IMG/VR virus record: IMGVR_UViG_3300024346_000017
Coordinates: 1-64,000 of that record
Reading direction: 5' to 3' (one strand)
Length of the DNA: 64,000 bases
Origin: a virus
In this document: in pieces, positions 1 through 64,000 of the stretch
Layout of the letters: each line of letters begins with the position of its first letter
How positions within the stretch are numbered: position 1 is the stretch's first letter
Translations under genes and position numbers: made by a program
The notes under the pieces: generated by a model
The model's input: only the letters and a program-made list of their open reading frames with translations
Told to the model about the DNA's origin: nothing
Database searches by the model: none

Positions 1-187
1 TTGACACCACACCTGTGGAAACAGAACCAGTTGACACCACACCTGTGGAAACAGAACCAGTTGACACCACACCTGTGGAAACAGAACCAGTTGACACCAC
101 ACCTGTGGAAACAGAACCAGTTGACACCACACCTGTGGAAACAGAACCAGTTGACACCACACCTGTGGAAACAGAACCAGTTGACAC
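1..187 (+). repeat. 30-bp in-frame tandem repeat, six exact copies
   Basis: Positions 1-180 hold six identical 30-bp units and a seventh begins at 181. The unit is a multiple of three and encodes a decapeptide, TPVETEPVDT, in the frame of the CDS that runs to 944. The array continues beyond the left window edge. Identical copies suggest recent expansion by slippage or recombination. Confidence 0.97.
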
Positions 188-944
188 AGAGCCAGTGACG
201 GGATCAGAAGAAGATGTAACAAATACAGTTGATGATGCATTGGAAGATGGTAAAATTGATAGTACAGAAGTTGAAGAAATTGCAGATGCAATGGCAGCAG
301 ATGGAGAAATTGATTCAGAAGAAACAGATCAATTAATTGAAGCATTAGCAGAAGATGGAAAAGTTTCTGTAGCAGATCAAGAAGCAGTTCTGGAAGCACT
401 TGCGTCAGACGGAGAAGTTTCAAAAGAGGATGTTGCAGCCATTGTTGAATTAGCTAACTCAGATGGTAAATTATCTGAAGCAGAAAAAGATATTGTTGCC
501 GATGCATTAATTCAATCTGTTCCAGAAGGTGAAAATCTTACTAAAGAACAGGTAGCGGAAGCTGGAATTAAGTTATCAGATTTGCCAGCAAGCACACCAG
601 TTGATGTTAGAACATCTGAAAATGGAGACTCAGTTGTTATCACGGCAGAAGTTGCAGTACAAGTAGAATTAATATCTGACCCAGCGGCATTTGCACAAGA
701 GTTATTTAATGACCCAGGAGCAGCCCTACAGGCCTTGGGAAGCATAGGTGCAGATATGACAGAAGGCGAAAGAGAAGAGGCAACTGAAATGGTTGTAGCA
801 ACAGTTGTAGCAGCAGGTGCGGCAATTAACGCAGCAGCAGTTGCCGCAGGAGGAGCCACAGGGGGTGGCACAGGAGGCGGAGGAAGTTCTGGTGGAGGCT
901 CAGGAGCCAATTCACCAGGTTCACGAGGAGGAAGAAAATGGTAA
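3..944 (+). CDS. Repeat-rich protein with acidic DG-motif helices and Gly-rich tail (5' partial)
   Basis: The gene is open to the left window edge, so its start is missing. It begins with Thr/Pro/Glu/Val decapeptide repeats. These are followed by four or five acidic segments of about 20 residues, each with a core such as DGKIDSTE, DGEIDSEE, DGKVSVAD, DGEVSKED or DGKLSEAE. That spacing recalls degenerate EF-hand or TerB-like helical pairs. The last 40 residues are Gly/Ser-rich and end in SRGGRKW. No enzyme motif is visible. The stop overlaps the next gene, a small membrane protein, so the two are co-translated. Function is unknown; a virion surface or envelope-associated role is possible. Confidence 0.8.
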   Translation, partial: DTTPVETEPVDTTPVETEPVDTTPVETEPVDTTPVETEPVDTTPVETEPVDTTPVETEPVDTEPVTGSEEDVTNTVDDALEDGKIDSTEVEEIADAMAADGEIDSEETDQLIEALAEDGKVSVADQEAVLEALASDGEVSKEDVAAIVELANSDGKLSEAEKDIVADALIQSVPEGENLTKEQVAEAGIKLSDLPASTPVDVRTSENGDSVVITAEVAVQVELISDPAAFAQELFNDPGAALQALGSIGADMTEGEREEATEMVVATVVAAGAAINAAAVAAGGATGGGTGGGGSSGGGSGANSPGSRGGRKW

Positions 945-1120
945 GAATAATAAAGAATATCCTAAAAGATATGGTTGACCAAGCATGGACCCTTCTTGGA
1001 ATGTTTATTGCTTGGGTAGTTCTAGACGGAAGTGCAAAGACTATTGTTGGTTATGGAATCATAGCGACTACTGCTCTTTGGATAATTACAAGTCCGATTA
1101 GAAATAGAAATGAGGAATAG
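938..1120 (+). CDS. Small membrane protein, holin-like candidate
   Basis: Sixty residues with two hydrophobic stretches (about 17-30 and 37-52) flanked by charged ends. It starts inside the end of the preceding gene behind a GAGGAGGAAG ribosome-binding site and is followed two bases later by another membrane protein. Size and topology fit a holin or lysis accessory protein, but there is no diagnostic motif. Confidence 0.65.
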   Translation: MVRIIKNILKDMVDQAWTLLGMFIAWVVLDGSAKTIVGYGIIATTALWIITSPIRNRNEE

Positions 1121-1122
1121 TA

Positions 1123-1413
1123 ATGGCAAAAGCATACATTGAAGAGCCAACACAAGTAGGATCAGGAGCAATTGCAAGTATCAATAATATTTTTATGCGA
1201 ATTGTTGCTGTATTTGCAGCATCAGGACTGTCCGTAATTGGAGCAGGTGCTGTAGTTGGAATTGAAACTTATAAAGCAGTAATATTAGCAGGTACTCTTG
1301 GCGTTGCCACCGTAGTTGAAAGGCTTGCACGAGGTTTTCTAGACGATGGAAAATTGACGGTAGCAGAAATAAATGCCGCATTTTCAGCAGTAGATAAAAA
1401 AGCTAGTAAATAA
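1123..1413 (+). CDS. Holin-like membrane protein with C-terminal DG motif
   Basis: Ninety-six residues. Two hydrophobic segments (about 26-50 and 53-68) are followed by a soluble tail with FLDDGKLTVAEINAAF, an EF-hand-like half motif. The same plan (membrane part plus DGK-x-T-x-x-E motif) occurs in the protein at 41013-41255 and the DG motif recurs in the first gene of this window. A holin or antiholin role is plausible, inferred from architecture only. Confidence 0.6.
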   Translation: MAKAYIEEPTQVGSGAIASINNIFMRIVAVFAASGLSVIGAGAVVGIETYKAVILAGTLGVATVVERLARGFLDDGKLTVAEINAAFSAVDKKASK

Positions 1414-1428
1414 TGCTATAATTGTATT

Positions 1429-1575
1429 ATGGATAAATACAGTATAAAGCTAGAGGTTTTAGCCGAAGTAGATGCTTTTTCAGAAGCAGATGCTAGGGAG
1501 TATATATCTGATATATTCAATGTAGACGATGAAATTAAATCTGTTAAGGTATTAAAGATCTCCAAAAACAGTTGA
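1429..1575 (+). CDS. Hypothetical 48-aa protein, leaderless
   Basis: The reading frame MDKYSIKLEVLAEV... is acidic with alternating hydrophobic residues. A perfect TATAAT (1417-1422) ends six bases before the ATG, so the mRNA probably starts at the start codon. Its stop codon lies inside the TTGACA -35 box of the downstream tRNA promoter. Function unknown. Confidence 0.7.
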   Translation: MDKYSIKLEVLAEVDAFSEADAREYISDIFNVDDEIKSVKVLKISKNS

Positions 1576-1600
1576 CATGTCCGTTTTGTCAGGGTATAAT
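1572..1600 (+). promoter_or_regulatory. Sigma-70-type promoter for tRNA-Leu
   Basis: TTGACA at 1572-1577, a 17-bp spacer and TATAAT at 1595-1600 form a consensus housekeeping promoter 15 bases before the tRNA. The -35 box contains the TGA stop of the preceding gene. Confidence 0.9.
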
Positions 1601-1615
1601 AGTAATAAGCATTAT

Positions 1616-1699
1616 GCCCGTATGGCGGAATTGGCAGACGCAGCAGACTTAAAATTTGCCTCCAACCGTGGAGTGTCGGTTCAAATCCGACTATGGGTA
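1616..1699 (+). tRNA. tRNA-Leu (TAA anticodon)
   Basis: The acceptor arms GCCCGTA and TATGGGT pair with two G-U pairs. The anticodon arm is GCAGA-CTTAAAA-TTTGC (anticodon TAA), and a variable arm of class II length is closed by TCC/GGA. The T arm GTCGG-TTCAAAT-CCGAC is perfect. CCA is not encoded. It decodes UUA, a codon favoured in this AT-rich genome. Confidence 0.93.
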
Positions 1700-1715
1700 C
1701 TAGACAGGAAGTTCA

Positions 1716-1946
1716 TTGCTTAACTTGACAGAACTAGGAGTAGAGGTCTTTATAAAAAGATCTAATTCTAAAAATTTACAATCTTTTTGGAATAACTATT
1801 CTTTGGTAATTTGGAAAAAAAATAATTCTGGGTTCACAAATAAAAAAGGACTGTTCAAAAATGAATGGGGTATTGCAGAAGAATTTGCAATCAACGAAGA
1901 CGGACTATGGAAACTTCCATTACAATATGTCAAAAATTTTAAATAG
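1716..1946 (+). CDS. Hypothetical protein, 76 aa
   Basis: Starts at TTG 1716 behind AGGAAG (1705-1710), directly after the tRNA. It is basic and rich in Trp, Asn and Lys (KNEWGIAEEF..DGLWKLP). No known domain. It overlaps the start of the WhiB gene in another frame. Confidence 0.6.
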   Translation: MLNLTELGVEVFIKRSNSKNLQSFWNNYSLVIWKKNNSGFTNKKGLFKNEWGIAEEFAINEDGLWKLPLQYVKNFK

Positions 1947-2235
1947 TCTAGGTTTAGATAAAGATTCACTTCAATGGCAAGACTTAGCTCTTTGCCTTGG
2001 AATGGATACTAATCTGTTTTTTGATTCATATGAAGCAGATGTTAACATAGCCAAAAGCATAGATCAAGCTTGCATGTCATGTCCAGTTATAGCAATTTGT
2101 TACAAATACGGCACAGAGTCAGATAACTATGGAGTTTGGGGCGGAGTGTATTTAAGTTCTGGTACCCCAGATAAATCAAAAAATTCACACAAAACAAAAG
2201 AAACTAACAAGAAGCTAAAGGGATTACATGGCTAA
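1927..2235 (+). CDS. WhiB-family Fe-S transcriptional regulator
   Basis: This 102-aa protein has the WhiB signature: a first Cys in LALCLGMDTNLFF, then CMSCPVIAIC, giving the four cluster ligands (C...C-x2-C-x5-C), followed by the GVWGG turn. WhiB proteins bind a [4Fe-4S] cluster and usually work with the primary sigma factor; they are restricted to actinobacteria and their phages. I chose ATG 1927 because it fits family length; an upstream in-frame ATG at 1861 would add 22 non-homologous residues. The stop overlaps the next gene's ATG region. Confidence 0.9.
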   Translation: MSKILNSLGLDKDSLQWQDLALCLGMDTNLFFDSYEADVNIAKSIDQACMSCPVIAICYKYGTESDNYGVWGGVYLSSGTPDKSKNSHKTKETNKKLKGLHG

Positions 2236-2551
2236 CTTTATAAATAAAGATAAAGATCACTTTAAATACGGAATTAATGAATGGACTGGTGAAGCAAATA
2301 AACCAGTTTTTTATACAAAAGAAATGGCACAAAAGGTCAGAGAACTTAAAAGCCCTGCACACGACTTACAGATGGATATTGTAAAGTATCCTGAATTTTT
2401 AGCAATAAGATTATATGAAAACAATTTTTCACAGTACGATGGAAGTATGAGAATGAGAGTTATAGATTATATCGAGATGGTTAAAAGGATCCTAGAATCA
2501 TATGGGGTACGAGTCGAGTTGGAGGGGAAGCCAGGTGGAAGAACAAGGTGA
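2228..2551 (+). CDS. Hypothetical protein, 107 aa
   Basis: Translationally coupled to the WhiB gene by an 8-base overlap. Soluble and mixed charge, with a central amphipathic part (MRMRVIDYIEMVKRILESYG). No domain recognised. Its last codons contain the strong RBS GGAGGGGA used by the following gene. Confidence 0.65.
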   Translation: MANFINKDKDHFKYGINEWTGEANKPVFYTKEMAQKVRELKSPAHDLQMDIVKYPEFLAIRLYENNFSQYDGSMRMRVIDYIEMVKRILESYGVRVELEGKPGGRTR

Positions 2552-2729
2552 TGTCGCATCAATTGTGTATATTATTCCAGAAGAAAGATACGGAGTAATA
2601 GTATCACATGGGGCCTATATGTCCTCAATAAAGTACAACGATGGCTTTGAAGAAGTTATTGAGCTTTTTGACACAAAAGATTTTATTGTTTCAAATGAAA
2701 TCCCAATTATAGATACAGAGGAAAACTAA
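2535..2729 (+). CDS. Hypothetical protein, 64 aa (GTG start)
   Basis: GTG 2535 follows GGAGGGGA at 2521-2528, which fixes the start over the in-frame upstream ATG at 2502. It has a compact beta-rich look (IVYIIPEERYGVIVSHGAYMS). It overlaps genes on both sides, so belongs to a translationally coupled chain. Confidence 0.6.
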   Translation: MEEQGDVASIVYIIPEERYGVIVSHGAYMSSIKYNDGFEEVIELFDTKDFIVSNEIPIIDTEEN

Positions 2730-2965
2730 TGGAAAAAGTACTATGCTATTCTTGTAATAAGAGTAAGGCTAATTTAAATTTAAAAAGATCCGCGTTGCTT
2801 GCAATTAATCTGCTTATGTGTGAAACATGCATCACTAGTAAATTTGAGCCTAGATGGACTATAATTTTATCTGGCAGGCAGTACGGACATGAATCTGTAA
2901 AAGAATATATTGCTAAGAAAAAATATGTTGGAGAAGACATAAAAGCGTCCGAATTATTAGTTTAA
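2729..2965 (+). CDS. Small zinc-ribbon-like protein
   Basis: Seventy-eight residues with two Cys pairs, CYSC near residue 6 and CETC near residue 31, typical of a structural zinc ribbon. The ATG overlaps the previous TAA (TAATG). Function unknown. Confidence 0.6.
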   Translation: MEKVLCYSCNKSKANLNLKRSALLAINLLMCETCITSKFEPRWTIILSGRQYGHESVKEYIAKKKYVGEDIKASELLV

Positions 2966-2986
2966 GTACGGTATAATTATGTAATA

Positions 2987-3304
2987 ATGCTAAATACAAG
3001 TCAGATAATTATAACAATATTAGCCTCTGTTTCAAGCGGATTAGTAGGCATACTTTTTAACTACAGGCAGAGCAAGAAAAAAGAAGCAATTAGGTTGGCT
3101 GAAAAGCAACACGATGGTCTTTTAATTGAACTAAAAGATCTTCAAATAAAGCTATATAAATTAGAAAAAGATTTAGACGAGTGGAAAGAAAAATATTACG
3201 AGGCCCTGCAGGAGCTGATTCATGTTAAATCAGACCTGGAAGAGTCCTTGCTTAAATTAGGTCACATAGATATTCATTTAGACTTAGATTCAGAAGGCGA
3301 ATAG
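2987..3304 (+). CDS. Membrane-anchored coiled-coil protein
   Basis: An N-terminal transmembrane helix (residues 5-25) is followed by KKK and a heptad-rich coil (about 35-90) with many Leu/Lys/Glu. TATAAT at 2972-2977 lies nine bases before the ATG. A spanin-like or membrane-tethering role is possible; nothing decides it. Confidence 0.65.
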   Translation: MLNTSQIIITILASVSSGLVGILFNYRQSKKKEAIRLAEKQHDGLLIELKDLQIKLYKLEKDLDEWKEKYYEALQELIHVKSDLEESLLKLGHIDIHLDLDSEGE

Positions 3305-3336
3305 ACAAATAATTTTAAAAATAGTATACTGAAATT

Positions 3337-3894
3337 ATGACTTGTATTGTTGCTATTGCCCAAAATGGTGTTGTGTATATGGGTTCCGACCATGCCGCAT
3401 CAGATGACAAAACTGGGTGGATCATATCTAGAAAAGAGCCAAAAGTTTTTAAGAATGGCCAGTATGGTATTGCATTTACAGATTCATTCCGTATGGGACA
3501 AATCCTTCAATACATGTGGACCCCTCCAAAGTATACACCAACTAAAACCAATTCTGGTTTAGATAAATTTATGAGAACTAAATTTGTTGATTCTGTAAAG
3601 TCTGCATTTAAAGATAATGGATACGGAAGTATTGGCTCTTCGTCAGAAGAAGATACTGGCGGAATTTTTATAGTTGGAATATGTGGTAGACTCTTTACTA
3701 TAGATGAAGACTTTCATGTCGGAGAAAATATAGTTAATTATATGGCGGAAGGAAGCGGTGGGCAGATAGCTCTTGGAGCCCTTCATGCAACAAAGAAACA
3801 ACAGAACCCAAAGCTTAGATTAAAAGCAGCATTAGAAGCAGCAACTGAGTTTAACATGAGCGTGGCTGCCCCCTATACATATATTCAAGTTTAA
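3337..3894 (+). CDS. Proteasome/HslV-like Ntn hydrolase
   Basis: This 185-aa protein begins MTCIVAI, so Met removal would leave an N-terminal Thr as in proteasome beta and HslV subunits. Downstream are GVVYMGSDHAAS (equivalent of the conserved Asp near position 17) and a basic stretch RKEPKVF near the catalytic Lys position. A later GSGGQIALGALHA resembles the conserved Gly-rich turn near the family's Ser. Length fits HslV or Anbu subunits better than processed eukaryotic beta subunits. No ATPase partner is nearby. It has its own leaderless promoter: TATACT (3325-3330) ends six bases before the ATG. Confidence 0.75.
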   Translation: MTCIVAIAQNGVVYMGSDHAASDDKTGWIISRKEPKVFKNGQYGIAFTDSFRMGQILQYMWTPPKYTPTKTNSGLDKFMRTKFVDSVKSAFKDNGYGSIGSSSEEDTGGIFIVGICGRLFTIDEDFHVGENIVNYMAEGSGGQIALGALHATKKQQNPKLRLKAALEAATEFNMSVAAPYTYIQV

Positions 3895-3908
3895 GGTATA
3901 ATTTGTAT

Positions 3909-4280
3909 ATGGAAATAGCATTAATAATATCTGTCTCTATTGCAGTAGTACTGTCAATATTTTTCCTGACCATGTTTTTTAAGAGATTCAAGGTCGGATT
4001 TTACTACATAGATAAGTACGAAGAGGCAGTAAAAGAAATGTTAAATCTAATGGAGATAAATGACCCAAGATACATACCTCCAGTTGATTATGATAATGCC
4101 ATAGACATGAGAGGCACCCCAACACATGTATGTCTATGTGGGTCAGAAGTCTGGATGATTAAAGCAGTTTTTAGAGACTACGAGATAGCTACATATTTCC
4201 TAGACATGGAATGCCTAGCCTGTGGCAGCCTTGCCACAGCACCAACACCAATAGATAAGAGCAACATTGATGAGGTCTAA
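3909..4280 (+). CDS. Membrane protein with C-terminal zinc ribbon
   Basis: Starts at ATG 3909, six bases after TATAAT (3897-3902), so leaderless; an in-frame TTG at 3903 is not needed. A transmembrane helix (about 3-24) is followed by a cytosolic domain with CLC and CLAC Cys pairs. Function unknown. Confidence 0.65.
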   Translation: MEIALIISVSIAVVLSIFFLTMFFKRFKVGFYYIDKYEEAVKEMLNLMEINDPRYIPPVDYDNAIDMRGTPTHVCLCGSEVWMIKAVFRDYEIATYFLDMECLACGSLATAPTPIDKSNIDEV

Positions 4281-4422
4281 AAAAGTTAAAAAGTTAGAGG
4301 CGAGGGTAGAAGAGCTAAGCACTGTAACAGATCTTCTTATTTTGTTAGTAAATGAAATCATAGAAAAAGATAATAATAGAATAAACTTAGACTCAGGAAA
4401 GTGGTATAAGCCTACCCCTTGA
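4270..4422 (+). CDS. Small basic coiled-coil protein, 50 aa
   Basis: Starts at ATG 4270, overlapping the previous gene's end. MRSKKVKKLEARVEEL and the following Leu-rich stretch give regular heptads. Its TGA stop is embedded in the -35 TTGACA of the next promoter. Confidence 0.6.
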   Translation: MRSKKVKKLEARVEELSTVTDLLILLVNEIIEKDNNRINLDSGKWYKPTP

Positions 4423-4446
4423 CAACCTTTGTATATTTAGTATACT
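4419..4446 (+). promoter_or_regulatory. Promoter of the subtilase gene
   Basis: TTGACA 4419-4424, a 16-bp spacer, TATACT 4441-4446, then six bases to the ATG at 4453. This predicts a leaderless transcript. Confidence 0.88.
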
Positions 4447-4452
4447 TAAGAT

Positions 4453-5625
4453 ATGAAAAATAAACTAATCACGGCGGTACTTACTTTATCACTTCTATCA
4501 CCTGTAGCAATTTCACAGGCATCTGGTGCAGACGCACCAGTTCTAGCAATCCTAGACACAGCAATTGATACATCACTCCCTAATCTTCAAGGAAAGATTG
4601 TGGGAGAAGTTTGTATTCTTGAATGGCAGCTATGCCCAAATGGGACTAACTTTCAAGAAGGGGCTGGCGCAGCATCTATGCCAGCAGACCTAATTACAAA
4701 GAACGGCTTTGACCACGGAACATTTATGGCAAGTACAGCAGTTCAAGCTAATCCAAACATTAAAATACTTTTTATTAAAATTATTGGAAATACCTCTGCT
4801 GGATTACGAAAGCCAACTGGAGAATCAACCATTTCAGCAGCACTATTCTGGCTAAGAGACAATGCAGCTAAATATAATGTTAAGGCTATATCTCTTTCGC
4901 AAGGTAGCAGCGGACTACTTGGAAAAGCAGGAACACAATACTGCCCAACATTCCCAAGAACAGTATCTGCAATTCAACAGTTAAACTCAATGTCTATCCC
5001 AGTTTTTTCTGCAGCAGGTAATGCTCGTGATTACTCAAGAATTGATTGGCCTTCGTGCATCCCAGAAACAGTTTCAGTGGGAGCAGTTGATCAAATTGGA
5101 GAAATTGCATCTTATAGCAATAATGACTCATTGCTTTTAGATTTCTTTGCCCTAGGCAACATGCCTGCAGTTGGTCCAGGAAACATTTCTAAAAATATTG
5201 CTGGTACATCTTCTGCAACACAGGTTGCAGCAGCAACGTATTTAAAATTAATGACTTCATCTGGACAATCTGGAAGCCAATTAATTGATAGCATGAAAGC
5301 TAATTCAGTAAATACTATTGGCAGACAGGGCACATTTAAAAAATTGATTACGCTTTCTAATGCAGTAAGTGCTATCCCTACAAATTCAGCAGCAGCAGAT
5401 GCAGCAGCAAAGGCACTAGCGGATGCAAAGGCACTAGCGGATGCAAAGGCACTAGCGGATGCAAAGGCACTAGCGGATGCAAAGGCAGCACGAGCAGCAG
5501 CATTGAAGTTAGAGGTTGATGCTGGTATTGCAGAAGCGGAAAAGCAGTATGCAATTGATTTAAAGTTAGCCCAAGACAAGCTTGCAGCAAGTCGAGCAGC
5601 GTGGATGGCAAAACTTAATGGCTGA
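4453..5625 (+). CDS. Secreted subtilisin-like serine protease (S8 family)
   Basis: The N terminus is a clear signal peptide (MKNKLITAVL... cleaved near residue 24-26). The S8 catalytic motifs follow in order: Asp in LAILDTAID (about 35), His in FDHGTFMAS (about 88), oxyanion Asn in SAAGN (about 190) and Ser in GTSSATQVAA (about 253). After the protease domain comes an Ala/Asp/Lys helix with ALADAK repeats, then a charged coil to residue 390. It therefore looks intact, exported and tethered or oligomerised by its C-terminal coil. It overlaps the next gene by eight bases. Role inferred: cleavage of host surface or competitor proteins, or virion-associated proteolysis. Confidence 0.88.
   Translation: MKNKLITAVLTLSLLSPVAISQASGADAPVLAILDTAIDTSLPNLQGKIVGEVCILEWQLCPNGTNFQEGAGAASMPADLITKNGFDHGTFMASTAVQANPNIKILFIKIIGNTSAGLRKPTGESTISAALFWLRDNAAKYNVKAISLSQGSSGLLGKAGTQYCPTFPRTVSAIQQLNSMSIPVFSAAGNARDYSRIDWPSCIPETVSVGAVDQIGEIASYSNNDSLLLDFFALGNMPAVGPGNISKNIAGTSSATQVAAATYLKLMTSSGQSGSQLIDSMKANSVNTIGRQGTFKKLITLSNAVSAIPTNSAAADAAAKALADAKALADAKALADAKALADAKAARAAALKLEVDAGIAEAEKQYAIDLKLAQDKLAASRAAWMAKLNG
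5407..5486 (+). repeat. 18-bp in-frame tandem repeat (ALADAK), about four copies
   Basis: Near-identical 18-bp units encode ALADAK in the C-terminal helix of the subtilase. Length is a multiple of three, so copy number can vary without frameshift. Confidence 0.93.
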
Positions 5626-5824
5626 AATCACAGTACTGGACGGTATTATTAAAGATCTTGGGCAAGAACTATATCAGAAATGGTACAATGGATTAGCACA
5701 AGAAGATAGAACACCAGAAGCATCTGAGGCAATGGCTAAAAATGCAGGTGAAACAACATTTTGGATAATCCAAAATTTTATGATTCGCTTCAATGAAGCA
5801 GCAGAGGCACTAAAGGATAAGTAA
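5618..5824 (+). CDS. Hypothetical helical protein, 68 aa
   Basis: Starts at ATG 5618 inside the subtilase end and stops on the ATG of thioredoxin. Predicted all-helical and acidic. The position between a secreted protease and thioredoxin suggests one transcript. Function unknown. Confidence 0.65.
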   Translation: MAEITVLDGIIKDLGQELYQKWYNGLAQEDRTPEASEAMAKNAGETTFWIIQNFMIRFNEAAEALKDK

Positions 5825-6126
5825 TGATTGTAACTGACAGTAATTTCGATGAAGTTATTGGCTCTCATCATGTAGTCCTTGTAGATTTCTGGGCTGAATG
5901 GTGTAGTCCATGCAAAAGATTTTCTCCCATACTTGATGAAGTAGCATCAGAATATAATGTATGGATTGGAAAGATAGATGCAGATGAAAATACATTCAGT
6001 GCAGATAAATACAATGTTATTTCTTTACCTACAGTTATCGTTTTTAAAGACGGTAAAGAGGTAAAGAGAACTAAGGGAGCTATGCCAAAGCATAAGTTCT
6101 TGGAAGAGATATCCGAATGGATCTAG
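5824..6126 (+). CDS. Thioredoxin
   Basis: A complete 100-aa thioredoxin fold with the active site FWAEWCSPCK (Cys about 27 and 30) and the cis-Pro loop SLPTVIVFKDGKEV. The central residues are Ser-Pro instead of the usual Gly-Pro, which may shift redox potential. It could reduce the class II ribonucleotide reductase at 39011, the AhpC and the GPx. The ATG overlaps the preceding TAA. Confidence 0.93.
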   Translation: MIVTDSNFDEVIGSHHVVLVDFWAEWCSPCKRFSPILDEVASEYNVWIGKIDADENTFSADKYNVISLPTVIVFKDGKEVKRTKGAMPKHKFLEEISEWI

Positions 6127-6287
6127 GTTTTGATGAATGGATGAGCTTTGGATATGACAAAGGATGGATATCAGATGTATTTTGCGATACACATGATGGC
6201 CCACCAATGTCAGATGAAGAAATGCAAGAGTGGGATGAAGGCGGAGATCCGTGCTCATTTCATGTTAAGGTAAATGAACTACACTAA
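6117..6287 (+). CDS. Hypothetical acidic protein, 56 aa
   Basis: Starts at ATG 6117 within the thioredoxin end. Contains the compact motif CDTHDGPPMSDEE and a C-terminal GGDPCSFHV, with two Cys and several His that could bind a metal. I recognise no named family. Confidence 0.6.
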   Translation: MDLGFDEWMSFGYDKGWISDVFCDTHDGPPMSDEEMQEWDEGGDPCSFHVKVNELH

Positions 6288-6334
6288 CTTTCTGTTTCAT
6301 ATAAGAAGCAGAAGAAATAAGGAGAATAAATTAA

Positions 6335-7378
6335 ATGAACTCATTTAAGAAAGTATCGCTAATCATCGCTGCAGCCCTGACTAGCACAATGCTTGTATCG
6401 CCAGCAGCTAACGCTAACGCTGGAACTGTAACCCTAACGGTTGCGGGATCTGCAGCAACAGGTGGAACAGTAGTTGGAACACCTGTAGCACTACCAGTAC
6501 CAGCAGACAACAGTATCGATGCAGCAGATGCATTGAAGATTGCTGTAACATCAGTAGACACTGGAACAGTAGTAACAGCAGTTGCAACTAACGCAACAAT
6601 TGTTTCTGCGCTAGCAACATCAACAGCACCAGTTACCGCATCAAGCGGATCTTCAACACTTTCAGTTTCAACAGGAACTGGAAACTCAGCAGACTTTTAT
6701 GTATATACTAAAAGTACAGCAGTAGGAACAGTAGCAATTACTCGTGCTGGAACTACAACAGTTTACTATGTACAAGGTACCGCAGGTGCTTTGAACTCAA
6801 TCGCTATCACCGCACCAGCATCTGGAGCAGCGGGAACAGTTGCAACTCTTAAGGTAACAGGATACGATGTATTCGGTAACGTAAAGGGTGGAGCAACAAT
6901 TAATACTCTAGTATCTTCAAATGGTGTTGCAACAGCAACAGCGCTTACAACAGATACAGCAGTAGCAACACTAGGAACAAAGGAGCAGACTGTAACACTT
7001 CCTGCTTCAGGTTCAGTAGTTGTTACAGCATACGCAACAGTAGCGACAGCCGTAACAGGCCTAACAGCGCCAATCGGCTCTGTAGTTGCAACAGTAGCAG
7101 TTCGTGATCTTTCAGGGGAACTTGCAGCAAAGAACGCAGAACTCGCAGTCGCTAATGCAGCACTTGCAGTTGCTAATGCAGCACTTGCAGCAGAGAAGGC
7201 AGGACGTGCAGCCGATAAGGCAGCATCAGATTCTGCAACTGCAACAGCAAAGGCAGCAACAGTAACAGCACAAGCAGCAGCAGATCTTGCTAAGGCTACA
7301 TACAAGGCAGAATACAATGCACTTGCAGCTAAGTGGAACAAGAAGTTTCCTAAGTTAAAGGTTGCACTAAAGAAGTAA
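6335..7378 (+). CDS. Secreted Ala/Thr-rich surface protein
   Basis: A signal peptide (MNSFKKVSLIIAAALTSTML, cleavage near ANANA) leads into about 240 residues of Ala/Thr/Val-rich beta sequence resembling bacterial Ig-like (Big) repeats. An Ala-rich coiled coil then ends in KWNKKFPKLKVALKK. GGAG sits eight bases before the ATG and a strong terminator follows, so it is well expressed as a single unit. It looks like a host surface-layer or adhesin protein carried by the phage. Base composition matches the Ala-rich fibre genes near 49-53 kb. Confidence 0.75.
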   Translation: MNSFKKVSLIIAAALTSTMLVSPAANANAGTVTLTVAGSAATGGTVVGTPVALPVPADNSIDAADALKIAVTSVDTGTVVTAVATNATIVSALATSTAPVTASSGSSTLSVSTGTGNSADFYVYTKSTAVGTVAITRAGTTTVYYVQGTAGALNSIAITAPASGAAGTVATLKVTGYDVFGNVKGGATINTLVSSNGVATATALTTDTAVATLGTKEQTVTLPASGSVVVTAYATVATAVTGLTAPIGSVVATVAVRDLSGELAAKNAELAVANAALAVANAALAAEKAGRAADKAASDSATATAKAATVTAQAAADLAKATYKAEYNALAAKWNKKFPKLKVALKK

Positions 7379-7390
7379 ATAACTTCAGTT

Positions 7391-7421
7391 AAAGGGGCAA
7401 GACTACTGGTCTTGCCCCTTT
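7391..7421 (+). terminator. Rho-independent terminator
   Basis: A perfect 13-bp stem (7391-7403 with 7409-7421) with a 5-base loop, followed by TAATAT. It ends the surface-protein transcript just before the next leaderless promoter. Confidence 0.92.
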
Positions 7422-7446
7422 AATATATAAATGATAGAATGGTAAT

Positions 7447-8241
7447 ATGAGATTTCATTGGATGGAACGTGGTGGCAAAACAAGTGTTGATCACCTTAAA
7501 ACTACCTCTAATATAGTTGATGAGTTTGGGTATGAATCAATGCTACTTGTTTATCATTCTCAGCTTGATGACCCATGGATTAAAGCAGCAAGGGCATTGG
7601 ACACAAATCATAAATTCAAATACATGCCAGCGATAAGAACTTATGCGATAAGCCCAGAATATTGTGCAATGATGTGTAAATCATTTTATGAGATATCTCC
7701 AAATAGATTGATGTTAAACATAGTATCTGGAGATCTTCATGCTAGTGAAACATCAGTTAGAGACTCTGTTTTTATTAAAGATTTAATTGATACTCCAGAA
7801 AAAAGATTGAAATATACAGACGAGTGGATTAAAAAATTTCTAGATTTAGCAGGTAATACTGTTAGTGGAATTGTAATGGGTGGGCACTCAAACGAAACAA
7901 AGCTTATGGTTGAAAAGTATAATGGAACACATCTTTCAATGCTAAATATGCATAAAAATGCATACACTAATTCAAATTTTTTAAAAAATAAAAAACAAAT
8001 GGTTTCTTTTTCAGTAATAATTAATGACTCAGAAGAAGAAGTTAAGAGAATGACAGACGCTAGTATGGGTTCAAACCAGTGGACACTTTCTGGAAATAAA
8101 GACAGCGTTAAAAAACAAATACTAGATCTAAAAAATATAGGGGTAACAGATTTAATGATGCATGCAAATCCAGAAGACAAAAATGCCTCTTTAATTCATT
8201 ACTTAATGAAAGAAATTATGGAGGAACAAAATGGAATCTAA
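7447..8241 (+). CDS. Luciferase-like flavin monooxygenase
   Basis: 264 residues with a luciferase-like TIM-barrel layout: an N-terminal strand, an NIVSGDLHASE-type loop, a VMGGHSNET segment, and a C-terminal gate GNKDSVKKQILDLKNIGVTDLMMH typical of SsuD/F420-dependent members. These enzymes use FMN or F420 to oxidise small organics. TAGAAT (7435-7440) ends six bases before the ATG. Substrate unknown; shorter than most bacterial members (about 330 aa). Confidence 0.8.
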   Translation: MRFHWMERGGKTSVDHLKTTSNIVDEFGYESMLLVYHSQLDDPWIKAARALDTNHKFKYMPAIRTYAISPEYCAMMCKSFYEISPNRLMLNIVSGDLHASETSVRDSVFIKDLIDTPEKRLKYTDEWIKKFLDLAGNTVSGIVMGGHSNETKLMVEKYNGTHLSMLNMHKNAYTNSNFLKNKKQMVSFSVIINDSEEEVKRMTDASMGSNQWTLSGNKDSVKKQILDLKNIGVTDLMMHANPEDKNASLIHYLMKEIMEEQNGI

Positions 8242-8449
8242 TAGAAAAAGCTTATATAAGTCTTTTACTTGGCCAGTAGTGCATATTGGCTTTGTTGGTA
8301 CAATGGTTTATTTTTTTGAAAAAGCAATTACTGGTGAAGCTCACTGGGAGTACGCTGGCACATTTGCTATAATTTATACAGCATGCGAAATGATTGGATA
8401 CTTTTTACACGAAAGAGTATGGGCTAAATTTGGAAGTAGATTTAAATAA
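8231..8449 (+). CDS. DUF2061 membrane protein
   Basis: Seventy-two residues with two transmembrane helices and the DUF2061 signature: an N-terminal SLYKSFTW and a C-terminal YFLHERVWAKFG. Overlaps the monooxygenase end by 11 bases. DUF2061 proteins are small membrane proteins of unknown function often near sulfur metabolism genes, which would suit a sulfonate-monooxygenase neighbour. Confidence 0.8.
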   Translation: MESNRKSLYKSFTWPVVHIGFVGTMVYFFEKAITGEAHWEYAGTFAIIYTACEMIGYFLHERVWAKFGSRFK

Positions 8450-8595
8450 TGGGAAAGCACAACGACAAAATCAAGAAGGCATTAGAACAAAGGATTGCAG
8501 CTACGCCAAACGGGGCAGGATTTAAAAAGCCTGGGTCTATGAATAAAAAGAAGACAGGATACCGTGGCCAAACAGCCAAAGGATCCTCTAAATAA
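8449..8595 (+). CDS. Basic 48-aa protein
   Basis: Strongly basic (MGKHNDKIKKALEQR..., ending KGSSK) and coupled by one base to genes on both sides. Could bind nucleic acid. No family recognised. Confidence 0.55.
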   Translation: MGKHNDKIKKALEQRIAATPNGAGFKKPGSMNKKKTGYRGQTAKGSSK

Positions 8596-8717
8596 TGTTT
8601 AGTGGGAACTGCCAATTTAATAAATGTAGTAATAAGTCTTCAAGAATAGTTTCAAGCCCACAGTCAGGCATCATAGACATTTGCAATCAATGCTGGAATG
8701 ACAATTTTAGATCTTAA
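8595..8717 (+). CDS. Small zinc-ribbon-like protein, 40 aa
   Basis: Two Cys pairs (C-x4-C and CNQC) fit a zinc knuckle. ATG overlaps the previous TAA. Confidence 0.55.
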   Translation: MFSGNCQFNKCSNKSSRIVSSPQSGIIDICNQCWNDNFRS

Positions 8718-8791
8718 TCAACTAAATGCTATAATAGACTAATGGATGGATTCTAGACCCATCTAAATAAACAACCTATAGGAGAAATAAA

Positions 8792-8947
8792 ATGTCAGAC
8801 GGAATTAACTTAACAGGATTTAACGAAGTAAAGCCAGCAGTACAGCACACAATTGGAGAGCAGTACGCTGCTGATCCAGCAGGTGCTTTTGCATCAACAG
8901 ACAAGTCAACACAAGACGGTTCAGGCGTAGGCCAGGGCGGAAAGTAA
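8792..8947 (+). CDS. Hypothetical 51-aa protein
   Basis: A good RBS (AGGAG, 8780-8784) precedes the ATG, and TATAAT lies upstream near 8730 with a 5' leader. The protein is short and flexible with a Gly-rich end (GSGVGQGGK). Function unknown. Confidence 0.6.
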   Translation: MSDGINLTGFNEVKPAVQHTIGEQYAADPAGAFASTDKSTQDGSGVGQGGK

Positions 8948-8948
8948 A

Positions 8949-9089
8949 TTGTCAATATTTGATAAAGAAGAAGTAGTTGCACCTACAGTTGCAGCAGCTG
9001 TTGCATCAGTAGTTAGCTTTGCTACAGCATGTACAAGAGACACAAGAGGACAATCCCCTTGTGCTGTTAAAGATTGTGAGAACTGCTAA
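8949..9089 (+). CDS. Cys-rich 46-aa protein (TTG start)
   Basis: TTG follows one base after the previous stop. An Ala/Val-rich helix is followed by CTRDTRGQSPCAVKDCENC, a compact four-Cys tail. Same style as the neighbouring Cys-rich microproteins. Confidence 0.5.
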   Translation: MSIFDKEEVVAPTVAAAVASVVSFATACTRDTRGQSPCAVKDCENC

Positions 9090-9091
9090 TC

Positions 9092-9196
9092 ATGTGCTTT
9101 GAATGCGGATGTGAATCAGTAGGAAGTACAACTGGTATTGTTCCAGTTACAATTACAGACACTTCAAGAGATGGTGACTCAGGCTTAACACAATGA
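9092..9196 (+). CDS. Cys-rich 34-aa protein
   Basis: Begins MCFECGCES, placing three Cys within seven residues. Coupled to the next gene by an ATGA overlap. Function unknown. Confidence 0.5.
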   Translation: MCFECGCESVGSTTGIVPVTITDTSRDGDSGLTQ

Positions 9197-9393
9197 GTGA
9201 CTTTAAAAAAGAAGATGGCACTGGCACGACTCCACCACCTAATGGTGCAGCTGCAGGGGCCGTTACGAGTAGTTCAGCTACACGCAAGCAACCACGTCAA
9301 GGATTAAAGACAGATATTAATCGACATGGAATAAGACGTGAATTGAATACCACTCCAAGGCCTCCTAAAAAAACAGGACGCAAAAAGATATAA
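9193..9393 (+). CDS. Basic low-complexity protein, 66 aa
   Basis: The acidic start MSDFKKEDG is followed by Gly/Ala/Ser and a basic, Pro-rich end (TTPRPPKKTGRKKI). Likely disordered and possibly nucleic-acid binding. Confidence 0.55.
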   Translation: MSDFKKEDGTGTTPPPNGAAAGAVTSSSATRKQPRQGLKTDINRHGIRRELNTTPRPPKKTGRKKI

Positions 9394-9482
9394 TGTGTAA
9401 AAATTGTGGGGCATGCTCTAAGGAACATGCCCCTACAATTGATGATGCCGTGGATATAGTTTTAGATTCATCAATTATTTAA
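9393..9482 (+). CDS. Cys-rich 29-aa peptide
   Basis: MCKNCGACSKEHA has a C-x2-C-x2-C cluster. The coding sequence also holds a perfect inverted repeat, GGGGCATG/CATGCCCC (about 9408-9433), so part of this segment may act as an RNA hairpin or terminator. Confidence 0.45.
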   Translation: MCKNCGACSKEHAPTIDDAVDIVLDSSII

Positions 9483-9502
9483 TTTTAATAAGGCCTGGAG
9501 AT

Positions 9503-9727
9503 ATGGAAAAATTTAGAAAGCTTTTAGATAATGCATATACATTCCTGCCTAAAATGTATCAGGGAATTGAAGTACCAGAATACGATAAAGCCATAGACTT
9601 AACAGTTCATACTAAAGCTCCTGGAAAGTGGTTGCTTATTGACTTGGAAACGGGGCAAGAGTATATTGGGAGCAAGGATCCTAATGCATACGGTAAGTGG
9701 ATGAGGCTAAAGGACAGAAATGAATAA
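9503..9727 (+). CDS. Hypothetical protein, 74 aa
   Basis: ATG follows a TGGAGA-type RBS. Its end overlaps the sulfotransferase start by eight bases. Contains APGKWLLIDLETGQEYIGS, a small beta-rich core. No family assigned. Confidence 0.6.
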   Translation: MEKFRKLLDNAYTFLPKMYQGIEVPEYDKAIDLTVHTKAPGKWLLIDLETGQEYIGSKDPNAYGKWMRLKDRNE

Positions 9728-10541
9728 CAAAAGACTTTATTTTTTGCATGTACCTAAGACAGCTGGCAAAAGCTTAACATCTGAATTAAAATTGCAGCTT
9801 GACAAAAACAATCTTTCGTCTTATATTAGCACACAGTATCCAAACGACTATCCGATATCTAATGAAATTTATATATCTGGTCATTTTGGTACGTATCCAA
9901 TAGAAAAATTCCCAGGCATATCTGTCTCATGTTTAGTTAGAAACCCAATAGAAGCTAGAGTATCCTATTTTAATTTTATTCATGGGCGAAATGATTTAGA
10001 CACACCAAGGTATAGATCTATAGAAAACTATTTAGATAAACTAAAATATTATTTGTTTGAGGACGAGGGATTTTTAGATCACAATAACTATCAGGCTAGA
10101 CATATATGCAATCCAACCAACGAAGTAGTGTTTCAAAATGTTTTAGAGTTTGAAAAAAATATTGAAGAAATTTATAAGAAGTATAATTTTGAGCCTGGTA
10201 ATGCGTTCAATTGGTTTATTAAAAATGATAACACATCTTTTGAAAATGCAAAAAATAAAATCGAGTCCTTTGATATTGTAAATACAGTAGACTCAATCAG
10301 TACACATTTTGCCTCAATATCTAAATGGTTTAAGGATAATCATGGGGTTAAGGTAGATTTAGATCCAAAAAATATTACAAACTCCTCCAATACATTGTAT
10401 AAGGGCAAGATTTATACCACAAAAGATCTTGTTGAGATGTTAAATAAAGAAGAGAAGGAAAAGATATTAGAGAACAATGACATAGACTACAAAATATATT
10501 CTATGGTTAGGGAAGGGGAAATTAATGAAAAGCAAAGCTGA
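9720..10541 (+). CDS. Sulfotransferase-family protein
   Basis: 273 residues with the PAPS-binding 5'-phosphosulfate loop FLHVPKTAGKS (about 8-18) and the 3'-phosphate motif VRNPIEARVSYF (about 81-92). These define the Golgi/bacterial Sulfotransfer_2-like fold. The enzyme would move sulfate from PAPS to a hydroxyl on a glycan or peptide; acceptor unknown. It overlaps the double-domain dioxygenase by 17 bases, linking hydroxylation and sulfation genetically. Confidence 0.85.
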   Translation: MNNKRLYFLHVPKTAGKSLTSELKLQLDKNNLSSYISTQYPNDYPISNEIYISGHFGTYPIEKFPGISVSCLVRNPIEARVSYFNFIHGRNDLDTPRYRSIENYLDKLKYYLFEDEGFLDHNNYQARHICNPTNEVVFQNVLEFEKNIEEIYKKYNFEPGNAFNWFIKNDNTSFENAKNKIESFDIVNTVDSISTHFASISKWFKDNHGVKVDLDPKNITNSSNTLYKGKIYTTKDLVEMLNKEEKEKILENNDIDYKIYSMVREGEINEKQS

Positions 10542-11676
10542 TCTTGATTTTAATTTTAGCCCAGTATCCTTTTTTGATATAGAGGCATTGACAGAGAGAG
10601 TAAAAAATTTTTCCAAGGAGTGGGAGATTGATACTTCTAGACAAAGCACAGTTTACGAAGGTAGGCCTAACCCACATGTAAATACAAATACATATATTAT
10701 TCAGAACTCTTCACTGTATTGGGAGAGAGGCACCCCGTTTTCAAAAGAGCTTTTAGACAAAGAAACTTATGCATTGCTTGAAGACATTGTAAAGCAATTA
10801 GAAGACAGAATGATAGGACAATCAGCAAGAATACTTTTAATAAAATTAAATGCCAATAGTAAAGTTTTTGTTCATAAGGATAGCGGTGACTACCTGTCTA
10901 ATGTAAGAAGATTCCATATACCATTAATTACAAATGAGAAGGTATCATACACCGTAGGCGGAGAAGAAATACACATGGAGGAAGGTAAGTGTTATGAAAT
11001 AAATAACCTAAAGCTTCATAGCGTAGATAACAATAGCGAATATGACAGAGTTCACCTATTGATAGATATAATGCCAGAGTCTGAGACAAGAACAATTGAT
11101 AACGTCCGCAAAGATCTAAGGGTTAAGGTAATAAATAACTTTGTAGAACAAGAGGATGCAGACATACTTGTAAAGTATATCCAGGATAATCATTTAGACG
11201 ACAAAAGATTTCTTAGAGCACAAAAAGCAGTAGATACTAATAGAGTTAGGTACGAGTCACATATACCAGAAAAGCATGAATTTTCTAGTCACCCAGACAT
11301 AATACATTTATTAAAAAAATATTCCGATAAATTTCTATTTGAGTGTAAGGATTTCTTTAAAGATGAAGAAGATCTTTATTTAGGCGCACAATGGCTTACT
11401 ATGCTGGGTGAGGGAACTAGACTTCCAGCCCATGTAGATAACCATGAAGAAGCCGAGCATTTATTTAGAAGCGGAGTAATGTACTTAAATGATGATTTTG
11501 ACGGAGGGTACTTAAAATTTTTAAATGAAGAACTAACTGTCAAGCCAGAAAAGCTAAGCATTGTAATTTTTGAAGCTACACAATTGCATCAAATAACACC
11601 AGTCTTGTCTGGTATAAGAATTGCAATGCCCATCTGGGCAACAAATATAAAAGAAAAGGGGATAACACATGGATAA
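10525..11676 (+). CDS. Two-domain 2OG/Fe(II) dioxygenase (Asp/Asn-hydroxylase-like + prolyl-hydroxylase-like)
   Basis: The N-terminal half resembles aspartyl/asparaginyl beta-hydroxylases: FVHKDS (His117, Asp119), a distal His in LKLHSVDN (165) and RVHLL. The C-terminal half is a P4H-type domain: LPAHVDN (His303, Asp305), GVMYLNDDFDGGYLKF, a distal His in TQLHQ (355) and Arg in GIRIAMP (365). Both iron triads look intact, so two active sites are likely. Such a fusion could modify two residue types or act on one substrate in sequence. Confidence 0.85.
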   Translation: MKSKADLDFNFSPVSFFDIEALTERVKNFSKEWEIDTSRQSTVYEGRPNPHVNTNTYIIQNSSLYWERGTPFSKELLDKETYALLEDIVKQLEDRMIGQSARILLIKLNANSKVFVHKDSGDYLSNVRRFHIPLITNEKVSYTVGGEEIHMEEGKCYEINNLKLHSVDNNSEYDRVHLLIDIMPESETRTIDNVRKDLRVKVINNFVEQEDADILVKYIQDNHLDDKRFLRAQKAVDTNRVRYESHIPEKHEFSSHPDIIHLLKKYSDKFLFECKDFFKDEEDLYLGAQWLTMLGEGTRLPAHVDNHEEAEHLFRSGVMYLNDDFDGGYLKFLNEELTVKPEKLSIVIFEATQLHQITPVLSGIRIAMPIWATNIKEKGITHG

Positions 11677-12328
11677 ATTAAAAACAATTGAAGGCTTTAT
11701 AGAAAAAGAGGATATAGATTTTTTTATAAACTGGATAGATGAAAACTATGAAGATACAACTAAGTTTAGACAAAGACTTGGCGTAGCTTTTAACAAAGGT
11801 CTTGCGAGTAGAGCGGTATTCCCAGACGAAAAGCCAGCTACTTTGTTTAAAGATATAGAAGAAATTTGCATGAAGTACGCAAATAAATTTATGGATGCAC
11901 AGAATGAGTTCCTTCCATCAGATGAAACTCAATATTTTTATGGGTTTTCATTGACAAGACTTACCAAAGACATACAGCTAAGAATTCACCAAGATGTGCA
12001 CGGGGACTTCCCGTCTTTATCTTATAGTGGAGTTTTATACCTTAATGATGATTATGAAGGCGGAGATGCCACTTTCCTTGAAGAGTTTACTCCAGAATCA
12101 TTTTTTCCACTTTATGAAGACTCAATGGGAGGCCTTTCTTTTAAGCCAAAGGCTGGGGATCTATCTTTATTCCCATCAAGCCTATGGCATGGAGGGAAAA
12201 GAATTACAGACGGCGTTAAGTACGCAATAATTTTTTGGGCCACATCAGATGAGACAAAAGGTTTCGAAGGATTTGATTCTGATCGTGTTCTAGAATTAAT
12301 TAATTATAAGCCAGTAGCAGCAGAATAA
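11669..12328 (+). CDS. 2OG/Fe(II) dioxygenase, P4H-like
   Basis: Iron ligands are His and Asp in LRIHQDVHG (about 107 and 109) and the distal His in SLWHGGKRI (about 174). The family hallmark SGVLYLNDDYEGGDATF lies between them and Lys replaces the usual Arg for 2-oxoglutarate in GVKYAII. Overlaps the preceding dioxygenase by eight bases, so the two are coupled. Confidence 0.88.
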   Translation: MDKLKTIEGFIEKEDIDFFINWIDENYEDTTKFRQRLGVAFNKGLASRAVFPDEKPATLFKDIEEICMKYANKFMDAQNEFLPSDETQYFYGFSLTRLTKDIQLRIHQDVHGDFPSLSYSGVLYLNDDYEGGDATFLEEFTPESFFPLYEDSMGGLSFKPKAGDLSLFPSSLWHGGKRITDGVKYAIIFWATSDETKGFEGFDSDRVLELINYKPVAAE

Positions 12329-12331
12329 CTA

Positions 12332-12360
12332 TTGACGTACCATCTGTGAAATAGTATACT
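12332..12360 (+). promoter_or_regulatory. Promoter for the Asn/Lys tRNA pair
   Basis: TTGACG 12332-12337, a 17-bp spacer, TATACT 12355-12360, ten bases before tRNA-Asn. Confidence 0.85.
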
Positions 12361-12370
12361 TAACTTAAGT

Positions 12371-12441
12371 GTCCCATAGCTCAGTTGGTAGAGCGTCGAA
12401 CTGTTAATTCGAATGTCCCTGGATCGAGGCCAGGTGGGACA
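12371..12441 (+). tRNA. tRNA-Asn (GTT)
   Basis: Acceptor GTCCCAT/GTGGGAC, anticodon stem TCGAA/TTCGA with GTT, T stem CCTGG/CCAGG. The T loop ATCGAGG departs from the usual TTCRANN start. CCA is not encoded. Confidence 0.88.
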
Positions 12442-12443
12442 GC

Positions 12444-12516
12444 GTTCTTATAGCTCAGTCGGTAGAGCAGCAGACTTTTAATCTGCGGGTCGATGGTTCG
12501 AGCCCATCTGGGGACA
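12444..12516 (+). tRNA. tRNA-Lys (TTT)
   Basis: Anticodon arm GCAGA-CTTTTAA-TCTGC gives TTT. T arm GATGG-TTCGAGC-CCATC is perfect. Acceptor GTTCTTA/TGGGGAC is held by three G-U pairs, a weak acceptor also seen in the Leu tRNA here. Confidence 0.88.
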
Positions 12517-12546
12517 CACGTGTAAGATAAACTATATAGGAGAAAA

Positions 12547-13083
12547 ATGAAAACAGTAGGAGATAAGTTAGGAACGTTTGCAGTTACTGGTGTAAAGCCA
12601 GGCGCTTTAAGCTATGAAGATAGCTCATTTGAAGTACTAAATCAAGACTCTTTCCCTGGTAAATGGAAGATTATTGCTTTTTACCCAAAAGATTTTACAT
12701 TTGTGTGCCCAACAGAAATTGTTGCATATGATGCATTGGTAAATGATTTTAATGACAGAGACGCTGTCTTGATGACTGGTTCAGTAGATAATGAATTTTG
12801 TAAGATTGCATGGCGTAACGCACATGATGATTTACGCAAAACTAACTCTTGGTCATTTGCAGATACAGGCCACCAGTTAGCAAACGATCTTGGCGTACAT
12901 CACCCATCTGGAGTTACATACCGTGCCACATTTATTGTTGACCCAGACAATACAATTCAGCATGTTACTGTAAACAACTTAGATGTAGGAAGAAACCCAG
13001 ATGAAACTCTTCGTGTACTAGATGCACTTCAAACAGGGGAGCTATGTGCCTGTAACAGATCTTTGGGCGGAGAAACTCTATAA
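12547..13083 (+). CDS. ahpC: AhpC-type peroxiredoxin
   Basis: 178 residues. The peroxidatic Cys is in DFTFVCPTE (about 54) and the resolving pair is in the C-terminal GELCACN (about 167 and 169), matching the three-Cys arrangement of mycobacterial AhpC. It reduces H2O2, organic peroxides and peroxynitrite. AGGAG precedes the ATG. The stop overlaps the AhpD start, so the reductant is made together with it. Confidence 0.93.
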   Translation: MKTVGDKLGTFAVTGVKPGALSYEDSSFEVLNQDSFPGKWKIIAFYPKDFTFVCPTEIVAYDALVNDFNDRDAVLMTGSVDNEFCKIAWRNAHDDLRKTNSWSFADTGHQLANDLGVHHPSGVTYRATFIVDPDNTIQHVTVNNLDVGRNPDETLRVLDALQTGELCACNRSLGGETL

Positions 13084-13595
13084 TGACATGGGTGGACCAG
13101 CTTAAGGATTCTCTTCCAGAATATGCTAAAGACATTAAGTTAAATCTTGATGCTGTAATCAATAGATCATCTATAGATGCAGAGCATGCTACGTATATTT
13201 CAATAGCAGCAGCATTTGCAACAGGCAACGGTAAACTGCTTGCCTTTATTACTGCTAATGCAAACGATGAAGTTGAAAAAAATGCTGCCCTTACTGCTGG
13301 TGCCATCATGGCACAGAATAACGTTTGGTATCCATTTATTGAAATGGCTGATGACGTAAACTTAAAGGGGTTACCAGCTCAATTAAGAATGAATGCTATT
13401 ACTTCTCATGGCGGGACTACAAAAGGTAAGTTTGAAGCCTATTCATTAGCTTCATCTATTGTTGGTAAGTGTCACTTTTGTGTTAAAGCACATTATGAAA
13501 CATTAAAAGAAGAAGGCTATAGTGTAGAGCAGTTGCGTGATATCGGAAGAATTGCAGCAACAATAAATGCATTGGCAAAGATACTTTCAGCATGA
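13083..13595 (+). CDS. ahpD: AhpD alkylhydroperoxidase
   Basis: 170 residues, close to the usual 177. The catalytic set of the family is in place: Glu about 118, the CHFC pair (Cys 130 and 133) and His about 137. In mycobacteria AhpD passes electrons from lipoamide/SucB to AhpC. Finding both adjacent genes on a phage, overlapping by one base, suggests a working peroxide-reduction system. Confidence 0.92.
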   Translation: MTWVDQLKDSLPEYAKDIKLNLDAVINRSSIDAEHATYISIAAAFATGNGKLLAFITANANDEVEKNAALTAGAIMAQNNVWYPFIEMADDVNLKGLPAQLRMNAITSHGGTTKGKFEAYSLASSIVGKCHFCVKAHYETLKEEGYSVEQLRDIGRIAATINALAKILSA

Positions 13596-14062
13596 TCAAA
13601 AGGCCTGCTTGGATATTTGACGTAGATGGTACATTGGTTGATGTTGATCCAATACTTCACCATATACTAAATCAAAACAGGTCAAGCGAGTCATTTAAAA
13701 AAAACTACGATACTTTTCATAAAGAATCTGTAAACTGTGATCCACATAAAGATGTAGTCGATATGGTATGGCAAGTATGTAATGATTTAGATATAATTAT
13801 AGTTACTGCTCGAAAAGAAAAATACAGGGCACTAACTGCTAGATGGCTAAAGAATAACGATGTGCCGCATGATGCTTTATTTATGAGGCAAGATGACGAC
13901 AATAGAGAAGACTACGAGGTCAAAAAAGATATACTTGAGCAGATAGAAGTTTATTGGGATATAAAACATGCAGTAGACGATAACCCAAGCATCATTGGGT
14001 TATGGGAAGAAAATGGAATTCCAACCACTAAAATAGGAACATGGGACGGGGTTAAAAGATGA
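13592..14062 (+). CDS. HAD phosphatase, polynucleotide kinase 3'-phosphatase-like
   Basis: 156 residues with HAD motif I WIFDVDGTLVDVD, motif II IIVTARKEKY, a Lys/motif III region and acidic motif IV HAVDDNPSI. This is the phosphatase half of T4 PseT-like proteins without the kinase. Role: removing 3' phosphates during nucleic-acid repair, or nucleotide dephosphorylation. Overlaps AhpD and the next kinase by four bases each. Confidence 0.85.
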   Translation: MIKRPAWIFDVDGTLVDVDPILHHILNQNRSSESFKKNYDTFHKESVNCDPHKDVVDMVWQVCNDLDIIIVTARKEKYRALTARWLKNNDVPHDALFMRQDDDNREDYEVKKDILEQIEVYWDIKHAVDDNPSIIGLWEENGIPTTKIGTWDGVKR

Positions 14063-14604
14063 TAATTGGTTTATCTGGATATGCTAGATCTGGTAAAGAT
14101 ACAGCTGCAGACAGGTTGGTAGAGCAGCACATGTTTACACGGTATTCGTTTGCTGCACCGATGAAAGAGGCAATGTACAATCTTAATCCAATAGTTCATT
14201 CAGACAGCATAGGTAATTTTAGATATAAAGATTTAGTAGATACTTACGGTTTAGATGTCGCTAAAGAAAATACTCCAGAAATACGCAGGCTTCTTCAGGT
14301 GTTTGGTACAGAAGTCGGAAGAGATATGTTTGGCATTAACTTTTGGGTCGACCTTGCCTTAAATAGTATTAAAGAAGACAATGCAGTCATAAGTGATGTA
14401 AGGTTTAAAAATGAAGCAGATGCAATAAAATCAATTGGCGGCCAGGTATGGAGAATAAATAGAAATGGTGTTGGTCCAGTAACAAATCATTCTTCTGAGC
14501 TAGATCTAGACAACTATAACTTTGATTATATCATTGATAATGATTATAGTGTGGTAGACTTAAATGATGTAGTTGATATGTTATGGGAGAAAAATAATGT
14601 TTAA
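14059..14604 (+). CDS. Deoxynucleoside monophosphate kinase
   Basis: 181 residues with a P-loop GLSGYARSGKDTAAD (5-19), an Arg-rich lid and LLQVFGTEVGRDMFG, the signature of T4 gp1-like dNMP kinases. It phosphorylates dNMPs for phage DNA synthesis and works upstream of the triphosphate-using RNR at 39011. Confidence 0.9.
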   Translation: MIIGLSGYARSGKDTAADRLVEQHMFTRYSFAAPMKEAMYNLNPIVHSDSIGNFRYKDLVDTYGLDVAKENTPEIRRLLQVFGTEVGRDMFGINFWVDLALNSIKEDNAVISDVRFKNEADAIKSIGGQVWRINRNGVGPVTNHSSELDLDNYNFDYIIDNDYSVVDLNDVVDMLWEKNNV

Positions 14605-14734
14605 TTGGATAATATGTTTTGTAATAGGACATAATATAGTAAAAGCTGGTGCATGTCCATTTACTGGGAAAAATTATGATTTATGCAAGAGATGTACACA
14701 AATGTTTGAGGTGAACGATGTCAAATATAGCTAA
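14597..14734 (+). CDS. DUF1660-like small zinc protein, 45 aa
   Basis: MFNWIICFVIGHNIV..., then LCKRCTQMF: a Cys, an IGH motif and a CxxC, the layout of phage DUF1660 proteins. A paralogue lies at 21459. Overlaps genes on both sides. Confidence 0.65.
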   Translation: MFNWIICFVIGHNIVKAGACPFTGKNYDLCKRCTQMFEVNDVKYS

Positions 14735-15293
14735 CAAGCATAACGGTATATGGGAATGGCACAATGTTTTAGAAAACCCAATGGAGATGGTTGAAACTAT
14801 TGATAAAACTAAATGGGAATACTATACCAATAAAGGCGGGGGAGAAACGGTAATTGGTAGAGGTGCATCGCTACATAATGGTAGTGAAGCTCATAAAAAA
14901 GCAATGAAAGCTTTTTCTGATTGCATTTTAGAGTATTCCAAATCAAATTCTTTGAGCTTTGATAATGAAAATATAGGTGACTGGCTTTTAGTTAGAGAGT
15001 ATAACACTGGTTCTCGAATGTCAGCTCATAACGATGCATATAGTTATGTTAAAAAAGATGGGCAGCACGTCCGACCATCCTTAACTGCCATACTTTACAT
15101 CAATGATGAATATACAGGTGGCGAAATTGATTTTGTACATGACGGTATATGCATTAAGCCGCAAGCGGGATCCATGGTAGTTTTCCCTAGTGATAAACAG
15201 CATGAAGTGTTAGAAATCCTAAGTGGAGATAGATACATGACTCAAACATATGTCTATGAAAACCCACTTTCTTTTTATGATAAACCATACTAA
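14718..15293 (+). CDS. 2OG/Fe(II) dioxygenase
   Basis: Iron ligands His104 and Asp106 (MSAHNDAYS), distal His about 162 (DKQHEV) and 2OG-binding Arg about 172. The P4H-like strand LTAILYINDEYTGGEIDF separates them. GAGGTG RBS precedes the ATG. Confidence 0.88.
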   Translation: MSNIANKHNGIWEWHNVLENPMEMVETIDKTKWEYYTNKGGGETVIGRGASLHNGSEAHKKAMKAFSDCILEYSKSNSLSFDNENIGDWLLVREYNTGSRMSAHNDAYSYVKKDGQHVRPSLTAILYINDEYTGGEIDFVHDGICIKPQAGSMVVFPSDKQHEVLEILSGDRYMTQTYVYENPLSFYDKPY

Positions 15294-15311
15294 ATCTGAT
15301 ATAATATATAT

Positions 15312-15437
15312 ATGAACACTAATATTCCTCCATGTTTTTATTGCCCAGAAGATAGCAAATATTCTGAGCCAGAGCCAAAAACTGGCACAGTAATAGATGT
15401 ATGCGATAAACATTTTCATTTAAAGTACATGGGATAG
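15312..15437 (+). CDS. Small zinc-binding protein, 41 aa, leaderless
   Basis: PCFYCPED near the start and VCDKHFH near the end give Cys/His pairs for one zinc. TATAAT (15300-15305) ends six bases before the ATG. Confidence 0.65.
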   Translation: MNTNIPPCFYCPEDSKYSEPEPKTGTVIDVCDKHFHLKYMG

Positions 15438-15439
15438 TT

Positions 15440-15673
15440 GTGGCTTACAGCAGGTTCTGGGATAGCGATATATATATCTATCCTCATGTAGAAGGACATA
15501 TTTGTTGTGCCGCATGTTGGCTTTCAGAAGAAGCAAAATCAGAAATAATTGAAGATGATGAGAGCCTATTCCTTCACCTACATGAGCACTTTAAGGCGGG
15601 CCACGACATACCAGAGATGCTTTACTATGAAATTATAATGGACGAAGATAGATATAAGCCATTGACAGATTAA
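15440..15673 (+). CDS. Hypothetical protein with Cys/His motif (GTG start)
   Basis: Seventy-seven residues with HICCAACWLSEE and FLHLHEHFKAGHD, a likely zinc site. Starts at GTG two bases after the previous stop. Function unknown. Confidence 0.6.
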   Translation: MAYSRFWDSDIYIYPHVEGHICCAACWLSEEAKSEIIEDDESLFLHLHEHFKAGHDIPEMLYYEIIMDEDRYKPLTD

Positions 15674-15690
15674 CCAATAAATAGTATTAT
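15662..15690 (+). promoter_or_regulatory. Promoter for glutathione peroxidase operon
   Basis: TTGACA 15662-15667 lies in the last codons of the preceding gene; 17-bp spacer; TATTAT 15685-15690. Confidence 0.75.
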
Positions 15691-15730
15691 ATAGATATAG
15701 GGCAACTTTGCCATGAAAAAGGAGATTATT

Positions 15731-16192
15731 ATGTCAGTGTATGATTATAGCTTTACAGATAACAACGATAACAACGTTGATCTGTCACAATTTAAGGATC
15801 ATGTTTTATTGTTGGTCAACGTTGCCAGCAATTGTGGTTTTACCAGTCACTATGAAGGACTACAGTCTCTTAGCAAGAAGTATGCAGATAAAGGTCTCGT
15901 AGTTATTGGGTTTCCATGCAACCAATTTAATGCTCAGGAGCCTGGAACAGATGCAGAAATTAAAGAATTCTGTCAGGCAAATTATGGCATAGACTTCTTA
16001 ATGTCAAAGAAAATTGAAGTAAATGGAGATGATGCACACCCATTGTTTAAGTATCTAGTCTCTGAGTGTGATGTTGACAGCGTTCCATGGAACTTTACGA
16101 AGTTTCTTGTTAATGAAGATGAAATTGTACTGATGGCTCCTCACACCACGCCAGAAGAAATTGATGTTGCTTTACTGAAGATATTAAATTAG
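15731..16192 (+). CDS. Glutathione peroxidase (BtuE-like)
   Basis: 153 residues. Peroxidatic Cys35 is in NVASNCGFT, with the conserved FPCNQF (Gln about 65) and WNFTKF (Trp120, Asn121). A Cys at about 81 could be the resolving Cys, as in thioredoxin-dependent bacterial enzymes. ATG 15731 is chosen because AAGGAG lies seven bases before it; the earlier ATG at 15713 would hide the RBS. Reduces H2O2 and lipid peroxides. Confidence 0.93.
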   Translation: MSVYDYSFTDNNDNNVDLSQFKDHVLLLVNVASNCGFTSHYEGLQSLSKKYADKGLVVIGFPCNQFNAQEPGTDAEIKEFCQANYGIDFLMSKKIEVNGDDAHPLFKYLVSECDVDSVPWNFTKFLVNEDEIVLMAPHTTPEEIDVALLKILN

Positions 16193-16199
16193 GCCTTAA

Positions 16200-16832
16200 T
16201 TGTCTAAAAATACAATACAGTATGAATCTTTTAGCGGTAACCCACTTTTGCCAGCTAAAAATTTTATTCCAGAATGGTACAAGAATAGCACATCTAAAAC
16301 TTTAAAAAAATGTGTTCCCTTTTTAGATGCATTAATGTCTGGATATATTGTAACGGTACCAAATGACTTGCATGTTAGCCTTAATAATGGAGTAGCAGAA
16401 ATAAAATTAGCGGATGGAACAATATATAAAGGGTCTTCTAGGGATGCTCAAAGCATCAATATAATACCTTTTAATCATTATGATACAGAGTTTGCATGGG
16501 ATCTTTCTATTGCTATACATATTCCCGCAGGGGCAAGCATACTGTTTACTCATCCATTAAATAGGCATGACCTTCCGTTTACAACATTAAGCGGTATAAT
16601 AGATGGAGAGTTTACAATAGTTCCACATGGAGCAATACCGTTTTACATACAAAAAGGATTTAAAGGAATAATAAAAGCTGGTACTCCAGTAGCACAAATA
16701 ATTCCTTTTAATAGAGATTTATGGAAAGCAGAAACAGAGGTGGGACTTTTTGAGGGTTCTAAAAAGCACCGCAGATCATTTCCAGCAGATTGGTACAAAA
16801 AAAGCTCATGGAAAAGGAAAAGTTATGATTAA
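16200..16832 (+). CDS. DUF6065-like protein
   Basis: 210 residues, beta-rich, with KKCVPFLDALMSGYIVTVP, a central W-D-L strand, and GIIKAGTPVAQIIPFNRD. The last motif parallels VITIKAGTPVISVMPIN in the protein at 54858, so the two are distant paralogues, both followed by a 2OG dioxygenase gene. No catalytic residues recognised. Confidence 0.6.
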   Translation: MSKNTIQYESFSGNPLLPAKNFIPEWYKNSTSKTLKKCVPFLDALMSGYIVTVPNDLHVSLNNGVAEIKLADGTIYKGSSRDAQSINIIPFNHYDTEFAWDLSIAIHIPAGASILFTHPLNRHDLPFTTLSGIIDGEFTIVPHGAIPFYIQKGFKGIIKAGTPVAQIIPFNRDLWKAETEVGLFEGSKKHRRSFPADWYKKSSWKRKSYD

Positions 16833-16853
16833 AAATAAGAAAGGTTTAACCAA

Positions 16854-17519
16854 ATGAATGCCATAAAGATGTCAGACGAGGTTTGGTATTTTGAGGATGC
16901 GATAGACAATCCTGACGAAATTTTAGAATCTATTACTGATTGGAGACCTAATCCAAATCAAGACTATATGGTAACTTCTCAGATAACCACAAGAGACTAC
17001 TTGGAAATGACAGACGACGCAATTTTTAAGTGTTTGGATATATGGTATAGGAATCATTTAAATTTAGATTCATCAAAGCATAAGGTTGCAAAAAACACTT
17101 TTCTTTACAAAAGAGGAGCTGGCGGAGGATATGGGCCACATACAGATTTTATTGGAATGCATGATGGAACATACGAACAAGTTACAGCTACAATCCTTGC
17201 TTACCTATGCGACGAAGAGGGGTTTGAAGGAGGAGAAATATTTTTCCCAGACTACGATGTTACAATTAAACCTAAAAAAGGAAGTGTTGTAATCTTCGGA
17301 AGAAAAGTAAGGCATGGAGTTAATGATGTTATCTCTGGAGAAAGAGCCATAGCGAGTGTATTTTTGGTTAAAGATCAATACTTTTATAAAGACATGTACG
17401 CAGCTGATCCAAAAAATCCTACAGAAGAAGAAAGAAGAGCATTTAGACTTCAAGTGCCACAGTATGAACAAAAGAATGCCAATGAGGATGTATCTAAATT
17501 TGTTGATGATGAGGATTAA
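16854..17519 (+). CDS. 2OG/Fe(II) dioxygenase
   Basis: 221 residues. His96 and Asp98 in YGPHTDFIG, distal His about 154 in KVRHGVND, Arg about 164 in GERAIAS. The core FEGGEIFFPDYDVTIKPKKG is P4H-like. The C-terminal 40 residues are acidic and extra to the fold. Confidence 0.88.
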   Translation: MNAIKMSDEVWYFEDAIDNPDEILESITDWRPNPNQDYMVTSQITTRDYLEMTDDAIFKCLDIWYRNHLNLDSSKHKVAKNTFLYKRGAGGGYGPHTDFIGMHDGTYEQVTATILAYLCDEEGFEGGEIFFPDYDVTIKPKKGSVVIFGRKVRHGVNDVISGERAIASVFLVKDQYFYKDMYAADPKNPTEEERRAFRLQVPQYEQKNANEDVSKFVDDED

Positions 17520-17522
17520 GAT

Positions 17523-17807
17523 ATGATTGATTGGTTAGTTAATCGTATATTTAGATGGGATACACTAAGGCATGCAGTATTTGATGAAGTAATGCTTTAT
17601 CAATCTGTAGACAGATCAATATGGGAGCATTCAAAATATGGCCCAATGAATCTTACCTGGTCGGAAGGCGATACTTGGTATGGTTGGACTTATAATGAAT
17701 CTAATAAGAAATACTATTTTGATGATATTGGAAATACATCCTTGATGGGCTTATGGGAAGATCAATGGATGAGAGAAGCAGAAGGCCTAGAAGATACTAG
17801 GGTATAA
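17523..17807 (+). CDS. Hypothetical protein, 94 aa
   Basis: Trp/Tyr-rich (TWSEGDTWYGWTYNESNKKYYFDD), probably a small beta domain. Starts four bases after the dioxygenase. No family assigned. Confidence 0.65.
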   Translation: MIDWLVNRIFRWDTLRHAVFDEVMLYQSVDRSIWEHSKYGPMNLTWSEGDTWYGWTYNESNKKYYFDDIGNTSLMGLWEDQWMREAEGLEDTRV

Positions 17808-17838
17808 TAGTTATCTAAGAGAAAAAGGAAGAAAAACA

Positions 17839-17946
17839 ATGGGCATACTAGATAACCTTGAGGCATACATAGACTTAGATCTATTAGGCAATCTTGATAT
17901 GAGAGAAGATATAGATATATTTGAGACCCAGAAGGATTTTGAGTAA
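17839..17946 (+). CDS. Acidic 35-aa protein
   Basis: AAGGAAG RBS and one-base coupling to the next gene support it. Very acidic (DLDLLGNLDMREDIDIFE). Unknown. Confidence 0.5.
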   Translation: MGILDNLEAYIDLDLLGNLDMREDIDIFETQKDFE

Positions 17947-18176
17947 TGTATTGGTCATATATCCTAGCAGTCATTGGAGTCACAGGCATATTCTTTGTTG
18001 GTCGAAAGACAATATGGGGATGGCATATCCTATTGGTTAATGAGGCTTTGTGGATTACGTATGCAATTATAACAAAACAATATGGGTTTATATTATCAGC
18101 AATAGCATATGCAGCAGTCTATGTTAGGTCTTATATACACTGGTCTAAAGAGCCAGTAAATGAGATACACTTATAA
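17946..18176 (+). CDS. Small multi-pass membrane protein
   Basis: Seventy-six residues with three hydrophobic segments (YWSYILAVIGVTGIFFV, ILLVNEALWITYAIIT, FILSAIAYAAVYV). Resembles small actinophage membrane proteins of unknown role. Confidence 0.7.
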   Translation: MYWSYILAVIGVTGIFFVGRKTIWGWHILLVNEALWITYAIITKQYGFILSAIAYAAVYVRSYIHWSKEPVNEIHL

Positions 18177-18716
18177 ATGAATAAATTTAATGTTGTAGAA
18201 AAAATAGGCTCAGCTGCAATGCATATCTCTAATTGCTTAGACGATCCGCAAAACATTGTATCTATCCTAAATTCGAAAGTCTGGGAAGATGACTTAGACC
18301 CAATTGCAGTAGGGCCTTTGTGCTTTGTACACAATGAAGAGCCAGCTTATAAAGAGATAGATGAAGCTATGATGCAGGCTGCAAGCATATTCTTATCTAG
18401 TACTGGTAGAGATATATCAGATTACAAAAAAACAGATAATTTTTATAGAATAGCTAAATGGCAAGAAGGCAAGAGCATATACCCTCACAAGGACACGTTT
18501 GTGTCTGAAACTGGCGAGAATCAAGCAGTAGTGAGTTTAGTTATGTATTTAACCGACAAGTATGAAGGCGGTATACTAACACTAACTCAATTTGAAAAAG
18601 AAATAAGGACCAAAGCTGGAGATATATTAGTGTTTAACTCTGACACATATCATGAGATCAGCACTCATTTGGGCGGGGAAAGAATAACCGCTAGAATATT
18701 CCTTTACAATAAGTAG
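18177..18716 (+). CDS. 2OG/Fe(II) dioxygenase, copy 1 of a tandem pair
   Basis: 179 residues. His104 and Asp106 in YPHKDTF, distal His about 159 in TYHEIS, Arg about 169 in GERITAR. The opening MNKFNVVEKIGSAAMHISNC parallels the next gene, so the two arose by duplication. Starts right after the previous stop. Confidence 0.87.
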   Translation: MNKFNVVEKIGSAAMHISNCLDDPQNIVSILNSKVWEDDLDPIAVGPLCFVHNEEPAYKEIDEAMMQAASIFLSSTGRDISDYKKTDNFYRIAKWQEGKSIYPHKDTFVSETGENQAVVSLVMYLTDKYEGGILTLTQFEKEIRTKAGDILVFNSDTYHEISTHLGGERITARIFLYNK

Positions 18717-18734
18717 CTGAGGTATACTTATATC

Positions 18735-19322
18735 ATGAGTAAATTTAATATTGTCGAAAAGGCAGGCTCTTCTTTGATGCACATATCCAAATGTTTAGAT
18801 GATCCTGAGAAAATTGTATCTTCTTTAAAAGATAAAGAATGGAAAGAAGATCGTGCAGATGAAGGCAAGATTGGCCCATTTTGTTTTATTAGAGAGCCAG
18901 AGCGAGAGTATTATCAGATCTTAGATTCCTTTATGCAGGCGGCAGAAATATTTTTATCTAGCACTAATAGAGATATTGTAGATTACGAGAAAACAAATAA
19001 ATTTCATAGAGTTGTTAGCTGGGAAGTATCTCCTAGTACTTTGGTACAACATCAAGACAGGTGGGTTACAAAAGGAGAACAGGTAACCCCAGAGATAAGT
19101 TTAAGTATGTATTTGACGGATGACTACGAGGGCGGGGAATTATCATTCAGTACATTTGGCAAAAAAATCAAGCCTTCAGCTGGGGATATAGTAGTCTTTG
19201 ACTCTAATACTTTACATGGGACTGAGACATATTTAGGCGGAAGAAGAATGACTATTCAATGTTTTCTATTTAAAAAAGAAGGAGGAACTAATGACAAAGA
19301 AGAAGATAAAGCTTCCGCTTAA
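18735..19322 (+). CDS. 2OG/Fe(II) dioxygenase, copy 2 of a tandem pair
   Basis: 195 residues. His106 and Asp108 in VQHQDRW, distal His about 161 in TLHGTE, Arg about 170. Paralogue of 18177 but diverged, and with its own leaderless promoter: TATACT (18723-18728) ends six bases before the ATG. The C terminus is charged (KEEDKASA). Confidence 0.88.
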   Translation: MSKFNIVEKAGSSLMHISKCLDDPEKIVSSLKDKEWKEDRADEGKIGPFCFIREPEREYYQILDSFMQAAEIFLSSTNRDIVDYEKTNKFHRVVSWEVSPSTLVQHQDRWVTKGEQVTPEISLSMYLTDDYEGGELSFSTFGKKIKPSAGDIVVFDSNTLHGTETYLGGRRMTIQCFLFKKEGGTNDKEEDKASA

Positions 19323-19392
19323 ATGGTGGAAGAACCCAATTGCATATGTAAAGTTTAATAGATCAATGAAGAAGCTAAAGAAGGCTCTATAA
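19291..19392 (+). CDS. Basic 33-aa peptide
   Basis: GGAGG sits five bases before the ATG. Strongly cationic and amphipathic (KKKIKLPLKWWKNP..., ending KKLKKAL). Overlaps the dioxygenase end. Could be nucleic-acid or membrane binding. Confidence 0.5.
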   Translation: MTKKKIKLPLKWWKNPIAYVKFNRSMKKLKKAL

Positions 19393-19397
19393 GCCTT

Positions 19398-19468
19398 TTC
19401 AGGTTCCTATAATGGTCGTAGAGCGGTTTCCGAAACCGACAATGAAGGTCCGATTCCTTCACCTGAAG
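19398..19468 (+). tRNA. tRNA-Arg (CCG), atypical
   Basis: Acceptor TTCAGGT pairs perfectly with ACCTGAA and the T arm GAAGG-TCCGATT-CCTTC is perfect. The D stem has only three pairs (CTA/TAG) and the anticodon stem has one outer mismatch. The seven-base loop TTCCGAA gives anticodon CCG. An alternative pairing would leave a five-base loop. A 5' T is unusual. Confidence 0.65.
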
Positions 19469-19469
19469 C

Positions 19470-19604
19470 ATGAGTAAGCACTGGGAAGATAAGTCCCAAT
19501 GGATCACACACTGCCCTATATGCTTCTGTGCGGTCACACACCAGCTATATGACTTTCATATGCAATATCATGAGAATCAGGCGGGCAAAAAGGCTATTGA
19601 CTAG
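19470..19604 (+). CDS. C2H2-type zinc-finger microprotein, 44 aa
   Basis: HCPICFCAVTHQLYDFHMQYHE has the C-x2-C...H-x3-H spacing of a single zinc finger. ATG starts just after the tRNA. Its stop is inside the -35 element of the next promoter. Confidence 0.65.
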   Translation: MSKHWEDKSQWITHCPICFCAVTHQLYDFHMQYHENQAGKKAID

Positions 19605-19625
19605 CCCACCAATATATAGTACACT
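19597..19625 (+). promoter_or_regulatory. Promoter for secreted HIRAN-like gene
   Basis: TTGACT 19597-19602, 17-bp spacer, TACACT 19620-19625; a 50-base leader with AAAGGA precedes the ATG at 19676. Confidence 0.75.
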
Positions 19626-19675
19626 TAGAGTATATACAGGGTCAGGCGGACAATGTATCTAACCAAAGGATTAAT

Positions 19676-20350
19676 ATGAAAAAGATTTCCTTTATTCTAT
19701 CTTTAGTTTTATTTTCAGCTTTAATGGTTCCATCTTCAAATGCGTGGGACGACTACAACACAAAGGTTTTAACTATAAAAGGGTTATGCCTACATCAGTC
19801 TGCGCTATATCAGGCATCGGGCGGCATTGGCGGAGAAGAATTGGCAGATCAGATGGATTATGCTTACCCAATCGCTGGAGAATCTTATAGAGCAGATAAC
19901 AGTATGTCCTTGCTTAAAAAATATGGGAAAGACGAAAAATTTGAATCCTCTATTACTGGACTACTCGAAGATGACCCTTATAAAGTTTTTATAACAAAGG
20001 CAACCCTTGTTCCAGAGCCAAGCAACAAGTTTGATAAGTTTGCAGTTAAAGTTTTGATTAAAGGAAAGCATGTTGGTTATGTGCCAAGCTTAGTTTCATA
20101 TGATGTATCGCTAATGATGCATAAAACTAAAAAGAAATCTTTAATTGTTAATTCTTGCATTAGCCATTATCCAGGAGGCCAAGGCCCACAGGTTTCTTTA
20201 GATCTTACAACATCATTTCTAGGAGATGATTACGAAGCCGAATACAGGATGGGATTGTGGTTTGGTTATAATGATTGGGTGGAATATGGCCCAGGAACAA
20301 AATGTACAAAATACTTTAGCAAATGGTACTGTGGTCCATTTGAAAAATAA
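19676..20350 (+). CDS. Secreted protein with HIRAN-like domain
   Basis: 224 residues with a signal peptide (MKKISFILSLVLFSALMVPSS, cleavage near SNA). In the middle, ATLVPEPSNKFDKFAVKV followed by KHVGYVPSLVS matches the core of HIRAN domains (EPxNxxDxxAV...vGYlp), usually found in nuclear or intracellular DNA-repair proteins. Export is therefore odd. The C-terminal half has paired Cys (KCTKYFSKWYCG), suited to disulfides outside the cell. Confidence 0.7.
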   Translation: MKKISFILSLVLFSALMVPSSNAWDDYNTKVLTIKGLCLHQSALYQASGGIGGEELADQMDYAYPIAGESYRADNSMSLLKKYGKDEKFESSITGLLEDDPYKVFITKATLVPEPSNKFDKFAVKVLIKGKHVGYVPSLVSYDVSLMMHKTKKKSLIVNSCISHYPGGQGPQVSLDLTTSFLGDDYEAEYRMGLWFGYNDWVEYGPGTKCTKYFSKWYCGPFEK

Positions 20351-20564
20351 AACTAAAGCAAATACCTACTTACTAATATTCTTATCCCCATTTTTAGTAT
20401 TAACACTATTAATGATTGGTATTACCGTTAAGTCTATAGTTCAAAACATGGAAAGCTTTTTATGGCTTGCATCTATATCCTCTGTTGTTATATTGTGGGC
20501 AATGACTCTTAATCGTTACGTAAAATACAATGAAATGGCAGAAAGTGAAACGGTAAATACATGA
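20340..20564 (+). CDS. Small two-TM membrane protein
   Basis: Start is uncertain; TTG 20340 overlaps the previous gene's end and gives MKNKTKANTYLLIFL. Two hydrophobic helices (about 10-30 and 40-58). Coupled to the next gene by four bases. Confidence 0.55.
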   Translation: MKNKTKANTYLLIFLSPFLVLTLLMIGITVKSIVQNMESFLWLASISSVVILWAMTLNRYVKYNEMAESETVNT

Positions 20565-20773
20565 AATCATCTAGAGATAAGTCAATGCTAAGTGCCTCAA
20601 AGGCGAAGCCTTCTGGCGTTGATCTGCCTAAAGAGGCCATGGATATCTTAAAGAGATTGCAGGCTGCAAAAGTTTACGGCAGTAAAAAAAAGTACGACAA
20701 GGTATTGCAAGAGCTTGCAAAAGCACATCCAGATATGTCGTCAGATATATTTAAACTAAAGGTATGGGAATAA
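20561..20773 (+). CDS. Basic helical protein, 70 aa
   Basis: Lys-rich helices (DILKRLQAAKVYGSKKKYDKVLQELAKAH). No family recognised; overlaps neighbours on both sides. Confidence 0.6.
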   Translation: MKSSRDKSMLSASKAKPSGVDLPKEAMDILKRLQAAKVYGSKKKYDKVLQELAKAHPDMSSDIFKLKVWE

Positions 20774-20934
20774 TAACAATTAATGCCTATTGCATAATAT
20801 GCAAGGCTAATGTGATTGGCAAGCTAAATGAGATAGTAGTCCTTGAGTCTGGGCATTGGCTTCATATAGGGGAATGTCCTGATTGCTGCTATCAAATTAA
20901 AAGAATAATAAGAAGAGATATTGCCCCCATTTAG
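20764..20934 (+). CDS. Zinc-ribbon-like protein, 56 aa
   Basis: CIICK near residue 10 and ECPDCCYQ near residue 38 give two Cys pairs. Starts within the previous gene's end. Confidence 0.6.
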   Translation: MGIITINAYCIICKANVIGKLNEIVVLESGHWLHIGECPDCCYQIKRIIRRDIAPI

Positions 20935-21009
20935 TGAAGCGAAAAAGTGAAGCGGAAAATAAGAGAGGGTTTAGTCAACTACGTTGACATAAATGCTATA
21001 ATATATTAT

Positions 21010-21123
21010 ATGAATGAAGCAAAAATACCAGGATATAAACAAAATCCACCAGACTGGTGCGATGATTGTAAATCTGCTGGAGGGGAAGAGTGTCCAGATT
21101 GTGGATGCACTCATAATTGTTGA
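21010..21123 (+). CDS. Cys-rich 37-aa protein, leaderless
   Basis: CDDCKSAGGEECPDCGCTHNC packs seven Cys in 21 residues. TATAAT (20997-21002) ends seven bases before the ATG. Confidence 0.65.
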   Translation: MNEAKIPGYKQNPPDWCDDCKSAGGEECPDCGCTHNC

Positions 21124-21139
21124 AAGGCAGGTGTAAGTA

Positions 21140-21466
21140 ATGGATAAGTTTCAGTCTTCATATGGCAAGTACATGAAAAAGGTCATGATAGCAGACTTGA
21201 TCAAAGAGTCTGAAATTCCAGTACCTGGAGATCCAGAGGATGCTGGGATAGAGAACGTAATAGACCTATCTCCTATTGGTATAGCCACATACGAGCATAA
21301 CCCTGAACATGACGTTTACATCGTCACACTTAAGCTCGAAAAGGGCGGGGAATCAATACAATACGTATTAGAACCCCAAGGACTAAAGGATCTAATAGAG
21401 TTAGGCAAGAAGTATTTCTATCAAGAGATGGAATCCAATACCTTTGATATGAGCAAGAATGATTAA
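21140..21466 (+). CDS. Hypothetical protein, 108 aa
   Basis: Soluble, acidic, mixed alpha/beta (GIATYEHNPEHDVYIVTLKLEKGGES). AGGTG RBS. Overlaps a DUF1660-like gene. Confidence 0.65.
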   Translation: MDKFQSSYGKYMKKVMIADLIKESEIPVPGDPEDAGIENVIDLSPIGIATYEHNPEHDVYIVTLKLEKGGESIQYVLEPQGLKDLIELGKKYFYQEMESNTFDMSKND

Positions 21467-21596
21467 TCACCTGATCTGTAAAATAATAGGACATGCTATA
21501 TCTACACTAATAGCTGAGAATGATCCCTATACTGGACAGGTTTACCTATTTTGTAACAGATGCAAGGCATACTTGCCTAGCATGTACATAGAGTAA
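21459..21596 (+). CDS. DUF1660-like small zinc protein, 45 aa
   Basis: MINHLICKIIGHAIS... with FCNRCKAYL: same Cys-IGH-CxRC plan as the gene at 14597. Last gene of the plus-strand block. Confidence 0.65.
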   Translation: MINHLICKIIGHAISTLIAENDPYTGQVYLFCNRCKAYLPSMYIE

Positions 21597-22116
21597 TTTA
21601 AGTCCTAACTCCTATATCCCCCTCCCGTTTTCCTTGTCTCATATAGCCCTTAGAAGGCTTATATAGTGGAGTAAAGTGGAGCATAGTGGAGAATATATAC
21701 TATAGATTACCTATCATATACTATAGTTATATCTATTTAAACAATACTATGATATCGAGCATATCAGATCTTAACCCGTAATGTCAACAGGGGCATATGG
21801 ACTTATATGAGACATAGCGCATATTCCAGCGAATTTGTCAATAGGGTCGTAAATGGCATATTTGGCCCACATTGTCAACATATTTTGTATAACAATTTGA
21901 TATAAATTCTGACAGATTCTGGGTATATTATGCCTAATTCATTATATGTTTTATTAGATAATATATTCATTTTATTATATTCTCCTGAATATTCCAGGGA
22001 TTTTTTTAGCTTGGTCGTAAAAGAAAAATATTGCCCCCATGCCCACACAAAAAAAGATATCCACAAGACCTGTGTAGATCCTGTGGATATCTGGGGCTAT
22101 ATATGTTTATTTAATC
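21597..22116 (+). other. Non-coding convergent junction, AT-rich
   Basis: Separates plus-strand genes from the minus-strand block. Holds GTGGAG at 21666, 21676 and 21686 with exact 10-bp phasing, three TGTCAAYA copies near 21783, 21837 and 21873, two ATTCCAG boxes (about 21817 and 21990) and a long inverted repeat. No convincing CDS. Candidate terminator, origin or partition-type region. Confidence 0.7.
22056..22091. repeat. Inverted repeat of DnaA-box-like halves
   Basis: GATATCCACA (22056-22065) and TGTGGATATC (22082-22091) form a perfect 10-bp inverted repeat with a 16-base loop. Each arm contains TATCCACA, eight of nine bases of a DnaA box. It could equally be a terminator for the minus-strand block. 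Confidence 0.7.
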
Positions 22117-22392
22117 CTATGCTGTGATAGGCTCAAAGTTCTCAATGTAATCATTTAGTCTATCTGCCATCATTAGTGCTTCTGATGTAGTGCCTTCTTC
22201 CCAAGCATTATCAAATTGTCCCGCCGTCTGTTTGATAATTTCTACAACCAGTTCCATTACCTTAGATTGAGTATAATATCCACAACCATTAACTAATTCT
22301 CTAGCCATGATAGTTGGATTAAACCAATGACTATCCATAGCCTCTAATACCTTCTCGGCTGCTTTTGTTTCTATTGAACTTGCCTTTGCCAT
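22117..22392 (-). CDS. Hypothetical protein, 91 aa
   Basis: Helical and acidic (EKVLEAMDSHWFNPTIMARELVNGCGYY). GGCGGAGG RBS and a consensus promoter lie upstream. Last gene of the leftward block. Confidence 0.7.
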   Translation of the reverse strand: MAKASSIETKAAEKVLEAMDSHWFNPTIMARELVNGCGYYTQSKVMELVVEIIKQTAGQFDNAWEEGTTSEALMMADRLNDYIENFEPITA

Positions 22393-22418
22393 TTCTTGCC
22401 TCCGCCCTCTAACTCTCG

Positions 22419-22447
22419 ATTATACCAAAAATAAGAGACGGGGTCAA
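22419..22447 (-). promoter_or_regulatory. Consensus promoter for 22392 gene
   Basis: On the minus strand TTGACC, 17-bp spacer, TATAAT. One of two ordinary sigma-70-type promoters in this block. The -35 overlaps an ACGGGGT/ACCCCGT inverted repeat that probably terminates the upstream mini-Lsr2 gene. Confidence 0.85.
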
Positions 22448-22479
22448 GGACCAACGATGCCCTAACCCCGTCCCAAGTT

Positions 22480-22629
22480 TTACTTCGCCTTCTTGACAGG
22501 TGCCTCTGCTGTAAATGTAACACCCTTTGCTGCTGCCTCTGCTAGAGCTACCTTGGCTGCTCCTGAGAAACGTCCGCGTACGCCTACTGTGATTCCCTGC
22601 TGCTTTAGATATTCACGCTTTGTTGTCAT
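22480..22629 (-). CDS. Mini Lsr2-like DNA-binding protein, 49 aa
   Basis: REYLKQQGITVGVRGRFS matches the Lsr2 C-terminal DNA-binding domain plan (helix, G-x-x-V-x-x-RGR-[IF], helix); the RGR core inserts in the AT-rich minor groove. The N-terminal dimerisation domain of host Lsr2 (about 110 aa) is absent. It may compete with host xenogeneic silencer or bind phage DNA. It has its own strong promoter and RBS (AAAGGGGA). The tail is basic (PVKKAK). Confidence 0.7.
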   Translation of the reverse strand: MTTKREYLKQQGITVGVRGRFSGAAKVALAEAAAKGVTFTAEAPVKKAK

Positions 22630-22665
22630 TTGTTAATCCCCTTTCAAGAGATAGTTGTTTTATTA

Positions 22666-22694
22666 ATTATAGCAACTTTTCACGGAATTGTAAA
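22666..22694 (-). promoter_or_regulatory. Consensus promoter of mini Lsr2
   Basis: Minus strand TTTACA, 17-bp spacer, TATAAT, then a 36-base leader to the ATG at 22629. Confidence 0.8.
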
Positions 22695-22722
22695 TAGTTA
22701 CCGTAAGCCATTTTTCCTGCCC

Positions 22723-22863
22723 TTAAATTTGATCTGTCTGCTCTACTCTATCTTTAATTAGTTTAGAGATTATATTATGTGCTTCAATATTCTCAGTTTC
22801 AGATCCACCCCACAAAAGCTTTTGGGCTTTGTTTAACTGATCATTAATATAGTTGTCACTCAT
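22723..22863 (-). CDS. Hypothetical 46-aa protein
   Basis: MSDNYINDQLNKAQKLLWGG..., helical. Overlaps the end of the upstream gene by eight bases. Confidence 0.55.
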   Translation of the reverse strand: MSDNYINDQLNKAQKLLWGGSETENIEAHNIISKLIKDRVEQTDQI

Positions 22864-23176
22864 CCTCATCTTCGTCTTCCTCCTCTTCTTCTTCAAACAT
22901 TGTGTCTACAATGTATTCACGATTCATCATCCATTCAAGGACGTCATCATTGTGCTGTTCCGCCCCGTATTCCAGGGAGAAGCCCATACCAGCCTCCACG
23001 GCCTCACAGAGGTGGTCCCACATGTCGTCTATGGTGCAGTTCTGCTTGTAGGTCTCATCCTCAAAGATGTTGTTAATTGTGGACCATGTCCACAGCCATA
23101 CTAGCGACAGGCCAAGGTCGGTGCTGTCGAGAATCTTTAAACATTCGTTTAGTTTATCTTTATCTTCAGGCTTCAT
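22856..23176 (-). CDS. Hypothetical protein with acidic tail, 106 aa
   Basis: ATG 23176 is used because GGAG lies seven bases before it. Trp-rich centre, then a run of Glu/Asp (EEEEEEDEDEDE) at the C terminus, as in DNA mimics or histone-like partners. Function unknown. Confidence 0.65.
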   Translation of the reverse strand: MKPEDKDKLNECLKILDSTDLGLSLVWLWTWSTINNIFEDETYKQNCTIDDMWDHLCEAVEAGMGFSLEYGAEQHNDDVLEWMMNREYIVDTMFEEEEEEDEDEDE

Positions 23177-23462
23177 TACGTGCTCCAATCGCAAATGATA
23201 GTTGATAGGTTAGTTGGTACAGTTCGACCAACATATCTAGTCGTCCCTCTGCATTTGTACGGTCCATAGAATCCATTGCTTCTTCGGTTTCTTCCTCCCG
23301 TGCAATTGCGTCAGCAAGTTCCTGCTCTGCAATTAGCATTAGGTTTTTTAGTTCCCCGTGCATTATATCTAATCCAGTAACACCTGCGTCCACCATACGT
23401 TGAAGGTGAGGCGGGAGTTCAAGAGATTCTTTATCAGTAAACATATCATCAGATATTGTCAT
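23166..23462 (-). CDS. Hypothetical helical protein, 98 aa
   Basis: Long acidic helices (LMLIAEQELADAIAREEETEE). Overlaps both neighbours by 4-11 bases. Confidence 0.65.
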   Translation of the reverse strand: MTISDDMFTDKESLELPPHLQRMVDAGVTGLDIMHGELKNLMLIAEQELADAIAREEETEEAMDSMDRTNAEGRLDMLVELYQLTYQLSFAIGARNEA

Positions 23463-23671
23463 TCATATACCCTTTCGTTAGAGTTATTCATTATATCAGT
23501 AGCCACTGACAATAAATGTTCGGTTGCTTCAATTGCTCCTTGGAAGTAATCATCTGAAGGGTCATATTCATCATCCTTCAAAGGCTCTCCATTTTTAGTA
23601 GCCTCCCAATCTTGATTAAGACTAATTAGATGTAACTTCATATACTCTAGAAATACTGATGATTTAGTCAT
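23459..23671 (-). CDS. Hypothetical protein, 70 aa
   Basis: First gene of the operon that reads leftward to 22723, with GGGAG RBS. Acidic helical protein (EYDPSDDYFQGAIEATEHLL). Confidence 0.65.
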   Translation of the reverse strand: MTKSSVFLEYMKLHLISLNQDWEATKNGEPLKDDEYDPSDDYFQGAIEATEHLLSVATDIMNNSNERVYE

Positions 23672-23780
23672 AGTAATATTCTCCCGTTTCTCTATTGAAA
23701 TATCTTACCATAGAGCACTGACAAGTAAAAATTCCAGGGACATCTGAACACTCCCAGTAATGCTGACATTTAGCCCCCAT
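23664..23780 (-). CDS. Cys-rich 38-aa protein
   Basis: MGAKCQHYWECSDVPGIFTCQCSM has four Cys for metal binding. Start overlaps the upstream stop (TGATG), and its end overlaps the start of the 23671 gene. The promoter and an AAAATTCCAGG box are embedded in this ORF. Confidence 0.55.
   Translation of the reverse strand: MGAKCQHYWECSDVPGIFTCQCSMVRYFNRETGEYYYD
23702..23723 (-). promoter_or_regulatory. TGTCAG-N10-TAAGAT promoter
   Basis: Minus-strand TGTCAG (23718-23723) is exactly 10 bp from TAAGAT (23702-23707). It lies inside the coding sequence of the preceding small gene. Confidence 0.7.
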
Positions 23781-23956
23781 CAGTCAAAATACCCTTCTGC
23801 CCATAGTCCTTGAAGAAAGTCATTTGTCTTTAACAAAGCATCAACTAAGAGGTCCTTGTCTATTTGTTCCACACCTGAATTTAAGATGTAAAACAATTTA
23901 GCATCGTGCACGGCATTAATCATTTGATCTAAATCTTCTTTAGTATAACCTAGCAT
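23780..23956 (-). CDS. Hypothetical 58-aa protein
   Basis: MLGYTKEDLDQMINAVHDAK..., helical. One-base overlaps at both ends. Confidence 0.6.
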   Translation of the reverse strand: MLGYTKEDLDQMINAVHDAKLFYILNSGVEQIDKDLLVDALLKTNDFLQGLWAEGYFD

Positions 23957-24186
23957 TATAGTTCCTCATTCCATTCTAAGTAGTATTGGTCACCTGGATT
24001 TAAATCATAGAATAGATTAAATCTACCCTTTAAATAATTACTATCTGACATTTCTGCAAATCTAAAATCTGCATATAGTTGGCCTTCATCTAAATTAGCA
24101 TTAACCCAATCTTCAACAAGCATTGCTCCTATCTCAGAATATGTCATATCAATTACCATTTCATTTTCATTCTCTAGAAAACTCAT
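23956..24186 (-). CDS. Hypothetical 76-aa protein
   Basis: Acidic, aromatic-rich C terminus (FYDLNPGDQYYLEWNEEL). Overlaps the YubB-like gene by four bases. Confidence 0.65.
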   Translation of the reverse strand: MSFLENENEMVIDMTYSEIGAMLVEDWVNANLDEGQLYADFRFAEMSDSNYLKGRFNLFYDLNPGDQYYLEWNEEL

Positions 24187-24923
24187 TCGGTTCCCACCTT
24201 TCTATATTCGGGTACTTTAGTTTCTAAGTATATAGCATGGGTCTGACATTTTGCTACCGCCTCTAGGTCTGCCTCTCCTAGCCAATTGCAGTTGCCACAG
24301 ATTTCACCGCATTCTTCTTCTTCACAGTATTCCATTTGGTTAATGGCATCACAATCACGACATTGATTGTCGTATTCTGATTCTGAGATAATTTCTCCAC
24401 GAAGCATCTCTAACTCCCCACCCCAGCCTGTCTCTTCCTCATATGATAAAGTAAATAGTAATGTTGGGTATTGTGCAGATAGTTTAAGTAAAGCATTTAT
24501 TGGACGAGACCAAGCAGTATTAAAGTTATAGTGGACTACATAGTTCTCGCCGTTCTCGGCTTCCTCAATAGTTGTATCAGGATATTCATTACCCTCTGCT
24601 ACAGCAACATCCCATTTAGTGCTCCACTCACGGACATTAAAGTTGTACCAGTCATTGGTTTCAAACTTCATTGCCTCAGAAAAGTCGGTGGAACGAGGAG
24701 GCTGTCCATGATAGACCTCATCAGTAATACCAGCATCTCTATAGTTATAGATATTATGAAAAGCAAAGATAGGATTAACATACTTAGTCTGCTTGACTGA
24801 ATATGCTAAATCACCTGTAGGTGTAATAGAATAAACAAATGGCTTATTCATCTGCTTGATTAGAGATTTAACTTGCTCAGGATTTCCCTCGATAGTCAAA
24901 CCATTAAATACCCAATTTGGCAT
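24183..24923 (-). CDS. YubB/DUF1281-like protein
   Basis: 246 residues beginning MPNWVFNGLTIEGNPEQVKS, the hallmark start of the YubB ferredoxin-like family on plasmids and phages. The C terminus adds a Cys-rich region (CRDC...YCEEEECGEICGNC) likely to bind zinc. ATG 24923 is chosen from family alignment and the CGAAAGG RBS; a longer frame to 24959 crosses the promoter. Confidence 0.8.
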   Translation of the reverse strand: MPNWVFNGLTIEGNPEQVKSLIKQMNKPFVYSITPTGDLAYSVKQTKYVNPIFAFHNIYNYRDAGITDEVYHGQPPRSTDFSEAMKFETNDWYNFNVREWSTKWDVAVAEGNEYPDTTIEEAENGENYVVHYNFNTAWSRPINALLKLSAQYPTLLFTLSYEEETGWGGELEMLRGEIISESEYDNQCRDCDAINQMEYCEEEECGEICGNCNWLGEADLEAVAKCQTHAIYLETKVPEYRKVGTE

Positions 24924-24950
24924 TTTATATCCTTTCGTTGATATGTTCCA

Positions 24951-24972
24951 ATTATACAATGGACCACTGACA
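24951..24972 (-). promoter_or_regulatory. TGTCAG-N10-TATAAT promoter
   Basis: Minus-strand TGTCAG (24967-24972), 10 bp, TATAAT (24951-24956). Leader contains AACGAAAGG. Confidence 0.8.
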
Positions 24973-25017
24973 TATGGAATGGTTTATGGGTGTGTTTCAC
25001 ACCACATTTTCCAGCTA

Positions 25018-25033
25018 TGTGGTCAAGATCACA
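25018..25033. promoter_or_regulatory. CRP-like palindrome (one mismatch)
   Basis: TGTGG-N6-TCACA, directly followed by AAAATTCCAGG. Centre lies about 81 bp upstream of the predicted start of the 24923 transcript. A second palindrome, GGTGTG-TTT-CACACC, is at 24989-25003. Confidence 0.55.
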
Positions 25034-25208
25034 AAATTCCAGGCGATTTGCTATTGACACCGTAAAAGAAATATATTACCCTTATTTTTTGCGGGCCAGC
25101 TGCATATTTGTCAAGTTATGAAGGCTGCTAGAGGTTCACCAACGAAAGTAAAAGAACTCTGCTTTATTTAACCCCTGGCCTGCGAAGACTGTTAGGGGCA
25201 CCCTGTGT

Positions 25209-25613
25209 TTAATCTATTAGTATTAGTTCCTGTGCATATTTTGTTACAAATGAATCAAGACTCATTACAAACAGTGGCTCATCTTGGACGCCTCGAATTT
25301 TATTCTCATCGCTAAATGTGGCCTCTTCATGAAGACTAAATTCACCTTTAGAAAAGTTAATGATAGGAATCTTGTGCTCATTATCTGAACGTTGGTTAAC
25401 TTGCATTCCCCAACCTGTTTCGCTGGTCCACTCATCTTTAATTAGATTAGAGATAGCAATCCGCGTTGCATATGATTCGTCATCCCACCTAGGACGAGCC
25501 TTGTCTACAGCACGTGCTAGCAGGTCCAGCATGCCGCCACCAGCCCAGTGTCCATATACTACAATTGTATTGCCATTAGATTGTGTAAATCCAAAGTTTG
25601 CACGGTCTCCCAT
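25209..25613 (-). CDS. Hypothetical protein, 134 aa
   Basis: Begins MGDRANFGFTQSNGNTIVVYGHWAGG, which I have seen in phage hypotheticals but cannot name. Mixed alpha/beta. GGCGGA RBS within the end of the upstream gene. 25034-25208 downstream holds a CCCCT/AGGGG stem likely to terminate it. Confidence 0.7.
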   Translation of the reverse strand: MGDRANFGFTQSNGNTIVVYGHWAGGGMLDLLARAVDKARPRWDDESYATRIAISNLIKDEWTSETGWGMQVNQRSDNEHKIPIINFSKGEFSLHEEATFSDENKIRGVQDEPLFVMSLDSFVTKYAQELILID

Positions 25614-25615
25614 GT

Positions 25616-25813
25616 TTATTCCGCCATTTCTACTAGTTGAGGTGTTTCTTCCTTTTTGTTTAATTCTATCACTTCGTAAGCAATCTTGTCAAGACTAGGT
25701 TTGAACTTATTAAAGTGGTGGCCACAGAAAGCAAGCTCTCCACTAACCATCTTAACAAGATACATTGCAGGTACTACTGAATTACATTTATCGCAGCCTA
25801 TCCATTCACTCAT
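25616..25813 (-). CDS. DUF7455-like zinc protein
   Basis: CDKCNSVVPAMYLVKMVSG then LAFCGHHFNKF gives C-x2-C...C-x2-H, the layout of a small actinobacterial/actinophage zinc-ribbon family. 65 aa. Confidence 0.7.
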   Translation of the reverse strand: MSEWIGCDKCNSVVPAMYLVKMVSGELAFCGHHFNKFKPSLDKIAYEVIELNKKEETPQLVEMAE

Positions 25814-25956
25814 AGCGCACCGCCTTCAATCATGTCAGATAATCGATCAAGAATCCAAGAGTCGATATCATTAATATCAATCTCTGATAACTTCTCCATT
25901 AATTCTTCACGAGCAAATTTATACCCGTCATCAAAACCATCTCTGTAATCTGACAT
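25810..25956 (-). CDS. Hypothetical acidic protein, 48 aa
   Basis: MSDYRDGFDDGYKFAREELME..., helical. ATGA overlap with the next gene. Confidence 0.6.
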   Translation of the reverse strand: MSDYRDGFDDGYKFAREELMEKLSEIDINDIDSWILDRLSDMIEGGAL

Positions 25957-25964
25957 TATATCTC

Positions 25965-26168
25965 CTAGTATCCTGTAACTTTGCTGTCGCTAACATAAGA
26001 TTCAATTAAGTTATACTTATCACGAATCCTACTTACTTTCTCAATACTACCAGTTCCAATGTTGAAAGTCAATGCAGACATTGCTTCGGGGTCTAGCCCA
26101 GTTATCTCTGCATCCCAATAGGCTCTCTCCATGGAGAGCCTATCAGGAGCGGTAAGTTCAAAGTACAT
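25965..26168 (-). CDS. Hypothetical protein, 67 aa
   Basis: MYFELTAPDRLSMERAYWDAEITG, mixed alpha/beta. One-base overlap with the upstream stop. Confidence 0.6.
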   Translation of the reverse strand: MYFELTAPDRLSMERAYWDAEITGLDPEAMSALTFNIGTGSIEKVSRIRDKYNLIESYVSDSKVTGY

Positions 26169-26830
26169 TAGTTCTCACGAACATTACATACTTCAGTGTC
26201 AACAATTTCAATGTTGCCATTTTGTGAATCAACATATAGGTTGTCGTAGATTTCTTGTTCTACATCTGTATCTGAATCAGCAAGTAAATCTAATTGAATA
26301 GTACCGCTAACCTCAATTGTTGCAGACCACTCAACATCTCGTGTCAAAGCAATGTCAAGCGCTTCAGCAATTGAGCGAAGAGTTTCTTGGTCATCTGAAT
26401 CGGCATATGCTTCAGTAATAATATCTCTGACTGTGTCAATTTGAGATAGCAAGGTGGTCACACGCTTTTGTGATTGGCGCCCATTGTGTAGGTCCCATTC
26501 AATACTGGTAACCTTATCAGTTGCATATTCTGCATCTGAATATCCACGAATAACTTTATATGTTACTAATAGATTAGAGTTGTATGACTCAGGGATTGGT
26601 GTTGTTGTTACTGTTGATTCTTCCATTGGTTCCTCTTTCGTTTGGGTTGAAGGTGCAATTGTAGCATGCTCCACTGACACTAATGTGGTCTTGCGTCCAC
26701 ACGGGCATGTGAGTTCTGTCACACCTGAAGGAAAACCAAATCCATCAGATGATGTTAGTTCTATTAGGCAATCGCATTCATCTGGGTCACAGACAAATGT
26801 ATATTTACTTGATACTAGTTCGTTGGTCAT
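26168..26830 (-). CDS. Zinc-ribbon protein with a possible internal start
   Basis: From ATG 26830 the product is 220 aa. An N-terminal ribbon (CDPDECDC...TCPCGRK) is followed by a linker and an acidic helical/beta domain. TACAAT ends seven bases before ATG 26830, so the long form would be leaderless. A second promoter of the same class (26658-26679) with a good RBS (AACGAAAGAGG) feeds in-frame ATG 26626, giving a 152-aa form without the ribbon. The frame stays open upstream to 26995 only because it runs through the tRNA. Confidence 0.7.
   Translation of the reverse strand: MTNELVSSKYTFVCDPDECDCLIELTSSDGFGFPSGVTELTCPCGRKTTLVSVEHATIAPSTQTKEEPMEESTVTTTPIPESYNSNLLVTYKVIRGYSDAEYATDKVTSIEWDLHNGRQSQKRVTTLLSQIDTVRDIITEAYADSDDQETLRSIAEALDIALTRDVEWSATIEVSGTIQLDLLADSDTDVEQEIYDNLYVDSQNGNIEIVDTEVCNVREN
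26658..26679 (-). promoter_or_regulatory. TGTCAG-N10-TACAAT promoter, internal
   Basis: TGTCAG 26674-26679, TACAAT 26658-26663 on the minus strand; drives the short form of the gene ending at 26168. Confidence 0.75.
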
Positions 26831-26837
26831 AAAGAGA

Positions 26838-26859
26838 ATTGTACCAGGTCCCACTGACA
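26838..26859 (-). promoter_or_regulatory. TGTCAG-N10-TACAAT promoter, leaderless
   Basis: TGTCAG 26854-26859, TACAAT 26838-26843; seven bases to ATG 26830. Confidence 0.75.
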
Positions 26860-26888
26860 ACTGTCTATAGATTTCAGGGGATTTTTTA

Positions 26889-26904
26889 TGTGACCCGTAA
26901 CACA
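26889..26904. promoter_or_regulatory. CRP-like palindrome (one mismatch)
   Basis: TGTGA-N6-ACACA, centred about 65 bp upstream of the predicted leaderless start at 26830. Confidence 0.45.
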
Positions 26905-26913
26905 AGATTTGAC

Positions 26914-26929
26914 CCCGCACCTTTGCGGG
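26914..26929 (-). terminator. Terminator hairpin after tRNA-Asp
   Basis: CCCGCA/TGCGGG stem with a 4-base loop, eight bases beyond the 3' end of the tRNA. Confidence 0.65.
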
Positions 26930-26936
26930 CATTTTG

Positions 26937-27010
26937 CGATCTGTAACGGACTTGAACCGTCGACCTCTACCGTGACAGGGTAGCGCTCTAACCAACTGAG
27001 CTAACAGACC
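26937..27010 (-). tRNA. tRNA-Asp (GTC)
   Basis: Minus-strand acceptor GGTCTGT/ACAGATC, anticodon stem CTACC/GGTAG with GTC, T arm GACGG-TTCAAGT-CCGTT, discriminator G as expected for Asp. CCA is not encoded. Confidence 0.93.
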
Positions 27011-27059
27011 AAGAAAAAAATTGTGAGCAGTTTTTATTCATGCTCAGGAATTTATTTAT

Positions 27060-28067
27060 TTAGAAAGCAGAAACCAATTTCTTGATTTTGTTTTTCTCAG
27101 CAGTTAGAATTGGGTCAAAGCCTGATGCACCAGCCATTAGTGTTTCAGCATTGCCACGTGATGAACGATAATAATCTAGGCGTTCAGTAAGCGCATTAAA
27201 TGCACCCCATTTTGTGCCCTTGATATTAGCATTAGTTGGTGAGTTATGATAAAGGTCATCAAGAAGAACAACCTTATTTTCCCACTTAGTAAGAGCAACC
27301 TTTGCTGCATCCTTATCTGGCTTAGGATAAATTGTCTGAATCAACTTAGAGAATTCAGCATCGGTGATTGCTTGTGAGTAAAGCGCCTTTGCTTCAACTT
27401 CGAATTCATCAAAGTATCCAAGAGCAAGACCGAGAGTCTCACGAGCAACGGCAATGCGACCTTCAACAGATTGCGTGTGACGAATCTTGAATGATTGCTT
27501 AGCATTACGCATTGCAAGATTCAAAGTGTTTTGGCATACAACACGAACAGGGGTAACGGCTGCTTGAACGGCAACTGAACCATCGTGAGATGTCCATACG
27601 ATTAAATAGAGTTTAGTTTCATCGTTGGCGCCTTGTGGGTCAAGAACCATTGTGCGAGGAATATCAACAGTACCGAATACAACTTTGCCCTTCTTAAGAG
27701 AACCAGCAGATTCCCAACGGCAATCAGCGTTTGCATCATGAATTGCATCCGCAAAAGCGAATAGTTCTTCATTCTGCACAGGCTTGTAGCGCTTACCAAC
27801 AGTGGCAAGAACATCGGTGCCCTTGTTGAATGGGTTGTCACGAATGACAAGAGATGCGGTAGATACATCATTCCAAGATTCTGGAATATGCTCAGTGATA
27901 GGAGACAAGCGAACATTCCAATTGGAAAGTTTTGCTTCGTCTAGCATCGTTTGTGTTGTGACTTCCTCATCTTGTGTAAAGATTCGGTTTGCAAGGTTGT
28001 GCCATGCAGGTGCGCCACGTAGAGCGAAAGCAACTTCGCCGTTTTCGGTTTCGAGATTATGAGCCAT
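27060..28067 (-). CDS. DUF932 domain protein
   Basis: 335 residues of the phage/plasmid-like DUF932 (TIGR03299) family: PAWHNLA near the start, VGKRYKPVQNEELFAFADA, and VTPVRVVCQNTLNLA. Full length. Function unknown; often in early plasmid and phage regions. It has the clearest copy of the TGTCAG promoter and a CGAAAGG leader. Confidence 0.9.
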   Translation of the reverse strand: MAHNLETENGEVAFALRGAPAWHNLANRIFTQDEEVTTQTMLDEAKLSNWNVRLSPITEHIPESWNDVSTASLVIRDNPFNKGTDVLATVGKRYKPVQNEELFAFADAIHDANADCRWESAGSLKKGKVVFGTVDIPRTMVLDPQGANDETKLYLIVWTSHDGSVAVQAAVTPVRVVCQNTLNLAMRNAKQSFKIRHTQSVEGRIAVARETLGLALGYFDEFEVEAKALYSQAITDAEFSKLIQTIYPKPDKDAAKVALTKWENKVVLLDDLYHNSPTNANIKGTKWGAFNALTERLDYYRSSRGNAETLMAGASGFDPILTAEKNKIKKLVSAF

Positions 28068-28097
28068 TATTTTTTACCTTTCGTTTGATTAGTTGTA

Positions 28098-28119
28098 AGT
28101 ATAACATCTGGCACTGACA
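28098..28119 (-). promoter_or_regulatory. TGTCAG-N10-TATACT promoter
   Basis: TGTCAG 28114-28119, TATACT 28098-28103 on the minus strand, upstream of the DUF932 gene. Confidence 0.82.
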
Positions 28120-28157
28120 TTGTCTAGGATTAGATACAATATGTCCGAATTGATCCA

Positions 28158-28173
28158 TGTGAGTAATCTCACA
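28158..28173. promoter_or_regulatory. CRP/GlxR-like site, perfect consensus
   Basis: TGTGA-GTAATC-TCACA, centred about 74 bp upstream of the predicted DUF932 start; followed by AAAATTCCTGG. Confidence 0.65.
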
Positions 28174-28188
28174 AAATTCCTGGCGTTT

Positions 28189-28217
28189 TCCACAGGCCCT
28201 CTTAAACCTGTGGATAA
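28189..28217. other. Facing DnaA-box-like pair
   Basis: TCCACAGG (28189) and CCTGTGGA (28207) form an inverted repeat; the right arm extends to a perfect TTATCCACA box (28209-28217, minus strand). Confidence 0.5.
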
Positions 28218-28218
28218 C

Positions 28219-28234
28219 CCCGCACCTATGCGGG
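28219..28234 (-). terminator. CCCGCA/TGCGGG hairpin
   Basis: Same stem as at 26914; one of four similar hairpins at ends of minus-strand units. Confidence 0.5.
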
Positions 28235-28251
28235 CATCTCAAATAATAAGA

Positions 28252-28277
28252 TGGGGCGGGATCAAGATCCAGCCCCA
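28252..28277 (-). terminator. Terminator of the 28284 gene
   Basis: TGGGGC/GCCCCA and GGATC/GATCC stems with a 2-3-base loop, just after the stop codon at 28284. Confidence 0.75.
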
Positions 28278-28283
28278 AACCTA

Positions 28284-28517
28284 TTACTTATTTACTATTA
28301 AAGACTTTACGTAATTAACTGTCTCCATAGGAAAGAATGCTGCAGATGTTTTCTTCTTATTCTTTTGGTCATAAACAAAAGCTTTAACGTTTCCGTCAAA
28401 CTTTTTTAGATTAGAGAATACTAATTCCTTTAGGCTTTCATTATCATAGCCTTCATCTGAGTACATCGTTAAATCATTTGCTTTTACTTCATCGTACATT
28501 TCAATCTTGAAACGCAT
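28284..28517 (-). CDS. Hypothetical protein, 77 aa
   Basis: Mixed alpha/beta with basic centre (VYDQKNKKKTSAAFF). No family recognised. Confidence 0.65.
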   Translation of the reverse strand: MRFKIEMYDEVKANDLTMYSDEGYDNESLKELVFSNLKKFDGNVKAFVYDQKNKKKTSAAFFPMETVNYVKSLIVNK

Positions 28518-28614
28518 TGTGTTGCCTTTGTTAGTAGGGACACCCGAAGGTGTGAGCAGTTTGGCGACTTACTCAGGTCGTTCGCAATTTATCGTTATGC
28601 GAGAACGATTTTAT

Positions 28615-29037
28615 TTAGAGATAACGAGCAACCGCATTGTAAGTGCTTGTGCTAACTACTTCCTCATCTGTCATTTTTAGAATACGAATAGCATTAGAGA
28701 TTTCCTCTTTCTGCTCACGATAAGTATGAACATGAAGTGTCTCAAAGTCCTTCTCAGGCTCTTTAGGCAAATCCTTTTCTAATACTGTCAAGTCAAAGTC
28801 AATGTTTAGGTTGTTTGACCATGAACGATAGTTAGTACGGAAGTTTTCTGCCTTCTTGATGTTAGCAATAGCGTAGTCTTGCACTTCTTTCTGCCAAACC
28901 TTACGCAACTTTTCGTACTTTGCTTCGTTTGCTTCTTGTGAAGCGTAGTCTGACTCTAGTTTTGCTAGTGCAGTTTCTAGTGCCTTGATTACCTTTGGTG
29001 TTGCTATCTTTACTGAGATTGCTTTTTGTCGTGCCAT
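28615..29037 (-). CDS. Hypothetical coiled-coil protein, 140 aa
   Basis: Predicted long helices rich in Ala/Lys/Glu (VIKALETALAKLESDYASQEANEAKYEKL). Leader has AACGAAAGAG. Function unknown. Confidence 0.7.
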   Translation of the reverse strand: MARQKAISVKIATPKVIKALETALAKLESDYASQEANEAKYEKLRKVWQKEVQDYAIANIKKAENFRTNYRSWSNNLNIDFDLTVLEKDLPKEPEKDFETLHVHTYREQKEEISNAIRILKMTDEEVVSTSTYNAVARYL

Positions 29038-29068
29038 TTATTTTCTCTCTTTCGTTGGTTGGTTGATT

Positions 29069-29090
29069 AGTATAGCAGGGGGGTCTGACA
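29069..29090 (-). promoter_or_regulatory. TGTCAG-N10-TATACT promoter
   Basis: TGTCAG 29085-29090, TATACT 29069-29074 on the minus strand; a C6 run fills the spacer. Confidence 0.78.
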
Positions 29091-29197
29091 TTTTCCCCGA
29101 AGGGAGAGAGTTCTTACTTACGACATTGGACTAGAACACTCTCTGAAACTGTCCCTGTTTCGTGGCTTAGCACCCTGTTAAGGTGTGTGCCTCCGTC

Positions 29198-29380
29198 TTA
29201 TGCGCCTATTAGGGCTGAGTCGCTAACTGTTGTCCAACGAGTTTCCTTTGTTGGCATTTCTAGTAGCACTCGCACCGAGCCAGATGCGTTAGGAATAATC
29301 TCTTTGATTACTCCTGTCTTTTTTGACTTTAGGGTGGTGAATAAATCGCCAACCTTGTAAGTGTATCCATTTACTGTCAT
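29198..29380 (-). CDS. Small SH3/KOW-like protein, 60 aa
   Basis: YKVGDLFTTLKSKKTGVIKEI and GSVRVLLEMPTKETRWTTVSD suggest a small beta barrel. Single-gene unit with its own promoter. Confidence 0.6.
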   Translation of the reverse strand: MTVNGYTYKVGDLFTTLKSKKTGVIKEIIPNASGSVRVLLEMPTKETRWTTVSDSALIGA

Positions 29381-29406
29381 TTTGCTTCCTTTCTGTTTAG
29401 GGTCTT

Positions 29407-29428
29407 ATTGTAGCATTGGGGTATGACA
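29407..29428 (-). promoter_or_regulatory. TGTCAT-N10-TACAAT promoter
   Basis: One-mismatch version of the class: TGTCAT 29423-29428, TACAAT 29407-29412. Confidence 0.7.
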
Positions 29429-29473
29429 TTCGTCTAGCCCTATCTCACCATGTGAGAATGTTATTGTGTGACC

Positions 29474-29743
29474 TTAGTCACTTTCAGGTAGCCAAAACTC
29501 TAGGTGGTGTTGTTCGATAATAGCGGAGGCAGGTGCAAATTTTTCTCCACGATACGACACGCCTTCAGGCATTGCGATTAGTTTATTATAATCCTCATCA
29601 TAGTATGCATCAATAGCATCAATGCAAGGTTGTACCATAGATAGCGGAACGGGTGGATAGTGATTACCCTGTAAGTGATAGGCTAATTGTGTTTCTAAAT
29701 CTAACACGCTATCTTGAATACCTAGTGCAGTTACGCTTCCCAT
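29474..29743 (-). CDS. Hypothetical protein, 89 aa
   Basis: Contains YHLQGNHYPPVPLSMVQPCIDAI, a motif seen in small phage proteins. Coupled by one base to the upstream gene. Confidence 0.65.
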   Translation of the reverse strand: MGSVTALGIQDSVLDLETQLAYHLQGNHYPPVPLSMVQPCIDAIDAYYDEDYNKLIAMPEGVSYRGEKFAPASAIIEQHHLEFWLPESD

Positions 29744-29985
29744 TAGTTAGCAACCTTTAGAATAGCGTATGAGCCATTTTTGTTAATTTCATCAAGAATT
29801 GGTTGTAAGCGAGAGCCTACCAAATCTTTTAGCATGCCTTCAAGCATTGTAATACGCATTGACTCATCAAGTGCCATTACCTGTGCAGTTATTGGGTGTC
29901 CGTCTGCAAACTCTGTTACAAACTTTAGACTATGTTCTACTATCATTTTTTGCCTTTCGTTGGTTGGATAAGAGTATTTTAGCAT
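29743..29985 (-). CDS. Hypothetical protein, 80 aa
   Basis: Helical, soluble. Leader CAACGAAAGG. Overlaps its own -10 region only if the 29985 start is used; an ATG at 29946 directly after the RBS (MIVEHSLKF) is the better start. Confidence 0.65.
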   Translation of the reverse strand: MLKYSYPTNERQKMIVEHSLKFVTEFADGHPITAQVMALDESMRITMLEGMLKDLVGSRLQPILDEINKNGSYAILKVAN

Positions 29986-29997
29986 ACCCCACTGACA
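29976..29997 (-). promoter_or_regulatory. TGTCAG-N10-TAAAAT promoter
   Basis: TGTCAG 29992-29997, TAAAAT 29976-29981. Its position supports the ATG 29946 start of the downstream gene. Confidence 0.78.
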
Positions 29998-30024
29998 TTA
30001 CCTAATCCATTCACGCATAAGTTT

Positions 30025-30040
30025 TGTGATAAACCTCACA
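30025..30040. promoter_or_regulatory. CRP/GlxR-like site, perfect consensus
   Basis: TGTGA-TAAACC-TCACA followed by AAAATTCCAGGG; centre about 63 bp upstream of the predicted start. Confidence 0.65.
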
Positions 30041-30085
30041 AAATTCCAGGGTGATTTTGATCACACCCGTAACGACACGCCCGAC

Positions 30086-30103
30086 CCCGCAGCTATGTGC
30101 GGG
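30086..30103 (-). terminator. CCCGCA/TGCGGG hairpin
   Basis: Six-bp stem with a 6-base loop, about 30 bases downstream of the 30134 stop on the minus strand. Confidence 0.55.
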
Positions 30104-30133
30104 ATTTTGGCAACTTGTCAAGTCGAAACGCTT

Positions 30134-30232
30134 TTATAAATTAGAAAAAATATAATAAACAAGAGCAAAAGGCAAGAGGGCCAATCCGATAGCAACTACT
30201 CCACCAAGTGCACCAATTAGATCATAGATCAT
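30134..30232 (-). CDS. 32-aa single-TM peptide
   Basis: MIYDLIGALGGVVAIGLALL...YYIFSNL is one membrane helix. AAGGGG RBS; overlaps the upstream gene. Confidence 0.55.
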   Translation of the reverse strand: MIYDLIGALGGVVAIGLALLPFALVYYIFSNL

Positions 30233-30353
30233 TTTTCCCCTTGTGTTTTATTTTACGTGTGTACTTTTTTTTATTGCGAACAGGTTGCGCCGCATTGCTA
30301 CGGCGCAATTCCTGAATGCGTTTAACTTTATCTCGAAGAGAGGTTTGGAACAT
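30222..30353 (-). CDS. Basic 43-aa protein
   Basis: Lys/Arg-rich (RDKVKRIQELRRSN..., KKKYTRKIKHKGK); likely nucleic-acid binding. Overlaps genes on both sides. Confidence 0.55.
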   Translation of the reverse strand: MFQTSLRDKVKRIQELRRSNAAQPVRNKKKYTRKIKHKGKNDL

Positions 30354-30519
30354 GATAACCACACGCCTCATGAAATTTATTCACGTTAAAGTTTGGATTT
30401 TCTTTTGCAAAAATTAACGCAAAATCATTAACCATTTTAGAAAAAACAGCAGGATGAGTTTTATCGCTAGCGAACTTTAGAATTTCTGCAGTTGCCTCGA
30501 AGTGCTTTCGTGTCATCAT
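30328..30519 (-). CDS. Hypothetical protein, 63 aa
   Basis: Helical; MTRKHFEATAEILKFASDK. Four-base overlap with the upstream gene. Confidence 0.6.
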   Translation of the reverse strand: MMTRKHFEATAEILKFASDKTHPAVFSKMVNDFALIFAKENPNFNVNKFHEACGYHVPNLSSR

Positions 30520-30719
30520 TTTACGGATACCATTCCTGTTCTATAAAATACCTTTGTGTACATTTTGCCAGTTGGCGTCATTATATTTACAGTTGAGAAA
30601 TCGTTAGCCATTCCCCAATCGGTGAACAAGAAAAAGTTTTCCCATGCACCAAATTCGTTTTCGTAGTCGGCAGACCAATGCGGAGCATTGCCGTCATAAG
30701 CGCAGGTTATTTTATACAT
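30516..30719 (-). CDS. Hypothetical protein, 67 aa
   Basis: Aromatic-rich small beta protein (WSADYENEFGAWENFFLFTDWG). GGAAGGCG RBS inside the upstream gene. Confidence 0.65.
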   Translation of the reverse strand: MYKITCAYDGNAPHWSADYENEFGAWENFFLFTDWGMANDFSTVNIMTPTGKMYTKVFYRTGMVSVK

Positions 30720-30855
30720 TATCGCCTTCCCATTCTAGCGTTACACATTCGCATTTTGTGATTTCAATTGTGTTTCCAAATTGTGAAACAGTTGCGAGAG
30801 TATCGCAATTATCACAAATGAAAACGCCTTCAAGTACATCAAATAGATTTCCCAT
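30712..30855 (-). CDS. Zinc-binding 47-aa protein
   Basis: FICDNCDT and KCECV provide four Cys. First gene served by the promoter at 30884-30905; AGAAGGAA RBS. Confidence 0.6.
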   Translation of the reverse strand: MGNLFDVLEGVFICDNCDTLATVSQFGNTIEITKCECVTLEWEGDNV

Positions 30856-30969
30856 TTACATTCCTTCTTTCGTTGTTTCGGTAATTGTAGCAGATAGCAC
30901 TGACAAGGCTTCTGCCTTGCTTGCTTGGCGTGTTGCTAATACATGCGCCTTGAATTCATCTAGGTTCAT
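30856..30969 (-). CDS. 37-aa helical peptide
   Basis: MNLDEFKAHVLATRQASKAE.... GAAGGAG RBS, ATGA overlap with the upstream stop. A promoter for the next gene is embedded in its sequence. Confidence 0.55.
   Translation of the reverse strand: MNLDEFKAHVLATRQASKAEALSVLSATITETTKEGM
30884..30905 (-). promoter_or_regulatory. TGTCAG-N10-TACAAT promoter inside a CDS
   Basis: TGTCAG 30900-30905, TACAAT 30884-30889, within the coding region of the 37-aa gene. Confidence 0.72.
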
Positions 30970-31091
30970 TCGAACGCTCCTTCTTCTAGTAGTCCTAATT
31001 CAATGTTGAACAATTCATCGGGTGTTGCTTCGGATAAATCTACCCAGCCAGCACCTTCGTTATCCATTCGGAAAATTTCGATGTATCCCAT
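30966..31091 (-). CDS. Acidic 41-aa protein
   Basis: MGYIEIFRMDNEGAGWVDLS..., ends LLEEGAFE. AAGGTTGGTG RBS region; overlaps the next ATG. Confidence 0.58.
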   Translation of the reverse strand: MGYIEIFRMDNEGAGWVDLSEATPDELFNIELGLLEEGAFE

Positions 31092-31093
31092 TA

Positions 31094-31300
31094 TTATTCA
31101 CCAACCTTTACTGCGATTGTTGCGAATTTATTTTGCAGACCGCCAGCACGAACCTCGATTAGATAGGCTTCAGTTTTTTCGCCATAGTAAATTTCTGGGC
31201 GATGTTCAGCAGAAACAATTTCGCCTGAAAAGTGGCGAGAGTTTGAGCGATAGTTTTTTCCTACAAGTAGGCTTTCGATTGTGTAGAGTTTGGTAGCCAT
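31094..31300 (-). CDS. Hypothetical beta-rich protein, 68 aa
   Basis: ATG 31300 follows AACGAAAGAAGG. MATKLYTIESLLVGKNYRSN..., alternating strands. An upstream in-frame start at 31384 would include the promoter and is rejected. Confidence 0.65.
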   Translation of the reverse strand: MATKLYTIESLLVGKNYRSNSRHFSGEIVSAEHRPEIYYGEKTEAYLIEVRAGGLQNKFATIAVKVGE

Positions 31301-31334
31301 TGGCAGACCTTCTTTCGTTGTTGTTATAGTAGAC

Positions 31335-31356
31335 ATTATACACGAAAGCACTGACA
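31335..31356 (-). promoter_or_regulatory. TGTCAG-N10-TATAAT promoter
   Basis: TGTCAG 31351-31356, TATAAT 31335-31340 on the minus strand. Confidence 0.82.
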
Positions 31357-31404
31357 AAAAATAATTACTAGCCAGTAAGTCCATGATGTGAGACGCTCAA
31401 GCCG

Positions 31405-31420
31405 TGTGATAGTAATCACA
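31405..31420. promoter_or_regulatory. CRP/GlxR-like site, perfect consensus
   Basis: TGTGA-TAGTAA-TCACA; inner bases extend the palindrome (TGTGAT/ATCACA). Centre about 84 bp upstream of the predicted start. Confidence 0.65.
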
Positions 31421-31589
31421 TTTATCATGTGGACGACACGCCCGAGATCTGTGGATAACCCTGTCAAATCGACACGCCGCAAAATTCGGGGGATTTTATA
31501 ACGACTTCATAACGACACGCCCGACCCCGCACCAGTGTGGGGGTGACGCCCTGAATTGTCAAGGCGACACGCCGTTTATTTATTGTGAG
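31421..31589. repeat. Cluster of CGACACGCC repeats with a DnaA box
   Basis: CGACACGCC occurs near 31431, 31464, 31512 and 31565, two of the copies led by TGTCAA. A perfect TTATCCACA box (minus strand) is at 31450-31458 and a CCCCGCAC/GTGGGGG stem near 31524-31543. No CDS fits. More copies of the motif lie near 30073 and 32492. Confidence 0.65.
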
Positions 31590-31787
31590 TTACGTCTCAT
31601 CTTCTATCTCTGCTAGATAGTCCTCATGCTCTACTAGCCCAATCGCAAACGCTACGGGATCGCAACATTCTAGAATTTCGGCGGGGGTGAATGTAGAGTA
31701 GCCGATTTTTACTGTAGGATAAACATCATTAAGTAAATCTATAAAGCTTTCTTTAATTTCTAAATCTTTTTCTAATTGTGATTTCAT
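31590..31787 (-). CDS. Hypothetical protein, 65 aa
   Basis: Acidic, with YSTFTPAEILECCDPVAFAIGLVEHEDY, a motif repeated in small phage proteins. ATGA overlap with the upstream gene. Confidence 0.65.
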   Translation of the reverse strand: MKSQLEKDLEIKESFIDLLNDVYPTVKIGYSTFTPAEILECCDPVAFAIGLVEHEDYLAEIEDET

Positions 31788-31897
31788 TTAGTTAATTCTC
31801 TCATTTCTTCTAGAAAGTCATGCCATACAATGCGCCCCATGTAGAGGGCGGGTACTACAAGGGCTAATTGCACTAGGGTAGTTAGTAGTCTATTCAT
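31784..31897 (-). CDS. 37-aa membrane peptide
   Basis: MNRLLTTLVQLALVVPALYMG is a signal-anchor helix; the rest is charged. Overlaps both neighbours by four bases. Confidence 0.55.
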   Translation of the reverse strand: MNRLLTTLVQLALVVPALYMGRIVWHDFLEEMRELTK

Positions 31898-32085
31898 TTA
31901 GTCATCCAATCATCATCATTGTTAAAGCCGATAGGGGCTACTTGCTTATTACTCTTTATCTTATTGTATACCTTAGCACCGACAAGAATAACGGCGGTCA
32001 AGATGATAAACGCCCATGATAGGGATAGATAGATAAAGTCGCCCATGTCGAACATGAAGCCGTATTCATTTAGTTCAATAGTCAT
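31894..32085 (-). CDS. Single-TM protein, 63 aa
   Basis: Transmembrane helix about 18-40 (YLSLSWAFIILTAVILVGAK), basic linker and acidic end. Confidence 0.62.
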   Translation of the reverse strand: MTIELNEYGFMFDMGDFIYLSLSWAFIILTAVILVGAKVYNKIKSNKQVAPIGFNNDDDWMTK

Positions 32086-32277
32086 TTACTTATCTCCGAA
32101 CATGTTAAAGACTTCGTCTAGTTGCTCATCTGTTAAGTGGTCAATCTGTATAGCCTTAGAGAAGCCTAATACATCATCTTCATCATTATCTAGTGCCTTA
32201 TTGTATTCTTCTTCTTCATCTAGGTGAATGTATGCGTCTGATACATCTGCCTGTATAGTGTCCCATTTAGTCATCAT
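32086..32277 (-). CDS. Acidic protein, 63 aa
   Basis: Very acidic (LDEEEEYNKALDNDEDD), ends HLTDEQLDEVFNMFGDK. Begins ATGATG, start ambiguous by one codon. Confidence 0.62.
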   Translation of the reverse strand: MMTKWDTIQADVSDAYIHLDEEEEYNKALDNDEDDVLGFSKAIQIDHLTDEQLDEVFNMFGDK

Positions 32278-32429
32278 TAGTTCTGTTCTACCTTTCGCAT
32301 GTGTGCTACAACATTTTTAGAAACCTTTTGTAGGTCTGCTACAACCTTATTCATTTCGTCTGCGCTATTAGCGGTAAAGCCTGCGCCTAGTAGTTGAGCG
32401 CCGTCCCATAGTGAGTATGTGATTGTCAT
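32277..32429 (-). CDS. Hypothetical 50-aa protein
   Basis: MTITYSLWDGAQLLGAGFTA...; leader AACGAAAGAAG. First gene of the operon reading left to 31590. Confidence 0.6.
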   Translation of the reverse strand: MTITYSLWDGAQLLGAGFTANSADEMNKVVADLQKVSKNVVAHMRKVEQN

Positions 32430-32465
32430 TGTCTGTTCTTCTTTCGTTAGTTGGTTATAGTTGGA

Positions 32466-32487
32466 ATTATAGCGGATAGGTCGGACA
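32466..32487 (-). promoter_or_regulatory. TGTCCG-N10-TATAAT promoter
   Basis: One-mismatch class member: TGTCCG 32482-32487, TATAAT 32466-32471. Confidence 0.72.
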
Positions 32488-32517
32488 TTATCAAGACGAC
32501 ACGCCGTAGCATGTGCC

Positions 32518-32694
32518 CTATGCGGTGTGAGTTACCTCACACACGCACTCTATGCAATAGCAAGCCTTGCTAGAGAGTAGGTCACGCAATAGAGCCTTGC
32601 GTGTGTAGGCATTTAGTCCATAGGAGGACTTTACGCCTCCGTTATGAAACTCATGGACGATAGTGGAGTATAACTCCTCGGTTAGCATAGTCAT
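32518..32694 (-). CDS. Hypothetical 58-aa protein
   Basis: ATG 32694 follows AAAGGCGG. C-terminal KACYCIECVCEV holds four Cys in a compact cluster. Confidence 0.6.
   Translation of the reverse strand: MTMLTEELYSTIVHEFHNGGVKSSYGLNAYTRKALLRDLLSSKACYCIECVCEVTHTA
32526..32541. promoter_or_regulatory. CRP/GlxR-like site, perfect consensus
   Basis: TGTGA-GTTACC-TCACA, inside the last codons of the upstream gene; centre about 74 bp upstream of the predicted 32429 transcript start. Confidence 0.6.
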
Positions 32695-32834
32695 TATTTG
32701 ACCGCCTTTCTTGAACAATTTTCTTTATGTACGAAACAAGCGTATTCGCACTCTGAGCAGATACTATCTGCAAGACGCTCACGGATTTGTGAGTAACTCT
32801 CTAGAGAGTTTCTATTTTCATGGATTGAGTTCAT
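32694..32834 (-). CDS. Cys-rich 46-aa protein
   Basis: SICSECEYACFVHKENCS gives C-x2-C-x3-C...C. AAGAAAGGAG RBS, TAATG overlap with the next gene. Its DNA holds a 16-bp perfect palindrome (32795-32810). Confidence 0.6.
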   Translation of the reverse strand: MNSIHENRNSLESYSQIRERLADSICSECEYACFVHKENCSRKAVK

Positions 32835-32883
32835 TTGAACTCCTTTCTTGTTAATCACCTTGATTAACTTTCTTTATACTTTA

Positions 32884-32905
32884 AGCATAACAGGGGGGAC
32901 TGACA
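32884..32905 (-). promoter_or_regulatory. TGTCAG-N10-TATGCT promoter
   Basis: TGTCAG 32900-32905, TATGCT 32884-32889; rightmost member of the class, again with a C6 spacer run. Confidence 0.7.
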
Positions 32906-32942
32906 AATAGAGCCATTACTGACCAGTATTAAAATAAATCTT

Positions 32943-32958
32943 TGTGATGCTCATCACA
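32943..32958. promoter_or_regulatory. CRP/GlxR-like site, perfect consensus
   Basis: TGTGA-TGCTCA-TCACA; centre about 73 bp upstream of the predicted 32834 transcript start, in the divergent region before the plus-strand gene at 33106. Confidence 0.65.
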
Positions 32959-33105
32959 TTCACGCTCAAGGTCATTTATCTATGTGCGGACTATGCAGAC
33001 AAAACGGACATTTCAAATACGTGTATCGTACATATTAAAAATTTATTAACATTTTATGAAATCTCAAATCGCAGTTGACTAAATTTATAATGCTATACTT
33101 TTAAC

Positions 33106-33708
33106 ATGAGAAGTAAAAAAATTCTAGTTAATGCTTCTCCAGGATCTGGAAATACTTTTTGCAAAACACTTATAGCTGAAAATCTTGGTGTTACGGTTAT
33201 TTGGCAAAATCATGAAGTAGGTGCTTTTCGAGAATGGCCAGACGCTGTATTTATATTAAGAGATCCATACGATGCAATTGCTTCTGCGTGTGAAATTATT
33301 ATTCACAATTTATCAGATAAAGATTTTGAGTATTATCAAGCCAATAAAGAATCTAGGCTAAATCATAAAATTATAGAGAACATAAGAAATTATGAACTTA
33401 TGTTAAACGCATTAGATGAATTTCCTTTAATAAAGGCAGTCACTTTTGAATTTTTAACTAATCAGCCAGAAGAATTTTTAATTTCTATTGCTAAGCGATT
33501 TGATCTTAAATTTTTGCAAGAAAGACAGCCCGCATATGAAATATTGCGGCGAATGAAAAGTCAAAGCGAGTCTAGGGCTCCTAGAGGTAAAACAGCAGAA
33601 CGTAAAGAAATAGACAGAATAGTTAGAAACAACGAAAATATGCCACTGCTATATGAAAAATATTTAAAGTTGAAGGAAATAATACAGTCAACTGAAAATT
33701 CCGTATAA
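33106..33708 (+). CDS. Sulfotransferase-family protein
   Basis: 200 residues. VNASPGSGNTF (about 8-18) is the PAPS 5'-phosphosulfate loop and FILRDPYDAIASA (about 49-61) the 3'-phosphate motif. The PAPRG-like SESRAPRGKTAER segment near 155 resembles the C-terminal loop of the family. Leaderless: TATACT (33094-33099) ends six bases before the ATG. Acceptor unknown. Confidence 0.8.
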   Translation: MRSKKILVNASPGSGNTFCKTLIAENLGVTVIWQNHEVGAFREWPDAVFILRDPYDAIASACEIIIHNLSDKDFEYYQANKESRLNHKIIENIRNYELMLNALDEFPLIKAVTFEFLTNQPEEFLISIAKRFDLKFLQERQPAYEILRRMKSQSESRAPRGKTAERKEIDRIVRNNENMPLLYEKYLKLKEIIQSTENSV

Positions 33709-33731
33709 TAGATTGTGATATAATTTATATT

Positions 33732-34382
33732 ATGTATGAGCAAATTAAAGATGAAAAGCTGTCAATTCCAGAAAATATTACTAATCTGGTATTAGAAGCT
33801 AAATTAAAAAATTTGCCATTTGCAGTATTAAAAGGCGGGGTCAAAAATATCTTCAGCAAAGAAGACTTTGATAAATATAATGAACATATAAAAAATGACT
33901 TCTATTCTCAAACTTACAAATCTAGGGCGGTCATAGAGGAAGAAGATTTAAAATTTTTTCCAATGTGGTATCAGATTCAAAAAGCTTTAATTAAAATTTA
34001 CGGGAACCCTACTAAACCATACAATAGTATTATGCAAACAGGTGAGTATGCAATTGACAAGGTTCACGCTAGTTTACATCGTGATAGATCTGATGTCGTA
34101 CATTTGTGTTGCTACGGTACAGTTGAATGGCTACTTGTTGATGTAGAGAAAAAAGAAGAGCATCGAATAACAATGGAGCCTGGTGATGTTCTATATATGA
34201 GAGGCTATACTTTGCACGAGACTGTGCCTTTATCTGTTAGAGGCTCTTTAGTGTTTATGAACTTGCCGCTAGAGGAATTTCCAGAAATAGACCCACAAAC
34301 TTTTAAAACTGAAGAAGATCTAGAAGAATTTAAAAGAAAACAACGACTAGAGTTTTTAGATGATCTGGAAAAAGGAATTTAA
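33732..34382 (+). CDS. Cupin/JmjC-like 2OG/Fe(II) dioxygenase
   Basis: 216 residues. SLHRDRSD (His116, Asp118), a distal His in YTLHETV (162) and Arg in VRGSLVF (170) fit a cupin-fold dioxygenase rather than the P4H group. TATAAT (33719-33724) ends seven bases before the ATG. Lies between two sulfotransferases, so acting on the same target is possible. Confidence 0.75.
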   Translation: MYEQIKDEKLSIPENITNLVLEAKLKNLPFAVLKGGVKNIFSKEDFDKYNEHIKNDFYSQTYKSRAVIEEEDLKFFPMWYQIQKALIKIYGNPTKPYNSIMQTGEYAIDKVHASLHRDRSDVVHLCCYGTVEWLLVDVEKKEEHRITMEPGDVLYMRGYTLHETVPLSVRGSLVFMNLPLEEFPEIDPQTFKTEEDLEEFKRKQRLEFLDDLEKGI

Positions 34383-34429
34383 TATTTATTTACTATTACA
34401 GTCAACTAGAACTATGCTATAATAGATAT

Positions 34430-34549
34430 ATGAAATGTGATTTTTGCGAAAACCCAAAGTACGTGGAGCGTATTAATGCTAAAGGCGTACTAGAAAATTT
34501 TTGTACAAAATGCATCGAAAAATTAGTGGCGGGAAACCGAATACGCTAG
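34430..34549 (+). CDS. Zinc-ribbon microprotein, 39 aa, leaderless
   Basis: KCDFCEN and FCTKCIEK are classic C-x2-C knuckles. TATAAT (34418-34423) ends six bases before the ATG. Confidence 0.68.
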   Translation: MKCDFCENPKYVERINAKGVLENFCTKCIEKLVAGNRIR

Positions 34550-34555
34550 TCCCTA

Positions 34556-34630
34556 GGGGATATAGCTTAATCTGGTTAAAGCACTTGTCTTATATACAAT
34601 AGATTCTGGGTTCAAATCCCAGTATCCCTA
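34556..34630 (+). tRNA. tRNA-Ile (TAT)
   Basis: Acceptor GGGGATA/TATCCCT, loop CTTATAT with anticodon TAT, T arm CTGGG-TTCAAAT-CCCAG. One mismatch in the anticodon stem. It reads AUA, a codon common in this genome and often rare in hosts. Confidence 0.9.
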
Positions 34631-34656
34631 CAAATGACGGGTAGTATAATTAAAGT

Positions 34657-35268
34657 ATGAGTAACATAGTAATTTCAGCTCCAGCAGGATCAGGTATGAC
34701 TTATGCGACACTGCTTCTTAAGCTTGCATATAATAATCAAGCAGAGGGCTGCGGGCATGAAAGATTTGAGATAGAAAATTCAGGACCTCAGATAGTAATT
34801 TTAAGAAATCCCTATGATACCGTAGCATCAGGTGCGGAAAGATGGGTAAAGGGATCTGGACATAGCAATTTTGAAATTCAAGGACAAGCAATAGATTCAA
34901 CAGATTTAGAAGGAATGAAAAATAATATTAGAAATGAAGAAGCGAGATATCTTACTTTTTTTAAAGACATAGAGTCTTTAGATCATATTAAAATTTTAAG
35001 TTTTGAGTTGTTAACACAAAATACTAAAAAATTTATTCAAGAAGCTGGTTCACATTTTGGCTACACATACGATGGTGATGAAGAATTAGAAGCTAAAACA
35101 TTTAATGAATTAAAAATACATGGATATGAAAATAGAGCACCACGTGAAAAATTTCCTGCTCGTCAAACAATTGAAGACATTATGGCAAAGAAATATAATA
35201 AAGAAACTTGGGAATCTTGGAAAATTTATTCTGAACTAAAAGCAAAACTAGACGAAAAAGGTTTATAA
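34657..35268 (+). CDS. Sulfotransferase-family protein
   Basis: 203 residues. ISAPAGSGMTY (about 6-16) and VILRNPYDTVASGAERW (about 47-63) are the two PAPS motifs; ENRAPREKFPARQ near 167 mirrors the 33106 protein, so these are paralogues. TATAAT (34645-34650) ends six bases before the ATG. Confidence 0.8.
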   Translation: MSNIVISAPAGSGMTYATLLLKLAYNNQAEGCGHERFEIENSGPQIVILRNPYDTVASGAERWVKGSGHSNFEIQGQAIDSTDLEGMKNNIRNEEARYLTFFKDIESLDHIKILSFELLTQNTKKFIQEAGSHFGYTYDGDEELEAKTFNELKIHGYENRAPREKFPARQTIEDIMAKKYNKETWESWKIYSELKAKLDEKGL

Positions 35269-35269
35269 A

Positions 35270-35935
35270 ATGAAAAACGTTTATATGATTAGTGATTGTC
35301 ATCTATCTAGAGCAATTGAGCACTACTATCCAGAAAAGCATGACGTGACATTTATTCCTTGGCCTAAAGCTGCTAAGAAGATGTTTGGGTTTAGTGTTGA
35401 ACAAATGCGGGAGGAAGATGAGATGTCTTCTGGAGTTGAAATTGCTAGAACTGTAGATCATAGGCCACAACCATTCTCAATTATTAAAGATGATGGTATA
35501 TTAGCTCTATGGATGGGATATGTCGACACTAGAACATTCTTGCCTCATTATAAAAATGCAGACAAGGTAGTCAAAAAATTTATCGACAATATAAAGTTAA
35601 ACTTTCCTAATTCTCGTGTTGTGATTATAGAGCCATTGCCTCAGTTTACTGAGATGCTGCTAAAGCATGAAGGAATTAGTCCTTACTACACACATGAGCA
35701 GAGAATAGATCAGAATAGAGAGTTCTTGGCTGCATTACACAAGCATGCAGGTGAAGCGGGATTCGAAATAATTATTACTCAGGAAGATATACTAGATGCA
35801 TTAGGAGTTCCTGAACTAACTCCATCCATGACACATACAGATGCTCCACATCCAGTAGATGGATTAAAGCCTGAGCATATGGCAAAGATCTGGAAGTTAT
35901 TTTCAGATAAACTTAGTATTATTGCAGTTGACTAG
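35270..35935 (+). CDS. SGNH-hydrolase-like protein
   Basis: 221 residues. Starts with a beta strand and YMISDCHLSRAIEHYYPE (possible nucleophile Ser in block I), ALWMGYVDTR, VVIIEPLPQF, and a late TDAPHPVDGLKPEH that fits the Asp-x2-His block V. Such enzymes are esterases or O-acyl transferases. One base after the sulfotransferase, so co-transcribed. Catalytic residues are tentative. Confidence 0.5.
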   Translation: MKNVYMISDCHLSRAIEHYYPEKHDVTFIPWPKAAKKMFGFSVEQMREEDEMSSGVEIARTVDHRPQPFSIIKDDGILALWMGYVDTRTFLPHYKNADKVVKKFIDNIKLNFPNSRVVIIEPLPQFTEMLLKHEGISPYYTHEQRIDQNREFLAALHKHAGEAGFEIIITQEDILDALGVPELTPSMTHTDAPHPVDGLKPEHMAKIWKLFSDKLSIIAVD

Positions 35936-35942
35936 GATATAT

Positions 35943-36071
35943 ATGAAGAAGATTTATGCAGGGATATTTCTAATTGCGACAGCAATCCTTACAGGAGCTA
36001 TGTTGTCTTCATTTTTAAAATGGGCGGGGGATAAAGAGATCTTTGATCTTGATGACGAATATGACCTATAA
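35943..36071 (+). CDS. 42-aa membrane peptide
   Basis: MKKIYAGIFLIATAILTGAML is a membrane helix; the tail is acidic (EIFDLDDEYDL). Overlaps the next gene. Confidence 0.55.
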   Translation: MKKIYAGIFLIATAILTGAMLSSFLKWAGDKEIFDLDDEYDL

Positions 36072-36159
36072 GAAGTGGAAAGTATATATCTATCTAATTA
36101 GATTCTCCATGACTCTTATCAGTCTATTTCTCGTCTTACTTGCTTCTGGGAAAATTTAG
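36061..36159 (+). CDS. 32-aa membrane peptide
   Basis: One basic N terminus and one membrane helix (MTLISLFLVLLASG). Last gene of this plus block. Confidence 0.5.
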   Translation: MTYKKWKVYIYLIRFSMTLISLFLVLLASGKI

Positions 36160-36287
36160 AATAATCACGTAAAGGCTTTTATTGGCCCCTCCCGTCCTTG
36201 GGTAGGCAAATAGCCTAGTAAAGGCTTAGAGAGCCTCTAGGGGCTTTATATGGGGTATATCAGGAAGTTGCTGCAGTTCAGATAATA

Positions 36288-36303
36288 TGTTTCACGTGGA
36301 ACA
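36288..36303. other. ParB-binding parS-like site
   Basis: TGTTTCACGTGGAACA differs at one base from the near-universal bacterial parS TGTTTCACGTGAAACA; its reverse complement TGTTCCACGTGAAACA is itself a known functional variant. It lies in the convergent gap 36160-36366, which also has GGCTTT/AAAGCC-type stems and no CDS. Confidence 0.8.
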
Positions 36304-36366
36304 ATATATTACAGTTGACTAGAATGTTCTTCTCTCGCGGCGCACTTTTTTCGCACTATATGGCGA

Positions 36367-37215
36367 TTAATGTTCTTTAAATTCTCCCATGAATGCTTCA
36401 GAAAGCTCTTCGCCTTCTAATCCAGAAGCCTGGTACTTATTTATAAGATCTCTAGTAAATTGTGGATTTTCTTTTAGCGGTCTCATCCATGAACCAATAA
36501 ACTCTTTAAGGTCCTGAGTGTCTTTGTTTTTAATCTGCTCGTAATATTCTGGAGTCTTGTAGTTATAAAATGTTCCTGGGTTATCTTCTGCTTTTAGCAC
36601 AAAGTTTGAGAAAGCATATCTTCTTCCAGAAGTAACTGGCATTACTCCATGAGCATGTGGATTAAAAGCACCGTGTATAACAAGGTCGCCTCTTTCTGGC
36701 TTTATTGTCAGGGCATCTTCCCTTGCAACTGCATCGCTTTTATTTCCATCTTTATCAATGTTTACATAAAAAATTTCTCCGCCTTCAAAATCTCCAAAAT
36801 ATGCTACTAGGCCATAATCAAGCTCGCAGCATGTTTTCCATACATCTACCTGTGATAGTCTATGGCATTCTCCCTTTCCAGGAGAGTCGGAATGAGTAAA
36901 CATTCCCTCATTCATCTCTGGAACAATAACAAGAACATTTGCTTGTGGGTGCATTACATACTCTGGGTATAGCAATTCGCTGCCCTTTTCCCAAAGTGCA
37001 TGTAATTCCTTAAGTGGAGGGCTAACTTTGTTTGCATACCAGTTTATAAGAGTATCAGTATAGTTTCCGCTAAGATCATAATCTTTTAATGCATCTTCTA
37101 CCGTCTTGCACTCTTCGTCTGTATAAAATCCCTTGAATAGAAACACTCCGCTTGGAGTTCCATAATCATCTGGGAAAAATGATGCCCTGGTGCAATCTTC
37201 TCTGTCATAAAACAT
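36367..37215 (-). CDS. 2OG/Fe(II) dioxygenase, 282 aa
   Basis: His108 and Asp110 in MFTHSDSPG, FGDFEGGEIFYV, distal His about 187-189 in NPHAHGVMP, Arg about 198 in SGRRYAF. Longest single-domain member here, with a longer insert between iron ligands (ECHRLSQVDVWKTCCELD). C-terminal helical tail. Confidence 0.87.
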   Translation of the reverse strand: MFYDREDCTRASFFPDDYGTPSGVFLFKGFYTDEECKTVEDALKDYDLSGNYTDTLINWYANKVSPPLKELHALWEKGSELLYPEYVMHPQANVLVIVPEMNEGMFTHSDSPGKGECHRLSQVDVWKTCCELDYGLVAYFGDFEGGEIFYVNIDKDGNKSDAVAREDALTIKPERGDLVIHGAFNPHAHGVMPVTSGRRYAFSNFVLKAEDNPGTFYNYKTPEYYEQIKNKDTQDLKEFIGSWMRPLKENPQFTRDLINKYQASGLEGEELSEAFMGEFKEH

Positions 37216-37349
37216 TATTTTTTACCAACCCTCTTGAGTAGTTTTTCTAAAATTGATTCTTTTTTATGGTGTTTTTTAATTTTACAAGTTCCATCGCAGT
37301 TGTGGTTAAACTGTGGACTAGTCATAAACTTTGCAAAGTGATGTGCCAT
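37215..37349 (-). CDS. Basic 44-aa protein
   Basis: MAHHFAKFMTSPQFNHNCDG..., His/Lys-rich with one Cys pair (CDGTC). TATAAT lies nine bases upstream of the ATG; TAATG overlap with the dioxygenase. Confidence 0.58.
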   Translation of the reverse strand: MAHHFAKFMTSPQFNHNCDGTCKIKKHHKKESILEKLLKRVGKK

Positions 37350-37374
37350 AGTAATTATATTATATCATGCAAAA

Positions 37375-37400
37375 CCCCTACGGAGGCGGATCCGTAGGGG
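37375..37400. terminator. Strong bidirectional terminator
   Basis: CCCCTACGGA/TCCGTAGGGG, 10-bp perfect stem, 6-base loop, flanked by AAAA on the left and GTTT on the right, so it can work on both strands. Confidence 0.9.
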
Positions 37401-37429
37401 GTTTGTGCATTTTCATGCATACGCCAGGA

Positions 37430-37456
37430 TTGACTCAACTAGCGTAACTCTATAAT
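37430..37456 (+). promoter_or_regulatory. Plus-strand promoter facing minus-strand genes
   Basis: TTGACT 37430-37435, 15-bp spacer, TATAAT 37451-37456, seven bases before an ATG at 37464 (33-codon frame). The transcript would be antisense to 37483-37665. Confidence 0.55.
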
Positions 37457-37482
37457 AGTATATATGTTATTAAAAATCAATA

Positions 37483-37665
37483 CTAAAATATGTTTTTCTC
37501 AAACATTTTTTCTACGACCTGAGCTAGCAAAAAGTTTACAGATGCCGAGTATTCTTCATTTTTAAGATTTGCTTCTTCTTCAGACATTCCGCTATTCATC
37601 ATAGCCATTTTGTTTGCATTTTCAAACTCGGCAACCATAAACAAAAATATTTGCTCTTTATTCAT
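37483..37665 (-). CDS. Hypothetical protein, 60 aa
   Basis: Helical, Met/Glu/Asn-rich (FENANKMAMMNSGMSEEEANLKN). Overlaps the upstream gene by eight bases. Confidence 0.62.
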   Translation of the reverse strand: MNKEQIFLFMVAEFENANKMAMMNSGMSEEEANLKNEEYSASVNFLLAQVVEKMFEKNIF

Positions 37666-37870
37666 TTTCTTCTCCTGGGTTAAAAGACGGAACTGGACCT
37701 AATAGATATCCCGCCTCGTGGTACTCAATCATTTTTTCAACATCTTTTGGATCTGCAACTTTGCTGGCTATAAGGCTAAGCAAGTCATATATTCTATGAA
37801 GCATTATGTAGGTAACCATTGGTAGGCTATCTTCTAAATTACTCGTTTCCGCCTTCTGGTCGTCCTGCAT
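37658..37870 (-). CDS. Hypothetical protein, 70 aa
   Basis: ATG 37870 (MQDDQKAETSNLEDSLPM) follows GGTGG; an upstream in-frame ATG at 37900 is possible. Conserved-looking centre YIMLHRIYDLLSLI. Confidence 0.62.
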   Translation of the reverse strand: MQDDQKAETSNLEDSLPMVTYIMLHRIYDLLSLIASKVADPKDVEKMIEYHEAGYLLGPVPSFNPGEENE

Positions 37871-37949
37871 CAAGCCACCATATTTCTCTACCCATAGCAT
37901 CCGTTTCGGAAACTATGCCTGACTCAAACTCAAACTCTTTTTTGTTCAT
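37839..37949 (-). CDS. Acidic 36-aa protein
   Basis: MNKKEFEFESGIVSETDAMG...IWWLDAGRPEGGNE. Overlaps the next gene's start by 32 bases in another frame. Confidence 0.5.
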   Translation of the reverse strand: MNKKEFEFESGIVSETDAMGREIWWLDAGRPEGGNE

Positions 37950-38145
37950 CTACTAATTTTACTATATCTTCATACTTAGCTATACCCATTGTATTTTTAT
38001 AATTGCATTCTAGGCAATATAGGTATATTAAAGATTCTCCGTCGCCATTGCATAAAAGAGAGCCTTGATCCTGTGGGCATAAAAGCTTGGGAACAAGGCC
38101 CTCTTCCGAAAGTTTAATGTAAGTAGACACATACTGTATCCTCAT
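37930..38145 (-). CDS. Zinc-ribbon-like protein, 71 aa
   Basis: Cys at LLCPQDQG, LLCNGDG and YCLECNY make a plausible four-ligand site. AAGGAAG RBS. Confidence 0.62.
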   Translation of the reverse strand: MRIQYVSTYIKLSEEGLVPKLLCPQDQGSLLCNGDGESLIYLYCLECNYKNTMGIAKYEDIVKLVDEQKRV

Positions 38146-38157
38146 TACACTTCCTTT

Positions 38158-38706
38158 CTAACTATTTGGGAATTTCAAATAAAATTCCTGTGCTCTTGGG
38201 GTTAGACCCTTCCAAGCTGACCAATTAATCCCGCCATTAGTCATGTGATACGCTATCTCTGCATTTATAGTTGGGTCAAATAATAGTACGTTTGACTTTA
38301 AGTTAAATTTTTCTTTACGATCTGTGCCGAGTGAACCCAACATATTGATCTGAAAAATTCCGTAGGAACTGTCTCCAGTATTCCTGTTGCCATTATATGC
38401 CATTGGTCGTCCGTTAGACTCCCTCTTAGCAATGGCCCAGGCCGTTTTAAGGCCTTTACCTTCAAAACCTACTGCCATTAAAAGATCTTTTAAATCTTCA
38501 TCTGACAGAGCCTGAGAAGGCTTATAAACAGTATTGCTGTACTTTTCTAAGGTTTCTTTCTTAAGTTGTACTTCTGTCTTTGGTTTTACTATTAGAGCTT
38601 GAGCGGCTGGTGCACCAACTGTATTCGAAAACAAAAACATTACTGCAATTGTAATCGCTGCATATTGATGAACAATATCGCTTAAGCTTTTCTTTATATT
38701 CTCCAT
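38158..38706 (-). CDS. Secreted lytic transglycosylase/lysozyme-like endolysin
   Basis: 182 residues. An N-terminal signal-anchor helix (about 12-38, ends near APAAQA) is followed by a linker and a lysozyme-like domain with catalytic Glu96 in AIAKRESNGRP and GDSSYGIFQIN, the hallmark of SLT/goose-type folds. Glycan-strand cleavage of peptidoglycan during release. ATG 38706 is chosen since GGAGG sits eight bases before it; ATG 38712 is too close to the RBS. Confidence 0.83.
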   Translation of the reverse strand: MENIKKSLSDIVHQYAAITIAVMFLFSNTVGAPAAQALIVKPKTEVQLKKETLEKYSNTVYKPSQALSDEDLKDLLMAVGFEGKGLKTAWAIAKRESNGRPMAYNGNRNTGDSSYGIFQINMLGSLGTDRKEKFNLKSNVLLFDPTINAEIAYHMTNGGINWSAWKGLTPRAQEFYLKFPNS

Positions 38707-38781
38707 TGGCATTTCCTCCTTTAGAGATAGCGAACTATAATCATACCATTTGAATTAAGAATATGTCAAATCATTTTTCTA

Positions 38782-38809
38782 TTGACAAAGAATATCTAAA
38801 TAGTATACT
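38782..38809 (+). promoter_or_regulatory. Promoter of ribonucleotide reductase, long AT-rich leader
   Basis: TTGACA 38782-38787, 16-bp spacer, TATACT 38804-38809. The gap up to 39010 has a GGGGGGTC tandem (38817-38832), AAATCAACA repeats and a TATA-rich stretch. I see no riboswitch or CDS in it. Confidence 0.78.
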
Positions 38810-39010
38810 TCGAATAGGGGGGTCGGGGGGTCAGCAAATCAACACAAATCAACATATATTATATATATGTATATATAGAGTATTATATATTATAGTTAAC
38901 TAAAAAACAACAACAAAAATTATTTTTCTTTTCTTTTATAAAAAAGTTTGATACACTTATACTTCACTTAAAAAATAATCAATCCGTATGGCGGAAGAAA
39001 AAGGCGACAA

Positions 39011-40945
39011 ATGAAAAATACTATCGAAAATCCTTATGAAAACTTTATTGCACTATCAAGATATGCTAAATGGGTAGAAGCAGAAGGACGTAGAGAGACA
39101 TGGGGAGAAACAGTAGATAGATACTTTTCTTTTATGACTAATCACTTAGAAGAAAATCACAATTACATTCCAAATGAAAAGCTAGTTGCGGAATTAAAAG
39201 AGTTTGTTTTTGAACGAAATGTAATGCCCTCCATGAGATCTGTAATGACTTCTGGAGCAGCCCTTGAAAGAGATAATGTAGCTGGGTATAACTGTGCTTT
39301 CTTGCCAGTTGATTCCCCACGTTCTTTTGATGAAACTATGTATGTTTTGATGTGTGGAACTGGCGTTGGATTCTCAGTAGAATACAAGTATATTAATAAA
39401 CTTCCCGCCGTACCAGAAAAACTTGAAAAAACGGATACAGTTATTGTAGTTGAAGATTCAAAACAAGGATGGGCTAAAGCATATCGTGAACTTCTTGCTT
39501 CACTTTGGGCAGGATATATTCCAGCAATTGATGTAACAAAAGTTAGACCTTCTGGTGCAAGATTAAAAACAATGGGTGGTCGCTCATCTGGTCCACAACC
39601 ACTGGTTAACCTTTTTGATTTTACTATTTCAAAATTTAAAGGTGCAACAGGAAGAAACCTTAAACCAATTGAGTGCCATGACATAATGTGCAAAATTGGT
39701 GAAGTGGTTGTAGTTGGTGGAGTTAGACGCTCCGCAATGATTTCACTTTCAAACATAAATGACATTGAAATGGCACAAGCAAAATCAGGCAACTGGTGGG
39801 AAGCTAGCCCACAACGTGCACTATCTAATAACTCAGTTGCATATTCACGCAAACCAGAAATGGAGCAATTTATTGCAGAGTGGAAATCACTTTATGATTC
39901 AAAGTCTGGAGAACGTGGCATTTACAACGTTGCAGCAGCACAAGCACAAGCAGCTAAGTTTGGTAGAAGAGATCCAGAGATACACTATGGAACTAATCCA
40001 TGCTCTGAAATTATCTTGCGTCCATATCAGTTTTGCAATCTTTCAGAAGTAGTAGTTCGTGAAAATGATACTAAAAAAGACATTCAAAGAAAAGTTGAGT
40101 TAGCAACTATACTTGGAACATGGCAATCTACACTGACTGATTTCAAATATCTTCGAAAGATATGGAAAGATAACACAGAAGAAGAAAGATTACTAGGAGT
40201 TTCTTTGACTGGACAATTCGGACACAAGTTTATGTCTGGAAAAGAAGATATAGTTATGCTTGAAGCATTCCTAATGACTCTTCGTGAAAAAGCAAGAGAA
40301 GTAAATAAAGAAGAGTCTGGGAAAATTGGGATTCCTGAGTCTGCCGCTATTACATGTGTAAAGCCTTCTGGAACAGTGTCTCAATTGGTCGGGGTATCTT
40401 CAGGAATGCATCCATGGCATTCTCCATATTATATTCGTACAGTTCGTGGTTCAAAGGGAGATCCAATTTCTACATTTTTAAAGGAAGTTGGAATCCCAGT
40501 AGAAGATGACGTAATGAAACCAAATGAGACTTATGTATTTTCATTTCCAGTCAAAGCTCCAGAGGGAGCAATTGTAAGAAATGACCTAACTGCAATTGAT
40601 CATTTAAATATTTGGCTAGTTTATCAACGTGCATGGTGTGAACACAAACCATCAATTACTGTTTCTGTAAAAGAAGAAGAATGGATGGAAGTAGGGGCTT
40701 GGATATATAAAAACTTTGATGAAGTCTCTGGTATTTCATTCCTGCCTCATTCAGATCATACATATAAACAAGCTCCATACCAAGAGGTTTCAAAAGAAGA
40801 ATATGAGGCATTGGTTGCAAAGATGCCAAACAATATTCGCTGGGAAGACCTATCATTTTATGAGACAGAAGATGGAACCTCACCCTCTGCCACCCTCGCA
40901 TGTAGCTCAGACGGAAATTGCGAGCTTGTAGATATATCTGCCTAG
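39011..40945 (+). CDS. Adenosylcobalamin-dependent (class II) ribonucleoside-triphosphate reductase
   Basis: 644 residues, monomeric RTPR type. Thiyl-radical Cys331 and Glu333 lie in GTNPCSEI; the redox pair is Cys95 (GYNCAFLP) and Cys342 (FCNLSEVV); a C-terminal shuttle pair is present in ACSSDGNCE (about 631 and 637). It reduces NTPs to dNTPs without oxygen, using B12 and thioredoxin. About 95 residues shorter than the 739-aa lactobacillar enzyme. RBS GGCGGAAG. Depends on host cobalamin. Confidence 0.93.
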   Translation: MKNTIENPYENFIALSRYAKWVEAEGRRETWGETVDRYFSFMTNHLEENHNYIPNEKLVAELKEFVFERNVMPSMRSVMTSGAALERDNVAGYNCAFLPVDSPRSFDETMYVLMCGTGVGFSVEYKYINKLPAVPEKLEKTDTVIVVEDSKQGWAKAYRELLASLWAGYIPAIDVTKVRPSGARLKTMGGRSSGPQPLVNLFDFTISKFKGATGRNLKPIECHDIMCKIGEVVVVGGVRRSAMISLSNINDIEMAQAKSGNWWEASPQRALSNNSVAYSRKPEMEQFIAEWKSLYDSKSGERGIYNVAAAQAQAAKFGRRDPEIHYGTNPCSEIILRPYQFCNLSEVVVRENDTKKDIQRKVELATILGTWQSTLTDFKYLRKIWKDNTEEERLLGVSLTGQFGHKFMSGKEDIVMLEAFLMTLREKAREVNKEESGKIGIPESAAITCVKPSGTVSQLVGVSSGMHPWHSPYYIRTVRGSKGDPISTFLKEVGIPVEDDVMKPNETYVFSFPVKAPEGAIVRNDLTAIDHLNIWLVYQRAWCEHKPSITVSVKEEEWMEVGAWIYKNFDEVSGISFLPHSDHTYKQAPYQEVSKEEYEALVAKMPNNIRWEDLSFYETEDGTSPSATLACSSDGNCELVDISA

Positions 40946-41012
40946 TGGTAGAATAATAGTATTGGGTAAAACCAAAATTCATGGGCAACACCGCCCAAAT
41001 GGAGATGACAAA

Positions 41013-41255
41013 ATGGCTATCAAAAAATTTGATAAAGCTGATTTAAATAAAGATGGGAAAGTAACTATGCAAGAGCAAATCTTAGCAGCAGTAGGAACTT
41101 ACGGAAGAGCATTTTTGGCAGCAGCCACGGCTCTATATATGACTGGCAATACTAATCCAAAGGATTTAATTGCAGCTGGCGTAGCAGCAATTGCTCCAGT
41201 AATTTTAAAGGCACTAAGTCCAAGTAATAAAGAATTTGGATTTACAAGCAAGTAA
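41013..41255 (+). CDS. EF-hand plus membrane-segment protein (holin-like)
   Basis: ATG 41013 follows GGAG by eight bases. DKADLNKDGKVTMQEQILA is a canonical EF-hand loop (Asp, Asn, Asp, Gly, Val, Glu at 1, 3, 5, 6, 8, 12). Two hydrophobic helices follow (AAVGTYGRAFLAAATALYM, AAGVAAIAPVILKAL). A Ca2+-sensing holin is a tempting inference; compare 1123-1413. Confidence 0.65.
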   Translation: MAIKKFDKADLNKDGKVTMQEQILAAVGTYGRAFLAAATALYMTGNTNPKDLIAAGVAAIAPVILKALSPSNKEFGFTSK

Positions 41256-41273
41256 TTATTAGTCAATTAGGAA

Positions 41274-41301
41274 TGCCCTTATGCTAAAATGGTGTAAGGG
41301 T
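41274..41301 (+). terminator. Terminator/attenuator before the tail-fibre operon
   Basis: CCCTTA/TAAGGG stem with a 13-base loop followed by T-rich TATTTCCTTTT, between the EF-hand gene and 41324. Confidence 0.55.
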
Positions 41302-41323
41302 ATTTCCTTTTAGGGGTAAAAAA

Positions 41324-41668
41324 ATGGCAGCTCAAAAAAATTTTCAAGTAGACGAGAATACGACGTTTACTTTTGAGGTACAATATCTTGATGAAGAAAA
41401 TGCTCCAATACAATTAAACCACCATACAGCAAAAATGCAAGTAAGAGATACACAAGGTGGAAAAAAGTTGGCATTTACATTAACAGAGCAAGACGGAATA
41501 GTTATAACTCCTTCTTTAGGAAAGATTTCAGTTTCCCTATCACCAGAAAGAACTAAAAAGCTTTTTTATCCTAAGTCTGCATATGATTTAGTTATAATTG
41601 ATCCAAGTATTAATATAACAAGACTGCTAGAAGGATATCTAACATTAAATAGGGCGGTAACTATATAA
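41324..41668 (+). CDS. Virion structural protein, 114 aa
   Basis: Beta-sandwich-like; TFTFEVQYLDEENAPIQL and LLEGYLTLNRAVTI match small baseplate/fibre-network proteins in marine and freshwater phages. AGGGGT RBS. First gene of the fibre operon. Confidence 0.7.
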   Translation: MAAQKNFQVDENTTFTFEVQYLDEENAPIQLNHHTAKMQVRDTQGGKKLAFTLTEQDGIVITPSLGKISVSLSPERTKKLFYPKSAYDLVIIDPSINITRLLEGYLTLNRAVTI

Positions 41669-42105
41669 TGGCAACCCGCTTAATTGTAACCGAAAATAAT
41701 CCACTTGTAGTAGTAAGAGCATCTGGGTCCCCAGGAAGAACAATTATTAGCGGTGAAGGAAACCCAGCAAATTCTCTCGGAGCCCCAGGAGACTTCTACT
41801 TTGATACAAACACCACAAGGTTTTGGGGCCCGAAGTCACTAGTTTCAAATTCTTGGAATATACAGGACAGCTTTGTTCTAGATAAGCAAGTATCATTTAT
41901 GTATTCATGGGAAATGAGCCAAATAACTGGCCCAGTAAATGGCATATATTCAGTAGTTATAAATCACAATTTGCAATTTAACCCAAATGTTTCAGTCAAG
42001 TCAAGTTCTGGGGACATCTTAGAAACGGGAATAGACTATAATAGTATTAACCAAATAACATTGACAATGGCCCAGCCATTTTCGGGGACAGCATACCTGT
42101 CCTAA
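41668..42105 (+). CDS. Tail fibre-like protein, 145 aa
   Basis: Starts with a beta region, then PGDFYFDTNTTRFWGP (fibre stem motif) and a C-terminal receptor-like beta domain ITLTMAQPFSGTAYLS. One-base overlap with the previous gene. Confidence 0.65.
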   Translation: MATRLIVTENNPLVVVRASGSPGRTIISGEGNPANSLGAPGDFYFDTNTTRFWGPKSLVSNSWNIQDSFVLDKQVSFMYSWEMSQITGPVNGIYSVVINHNLQFNPNVSVKSSSGDILETGIDYNSINQITLTMAQPFSGTAYLS

Positions 42106-42120
42106 AAAGGAGATATAAAA

Positions 42121-43320
42121 ATGGCAAGAAAATTTTTAGTAAGCATTGATTTAAACAAGAATGAATTACTCAATGCTAGAATTCAAAACTTAGGATCAGC
42201 CCCATCAAACCCAGTCATTGGTCAGATCTACTACAACAGTGGCGACAATGTTATGTACTACTACAATGGACTAGCATCACCAAACGGTCCATGGCAGTCA
42301 ATGAGTGGTTCTCAAGAAGTAATTCAAGATGTAATTGGCGCATCAATTGAAGGCGGAGTTGGACTAACAAAGACATACGTTGATTCTACAGGAATCACAA
42401 CAATAGATTTAGATGACACAGCAGTAGCAACTGGTTCATATGGTTCGCAAACAAAAATACCTACATTTACAGTAGATCAGCAAGGTAGATTAACTGCAGC
42501 TGGTGAAGTAGATGTTGCAACAGAACTTTCAATAACTGGAGACACTGGAACAACTGCAATTTCTCTTCTTACAGAAGGATTAACAGTAAATGGCGGAGAA
42601 GGAATTGATGTTGCTGTAACAAATAATGCAATTACAATTTCAGCAGAAGATGCAAGTACAACAAACAAGGGTGTTGCTTCTTTTGATGCAGCAGACTTTA
42701 ATGTAAATGCAGGCGTAGTAACTGTAAAAGATATTAATTTAGATTCACAAACAACAGGTGACTATGTAGCAACTATTATTGGAACAGCAAACGAAGTTAC
42801 TGTTTCTCCAAATAGCGGACATAATGCCGCAGTAACAATTGGTTTGCCAGACAATGTAGAAATTGCTGGAAACTTACAAGTTGGAGGAAACTTAAATGTT
42901 ATTGGAACTGTTAACTCTGTAAACACCACACAGATTAATATTGAAGATAATAAAGTAAAGCTTAACAGTAATTTTACTGGTGCCCCAACTACAGACGCTG
43001 GATTAACAGTTGAGCGTGGATCAGAAACAGATGTAGAAATTCTATGGAATGAAACATCTGATAAATGGACATTAACTAATAATGGAACAGACTATCATGT
43101 AATTACTAGAAAGTATGCAGAAACTCTCGGAGCTTCAGCAACATCTTATACAATAACACACAATCTTGGTACAACAGATGTAACCGTACAAATCTTTGAA
43201 TCAGCGGCACCATTTGCTCAAGTAGAAGCAGATGTTCAAAGATCAGCTGCAAATTCTGTAACCATCAACTTTGCCTCTGCACCAGCTGCTGGAGAATACA
43301 GAGTAGTTGTAGTAGGCTAA
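42121..43320 (+). CDS. Tail fibre protein, 399 aa
   Basis: N-terminal adaptor (LLNARIQNLGSAPSNPVIGQIYYNS...), long beta-helical Thr/Asn/Val-rich shaft, and C-terminal receptor-like beta domain ending EYRVVVVG. AAGGAG RBS. Confidence 0.8.
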   Translation: MARKFLVSIDLNKNELLNARIQNLGSAPSNPVIGQIYYNSGDNVMYYYNGLASPNGPWQSMSGSQEVIQDVIGASIEGGVGLTKTYVDSTGITTIDLDDTAVATGSYGSQTKIPTFTVDQQGRLTAAGEVDVATELSITGDTGTTAISLLTEGLTVNGGEGIDVAVTNNAITISAEDASTTNKGVASFDAADFNVNAGVVTVKDINLDSQTTGDYVATIIGTANEVTVSPNSGHNAAVTIGLPDNVEIAGNLQVGGNLNVIGTVNSVNTTQINIEDNKVKLNSNFTGAPTTDAGLTVERGSETDVEILWNETSDKWTLTNNGTDYHVITRKYAETLGASATSYTITHNLGTTDVTVQIFESAAPFAQVEADVQRSAANSVTINFASAPAAGEYRVVVVG

Positions 43321-43322
43321 TC

Positions 43323-43781
43323 ATGTCTAGACAAATGCTAGTCCCACTAAGACTTCTAGCTTTGTCAACAGACCCAGTTTTTGGACAAGTTGGCGAAATT
43401 TATATAAACACAGTAACTAAAAATTTACGTGTTCATAATGGAACTACTTGGATAGAGCTTACCCCACCAAGTACAGACCCAACACCATTTTATATGCACA
43501 CCCACACATTTGATGGAGATGTACATACAATTGATATACAAAATCAAATTGATTTTAAATCATTATCTAATCCAAATACACCAGGCAAAGTATTGCCAGA
43601 GATTATAGGTTATGACGGTGGAAATCCTTCAGATAATCTAGCAACACCGTCATTTGTAGAAGAAAGTTTATTTGACGCTGGTTTATTTGATGGCACACAA
43701 GAAGAAACAACAGAAACAGGAACAGGTGGCGGAGGTTCCGAAGATTTCGAAGCACCATCACTTGATGGAGGAGGCTCATAA
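43323..43781 (+). CDS. Short tail fibre/adaptor protein, 152 aa
   Basis: FGQVGEIYINTVTKNLRVHNGTTWIEL is a fibre adaptor motif also in phage baseplates. Two His-rich stretches (YMHTHTFDGDVH) could bind metal in a trimer axis. Gly-rich end. Confidence 0.7.
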   Translation: MSRQMLVPLRLLALSTDPVFGQVGEIYINTVTKNLRVHNGTTWIELTPPSTDPTPFYMHTHTFDGDVHTIDIQNQIDFKSLSNPNTPGKVLPEIIGYDGGNPSDNLATPSFVEESLFDAGLFDGTQEETTETGTGGGGSEDFEAPSLDGGGS

Positions 43782-45427
43782 TGGCATTAAAAATTCAATT
43801 AAGAAGAGACATAGCAGCAAACTGGACAGCGAACAATCCACTTCTTTTAAACGGTGAAATTGGAATAGAAACCGATACACTTAAATTTAAGGTTGGTAAT
43901 GGAACGCAAAGATGGAATGCCCTTACAAATTATGCCCTTAAGCCAGGACAAGCAAATGGAGTAGCCACATTAGGATCAGATGGCAAAATTCCTCTGTCAC
44001 AACTACCAGACCAGGTGTCACTTGACGCAGAAGCTTTATTAGCAATACAAAATGCTTTATCTTCAATAACAACAACAGATATTGAAGAAGGATCTAATTT
44101 ATATTTTACAAACCTTAGAGTACAAAACGCAGGCGCTACAATGTTTGATGCAATCGGTTCTGCAGCTATTGCCTTAGATGCAGCTAAAACAGACGCAGCC
44201 GCAAAAGTAAATCAATCTAATGCAGTTGCATTAGTCGACGCAACATTAAAGGCCAATCAGGCTGTGCTAACTGCAAAAGCAGATTCAGAGCTATTTACTA
44301 ATACTGCAATTAATTCACTTACAACTTCTGATATAGAAGAAGGAACAAGACTTTATTTTACTCCTTTAAGAGTTAATGATATAGTTGGTCCGCTTATTTC
44401 AGAAACAAGAGGATATGTAGATAGCCAACTAGTTGTTGCTAAAGCATATACCGATACAGCATTATCTGGTTTTGTTCCACCAATATCTAACATAAGCTCT
44501 ACTTCAGATGTTCCAGAAGGAAGCAATTTGTATTTTACAAATTCAAGAGCAATTACAGCAACTCAAGCAGCAAGAACTTCTGTTTTAGTTTCAGCACTTG
44601 GAGCCGTAGACGATTTAAGAACAGAAATTAATACTAGCTTAACAAATTATGTCCCAATTTTAGAATTAACAAATTACATTCCAATTTCAGATAGAAATTC
44701 TTCTGGTGGAATTGCTGGTTTAGACTTAAATAGCAAAATATTAGAATCTGTTATCCCACAAACAATAGCAAGATCTTCAGATTTAGTTTCTGCTATTGAA
44801 GGAGTTATTGCTTCTGCACCAACAGCATTTGATACCCTTAAAGAGATTTCAGACTACATTTCACAAGATCAAACTGCTGCATCAGCAGTAACAGCATCGC
44901 TTGCAACAAAAGCCCCAATCGCTTCACCAACATTTACTGGAACAGTGACGATACCAGCAGGAGCAATCATTCCAGGGTTTGCACCAATTGCATCTCCTAC
45001 ATTTACTGGAATAGTTACAATACCAACAGGCGCATTAATATCTGGATATGCCACATCTATTGATTTAACGTCTGGCCTATCAACTACTTTAACTGCCGCC
45101 AATGACTATACAGATTTAGCAATAGACGGCATCGAGAGCTCGCTGGGGGGATACCAACCAGAATCTGAAAGAAATCAAACCAGCGGGTATGCTGGACTAG
45201 ATGCATCTGGAAAAATATTAACATCTGCAGTTCCTGTAATATCAAACACCATGCTTGAAAATAATTCAATTAATATAAATGGAACAGCAATAGAGCTTGG
45301 TGGAACAGTTATTACTGGATATACAAATGGAGTTTCTGGGTCAAGTGTTAACAAAATTAGTTATGGAACAAATGTAACGCCACCTTCAAGCGGAAATTCT
45401 GCTGGAGATATTTACATTCAGTACTAA
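43781..45427 (+). CDS. Tail fibre with tropism-determinant-like N terminus, 548 aa
   Basis: N-terminal IQLRRDIAANWTANNPLLLNGEIGIETDTLKFKVGNG is the attachment module of many phage fibres. Repeats of about 75 aa follow (EEGSNLYFTNLRV, EEGTRLYFTPLRV, PEGSNLYFTNSRA) and an AASPTFTGTV-type segment is duplicated. Paralogue of the N terminus at 50745. Confidence 0.85.
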   Translation: MALKIQLRRDIAANWTANNPLLLNGEIGIETDTLKFKVGNGTQRWNALTNYALKPGQANGVATLGSDGKIPLSQLPDQVSLDAEALLAIQNALSSITTTDIEEGSNLYFTNLRVQNAGATMFDAIGSAAIALDAAKTDAAAKVNQSNAVALVDATLKANQAVLTAKADSELFTNTAINSLTTSDIEEGTRLYFTPLRVNDIVGPLISETRGYVDSQLVVAKAYTDTALSGFVPPISNISSTSDVPEGSNLYFTNSRAITATQAARTSVLVSALGAVDDLRTEINTSLTNYVPILELTNYIPISDRNSSGGIAGLDLNSKILESVIPQTIARSSDLVSAIEGVIASAPTAFDTLKEISDYISQDQTAASAVTASLATKAPIASPTFTGTVTIPAGAIIPGFAPIASPTFTGIVTIPTGALISGYATSIDLTSGLSTTLTAANDYTDLAIDGIESSLGGYQPESERNQTSGYAGLDASGKILTSAVPVISNTMLENNSININGTAIELGGTVITGYTNGVSGSSVNKISYGTNVTPPSSGNSAGDIYIQY

Positions 45428-45436
45428 GGAGACCAA

Positions 45437-47821
45437 ATGCCGCTAAATATTTTTGACGGTTCCAGCTGGAATCCTTTAAAAAAAGTACAGATTCATGATG
45501 GTACATCCTGGAATGAATCAAAAGCGGCATATATATGGGACGGATCAGAATGGAAATCACTTCTCGATTTAAAACCAAAAAACACTGAGTTACCAGCTTT
45601 ATCTTTACAAGAAGGAGTTTATCTTTATGCTGCCCAAGAAACAGTTTCTGTTTCTAATGGAATATGGGAAAACTCTCCAACATCATTTAAGTATCAATGG
45701 CAAAAATCCCCATTTAGCTCATCTAGTTACAACTGGTCTGATATAACAGGCAAGACATCAAATACCTTGCTTTTAGATGAAGACGAATGGAGCTCATCAA
45801 GAAACCTTAAATATGTTGGATATGTAGTAAGGTGTAAGGTAACTGCTACAAATGCTGCTGGAGATAATGATCCTGCAGTCTACACTATTCCTAGCCCAAT
45901 AATAGCTCCACAAAAACTTTCCGTTTTATCCGCTTCGGTTATTTCAAACGGAGTAGTAAAAATTGATTGGCAAAAGCCTATTGGAGCAAATGATTTTTAT
46001 ATACAGTATCAAGGACCAGAAGTTGCTTTTACAGAAACACAATCGCTTGGAGATGTTGATACTTTAACAATAGATACTGGAAGTTCTGGTGGAACTCTTG
46101 GAATCTTAATAAATCCAAAAAATAATTCAAACGCATCTGGAATGGCTCTTACTGGGCTTGGCAAAAATGCATCAATTAGTGATCTAAAACCAAATAAGCC
46201 TTACGTTACAACAACTATGGAATCATTCTCATGGGGAGGAAGGTTAAGATGGACCAACACTTTAATAAATCAAACATCGTGGGTAATATATAACAATGGG
46301 CAACTATACGCAAGTTCGTTTTTAAATGATCCGTCCGCTACCTCATTTGATATAGATAGGTTTGGAGAAGGAGGCTCAACCTTCGGATCATTTACAATTA
46401 CGGTTACTGGAACAGCTCCAAGATTTACAGAAACATCCTGGCCTTCAACACCACCGCTTTCTATAGTATATCCCGCAGTTCCTTTGCCAGTTAATCAAGT
46501 AGCTCCTACAGTATCTACTTCAAATGGAAGAGTATTTGCCTCAACTACTGGAACATGGTCAAACACATCTTCTATATATAGCTATCTTTATGAATGGTTT
46601 GCTAATGGTTCTCCAATAGACAGTGCATTTATTACTGAGTCAGATACTATAAATCTTTATGACACCACACAGTATGATAATATGTCAATAACTTCTGCTG
46701 TATATGTTTTAACAACAGACTTAAGAACAACTTCAGCAACAGCAAGCAGTAACTCTGCCCAATCAAATCCAGTTCCTCCCACAACATATACAATTCCAAA
46801 TTTGATTGGAACATATAATCCCTCTGATACAACTAACTATAATATTTCAAATGGCTCAACACTTGGCACTACTGATTATACAAAAGAGGGACAAGTTTAC
46901 ATGCAGTCTCCAGGAGCTGGTGCATCTGTAAGCACATCTCCAAAACCAACAATTACTGTATACAGATACGTTTACGAAGCTGCTCCTCAATACACTTATT
47001 ATGCAGGATATTCTGCATGTAATAACAATAATGGTGCCCCTTATATCCAAGAGCCATCTGTTAGCGGTCCGTATACAGGATCATCAATACCACAAGATAT
47101 TTCTACGGGCCCAAGCACATACAGAGAAGTTATTAGATACAGGACAACATCCGCAGCAGCTTTATCCGCAGCAGCACAAGCAGGATGTGAAACACCAGTC
47201 TTTGCACCACCAGCTTTTGCACCAGCACAATTTACAATTCCAAATTTAGTTGGATCATATAATCCTTCTAGTACATCAAGCTACAATATTTCAGTAGGTG
47301 CAGTAACTTCAACTGCAGACTATACAAAAGAGGGAATTGTTGCATCTCAATCTCCTACAGGAGGAACATCTGTAAATGCTTCTCCTATTCCTACAATTAC
47401 TGTATCAAAGTATTCTTATGTAGCTCCGCCGCCTGAACCAACTGTAACTTATTATCAGGGGTATTCTGCTTGCAATAACTTCTCTGGAGTTTATGCCTCT
47501 GCTCCATCTGTTAGTGGTCCATATACAGCATCATCAATGCCAACAGATGTTATTACTGGGCCAAGCTCAAACAGAGAAGTTCTTAAGTATAGATCAACAT
47601 CTGAAGCAGCTTTATCCGCAGCAGCACAAGCAGGATGTGAAACACCTTCCTTCGCACCACCAGTCTTCTTCGCACCACCAGTCTTCTTCGCACCACCAGT
47701 CTTCTTCGCACCACCAGTCTTCTTCGCACCACCAGTCTTCTTCGCACCACCAGTCTTCTTCGCACCACCAGTCTTCTTCGCACCACCAACATTTGGTTCT
47801 CGTTTCATAAGATCATATTGA
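45437..47821 (+). CDS. Large modular tail protein with PASTA-like domains and FAPP tail, 794 aa
   Basis: Three DG[ST]xW units open the protein, then Ig/FN3-like domains. Two PASTA-like modules follow (YTIPNLIGTY...VYMQSPGAG and FTIPNLVGSY...VASQSPTGG), each with a Cys-pair domain (GYSACNN...AGCETP). The end is eight FAPPxF units and TFGSRFIRSY. PASTA modules usually bind peptidoglycan, so it may touch the cell wall. The same last residues end the protein at 53246. Confidence 0.8.
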   Translation: MPLNIFDGSSWNPLKKVQIHDGTSWNESKAAYIWDGSEWKSLLDLKPKNTELPALSLQEGVYLYAAQETVSVSNGIWENSPTSFKYQWQKSPFSSSSYNWSDITGKTSNTLLLDEDEWSSSRNLKYVGYVVRCKVTATNAAGDNDPAVYTIPSPIIAPQKLSVLSASVISNGVVKIDWQKPIGANDFYIQYQGPEVAFTETQSLGDVDTLTIDTGSSGGTLGILINPKNNSNASGMALTGLGKNASISDLKPNKPYVTTTMESFSWGGRLRWTNTLINQTSWVIYNNGQLYASSFLNDPSATSFDIDRFGEGGSTFGSFTITVTGTAPRFTETSWPSTPPLSIVYPAVPLPVNQVAPTVSTSNGRVFASTTGTWSNTSSIYSYLYEWFANGSPIDSAFITESDTINLYDTTQYDNMSITSAVYVLTTDLRTTSATASSNSAQSNPVPPTTYTIPNLIGTYNPSDTTNYNISNGSTLGTTDYTKEGQVYMQSPGAGASVSTSPKPTITVYRYVYEAAPQYTYYAGYSACNNNNGAPYIQEPSVSGPYTGSSIPQDISTGPSTYREVIRYRTTSAAALSAAAQAGCETPVFAPPAFAPAQFTIPNLVGSYNPSSTSSYNISVGAVTSTADYTKEGIVASQSPTGGTSVNASPIPTITVSKYSYVAPPPEPTVTYYQGYSACNNFSGVYASAPSVSGPYTASSMPTDVITGPSSNREVLKYRSTSEAALSAAAQAGCETPSFAPPVFFAPPVFFAPPVFFAPPVFFAPPVFFAPPVFFAPPVFFAPPTFGSRFIRSY
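47651..47794 (+). repeat. 18-bp tandem repeat (FAPPVF), eight copies
   Basis: Units TTCGCACCACCAGTCTTC, nearly all identical, the last with ACA for GTC. In frame, so copy number can change freely. Two of six residues are Pro. Confidence 0.96.
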
Positions 47822-47831
47822 TGTATAATAT

Positions 47832-48029
47832 ATGAAAGAGACAAAACCATGGGACCTTTTAAATCCAAGCACTGAATTTGCTTCAGAATCTGTTCAAGAA
47901 GAAAGATATGTAATATGTCAAGCATGTCCAGAATTTATCGGATTGACTAAGCAATGCAGAAAATGCGGATGTTTAATGAAGTTAAAAACAAAAATTTTAG
48001 CATCAGAATGCCCATTACAAAAATGGTAA
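47832..48029 (+). CDS. DUF6171-like zinc protein
   Basis: 65 residues: ICQACPEFIGLTKQCRKCGC and SECPLQKW supply five or six Cys. Matches a small phage family near baseplate genes. TATAAT is only two bases before the ATG. Confidence 0.7.
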   Translation: MKETKPWDLLNPSTEFASESVQEERYVICQACPEFIGLTKQCRKCGCLMKLKTKILASECPLQKW

Positions 48030-48100
48030 ATTAGGATGGTTTATAAAGTTTTATAAGATATAATTAACTAAGTAACACGATTCACACAAGGGGGTAGCCA

Positions 48101-48658
48101 ATGGCCACCAGTTATCCAAATGCAATAGATCAACTTATTAATCCAAGCGGATCAGATGCATTATCAGCACCATCACATTCAGAACAGCATTCAAATGCAA
48201 ATGATGCAATAGAAGCATTACAAACAAAAGTTGGAACAGACGGATCTACAGATACAAATTCTATAACATATAAAATAAACGACATAGTTTCTATATTGGG
48301 AGATCTAGACAATAGCACAGACGCCGTCGTAGAACTTCTGGGACTAGAAGGCAACAATGATCTTTCTGTTTATGGAATTGAAAATCCAACTAACGTAGAC
48401 TCATTTGCAAAAGCTACTTGGAGAACAGTCAATTATAATCTTCAGGTAACAAAGGGAACAGATGTCTACACATCAGAAATCCTCGCTTCACATGATGGAA
48501 CAAACATAATGGTTTCAGAGTCAAACATCATCTCAAACTCAAACACAAGTCTATTTACTTATACCTTTGAAGAAAACTCAGGTATAATTAGTTTAAGAAT
48601 CACCCCTGTTTCTGGTTCTATTTCAGTTAGATTTTCAAGAACAGCGCTTAAAGCATAA
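48101..48658 (+). CDS. Virion structural protein, 185 aa
   Basis: Begins SYPNAIDQLINPSGSDAL and continues SEQHSNANDAIEALQTKVG, a motif of phage tail/fibre connectors. C-terminal beta domain ISLRITPVSGSISVRFSR. AGGGGG RBS with a 40-base leader after TATAAT (about 48059). Confidence 0.75.
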   Translation: MATSYPNAIDQLINPSGSDALSAPSHSEQHSNANDAIEALQTKVGTDGSTDTNSITYKINDIVSILGDLDNSTDAVVELLGLEGNNDLSVYGIENPTNVDSFAKATWRTVNYNLQVTKGTDVYTSEILASHDGTNIMVSESNIISNSNTSLFTYTFEENSGIISLRITPVSGSISVRFSRTALKA

Positions 48659-48687
48659 CAAAAAAAGCAGTAAGAGGAGTCATATAA

Positions 48688-50250
48688 ATGGCAACAGTAA
48701 CAAAAAACTTTAGAATTAAATCTGGCCTCATTGTTGAAGGTACTTCGGGTACGATCAATGGCCAAAACATCCTTACAGAAACAGGTGGAGATAGTTATAT
48801 TCTCAATCTTGTTGGTGGCGCTACTCTTGTAAAATCAGTAGAAGCAACCCAACTTGAAGTAAGCGGAGCTGGAAAACTATCCGTAAAATCTGGCGTATTT
48901 GATGCAGCAGGTGCAGCAGCAGCAGCACAGTCTGCAGCAGAAGCAACTGCATCAGCAGATGCAAGCGCAAAAGCTAGCGCAGCACAATCAGCCGCAACAA
49001 CTGCAGCAGCAACTGACGCTACTACAAAGGTAGCCGCAGAAGCAGCCCTAAGAGTATCAGGCGATGCAGCTTCAGTTTCAACTGCAGCAGCTGACGCAAC
49101 ATCAAAGGCAGCAACTGCTAAGTCAGAAGCAATTTCTGCAGCAGCAACAGATGCAACAGACAAGGTAGCTGCAGAAGCTGCCCTCAGAGTATCAGGCGAC
49201 GCAGCTTCAGTTTCAACTGCAGCAGCTGACGCAACATCAAAGGCTAATGCAGCGCAAACAGCCGCTATCTCTGCAGCAGCAGCAGATGCTACTACAAAGG
49301 CAGACGCAGCAAAGGCTGGAGCAGAAGCAACAGCAGCAGCAGCACTAACATCTGCAATCTCAACAGAGGTTTCAAACCGTAATACAGCAATTGGAGCAGC
49401 AGTAGATTCATTAGTAGACGGTGCACCAGCACTTCTTAATACATTAAATGAATTGGCAGCAGCAATCAATGATGATGCTAACTACACAACAACACTAACA
49501 TCAGCACTTGCTCTCAAAGCTAACTCAGCAGATGTTACAACAGCAATTGCAACCGCTAAATCAGAATCAGCTACAGATGCAACAGACAAGGTAGCCGCAG
49601 AAGCAGCCCTAAGAGTATCAGGCGATGCAGCTTCAGTTTCAACTGCAGCAGCAGATGCAACATCTAAGGCTAACGCAGCTCAAGCAGCAGCTATTGCAGC
49701 AGCAGAAACTGACGCTACAACCAAAGCAGGCGCAGCTCAAGCAGCAGCTATTGCAGCAGCAGCAACTGACGCTACAACCAAAGCAGGCGCAGCTCAAGCA
49801 GCAGCTATTGCAGCAGCAGCAACTGACGCTACTACAAAGGCTAACGCAGCTCAAGCAGCAGCGGAAGCAACTGCAGCAGCAGCCAATACAGCACAGCAAG
49901 CTGGAACAACATCTTTCACAGCATTAAATGTTAACGACCAGGCTAAGCAAATTGCAGCCTCATCAACATCACTTGGATCAGTTATAGTAACTGCTTATGA
50001 GTGGCCAAAGGCAGACTACCGTTCAGGTAAGTTCCTTGTTAAGATTGATAATGCAACACACAATGAAATATCAGAAATTCTAGTAACACTAGACTCATCA
50101 GACAACGTAGCAATTACAGAATATGCAATTGTCGGAACTAATGGATCAAGAGGAACTATTACAGCAGATGTATCAGGATCAAATGTAAGAATAAGAGTAA
50201 ATCCAGTAAATGATTCAACAATCAAAGTATCTGGAACACTTGTTAAATAA
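48688..50250 (+). CDS. Ala-rich coiled-coil tail fibre, 520 aa
   Basis: N-terminal NFRIKSGLIVEGTSGTI attachment motif, then about 300 residues of Ala/Asp/Thr/Lys repeats (such as AEAALRVSGDAASVSTAAAD, three copies) forming a long coil, and a compact C-terminal beta domain. Repeats are conserved at DNA level. Confidence 0.82.
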   Translation: MATVTKNFRIKSGLIVEGTSGTINGQNILTETGGDSYILNLVGGATLVKSVEATQLEVSGAGKLSVKSGVFDAAGAAAAAQSAAEATASADASAKASAAQSAATTAAATDATTKVAAEAALRVSGDAASVSTAAADATSKAATAKSEAISAAATDATDKVAAEAALRVSGDAASVSTAAADATSKANAAQTAAISAAAADATTKADAAKAGAEATAAAALTSAISTEVSNRNTAIGAAVDSLVDGAPALLNTLNELAAAINDDANYTTTLTSALALKANSADVTTAIATAKSESATDATDKVAAEAALRVSGDAASVSTAAADATSKANAAQAAAIAAAETDATTKAGAAQAAAIAAAATDATTKAGAAQAAAIAAAATDATTKANAAQAAAEATAAAANTAQQAGTTSFTALNVNDQAKQIAASSTSLGSVIVTAYEWPKADYRSGKFLVKIDNATHNEISEILVTLDSSDNVAITEYAIVGTNGSRGTITADVSGSNVRIRVNPVNDSTIKVSGTLVK

Positions 50251-50265
50251 TTAAATAAAGGTTTT

Positions 50266-50288
50266 GGGGGATTCCTTAAAAATCCCCC
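50266..50288 (+). terminator. Rho-independent terminator
   Basis: GGGGGATT/AATCCCCC stem after the coiled-coil fibre gene. Confidence 0.75.
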
Positions 50289-50320
50289 ACAATAAACAAT
50301 TAGGGGATATGTGAACTTAA

Positions 50321-50683
50321 ATGGCAACAGTAGATAAGAACTTTAAAGTAAAGAATGGGTTAAATGTAGCAGGAACTGCAACGTTTGATTCTAATATCGT
50401 ATTAGGAACAGCCCCAATATCTTTTGATACAACAACAAAAAGGCTACAAGTCCAGATTGATGGATCTTGGCAGCCTATAGCTTTGTATTCAGAAATTCCA
50501 AATGAAAACACTATGCTTTCATTTATGGATGTAGGTTTGGCGATTGATTACAATGGCCAGCCAACATATATTATTCAGGCAAATGGAGTTACACCATCAG
50601 GAACAAGCAAGTATGTTTCTGGAGGAGACGCTTCAACTACTGAGTTTGGAATGACCTTTGATTCAGGAGCATTAGTAGCATGA
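50321..50683 (+). CDS. Short tail fibre protein, 120 aa
   Basis: Same N-terminal motif as 48688 (NFKVKNGLNVAGTATF), followed by a fibre head. GGGGAT RBS region. May be an attachment subunit. Confidence 0.7.
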   Translation: MATVDKNFKVKNGLNVAGTATFDSNIVLGTAPISFDTTTKRLQVQIDGSWQPIALYSEIPNENTMLSFMDVGLAIDYNGQPTYIIQANGVTPSGTSKYVSGGDASTTEFGMTFDSGALVA

Positions 50684-50744
50684 TGCTTAATTGTAATGGT
50701 TTAAATGCTATAATTTCAATATATCAAATAAAAGGGGTGGCATA

Positions 50745-53225
50745 ATGTCAACAGTAAGAATTCAAGTACGTAGAGGTTTAGCTTCAGAATGGACCGCAGC
50801 AAATCCAGTATTGGCTGCAGGTGAAATGGGTGTTGAAACAAACACTAATTTATTTAAGTTTGGTAACGGGTCTTCTACATGGACTGCCCTTGCATATGCC
50901 AACAACTCAGATGTAGCAATTGGTGAAATTTCCCAAGACGCTATCAACACAGCCCTTACAATGGGTGCAGGTTTAACAAAGACTTATAACGATGGAGCAA
51001 ATACAATAACTATAACTGTTGATACAGATGTAGTTTCAACAAGAGCATTTGCTACAACAGCAGCAGGGACTGCACAGACTGCAGCAGAAGCAACCGCAGC
51101 AGCAGATGCAAGCACAAAGGCTTCAGCAGCACAAGCTGCAGCAATTGCAGCAGCTTCAGCAGATGCAAGCGCAAAGGCTTCAGCAACTCTTGCTTCAGCA
51201 ACCGCAGCAGCAGCAGCATATACAGACTCTGCAGTAAATGGAGTAAATAACTCTCTTTCAGATTACCTAGAGGTAACAGAAAGAGGAGCAATGAATGGAG
51301 TTGCTTCCCTAGACGCAAATGTCAAGGTTCCACAAGCACAGCTTCCTTTAAATACTTTAACAACAAATATTAATACATCAGGAACAGTATCTGCAGCAAC
51401 AGTAATGGCAGAAGATGTAACTTCAAGCGGTGTAGTAACAGCAAACAATGTAACTATTAGTGGAAACCTAACTGTAAATGGAACAACCACATCAGTAAAT
51501 TCAACAAGCGTTACAATTGATGACCCAATGATTTATATTGGCGATGGCAATCAGTCAAACTCACTTGACCTTGGAGTTGTAGCAGCATTTAATGATGGCA
51601 CATACCAGCATGCAGGTCTTGTTCGTGATGCTTCAGATCAAGGAATCTGGAAACTATTCTCAGGAGTAACATCAGAGCCTGGCACAACAGTAGATTTCAC
51701 TACATATACAAAAGATAAGCTAGAACTAGGAACTTTGTATGCAGATGCAGCAAGAATTGGATCAGTTACAAATCTAGAAATTCAGCACCTAGGAGGAGTT
51801 ACTTCACCAATCCAGGCACAGCTTAATACCAAATTGGCTAGCGTACCTGATGATTCTGTTGGAACAGCTAAGATTCAAGCAGCTTCAGTAACTACTGCAA
51901 AAATTGCAGATGGTGCAATTGATACATCTAAAATTGCAGATGTTGCAGTAAGTACTGCAAAAATTGCAGATGGTGCAATTTTAACTGCAAAGCTTGCAGA
52001 TGCTTCTGTAACTTCAGCAAAAATTCCAGCAAACACAATTTCTCAATCACATCTAAATGATGACGCAGTAGGAACTGCAGAAATTGTTGCACTTGCAGTA
52101 ACTACCGAAAAGATTGCAGATGCTGCAGTAAGTACTGCAAAAATTGCAAATTCAGCAGTTACTACTTTAAAAATTGAAGATCTAGCAATCACAAATGAAA
52201 AGATTGCAACAGCAGCAGGAATAGCTCAGTCAAAGATTTCTGGATTAACTGAAGCCCTAGCTACAAAAGCAACAATTGATTCACCAACATTTACTGGTGC
52301 AGTTGTTCTTCCAGCAACAACAACAATCGGTCTAGTTGATGCAACTGAAATGGGATACTTAAATGGTGTTACATCTTCACTTCAAACACAGCTAACAGCC
52401 CTTGGAACAGCAGATTCAACACACGCAGCATTAACTGAAAATGTTCACGGCATTGCAAATACTGCAGCACTTGCAACAATGGCTTACGCTGATACAGCAG
52501 AAGCAGACGCAATTACAGCAGCAGGTACAGCAGCAGATTCAAAGATTGCAACTGCAGTAGCAGCACTTACAAAGTCTTCAGTAGGACTTGCAAATGTTGA
52601 TAATACAGCAGATGCATCAAAGCCAGTCTCTACAGCACAGGCTTCAGCAATCGCAACTGCTAAGTCAGAAGCAATTGCAGATGCAACTTCACAAGTAAAT
52701 GCATTACTAACAGGAGCTCCAGCAGCACTCAATACACTTGATGAGCTTGCAGCAGCACTCGGAGATGATGCAAACTTTGCAAGCACAGTTACTACTAGCT
52801 TAGCAGCTAAAGCACCAATTGCTTCACCAACATTTACTGGAACAGTAACAGTTGCAGCAGCAGGAGTAGCGTTTGCAGATAAGACTCAGACAAAGGCAGG
52901 CGTACCTTCTCTCACATCAATTGCCACAGCAGTTTCAGCAAGCACAACACTAGATGCGCTTGGAACAGATGCAGCAGTAAGAGATTCACTAGTTCCTCTA
53001 TCAGGAGCAGTAAACGTCAGCTTTGAAGCAACAGGAAATGCAAAGTATGAAATCGGTTCTTCAATCAGCTTCTACCAGTCAGCAGGAACTGGTGCTAATA
53101 TAACTGGATCTGGAGTTACAATTCTTGCGACACCAGGTGCAACATTAAGAACAACAAGTTCATCAGTAACAGCCACTAAGGTTGCAGCAACAACATGGTT
53201 GTTAGCTGGAGACCTAAGAGCATAA
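50745..53225 (+). CDS. Long tail fibre, 826 aa
   Basis: N-terminal IQVRRGLASEWTAANPVLAAGEMGVETNT module (paralogous to 43781), Ala-rich coil, then many TAKIADGAI-type repeats forming a beta-solenoid shaft, and a C-terminal beta domain with SFYQSAGTGANITGSGVTI. AAAAGGGG RBS; TATAAT near 50710. Confidence 0.87.
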   Translation: MSTVRIQVRRGLASEWTAANPVLAAGEMGVETNTNLFKFGNGSSTWTALAYANNSDVAIGEISQDAINTALTMGAGLTKTYNDGANTITITVDTDVVSTRAFATTAAGTAQTAAEATAAADASTKASAAQAAAIAAASADASAKASATLASATAAAAAYTDSAVNGVNNSLSDYLEVTERGAMNGVASLDANVKVPQAQLPLNTLTTNINTSGTVSAATVMAEDVTSSGVVTANNVTISGNLTVNGTTTSVNSTSVTIDDPMIYIGDGNQSNSLDLGVVAAFNDGTYQHAGLVRDASDQGIWKLFSGVTSEPGTTVDFTTYTKDKLELGTLYADAARIGSVTNLEIQHLGGVTSPIQAQLNTKLASVPDDSVGTAKIQAASVTTAKIADGAIDTSKIADVAVSTAKIADGAILTAKLADASVTSAKIPANTISQSHLNDDAVGTAEIVALAVTTEKIADAAVSTAKIANSAVTTLKIEDLAITNEKIATAAGIAQSKISGLTEALATKATIDSPTFTGAVVLPATTTIGLVDATEMGYLNGVTSSLQTQLTALGTADSTHAALTENVHGIANTAALATMAYADTAEADAITAAGTAADSKIATAVAALTKSSVGLANVDNTADASKPVSTAQASAIATAKSEAIADATSQVNALLTGAPAALNTLDELAAALGDDANFASTVTTSLAAKAPIASPTFTGTVTVAAAGVAFADKTQTKAGVPSLTSIATAVSASTTLDALGTDAAVRDSLVPLSGAVNVSFEATGNAKYEIGSSISFYQSAGTGANITGSGVTILATPGATLRTTSSSVTATKVAATTWLLAGDLRA

Positions 53226-53245
53226 TTGGAAAATAGGAGAATAAA

Positions 53246-54079
53246 ATGTCAAAAAATATAGGTAATAAAGCCGCCGCACAAGACAACTTCATTGGACCAA
53301 ATGCTCCAACTGGCTTAACTGCAACAAATGTTGGAGCTAACAGAGCATTTAACGATGGGCGTATTGATCTAGCATGGGTTGCACCAACTGGAGCAAATAC
53401 TCCAACATCATATAAGATTATGCGTGGTGGAGCAGAAATTGCAACAGTTTCTCACCCTACAGTAACTTATTCAAATACTGGACTAACATCAGCCACACTT
53501 TACTCTTATACAGTAAGAGCAGCAGATGCTTATGGAACTTCAGCCGATTCAAACGCTGCAACAGCAACAGCAACAACAGTTCCTTCTGCTCCAACAAGTG
53601 CATCTGCAACAGCAGGAGTTAATGCAAACACAGTTCAGTGGGCAGCGCCAGCAACTGGTGGAACTGCAATCACAAACTACTATGTTGTTGGAAATGATGC
53701 AACAACTGGAAATACTACTGGTTTATCTGTATCAATTGCAGATTCTGCAAATACATCTCAATACTATAACGTATATGCAGACAATGCTAATGGAAGATCA
53801 GCTGCATCAAATAACACTAATACTGTTACTACACTTGCACCTACTTTCTTCGCACCACCGTTTTTCCCACCATTCTTTCCACCAAGCTTCTTCGCCCCAC
53901 CAGGGTTCTTTGCCCCACCAAGCTTCTTTGCACCGCCAGTGTTCTTTGCCCCACCAGGGTTCTTTGCACCGCCAGTGTTCTTTGCCCCACCAGGGTTCTT
54001 TGCACCGCCAGTGTTCTTTGCGCCACCAAGCTTCTTTGCGCCACCAACATTTGGCTCACGTTTTATCAGATCGTATTAA
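53246..54079 (+). CDS. FN3-type protein with FAPP-repeat C terminus, 277 aa
   Basis: Two fibronectin-III-like domains (residues about 17-110 and 112-195) precede a Phe/Pro-rich tail of about 12 FFAPPx or FFPPx units that ends TFGSRFIRSY, the same last ten residues as the 794-aa protein. AGGAG RBS. Lies directly upstream of the dioxygenase island. Likely a virion surface protein. Confidence 0.8.
   Translation: MSKNIGNKAAAQDNFIGPNAPTGLTATNVGANRAFNDGRIDLAWVAPTGANTPTSYKIMRGGAEIATVSHPTVTYSNTGLTSATLYSYTVRAADAYGTSADSNAATATATTVPSAPTSASATAGVNANTVQWAAPATGGTAITNYYVVGNDATTGNTTGLSVSIADSANTSQYYNVYADNANGRSAASNNTNTVTTLAPTFFAPPFFPPFFPPSFFAPPGFFAPPSFFAPPVFFAPPGFFAPPVFFAPPGFFAPPVFFAPPSFFAPPTFGSRFIRSY
53848..54049 (+). 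repeat. FFAPPx-coding imperfect tandem repeat
   Basis: About ten 18-bp units with alternating codons for Gly, Val or Ser at the variable position; related to but more diverged than the array at 47651. Confidence 0.9.
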
Positions 54080-54090
54080 TAATATACAAA

Positions 54091-54120
54091 ACAATAGCAA
54101 GGGGCAACCCTTGCTATTGT
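54091..54120 (+). terminator. Strong rho-independent terminator
   Basis: Perfect 13-bp stem (54091-54103 with 54108-54120) and GCAA tetraloop between the FAPP protein and the dioxygenase island. Confidence 0.92.
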
Positions 54121-54151
54121 GCTATATAAATATAAATGATACAATTTGTAT

Positions 54152-54856
54152 ATGACAAATATAAATGAATCTTTTAGCTTTTCTTCTAAAGAACAGCTTT
54201 TCCCAGGCGTATGGGTTTACAGAAATGTAATTAAGAACGACCTTGATATTATTAATAGGCTCAATGAAATTGGCGAATCTGCCATAAGCGAGAACGATAC
54301 AAGATACGCATGGACGTTTGGCTTTGTTGGGTATAGCGAAAAAAGACCATCATACAGAGACTGTGAAGACATTAAAGTCGGAGAAATTAAAAACCCTAGA
54401 TCTAAAACAGAGCAATTAGTTTCTAGTTTGTGGACAGATTTAAAAAAATCACAGTCCCCAGCTGTTGAAGACTATTGCGGAATGTATAATGTAAAAATGG
54501 ATTACTGGGAAGTAATGAACTGCATCAAATATGGAAAGGGACAACATTTCCAAGAGCATGCAGACCATGGGTTCTCTTATAGCGCTACAGTTTCATTAGT
54601 TGCATACGTAAACGACGACTATGAAGGCGGAAACTTATATTTCCCTAAGCTTAATCTAGATATTAAGCCAAAAGCTGGAGACCTATATATATTCCCATCA
54701 ACATATTTATTTTCACACAGGGCAATGCCAGTTGATTCTGGAATGAAGGTTTCAATTGTAACTATGCTAGATTATAATGATCATGCTCATAGACAAGAGT
54801 TTATGCAGATGAGAGCTAACTGGTTAGAGCAAGACGCACAAGCTGGCAAGAACTAA
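54152..54856 (+). CDS. 2OG/Fe(II) dioxygenase, island gene 1
   Basis: 234 residues. His136 and Asp138 in FQEHADHG, VAYVNDDYEGGNLYFP, distal His about 189, Lys about 199 in place of Arg. Leaderless: TACAAT (54140-54145) ends six bases before ATG 54152; the upstream TTG at 54146 is not needed. P4H-like. Confidence 0.88.
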   Translation: MTNINESFSFSSKEQLFPGVWVYRNVIKNDLDIINRLNEIGESAISENDTRYAWTFGFVGYSEKRPSYRDCEDIKVGEIKNPRSKTEQLVSSLWTDLKKSQSPAVEDYCGMYNVKMDYWEVMNCIKYGKGQHFQEHADHGFSYSATVSLVAYVNDDYEGGNLYFPKLNLDIKPKAGDLYIFPSTYLFSHRAMPVDSGMKVSIVTMLDYNDHAHRQEFMQMRANWLEQDAQAGKN

Positions 54857-54857
54857 A

Positions 54858-55580
54858 ATGTATAATATAGAGGCATACTTTGTTAGAGAAGGGTTTGGCC
54901 AAGTTAGCCCTCTATCAGTAAAGAGAGACTGGATGGATCAAACATTTGACGCACATGCCTATAAGTGTTTCCCAGTCAGCCTAACTAATCAATTGGGTTG
55001 GGGTATATCTTTTCCAGAAGACATATCATTTATTTGGGATGGAATTACAGATAGCAGTCCAGATCATGTAAAAATATTGTCTGGAGAAAAATATGCATAT
55101 GCTGGTAGAGCAAATGCAACAATCAGCTTTAATACTGGAATAATGTTTAAGACTGACGAAAACTCAACTTTAATGTCTATGCCTGTACCCAATCTTTTTA
55201 TTGATGGCGCAACCCCTTTTACTACATTAATCAGTACATCTTTTTATAGAGGAGAGCTACCAGCAGCCTGGATGATAACAAAAGCAAATGAAGTTATAAC
55301 CATTAAAGCTGGAACCCCAGTAATATCAGTAATGCCAATAAATTTAGATTCAATTAATAACTCAGAGATGCAGTTTAAAGAATTATCATCTCTCCCAGAG
55401 CCTTTGTTTGACTCTACAGAATATTCTAATGTTATATATGACTTAAATAGAACCGCAACATGGTCCAATTTTTATAGAGATGCAGTAGATCATTTAAAGA
55501 GAAAAATTGGATCTCACCAAGTAAAGGCAATAAGACTAAAAACAAATAATGATATAATGAATAAAGGAGGAAGCAAATGA
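54858..55580 (+). CDS. DUF6065 family protein
   Basis: 240 residues. VSPLSVKRDWMDQTFDAHAY, CFPVSLTNQLGWGISFP and FIWDGI fit DUF6065. Family function unknown; often beside cupin or dioxygenase genes. One base after the dioxygenase and overlapping the next, so it belongs to this operon. Confidence 0.75.
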   Translation: MYNIEAYFVREGFGQVSPLSVKRDWMDQTFDAHAYKCFPVSLTNQLGWGISFPEDISFIWDGITDSSPDHVKILSGEKYAYAGRANATISFNTGIMFKTDENSTLMSMPVPNLFIDGATPFTTLISTSFYRGELPAAWMITKANEVITIKAGTPVISVMPINLDSINNSEMQFKELSSLPEPLFDSTEYSNVIYDLNRTATWSNFYRDAVDHLKRKIGSHQVKAIRLKTNNDIMNKGGSK

Positions 55581-56251
55581 AACCATCAAACGACTGGGGC
55601 AATAATGCTCCTATATCTATAACCCCCTCTGGCTTTTTTGGAAACTCTTCTTCCAATATTATAGAAATTAAAGACTTCCTTTCTTTGGCGGAAAGAGAAA
55701 GACTTATGGACTTTGCTTTAAACAATAAAATTTGGGATATAACAGAAACTCATCGTGATGCAGACGGACTAGTTTTATATGATCATAAAATTTGGGAAGA
55801 CAGAGTATGTACTTATAACTCTCTTATGGCATCCGATCCAGGCATACTTGAGCTTATCTACAGTATGATCGATAGATTAAAAATAGAAGTAGATGCATTT
55901 TTTAGTGTAGATGCAAAAGAAACTGGTCCAGCAATTGTTCGTTGGCCTGTTGGCGCAAGACAAGAACCCCATGCAGATAAAGAATTTCATGCTGGTCCAG
56001 AAAAAGGAAGGGCTAACGATTTCCCATGGTATGATTTAGCTGGATTATTTTATTTTAACGATGACTATGAAGGAGGAGAACTTTATTTCCCTCAGCATGG
56101 CATTGAGTTTAAACCAGTTGCAGGAGCAGCATATTTTTTCCCAGGCGATATGAATTATACGCATGGAGTCCGCCCAGTAAAGTCTGGGAATAGGTTTACA
56201 TCACCATTTTTTTGGACTATAAAAAAACATACAGGAGAAAAACAGCCATGA
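55577..56251 (+). CDS. 2OG/Fe(II) dioxygenase, island gene 2
   Basis: 224 residues. His132 and Asp134 in QEPHADKEF, FYFNDDYEGGELYFPQHG, distal His about 196 in YTHGVRP, Arg about 206. GGAGGAAG RBS. Closest in plan to prolyl hydroxylases. Confidence 0.88.
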   Translation: MKPSNDWGNNAPISITPSGFFGNSSSNIIEIKDFLSLAERERLMDFALNNKIWDITETHRDADGLVLYDHKIWEDRVCTYNSLMASDPGILELIYSMIDRLKIEVDAFFSVDAKETGPAIVRWPVGARQEPHADKEFHAGPEKGRANDFPWYDLAGLFYFNDDYEGGELYFPQHGIEFKPVAGAAYFFPGDMNYTHGVRPVKSGNRFTSPFFWTIKKHTGEKQP

Positions 56252-57066
56252 GTAAATTAGAATATGTAGAGCTTTATCCAAAAGTAGATATCTATAGAAA
56301 TGTTTTAAAAGACCCAAACCAGCTATATGCAGTAATGAATGAATCTGAAAAGACATCAGAAGGAAAGTACTTTTTAAAAACATGGGATCCGTGGGCGCAC
56401 TTTGGAACATACACACAAAAAAAGGACCCAAGAGAAGTTTCTGCTGAAATTCAAAAAGAAGAGATGTTTATTAAAGAAAAACAATTTGTTGAAGAAGTTG
56501 AAGAAGCTTACAACAAGGTTGTATTAGATTATGTAGAAAGACACGGCATTGATTTGCCAGACGGATGGCATTTTAGTGGTTGCTCCTATTCAAAATATCA
56601 CGCAAACATTGATACGCTAAATAATAGCATGACAATGCAATATCATACAGACCATATAACCTCTCAAAAAGATATGCCTGGAGATAAGTTTTCTATAACA
56701 TGTACCATGTACATTAATGATGATTATGAAGGCGGAGACATTGAGTTTTATGTTGATGGAAATCTTATTAATCACAAGCCTCAAGCAGGAGACATTTTGG
56801 TTTTTCCATCTACAGAGCCATATTTTCATGGAGTAAAAACAATTAACACTAATGAAAAATTCTTTGTCAGAAACTTTATTATGACTCCACACAATGGCAC
56901 AGAAGAATGGCTTGCGAATCAAAGAAAATTTGGTGCTTACAGATGGGCAAAAATGGAACAAGAAAGAATAGACCACGACGATAAAAGAAATATGGTTTAT
57001 TTTGCAGACGGCAAGCCTATATCATACGAAGACTATATGAGCACAAACAAGGGCAAAGGTAAATAA
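56248..57066 (+). CDS. 2OG/Fe(II) dioxygenase, island gene 3
   Basis: ATG 56248 follows AGGAG; 272 aa. His133 and Asp135 in QYHTDHIT, TMYINDDYEGGDIEFYVDG, distal His about 194 in YFHGVKT, Lys about 204. N- and C-terminal helical extensions. Confidence 0.87.
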   Translation: MSKLEYVELYPKVDIYRNVLKDPNQLYAVMNESEKTSEGKYFLKTWDPWAHFGTYTQKKDPREVSAEIQKEEMFIKEKQFVEEVEEAYNKVVLDYVERHGIDLPDGWHFSGCSYSKYHANIDTLNNSMTMQYHTDHITSQKDMPGDKFSITCTMYINDDYEGGDIEFYVDGNLINHKPQAGDILVFPSTEPYFHGVKTINTNEKFFVRNFIMTPHNGTEEWLANQRKFGAYRWAKMEQERIDHDDKRNMVYFADGKPISYEDYMSTNKGKGK

Positions 57067-57067
57067 C

Positions 57068-57820
57068 ATGGAAAGAAATATGATTATAACTAGACACAAG
57101 CCAGATATCGTACAGTATGATAATTTTTTAACTCCAGATGAGTGTAAATCTATCATAGATGTTTTGGCCATCAAAATGGAAAAGGATCAACTTAGATGGA
57201 TGCCAATTTCATTTTATGAATCATATTCATCTGGAACCCCAGAGCTAAATGATCCAGATACAATTGCTTCTGGTCTTCCAGGAGATTTTTTTCAAGACTT
57301 AAGACAGAGAGTTATAAACGCAACTGCAGATATGGCTGGTAAATCTCCAGAACAAATGTCTCAAATAAGCTGGCACTCTCAAAGATGGGCACCAGGAGCA
57401 TTTGCAAATATGCATTCTGATAACACATCTAATGATGGTGTATCTGGTGCATTTACTAGAAGCAGATATGCAACATTCCTTTATTTAAATGACGACTTTG
57501 AAGATGGTGTTTTAAACTTTAAACATGGGCTTACAATTGTTCCTAAGACGGGAACCCTTGTAACTTTTGCTGGAGGATTTGATAACATGCATGAGGTTAC
57601 AACTGTCAAAAAGTCTATTCGATATACCCTTGGTTCATTTTGGGACGATAGAGAAGAAAGCGATTATCCGCAAGAAGTAAGAGATGCTTGGGCGGAAGAG
57701 CTTGCAAAAGTCAGAGCAATTCAAAAAGATGAGGCAGCAGAATGGGAAGATTATAGAAAAAGAGGAGTAAGAATAACTCCACGAGGAGAACAATACCCAG
57801 CTTCTGAAGTGGAAGGCTAA
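57068..57820 (+). CDS. 2OG/Fe(II) dioxygenase, island gene 4
   Basis: 250 residues. His116 and Asp118 in NMHSDNTS, FLYLNDDFEDGVLNF, distal His about 175 in NMHEVTT, Arg about 185. The GG of the usual EGG motif is DG here. C-terminal helix rich in Glu/Arg. Confidence 0.86.
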   Translation: MERNMIITRHKPDIVQYDNFLTPDECKSIIDVLAIKMEKDQLRWMPISFYESYSSGTPELNDPDTIASGLPGDFFQDLRQRVINATADMAGKSPEQMSQISWHSQRWAPGAFANMHSDNTSNDGVSGAFTRSRYATFLYLNDDFEDGVLNFKHGLTIVPKTGTLVTFAGGFDNMHEVTTVKKSIRYTLGSFWDDREESDYPQEVRDAWAEELAKVRAIQKDEAAEWEDYRKRGVRITPRGEQYPASEVEG

Positions 57821-57821
57821 T

Positions 57822-58472
57822 ATGCAAAACGATGTTGATTTTAAACAATTTACAATGTTTAACGTACACGCACTAGACCCAAATATTTGGTATTGGGAAA
57901 ATGTTCTTAGCTATCCAAAAGAATTAAATAGCTTTATAGAAGAAATAGATTCTATTCCAGAATCATATTCAAGAATTTCAAAATGGGAAAACTGGTCTGC
58001 AAGTAATGATGAGTCTTTAATTTATGGCGCAACAAAAAATATATTTAGATCTAAGCTAAAAGAAACTACTGGCTCTGACGCAGTTGATAAAAAAACATTG
58101 TACATTGCAAACAGCTTTATCATGGCAGCTGAAATGTGCTCAGATAGGTATTTTGCGAGTCACGGATTAGATAAAAATAATTACAATTTAGAAATAAATC
58201 AAATTCCAATTAAAAAATGGAATCAAGGACAATCAATGGGCCCACACTTTGATGGTCAAGATGGAAATAAAGACTTAGCCTTCTCTCTTGTAACTTATAT
58301 AAATGACGACTACGAAGGTGGAGAAATTCATTTTCCAAATCAAAATGTTACGTTAAAGCCAGCAGCTGGAAGCTTAATAATGTTTCCATCTCAAGAGCCA
58401 TATATCCACGAAGTAAAACCTATTATTTCTGGAACAAGATACATGAGTCCAGCACACGTATATATTAAATAG
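57822..58472 (+). CDS. 2OG/Fe(II) dioxygenase, island gene 5
   Basis: 216 residues. His142 and Asp144 in GPHFDGQD, TYINDDYEGGEIHFPNQN, distal His about 196 in YIHEVKP, Arg about 206. Ends just before the collagen-like gene's promoter. Confidence 0.88.
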   Translation: MQNDVDFKQFTMFNVHALDPNIWYWENVLSYPKELNSFIEEIDSIPESYSRISKWENWSASNDESLIYGATKNIFRSKLKETTGSDAVDKKTLYIANSFIMAAEMCSDRYFASHGLDKNNYNLEINQIPIKKWNQGQSMGPHFDGQDGNKDLAFSLVTYINDDYEGGEIHFPNQNVTLKPAAGSLIMFPSQEPYIHEVKPIISGTRYMSPAHVYIK

Positions 58473-58492
58473 ATAGGTGGTATAATAAAAAA

Positions 58493-59605
58493 ATGAGCAC
58501 AACAGGCAAGGGCTTTAGATACCCAGTATACACAGACACCCCAGACGTACCCAGAGACCTCGGATACCTTGCTGCTGACGTAGATGCCTACCTAGATGCT
58601 CATCCAGGCCCACAAGGGCCTTCAGGAACCCTATCAGTAGGCTCTGTAACTACAGTTAGCGCTTCTACTCCAGCATCTGTTGTTAATGTTGGAACAGCAT
58701 CAGCAGCTATATTAAATCTAACTTTACCAAGAGGTATTGATGGAATTATTGGTGGTCCAGGCCCTTCTAATGTATTAAGCATTGGAACAGTAGAGCAAGG
58801 CGGATCTGCCTCAGCAACAATTACTGGCACATCACCAACACAGACATTAAATTTAGTTTTGCCACAAGGGCCCGCTGGCCCAACTGGACCGCAGGGGCCG
58901 CAGGGCCCAACTACTTTAGCAGTAGGAACTACCACCACTAGTTTGCCTGGAACAAATGCATCAGTAACAAATACTGGAACTTCAACAGCAGCAGTATTTG
59001 CATTTACAATTCCAAGAGGCGCAACTGGAGCAACTGGAGCAACAGGCCCGCAAGGAATTCCTGGATCAAGCGCAACAATAGATCCAGTACCAACTACAAT
59101 ATCTTTAAATATCCCAACTACGGCAGGGTATGGAGTAAATTCAAACTGGTACCCACTTGCAAATAATTTATACTCTATTGGACAACCAATCGATGCTCCA
59201 TCAGGAGTAACTTCAAATAGATTTTGGAAAACAATATATTCTAATACTGGAACAATAAATACATCTGATCAAAGATTAAAAACAGATGTTATTAATTCTG
59301 CTCTAGGACTTGATTTTATAAATAATTTAAATCCAGTAAGCTATAAGTTTATTGAAGGCGGAAAAGAAGTCGTTGATGGAGATTTAGTTTCTATACCTGG
59401 ATCAAGAACGCATTACGGACTTATTGCACAAGAAGTAAAAGAGGTTTTAGATGCATCTGGCGTAGAAGATTTTGCTGGATGGGTTAAGATGGATGTATCA
59501 CAAGAAGATTCTATGCAAGGCCTAAGATACGATCAATTCATTGCACCACTTATTAAAGCAGTACAAGAGCTTACAGCGAGAGTTAAAGCCCTAGAAGAGA
59601 TTTAA
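58493..59605 (+). CDS. Collagen-like tail protein with S74 intramolecular chaperone, 370 aa
   Basis: Three repeats of about 40 beta-rich residues alternate with collagen-like stretches (GPQGPSG, LPQGPAGPTGPQGPQGPT, RGATGATGATGPQG). The C terminus is a Peptidase_S74 domain: TSDQRLKTDV (cleavage Ser), YGLIAQEV and LRYDQFIAPLIKAVQEL, which trimerises fibres and then self-cleaves. TATAAT (58481-58486) ends six bases before the ATG. Confidence 0.92.
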   Translation: MSTTGKGFRYPVYTDTPDVPRDLGYLAADVDAYLDAHPGPQGPSGTLSVGSVTTVSASTPASVVNVGTASAAILNLTLPRGIDGIIGGPGPSNVLSIGTVEQGGSASATITGTSPTQTLNLVLPQGPAGPTGPQGPQGPTTLAVGTTTTSLPGTNASVTNTGTSTAAVFAFTIPRGATGATGATGPQGIPGSSATIDPVPTTISLNIPTTAGYGVNSNWYPLANNLYSIGQPIDAPSGVTSNRFWKTIYSNTGTINTSDQRLKTDVINSALGLDFINNLNPVSYKFIEGGKEVVDGDLVSIPGSRTHYGLIAQEVKEVLDASGVEDFAGWVKMDVSQEDSMQGLRYDQFIAPLIKAVQELTARVKALEEI

Positions 59606-59608
59606 GAC

Positions 59609-61411
59609 ATGTCATATAAATATACTGTCTTAAAAGATAACCCAGTTGCATTTTTCTTATTGGATGAAGTTCGTTCTGGCGAAGCTGGTGTATACAGTAA
59701 TTTAACTACATTATATCCAACATATCAAGCTTTAAAAGATAACGGTGTTTCATATGCCGCAGTAAGCGGGCTGCCAATAATTGATTACACTGGAAACTCC
59801 ATGGAGGGGTATGCAATTAATACTTCAGCCATGGAAGTTCTTCCTATTATTGGGGCGGGGGTAAGAGGAACAGAGATAAATGAAGATGCACAGATAAGCC
59901 TAAAAGCCCTAGGACTTGGTATGAATAGAAATCCAGACGGTCCATTCGCATTTGAAATATGGTTTAGTCCAGCTAAAGATGACAACTCAGAATATCTTAT
60001 TATGGGAGATGCAGAAAATTCAATTGGCCTATTCTATAAAAATGAAAACATTATTTTTAAATGTAGTCCAACACAGATGGTTTGGCATAAGATTACAAAA
60101 AATAAAGCCATGCATGTTGTAGGTATGTTTTCTAAAGATACAATTTCACTTTATGTTGATGGCAAAATTGTTTCTGAAAGTCCAGTTGCCGATAGCTTTA
60201 AATTTAATAATACAAGCTTAAACCTATCCTTGGGACCAGCCAACGCAGGCAAAAAATTTATTGTTGATTCAGCAGCAATTTATGCCTATGAGCTAGAAGA
60301 AGCAAAAATATTAAATCATTATCTGTCTGGATACAAAGAGACAAAGTACTCACAAATTGTTTATTCAAATAATGGAATTCTTTTTTCATTAAACTCGGCC
60401 TCAGTAAGACCAGACATTTCATATAGGTATCCTGGAATAAAAGCACTAGAAGAGCTTGCCTCTGGAGATGCCTATTATAATTCAGAGTATAGCAGAATTG
60501 AGTTTGAAGAAACAGATGCCGTGGAAACAAAAACATTTTCTTTTCAAGAAAGATTGTATGTATCAAATCCAGAAGATATTGTTTCTTCTAGAATTTGCTA
60601 TGGGCAGGATGTAGACAATATTGTGGTTGAAATACAAATCCCAAATCAGCCATGGGTAGTTTGCAAAAATAATTCTCCAATGCCATACTACAACAAAAAC
60701 CAGAACTCAGGAAGCCCAATATTAGATATAAGGGTAACAATGACGACACAGGATTCATCCTTCGACCTACCTTACTTTGATAAGCTAGAAATTGATATGT
60801 ATTCAAATAAAGATTTTTATGCAGATAATTCTGGATCAAAAATATACTCAGCATACGACTATGAAGTAGGACAATATAATTACCCAGTAAGAATGCAAAA
60901 TAAATACAACGGACTTTCAATGTATTCTGGCCATGGGTTTTCTGTAGATCTTTCTATTCAGCCAAGAACAATAGAGATGTTTTTTACTCCAAGGGGTGGA
61001 CAAAATGTATTATTTTCTTCAGCATCCTCATCAATTAAATGGGCGGCAAACGGAGTAATAACAAAAGCTGGCATTTCTGCTATATACGTAAATGGTATAA
61101 ATAGGACATCAGAGACTAATGTATCCACATTCTTGCTAAATGATGTTGCCCACCATATTGTAATTGTATTAAGTCAGTCAGCCCTAAATATTAAGTTTAA
61201 TCAAAATCAATTAGATACGGAGTATGGAACTTCAAATCTATACAATAATATAGCTTTTTATGAGAAGGCATTTACCTCCGCAGAAGCAATAAATAACTAC
61301 AGGCTCTACTGCTCAGATAACTCAAAGGTTGTTACTGACCCAGGAGTGACTATATCTGAAAGTGCCCAAGGTCAGGACGGAACCTCATACTTCATAAGGT
61401 TATTTGACTAG
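59609..61411 (+). CDS. LamG/concanavalin-like virion protein, 600 aa
   Basis: Two laminin-G-like domains: the first has FAFEIWFSP...MHVVGMFSKDTISLYVDGKIV, the second RTIEMFFTPRGGQ...VAHHIVIVLSQSALNIKF. Between them a beta region. Such proteins are virion adhesins binding glycans. Three bases after the S74 gene. Confidence 0.82.
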   Translation: MSYKYTVLKDNPVAFFLLDEVRSGEAGVYSNLTTLYPTYQALKDNGVSYAAVSGLPIIDYTGNSMEGYAINTSAMEVLPIIGAGVRGTEINEDAQISLKALGLGMNRNPDGPFAFEIWFSPAKDDNSEYLIMGDAENSIGLFYKNENIIFKCSPTQMVWHKITKNKAMHVVGMFSKDTISLYVDGKIVSESPVADSFKFNNTSLNLSLGPANAGKKFIVDSAAIYAYELEEAKILNHYLSGYKETKYSQIVYSNNGILFSLNSASVRPDISYRYPGIKALEELASGDAYYNSEYSRIEFEETDAVETKTFSFQERLYVSNPEDIVSSRICYGQDVDNIVVEIQIPNQPWVVCKNNSPMPYYNKNQNSGSPILDIRVTMTTQDSSFDLPYFDKLEIDMYSNKDFYADNSGSKIYSAYDYEVGQYNYPVRMQNKYNGLSMYSGHGFSVDLSIQPRTIEMFFTPRGGQNVLFSSASSSIKWAANGVITKAGISAIYVNGINRTSETNVSTFLLNDVAHHIVIVLSQSALNIKFNQNQLDTEYGTSNLYNNIAFYEKAFTSAEAINNYRLYCSDNSKVVTDPGVTISESAQGQDGTSYFIRLFD

Positions 61412-61496
61412 TAGGTTGCACAATTTTTAAAAAAAGTGCATTGTCGTGGTATCAAGGCTGGACTTTTGCTAAGAATAATGATAAACTGTTTTACAT

Positions 61497-61835
61497 ATGG
61501 AAATATTAAACCAAAAAAGCGAAGTTGTTGAAGAAACACGCCTAGGCATATACGTATGGGAAATGCCAGATGGGCGATGGATCGGAGACGATGATGGCAA
61601 TTTTCTTTCAATAACATCTGTAAAAGGAAATAGATCTAGAATGAACGTTCTAGCTGATGCCGTAAGACACTATGGAATATATGAAGGAAAACCAAAGTTT
61701 CTGTCTGGAAGAAGAAAGATTGATGACGAAGAGTTTGAGTATCAAAACCAAAGACTTAAATGGGGACTTACACCAGACCCTCTTGATATCGGAGAATATA
61801 AAGACCAGGTTTTACGAGGGGGATCAGTAACATGA
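61497..61835 (+). CDS. Hypothetical head-region protein, 112 aa
   Basis: GIYVWEMPDGRWIGDDDGNFLSI resembles small proteins upstream of portal in related phages. TAAACT lies nine bases before the ATG. Four-base overlap with portal. Confidence 0.65.
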   Translation: MEILNQKSEVVEETRLGIYVWEMPDGRWIGDDDGNFLSITSVKGNRSRMNVLADAVRHYGIYEGKPKFLSGRRKIDDEEFEYQNQRLKWGLTPDPLDIGEYKDQVLRGGSVT

Positions 61836-63415
61836 CACAATTTTTAGAAGACGGAACAGAAGATACATACGAGGTATCTGTTAAAAATAGCTCAGATCTA
61901 TTTTCATTTAAAAAAGAAAAAGAGCACACAGACCCATTTGGTATTGGTATAGATGACCTTAAAAAAGTAAGAGGTCTAGGAACAAACTTTAAAAGAAAAG
62001 TAAACAGAGACTTTGCAAAATCATTTACTGGTAAAGATGGTTCTGGAACACAACAGAATCTATTGCAATCTGCGGTTACTGGATATGCAATGTTTGACCT
62101 TGTTCAGCCAGTATATAACCTAGAATACCTATCTCAAATCTATGAGGTTTCAACTTACAACTACGCTGCTATCAATGCAAAAGTTGCAAACATTGTCGGT
62201 CTTGGATATTCCTTTATGGAAACAAGAAAGACAAACGATGCCCTTGATGCAATATCAGATGATAAGCAATTAGACAGAGCACGTAGAAAGCTAAATAAAT
62301 TAAAGCAGGATTTACAAGACTGGCTAGATGCAACGAACGATGAAGATACTTTTACAGAGACTCTTATAAAGGTATATACAGACTTAGAGGCAACAGGCAA
62401 CGGATATATTGAAATTGGAAGAACTACAGGCGGAGACATTGGGTATATAGGACACATCCCAGCTAAGACAATGCGTGTTAGAAGACTAAGAGATGGCTTT
62501 ATGCAATTGCTTTACGGCAAGGCTGTTTTCTTTAGAAACTTTGGAGATTCAGAAACCGTAAACCCAATTGGAGAATCAGAAGATAGACCAAATGAGATTA
62601 TTCATTTGAAGAAGTATACTCCAATGAATAACTATTACGGTATCCCAGATATTGTTGCAGCTCAAATGTCATTGGCTGGAAACGAATTTGCTGGAAGATA
62701 TAACCTAGATTACTTTGAAAACAAGGCGGTCCCAAGATATATTATTACAGTAAAGGGAGCAAAGCTTTCACCAGAGTCAGAAAGAAAATTGCTTGAATTT
62801 TTCCAGGTTGGATTAAAAGGCAAAAACCACAGATCCCTTTATATACCTTTGCCAGCAGACACACAGGATAATAAAGTTGAATTTAAAATGGAGCCAGTCG
62901 AGGCTGGAGCACAAGAGTCATCATTTAATATTTACAGACAGTCAAATAGAGACGAAATATTGCTTGCCCACAGAGTCCCAATTAATAAAATTGGTGTTCC
63001 AGAGGGAGTATCTTTGGCAAATGCCAGAGACGCAGACAAAACATTTAAAGAGCAGGTTTGTCGTCCAGCACAAATGAGATTAGAGAAAAGAATTAATTCA
63101 ATTATTGAAGAAAAGACTGACGCTCTAAAAATTAAATTTGAAGAGCTTACTCTTACAGATGAAGATACTCAATCTCAAATAGATGAAAGATATCTTAGAA
63201 TGCAGGTAATTACCCCTAATGAAGTTAGAATTAGAAAGGGATTAATTCCAGTAGATGGCGGAGACGAAATGGTTGAATTAAAACCTCAGCAAGCCGCTGA
63301 CCAAAAGGCTACAGCTGGAAAAACTAGAGCCAGGGATTCTGAAAGATCTGCTGCGTCATCGGATAAAGTCGGAGAAGGCAGAAATGCTAAAGGCGACGGA
63401 AGCCGAGTCGACTAA
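61832..63415 (+). CDS. Portal protein, 527 aa
   Basis: Typical portal features: VYNLEYLSQIYEVSTYNYAAINAK, a helical stem, GIPDIVAAQMSL, AHRVPINKIGVPEGVSLANARDADKTF, and a C-terminal basic/Ser tail. Forms the dodecameric DNA gate at one head vertex. No terminase is seen to its left, so packaging genes lie elsewhere. Confidence 0.88.
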   Translation: MTQFLEDGTEDTYEVSVKNSSDLFSFKKEKEHTDPFGIGIDDLKKVRGLGTNFKRKVNRDFAKSFTGKDGSGTQQNLLQSAVTGYAMFDLVQPVYNLEYLSQIYEVSTYNYAAINAKVANIVGLGYSFMETRKTNDALDAISDDKQLDRARRKLNKLKQDLQDWLDATNDEDTFTETLIKVYTDLEATGNGYIEIGRTTGGDIGYIGHIPAKTMRVRRLRDGFMQLLYGKAVFFRNFGDSETVNPIGESEDRPNEIIHLKKYTPMNNYYGIPDIVAAQMSLAGNEFAGRYNLDYFENKAVPRYIITVKGAKLSPESERKLLEFFQVGLKGKNHRSLYIPLPADTQDNKVEFKMEPVEAGAQESSFNIYRQSNRDEILLAHRVPINKIGVPEGVSLANARDADKTFKEQVCRPAQMRLEKRINSIIEEKTDALKIKFEELTLTDEDTQSQIDERYLRMQVITPNEVRIRKGLIPVDGGDEMVELKPQQAADQKATAGKTRARDSERSAASSDKVGEGRNAKGDGSRVD

Positions 63416-63468
63416 ATCTAATCAACTACGATTTGCCTTTTTATATGTATAAGTATAAAATTAAGCAT

Positions 63469-64000
63469 ATGAACATAGAAAAAAGCCAGTGGTCCTCTGA
63501 CGGCCAAAACCTTCATTTATCTGTTCCATTTACAAAAGTAAACAGAGAGAATAGAACCGTGTCTGGATTTGCTACATTAGATAATGTGGATCAAACAGGA
63601 GACGTTGTTACTGCTGAAGCAAGCCTAAAAGCATTCGAAGCTTTTAGAGGAAACTTAAGAGAGATGCATCAGCCAATGGCAGTAGGTAAGGTTGTATCAT
63701 TTAAGCCAGAGACATACTATGATCAGAAGTCAAAAGAATTTTACAATGGAGTTTATGTTACTTCATATATTTCAAAGGGCGCACAAGATACTTGGGAGAA
63801 AGTTCTTGACGGAACACTTTCAGGTTTTTCAATCGGCGGAAAGATTAAAGAGTCAGACAACGAAATGAATAAGTCAACAGGAGAGACTGTAAGATTTATT
63901 AAGGATTATGACCTAGTAGAACTTTCAATTGTAGATTCACCAGCTAACGAAATGTGTAATATAATTTCAATTGAAAAAGCAAATGGTCAGCTTATTTTTA
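63469..64000 (+). CDS. Prohead maturation protease (3' partial)
   Basis: 177 residues visible. GFATLDNVDQTGDVV, catalytic His in LREMHQPMAVGKV, Ser in LSGFSIGGKI and LVELSIVDSPANEM are S78/XkdF-like prohead protease motifs. TATAAA lies nine bases before the ATG. Truncated by the window; major capsid should follow. Confidence 0.9.
   Translation, partial: MNIEKSQWSSDGQNLHLSVPFTKVNRENRTVSGFATLDNVDQTGDVVTAEASLKAFEAFRGNLREMHQPMAVGKVVSFKPETYYDQKSKEFYNGVYVTSYISKGAQDTWEKVLDGTLSGFSIGGKIKESDNEMNKSTGETVRFIKDYDLVELSIVDSPANEMCNIISIEKANGQLIF

Follow-up and report, generated by a model that had tools for sequence, protein, structure and literature searches.

A gene near the left end of an uncultivated virus genome raises the question of what a proteasome-like hydrolase does in a phage, and how it could work there. 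The window analysed here is the first 64,000 nucleotides of virus record IMGVR_UViG_3300024346_000017, which is 113,108 bp long. Its portal protein, major capsid protein and DnaE polymerase are 55-58% identical to those of Streptomyces Stanwilliamsviridae phages, and the phage is a freshwater relative of that group. Because of these Stanwilliamsviridae-like proteins, together with a WhiB gene, we infer that the host is an actinobacterium. The features on which the argument draws are as follows.

1861 to 2235, plus strand: WhiB-family regulator, an actinobacterial marker (PF02467, E=8e-11), syntenic with WhiB of phages Wakanda and Jada; start of a module upstream of the hydrolase
2228 to 2551, plus strand: 107-aa module gene, homolog of Wakanda gp143 (blastp E=3e-10), in 79/79 eligible relatives
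2502 to 2729, plus strand: 75-aa module gene, homolog of Wakanda gp144 (blastp E=4e-7)
2729 to 2965, plus strand: 78-aa Cys-containing module gene (phrog_11425; 127 Streptomyces phage records)
2987 to 3304, plus strand: 105-aa protein with a hydrophobic N-terminal segment and a coiled-coil-like remainder (phrog_10127), homolog of Wakanda gp147
3337 to 3894, plus strand: predicted proteasome-like Ntn hydrolase of AAH type, 185 aa, ATG start
3903 to 4280, plus strand: 125-aa protein with a hydrophobic N-terminal segment and paired cysteines CLCG/CLAC (zinc-ribbon-like)
4453 to 5625, plus strand: secreted subtilase-like protein (Peptidase_S8, Pfam E=3e-15), syntenic in 77/77 eligible relatives
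5824 to 6126, plus strand: thioredoxin (Pfam E=2e-27), syntenic in 77/77 eligible relatives
61832 to 63415, plus strand: portal protein, 55-58% identical to Streptomyces Stanwilliamsviridae phages, which defines the lineage
63433 to 64000, plus strand: prohead maturation protease (Peptidase_S78), continuing to record position 64812

The hydrolase gene starts 32 bp after the end of the 105-aa gene, and the 125-aa gene starts 8 bp past the hydrolase stop. The product of this downstream gene is conserved beside the hydrolase, and its C-terminal half resembles a protein of the Planktophila phages LanE43-AprE7 and AprF5 (E=1e-5; E7 and F5 below). The five genes from WhiB to the 105-aa protein recur gene for gene in two Streptomyces phages examined in detail (Wakanda gp142-145 and gp147), plus one extra membrane-protein gene. 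The hydrolase forms the downstream edge of this module, a place taken in the Streptomyces phages by an unrelated small gene and tRNAs. A profile search that included positive controls did not detect the hydrolase in four representative Streptomyces phages, and those without it keep the adjacent WhiB module. Because these phages share the module and lack the hydrolase, the gene is either a lineage-specific gain or was lost on the other side.

Other features of the genome were recorded along the way. The subtilase has a C-terminal ALADAKALADAKA repeat and evolves fast (dN/dS 0.25) near the highly constrained hydrolase; repeated PVETEPVDTT units make up an N-terminal stretch of the protein encoded at window positions 15-944; and the 113-kb genome encodes nine or more predicted members of the 2OG-Fe(II) oxygenase superfamily.

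The open reading frame itself is real, since its homologs and a dN/dS of about 0.04 argue against chance. The first-pass annotation had drawn attention to a threonine behind the initiator methionine and to the Asp/Lys framework of HslV and beta subunits, and both observations hold. The protein begins Met-Thr, with a predicted nucleophile at Thr2 (Thr1 once Met1 is removed); Asp18 and Lys36 become Asp17 and Lys35 after loss of Met1, and the offset between Lys35 and Lys33 of HslV is a two-residue insertion. In an alignment of 46 viral and bacterial AAH-type proteins, T2, D18 and K36 are identical in 46/46, as are T48, S50, R52, G54, Q55, G139 and G141; these residues lie in part within a signature, F47-T48-D49-S50-F51-R52-M53-G54-Q55, and a second motif, G139-S140-G141. 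Across 17 phage proteins (the hydrolase and 16 homologs), D18, K36, G139 and G141 never vary, and position 2 holds either Thr or Ser. This 17-sequence alignment held no stretch conserved enough for searching bacterial and viral proteins, for which a closer set worked. Because T2 is identical throughout the 46 homologs and Cys3 varies (V or A in eight of them), the sequences point to Thr2, and not Cys3, as the likely nucleophile. The usual oxyanion-glycine position (Gly47) is occupied by Ser or Asp (T48-[SD]49-S50) in the sequence alignment, where an alignment shift may explain the difference. Most variation falls within a loop at residues 94-110, after helix H2, in the position of the pore loop of ring-forming homologs. 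The frame remains open for only 4 codons upstream of the ATG, so a propeptide is impossible, and the earlier remark that no prosequence is present stands.

An AlphaFold2 model built on the 46-sequence alignment (pLDDT 91.3, pTM 0.88) predicts a proteasome beta fold, with beta sheets flanked by four helices at residues 51-60, 75-93 (H2), 142-151 and 158-172, strands between them, and a strand at the end. A Foldseek search of the PDB with this model ranked BPH first (TM 0.77, prob 1.00), followed by HslV (about 0.70) and then 20S beta subunits; a profile search of PDB sequences likewise placed BPH at the top (E=2e-5) and aligned position 2 to HslV residue 1. The initial call of a proteasome-like Ntn hydrolase is thus confirmed at the level of predicted fold, the deviating fold that would have refuted it not having been predicted, and the comparison with HslV, Anbu and 20S beta that it proposed finds BPH and then HslV nearest. 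The suggestion that it is Anbu-like is not supported: no Anbu structure appeared in the first 50 PDB matches, and the four helices of the model end at residue 172, whereas a C-terminal fifth helix is the Anbu hallmark (PMC8665760).

We then asked to which family the protein belongs. Its PHROG assignment is PHROG 1040, 'peptidase HslV family' (E=2e-19); Pfam gives no more than a hint of PF00227 (E=0.07), and the NCBIfam HslV model TIGR03692 is not among the matches listed, of which the best, TIGR03634, scores 18 bits against a cut-off of 224. Viral contigs hold 324 relatives, and the best 80 of the 324 are all full length and at least 90% identical. Relatives at E<=0.01 occur in 204 isolate-phage records, every one below 60% identity, including phages of Vibrio, Geobacillus, Moorella and Salmonella, and chromosomal relatives 38-46% identical occur in Frankia, Streptomyces, Actinomadura, Azospirillum, Rhizobiales, Pelosinus, Marininema and Paenibacillus. 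A tree puts the window clade next to other phage homologs (moderate support, 91/91), in the AAH-like part and with a long stem of its own.

Fuchs, Alva and Lupas surveyed proteasome homologs in 2021 and named 22 new ones (PMC8665760). The group I families that the survey reports from phages include PPH, of about 140 residues and without H2, and AAH, which is spread over alpha-proteobacteria, Actinobacteria and many phages; its authors could not find Actinobacteria-specific phages encoding AAH (PMC8665760). Because the bacterial distribution is that of AAH, H2 is present and the length is 185, we provisionally file the hydrolase as AAH-type. It has the same compact group I subunit, Thr-Asp-Lys site, lack of propeptide and H1-H4 without a C-terminal H5 extension, with relatives in alpha-proteobacteria, Actinobacteria, Firmicutes and phages, as published; it differs in its actinophage lineage and its own long-stem clade. 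The hydrolase is thus no one-off protein. What is new is an AAH-type protein within an Actinobacteria-specific phage lineage; the kind of hydrolase had already been described in that year.

Comparison with the other families sharpens this placement. BPH (PDB 5OVS, 5OVU) has the same fold, is the closest solved structure and also has no known unfoldase partner, but is only 17-21% identical, and a double heptameric ring has been shown for BPH only. HslV (ClpQ) shares the beta-type fold, the N-terminal Thr, the Asp17/Lys33 equivalents and a similar length; it differs in that the phage has no HslU, and its TM score is lower than that of BPH. PPH is likewise a phage-borne group I homolog, but at about 140 residues it lacks H2, as does RPC, whereas the 185-residue hydrolase has H2 at residues 75-93. 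Unlike 20S beta subunits, the hydrolase has neither a propeptide nor an alpha-subunit partner, and it is the single proteasome-like gene in the phage genome.

Four other actinophages encode phrog_1040 Ntn hydrolases: E7, F5, DSL-LC01 and Microbacterium phage Pumpernickel. Their proteins are about 26-33% identical to the window hydrolase and carry a GAAGD/GVAGD-type motif where it has FT[SD]SFRMGQ; in the tree, which does not include E7 and F5, the AAH clade excludes those of DSL-LC01 and Pumpernickel. E7 and F5 correspond to OX376640 and OX376641, listed unannotated as 'Caudovirales sp. ct2KA10', and are the first cultured Nanopelagicales phages (PMC10202952). Each encodes an unannotated 178-aa Ntn hydrolase with 33% identity to the window protein (E7: phrog_1040, E=4e-30), directly after the portal gene, a position that would suit a capsid protease in those two phages. 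The E7 genome contains no relative of the window phage's portal, and therefore unrelated freshwater actinophage lineages carry such enzymes. As a separate observation, DSL-LC01 (OQ999401), whose genome also has no relative of the window portal, encodes its HslV-like hydrolase directly beside WhiB.

How much the gene matters to the phage can be gauged from its conservation. Searches with portal or polymerase, independent of the hydrolase, yielded six lineage contigs that reach 100 kb or more: G004, G019, G030, G031 and, through polymerase, G006 and G009. All six carry the hydrolase. Partial contigs of 41-91 kb were left out of this count because absence there may reflect fragmentation. Among the 80 nearest loci, the hydrolase has a dN/dS of about 0.04, against 0.11-0.25 for eight neighbouring genes at similar dS, values that are rough because dS is near 1 and the loci were selected by the hydrolase itself. 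In contigs found by other genes the hydrolase is again among the segment's most conserved genes; in one of these comparisons (L427) it is 91% identical, against 46-62% for WhiB and two flanking genes. Because it is present in every near-complete member of the lineage and is the most constrained gene of its neighbourhood, we conclude that the hydrolase matters to the phage.

Around bacterial AAH genes, clustering of open reading frames at 80 loci, which is noisy in high-GC DNA, yielded no conserved partner across genera, and synteny was genus-specific (Azospirillum, Frankia), in agreement with the published lack of a conserved AAH partner (PMC8665760). In several Rhizobium genomes, AAH shares an in-frame stop after codon 38 with homology continuing past it, a candidate for either a shared pseudogene or readthrough.

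A scan of 57 phage proteins found no AAA+ unfoldase among the 25 Pfam families listed, and AAA_2 was found in 0/15 phage records searched. The sole AAA match falls below the cut-off; it is at 110.5 kb, where a P-loop kinase of about 254 aa is predicted. The statement that no ATPase lies nearby therefore extends to the whole 113-kb genome, and no HslU/ClpX-type AAA+ partner encoded together with the hydrolase was found.

Taken as a whole, the evidence leads us to favour, tentatively and at somewhat less than even confidence, a self-assembling, Thr-dependent peptidase of AAH type that works without a dedicated ATPase. The fold and the Thr/Asp/Lys site are supported by prediction and alignment. 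Host methionine aminopeptidase would remove Met1 and leave Thr as the N-terminal nucleophile, and activation would then need no propeptide processing. Because of the BPH-like fold and the compact subunit, the most likely product of self-assembly would be a single or double ring like those of BPH and HslV, with loop 94-110 facing the cavity. Without a phage AAA+ unfoldase, the particle would take unfolded, damaged or short polypeptides, or borrow a host ATPase, and its role may be general or semi-specific proteolysis during infection. Because the gene follows the WhiB module and lies upstream of thioredoxin, a link to host takeover or to clearance of damaged proteins is plausible. The genome also encodes an AhpC-like peroxiredoxin and an AhpD-like CMD protein at 12.5-13.6 kb and a glutathione peroxidase at 15.7 kb (range 12547-16189), and this set, with thioredoxin, is compatible with damaged-protein clearance, but freshwater phages often carry antioxidant genes as cargo (PMC6802176).

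The fold and the residues are no proof of proteolysis, because the family includes connectase, a monomeric ligase (PMC8665760). The hydrolase might accordingly be a dedicated processing protease or ligase, with connectase-like specificity for one phage or host protein, and not a bulk degrader. The very strong constraint over the whole protein would suit such a role, and the tight packing of the gene, with gaps of 32 and 8 bp to conserved genes for small proteins that have hydrophobic N-termini, might reflect a constant partner. Against this, the AlphaFold2 model keeps H1 and H2, which are missing from connectase, and has no helical insertion between S3 and S4; the flanking genes are not annotated beside homologs in other phages, and no partner shared across genera emerged among the bacterial homologs. 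We regard a dedicated processing enzyme as unlikely, though as the nearest rival to the self-assembling peptidase.

Proteins with PF00227 occur in 100 of 118 sampled actinomycete genomes but are absent from 59 of 61 genomes, mostly 1.2-1.9 Mb, of one streamlined actinobacterial order; the premise that actinobacterial hosts have proteasomes thus stands for most sampled actinomycetes and fails for this order. AAH was found in 0/61 of the same genomes, a set that contains no positive control, by a search that does find AAH in phage records. Seven single-contig members are 1.22-1.43 Mb with 42-48% GC in 15-kb samples, a size and composition that we take to fit Nanopelagicales, and the order is probably Nanopelagicales. 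The isolate LanE-43 has 46.5% GC (PMC10202952). A search of 14 genomes from this order turned up no AhpC, and the best relatives of the phage AhpC are 48-53% matches in large actinomycete genomes, with none in the streamlined order; these matches neither support nor exclude that order as host. A more specific form of the peptidase reading, in which streamlined actinobacteria that have lost both proteasome and HslV receive from the phage an ATP-independent mini-proteasome that works on its own and, alongside the antioxidant set, replaces a missing protein-quality function during infection, is in our judgement distinctly unlikely.

An improbable alternative is that the protein lacks catalytic activity, or that its Ntn scaffold serves for structure or binding. 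The Ser or Asp at the expected oxyanion glycine in the sequence alignment could be taken in this sense, but T2, D18, K36 and G139-x-G141 are invariant over the 46 homologs, as expected of an active site.

It is very improbable that the hydrolase targets a host proteasome by capping it, serving as a decoy or joining it as a mixed beta subunit, or that the two degrade host factors jointly. The frequency of PF00227 among the sampled actinomycetes would permit this, but the domain is missing from nearly all of the streamlined order, so that if the host belongs there capping is excluded for nearly all members. The protein ends in YIQV, not an HbYX-type activator tail, and its fold is nearer to BPH than to 20S beta. 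Further, many relatives occur in phages of Vibrio, Geobacillus, Moorella and Salmonella, hosts in which no 20S proteasome is known. Capping of the host core, as first proposed, is consequently not borne out, its premise being uncertain and its tail motif missing.

A prohead protease is scarcely credible here: although the E7/F5 relative lies directly after the portal gene, a frequent place for prohead proteases, capsid maturation in this phage has its own separate S78 enzyme, encoded between portal and major capsid protein, the hydrolase lies 58 kb away in the WhiB module, and in the Streptomyces relatives a capsid protease is encoded separately and the hydrolase is missing. A literature search found no phage Ntn prohead protease.

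A self-assembling AAH-type peptidase thus remains our preferred, if tentative, reading. Proteasome-like homologs are widespread in phages, and we found no AAH or PPH protein of known function; a literature search returned no later functional work on either family, and we know of no characterised AAH protein. The relatives in E7 and F5, whose hosts are probably without a proteasome of their own, together with a cultured Planktophila host, would make it possible to test what a viral proteasome homolog does.
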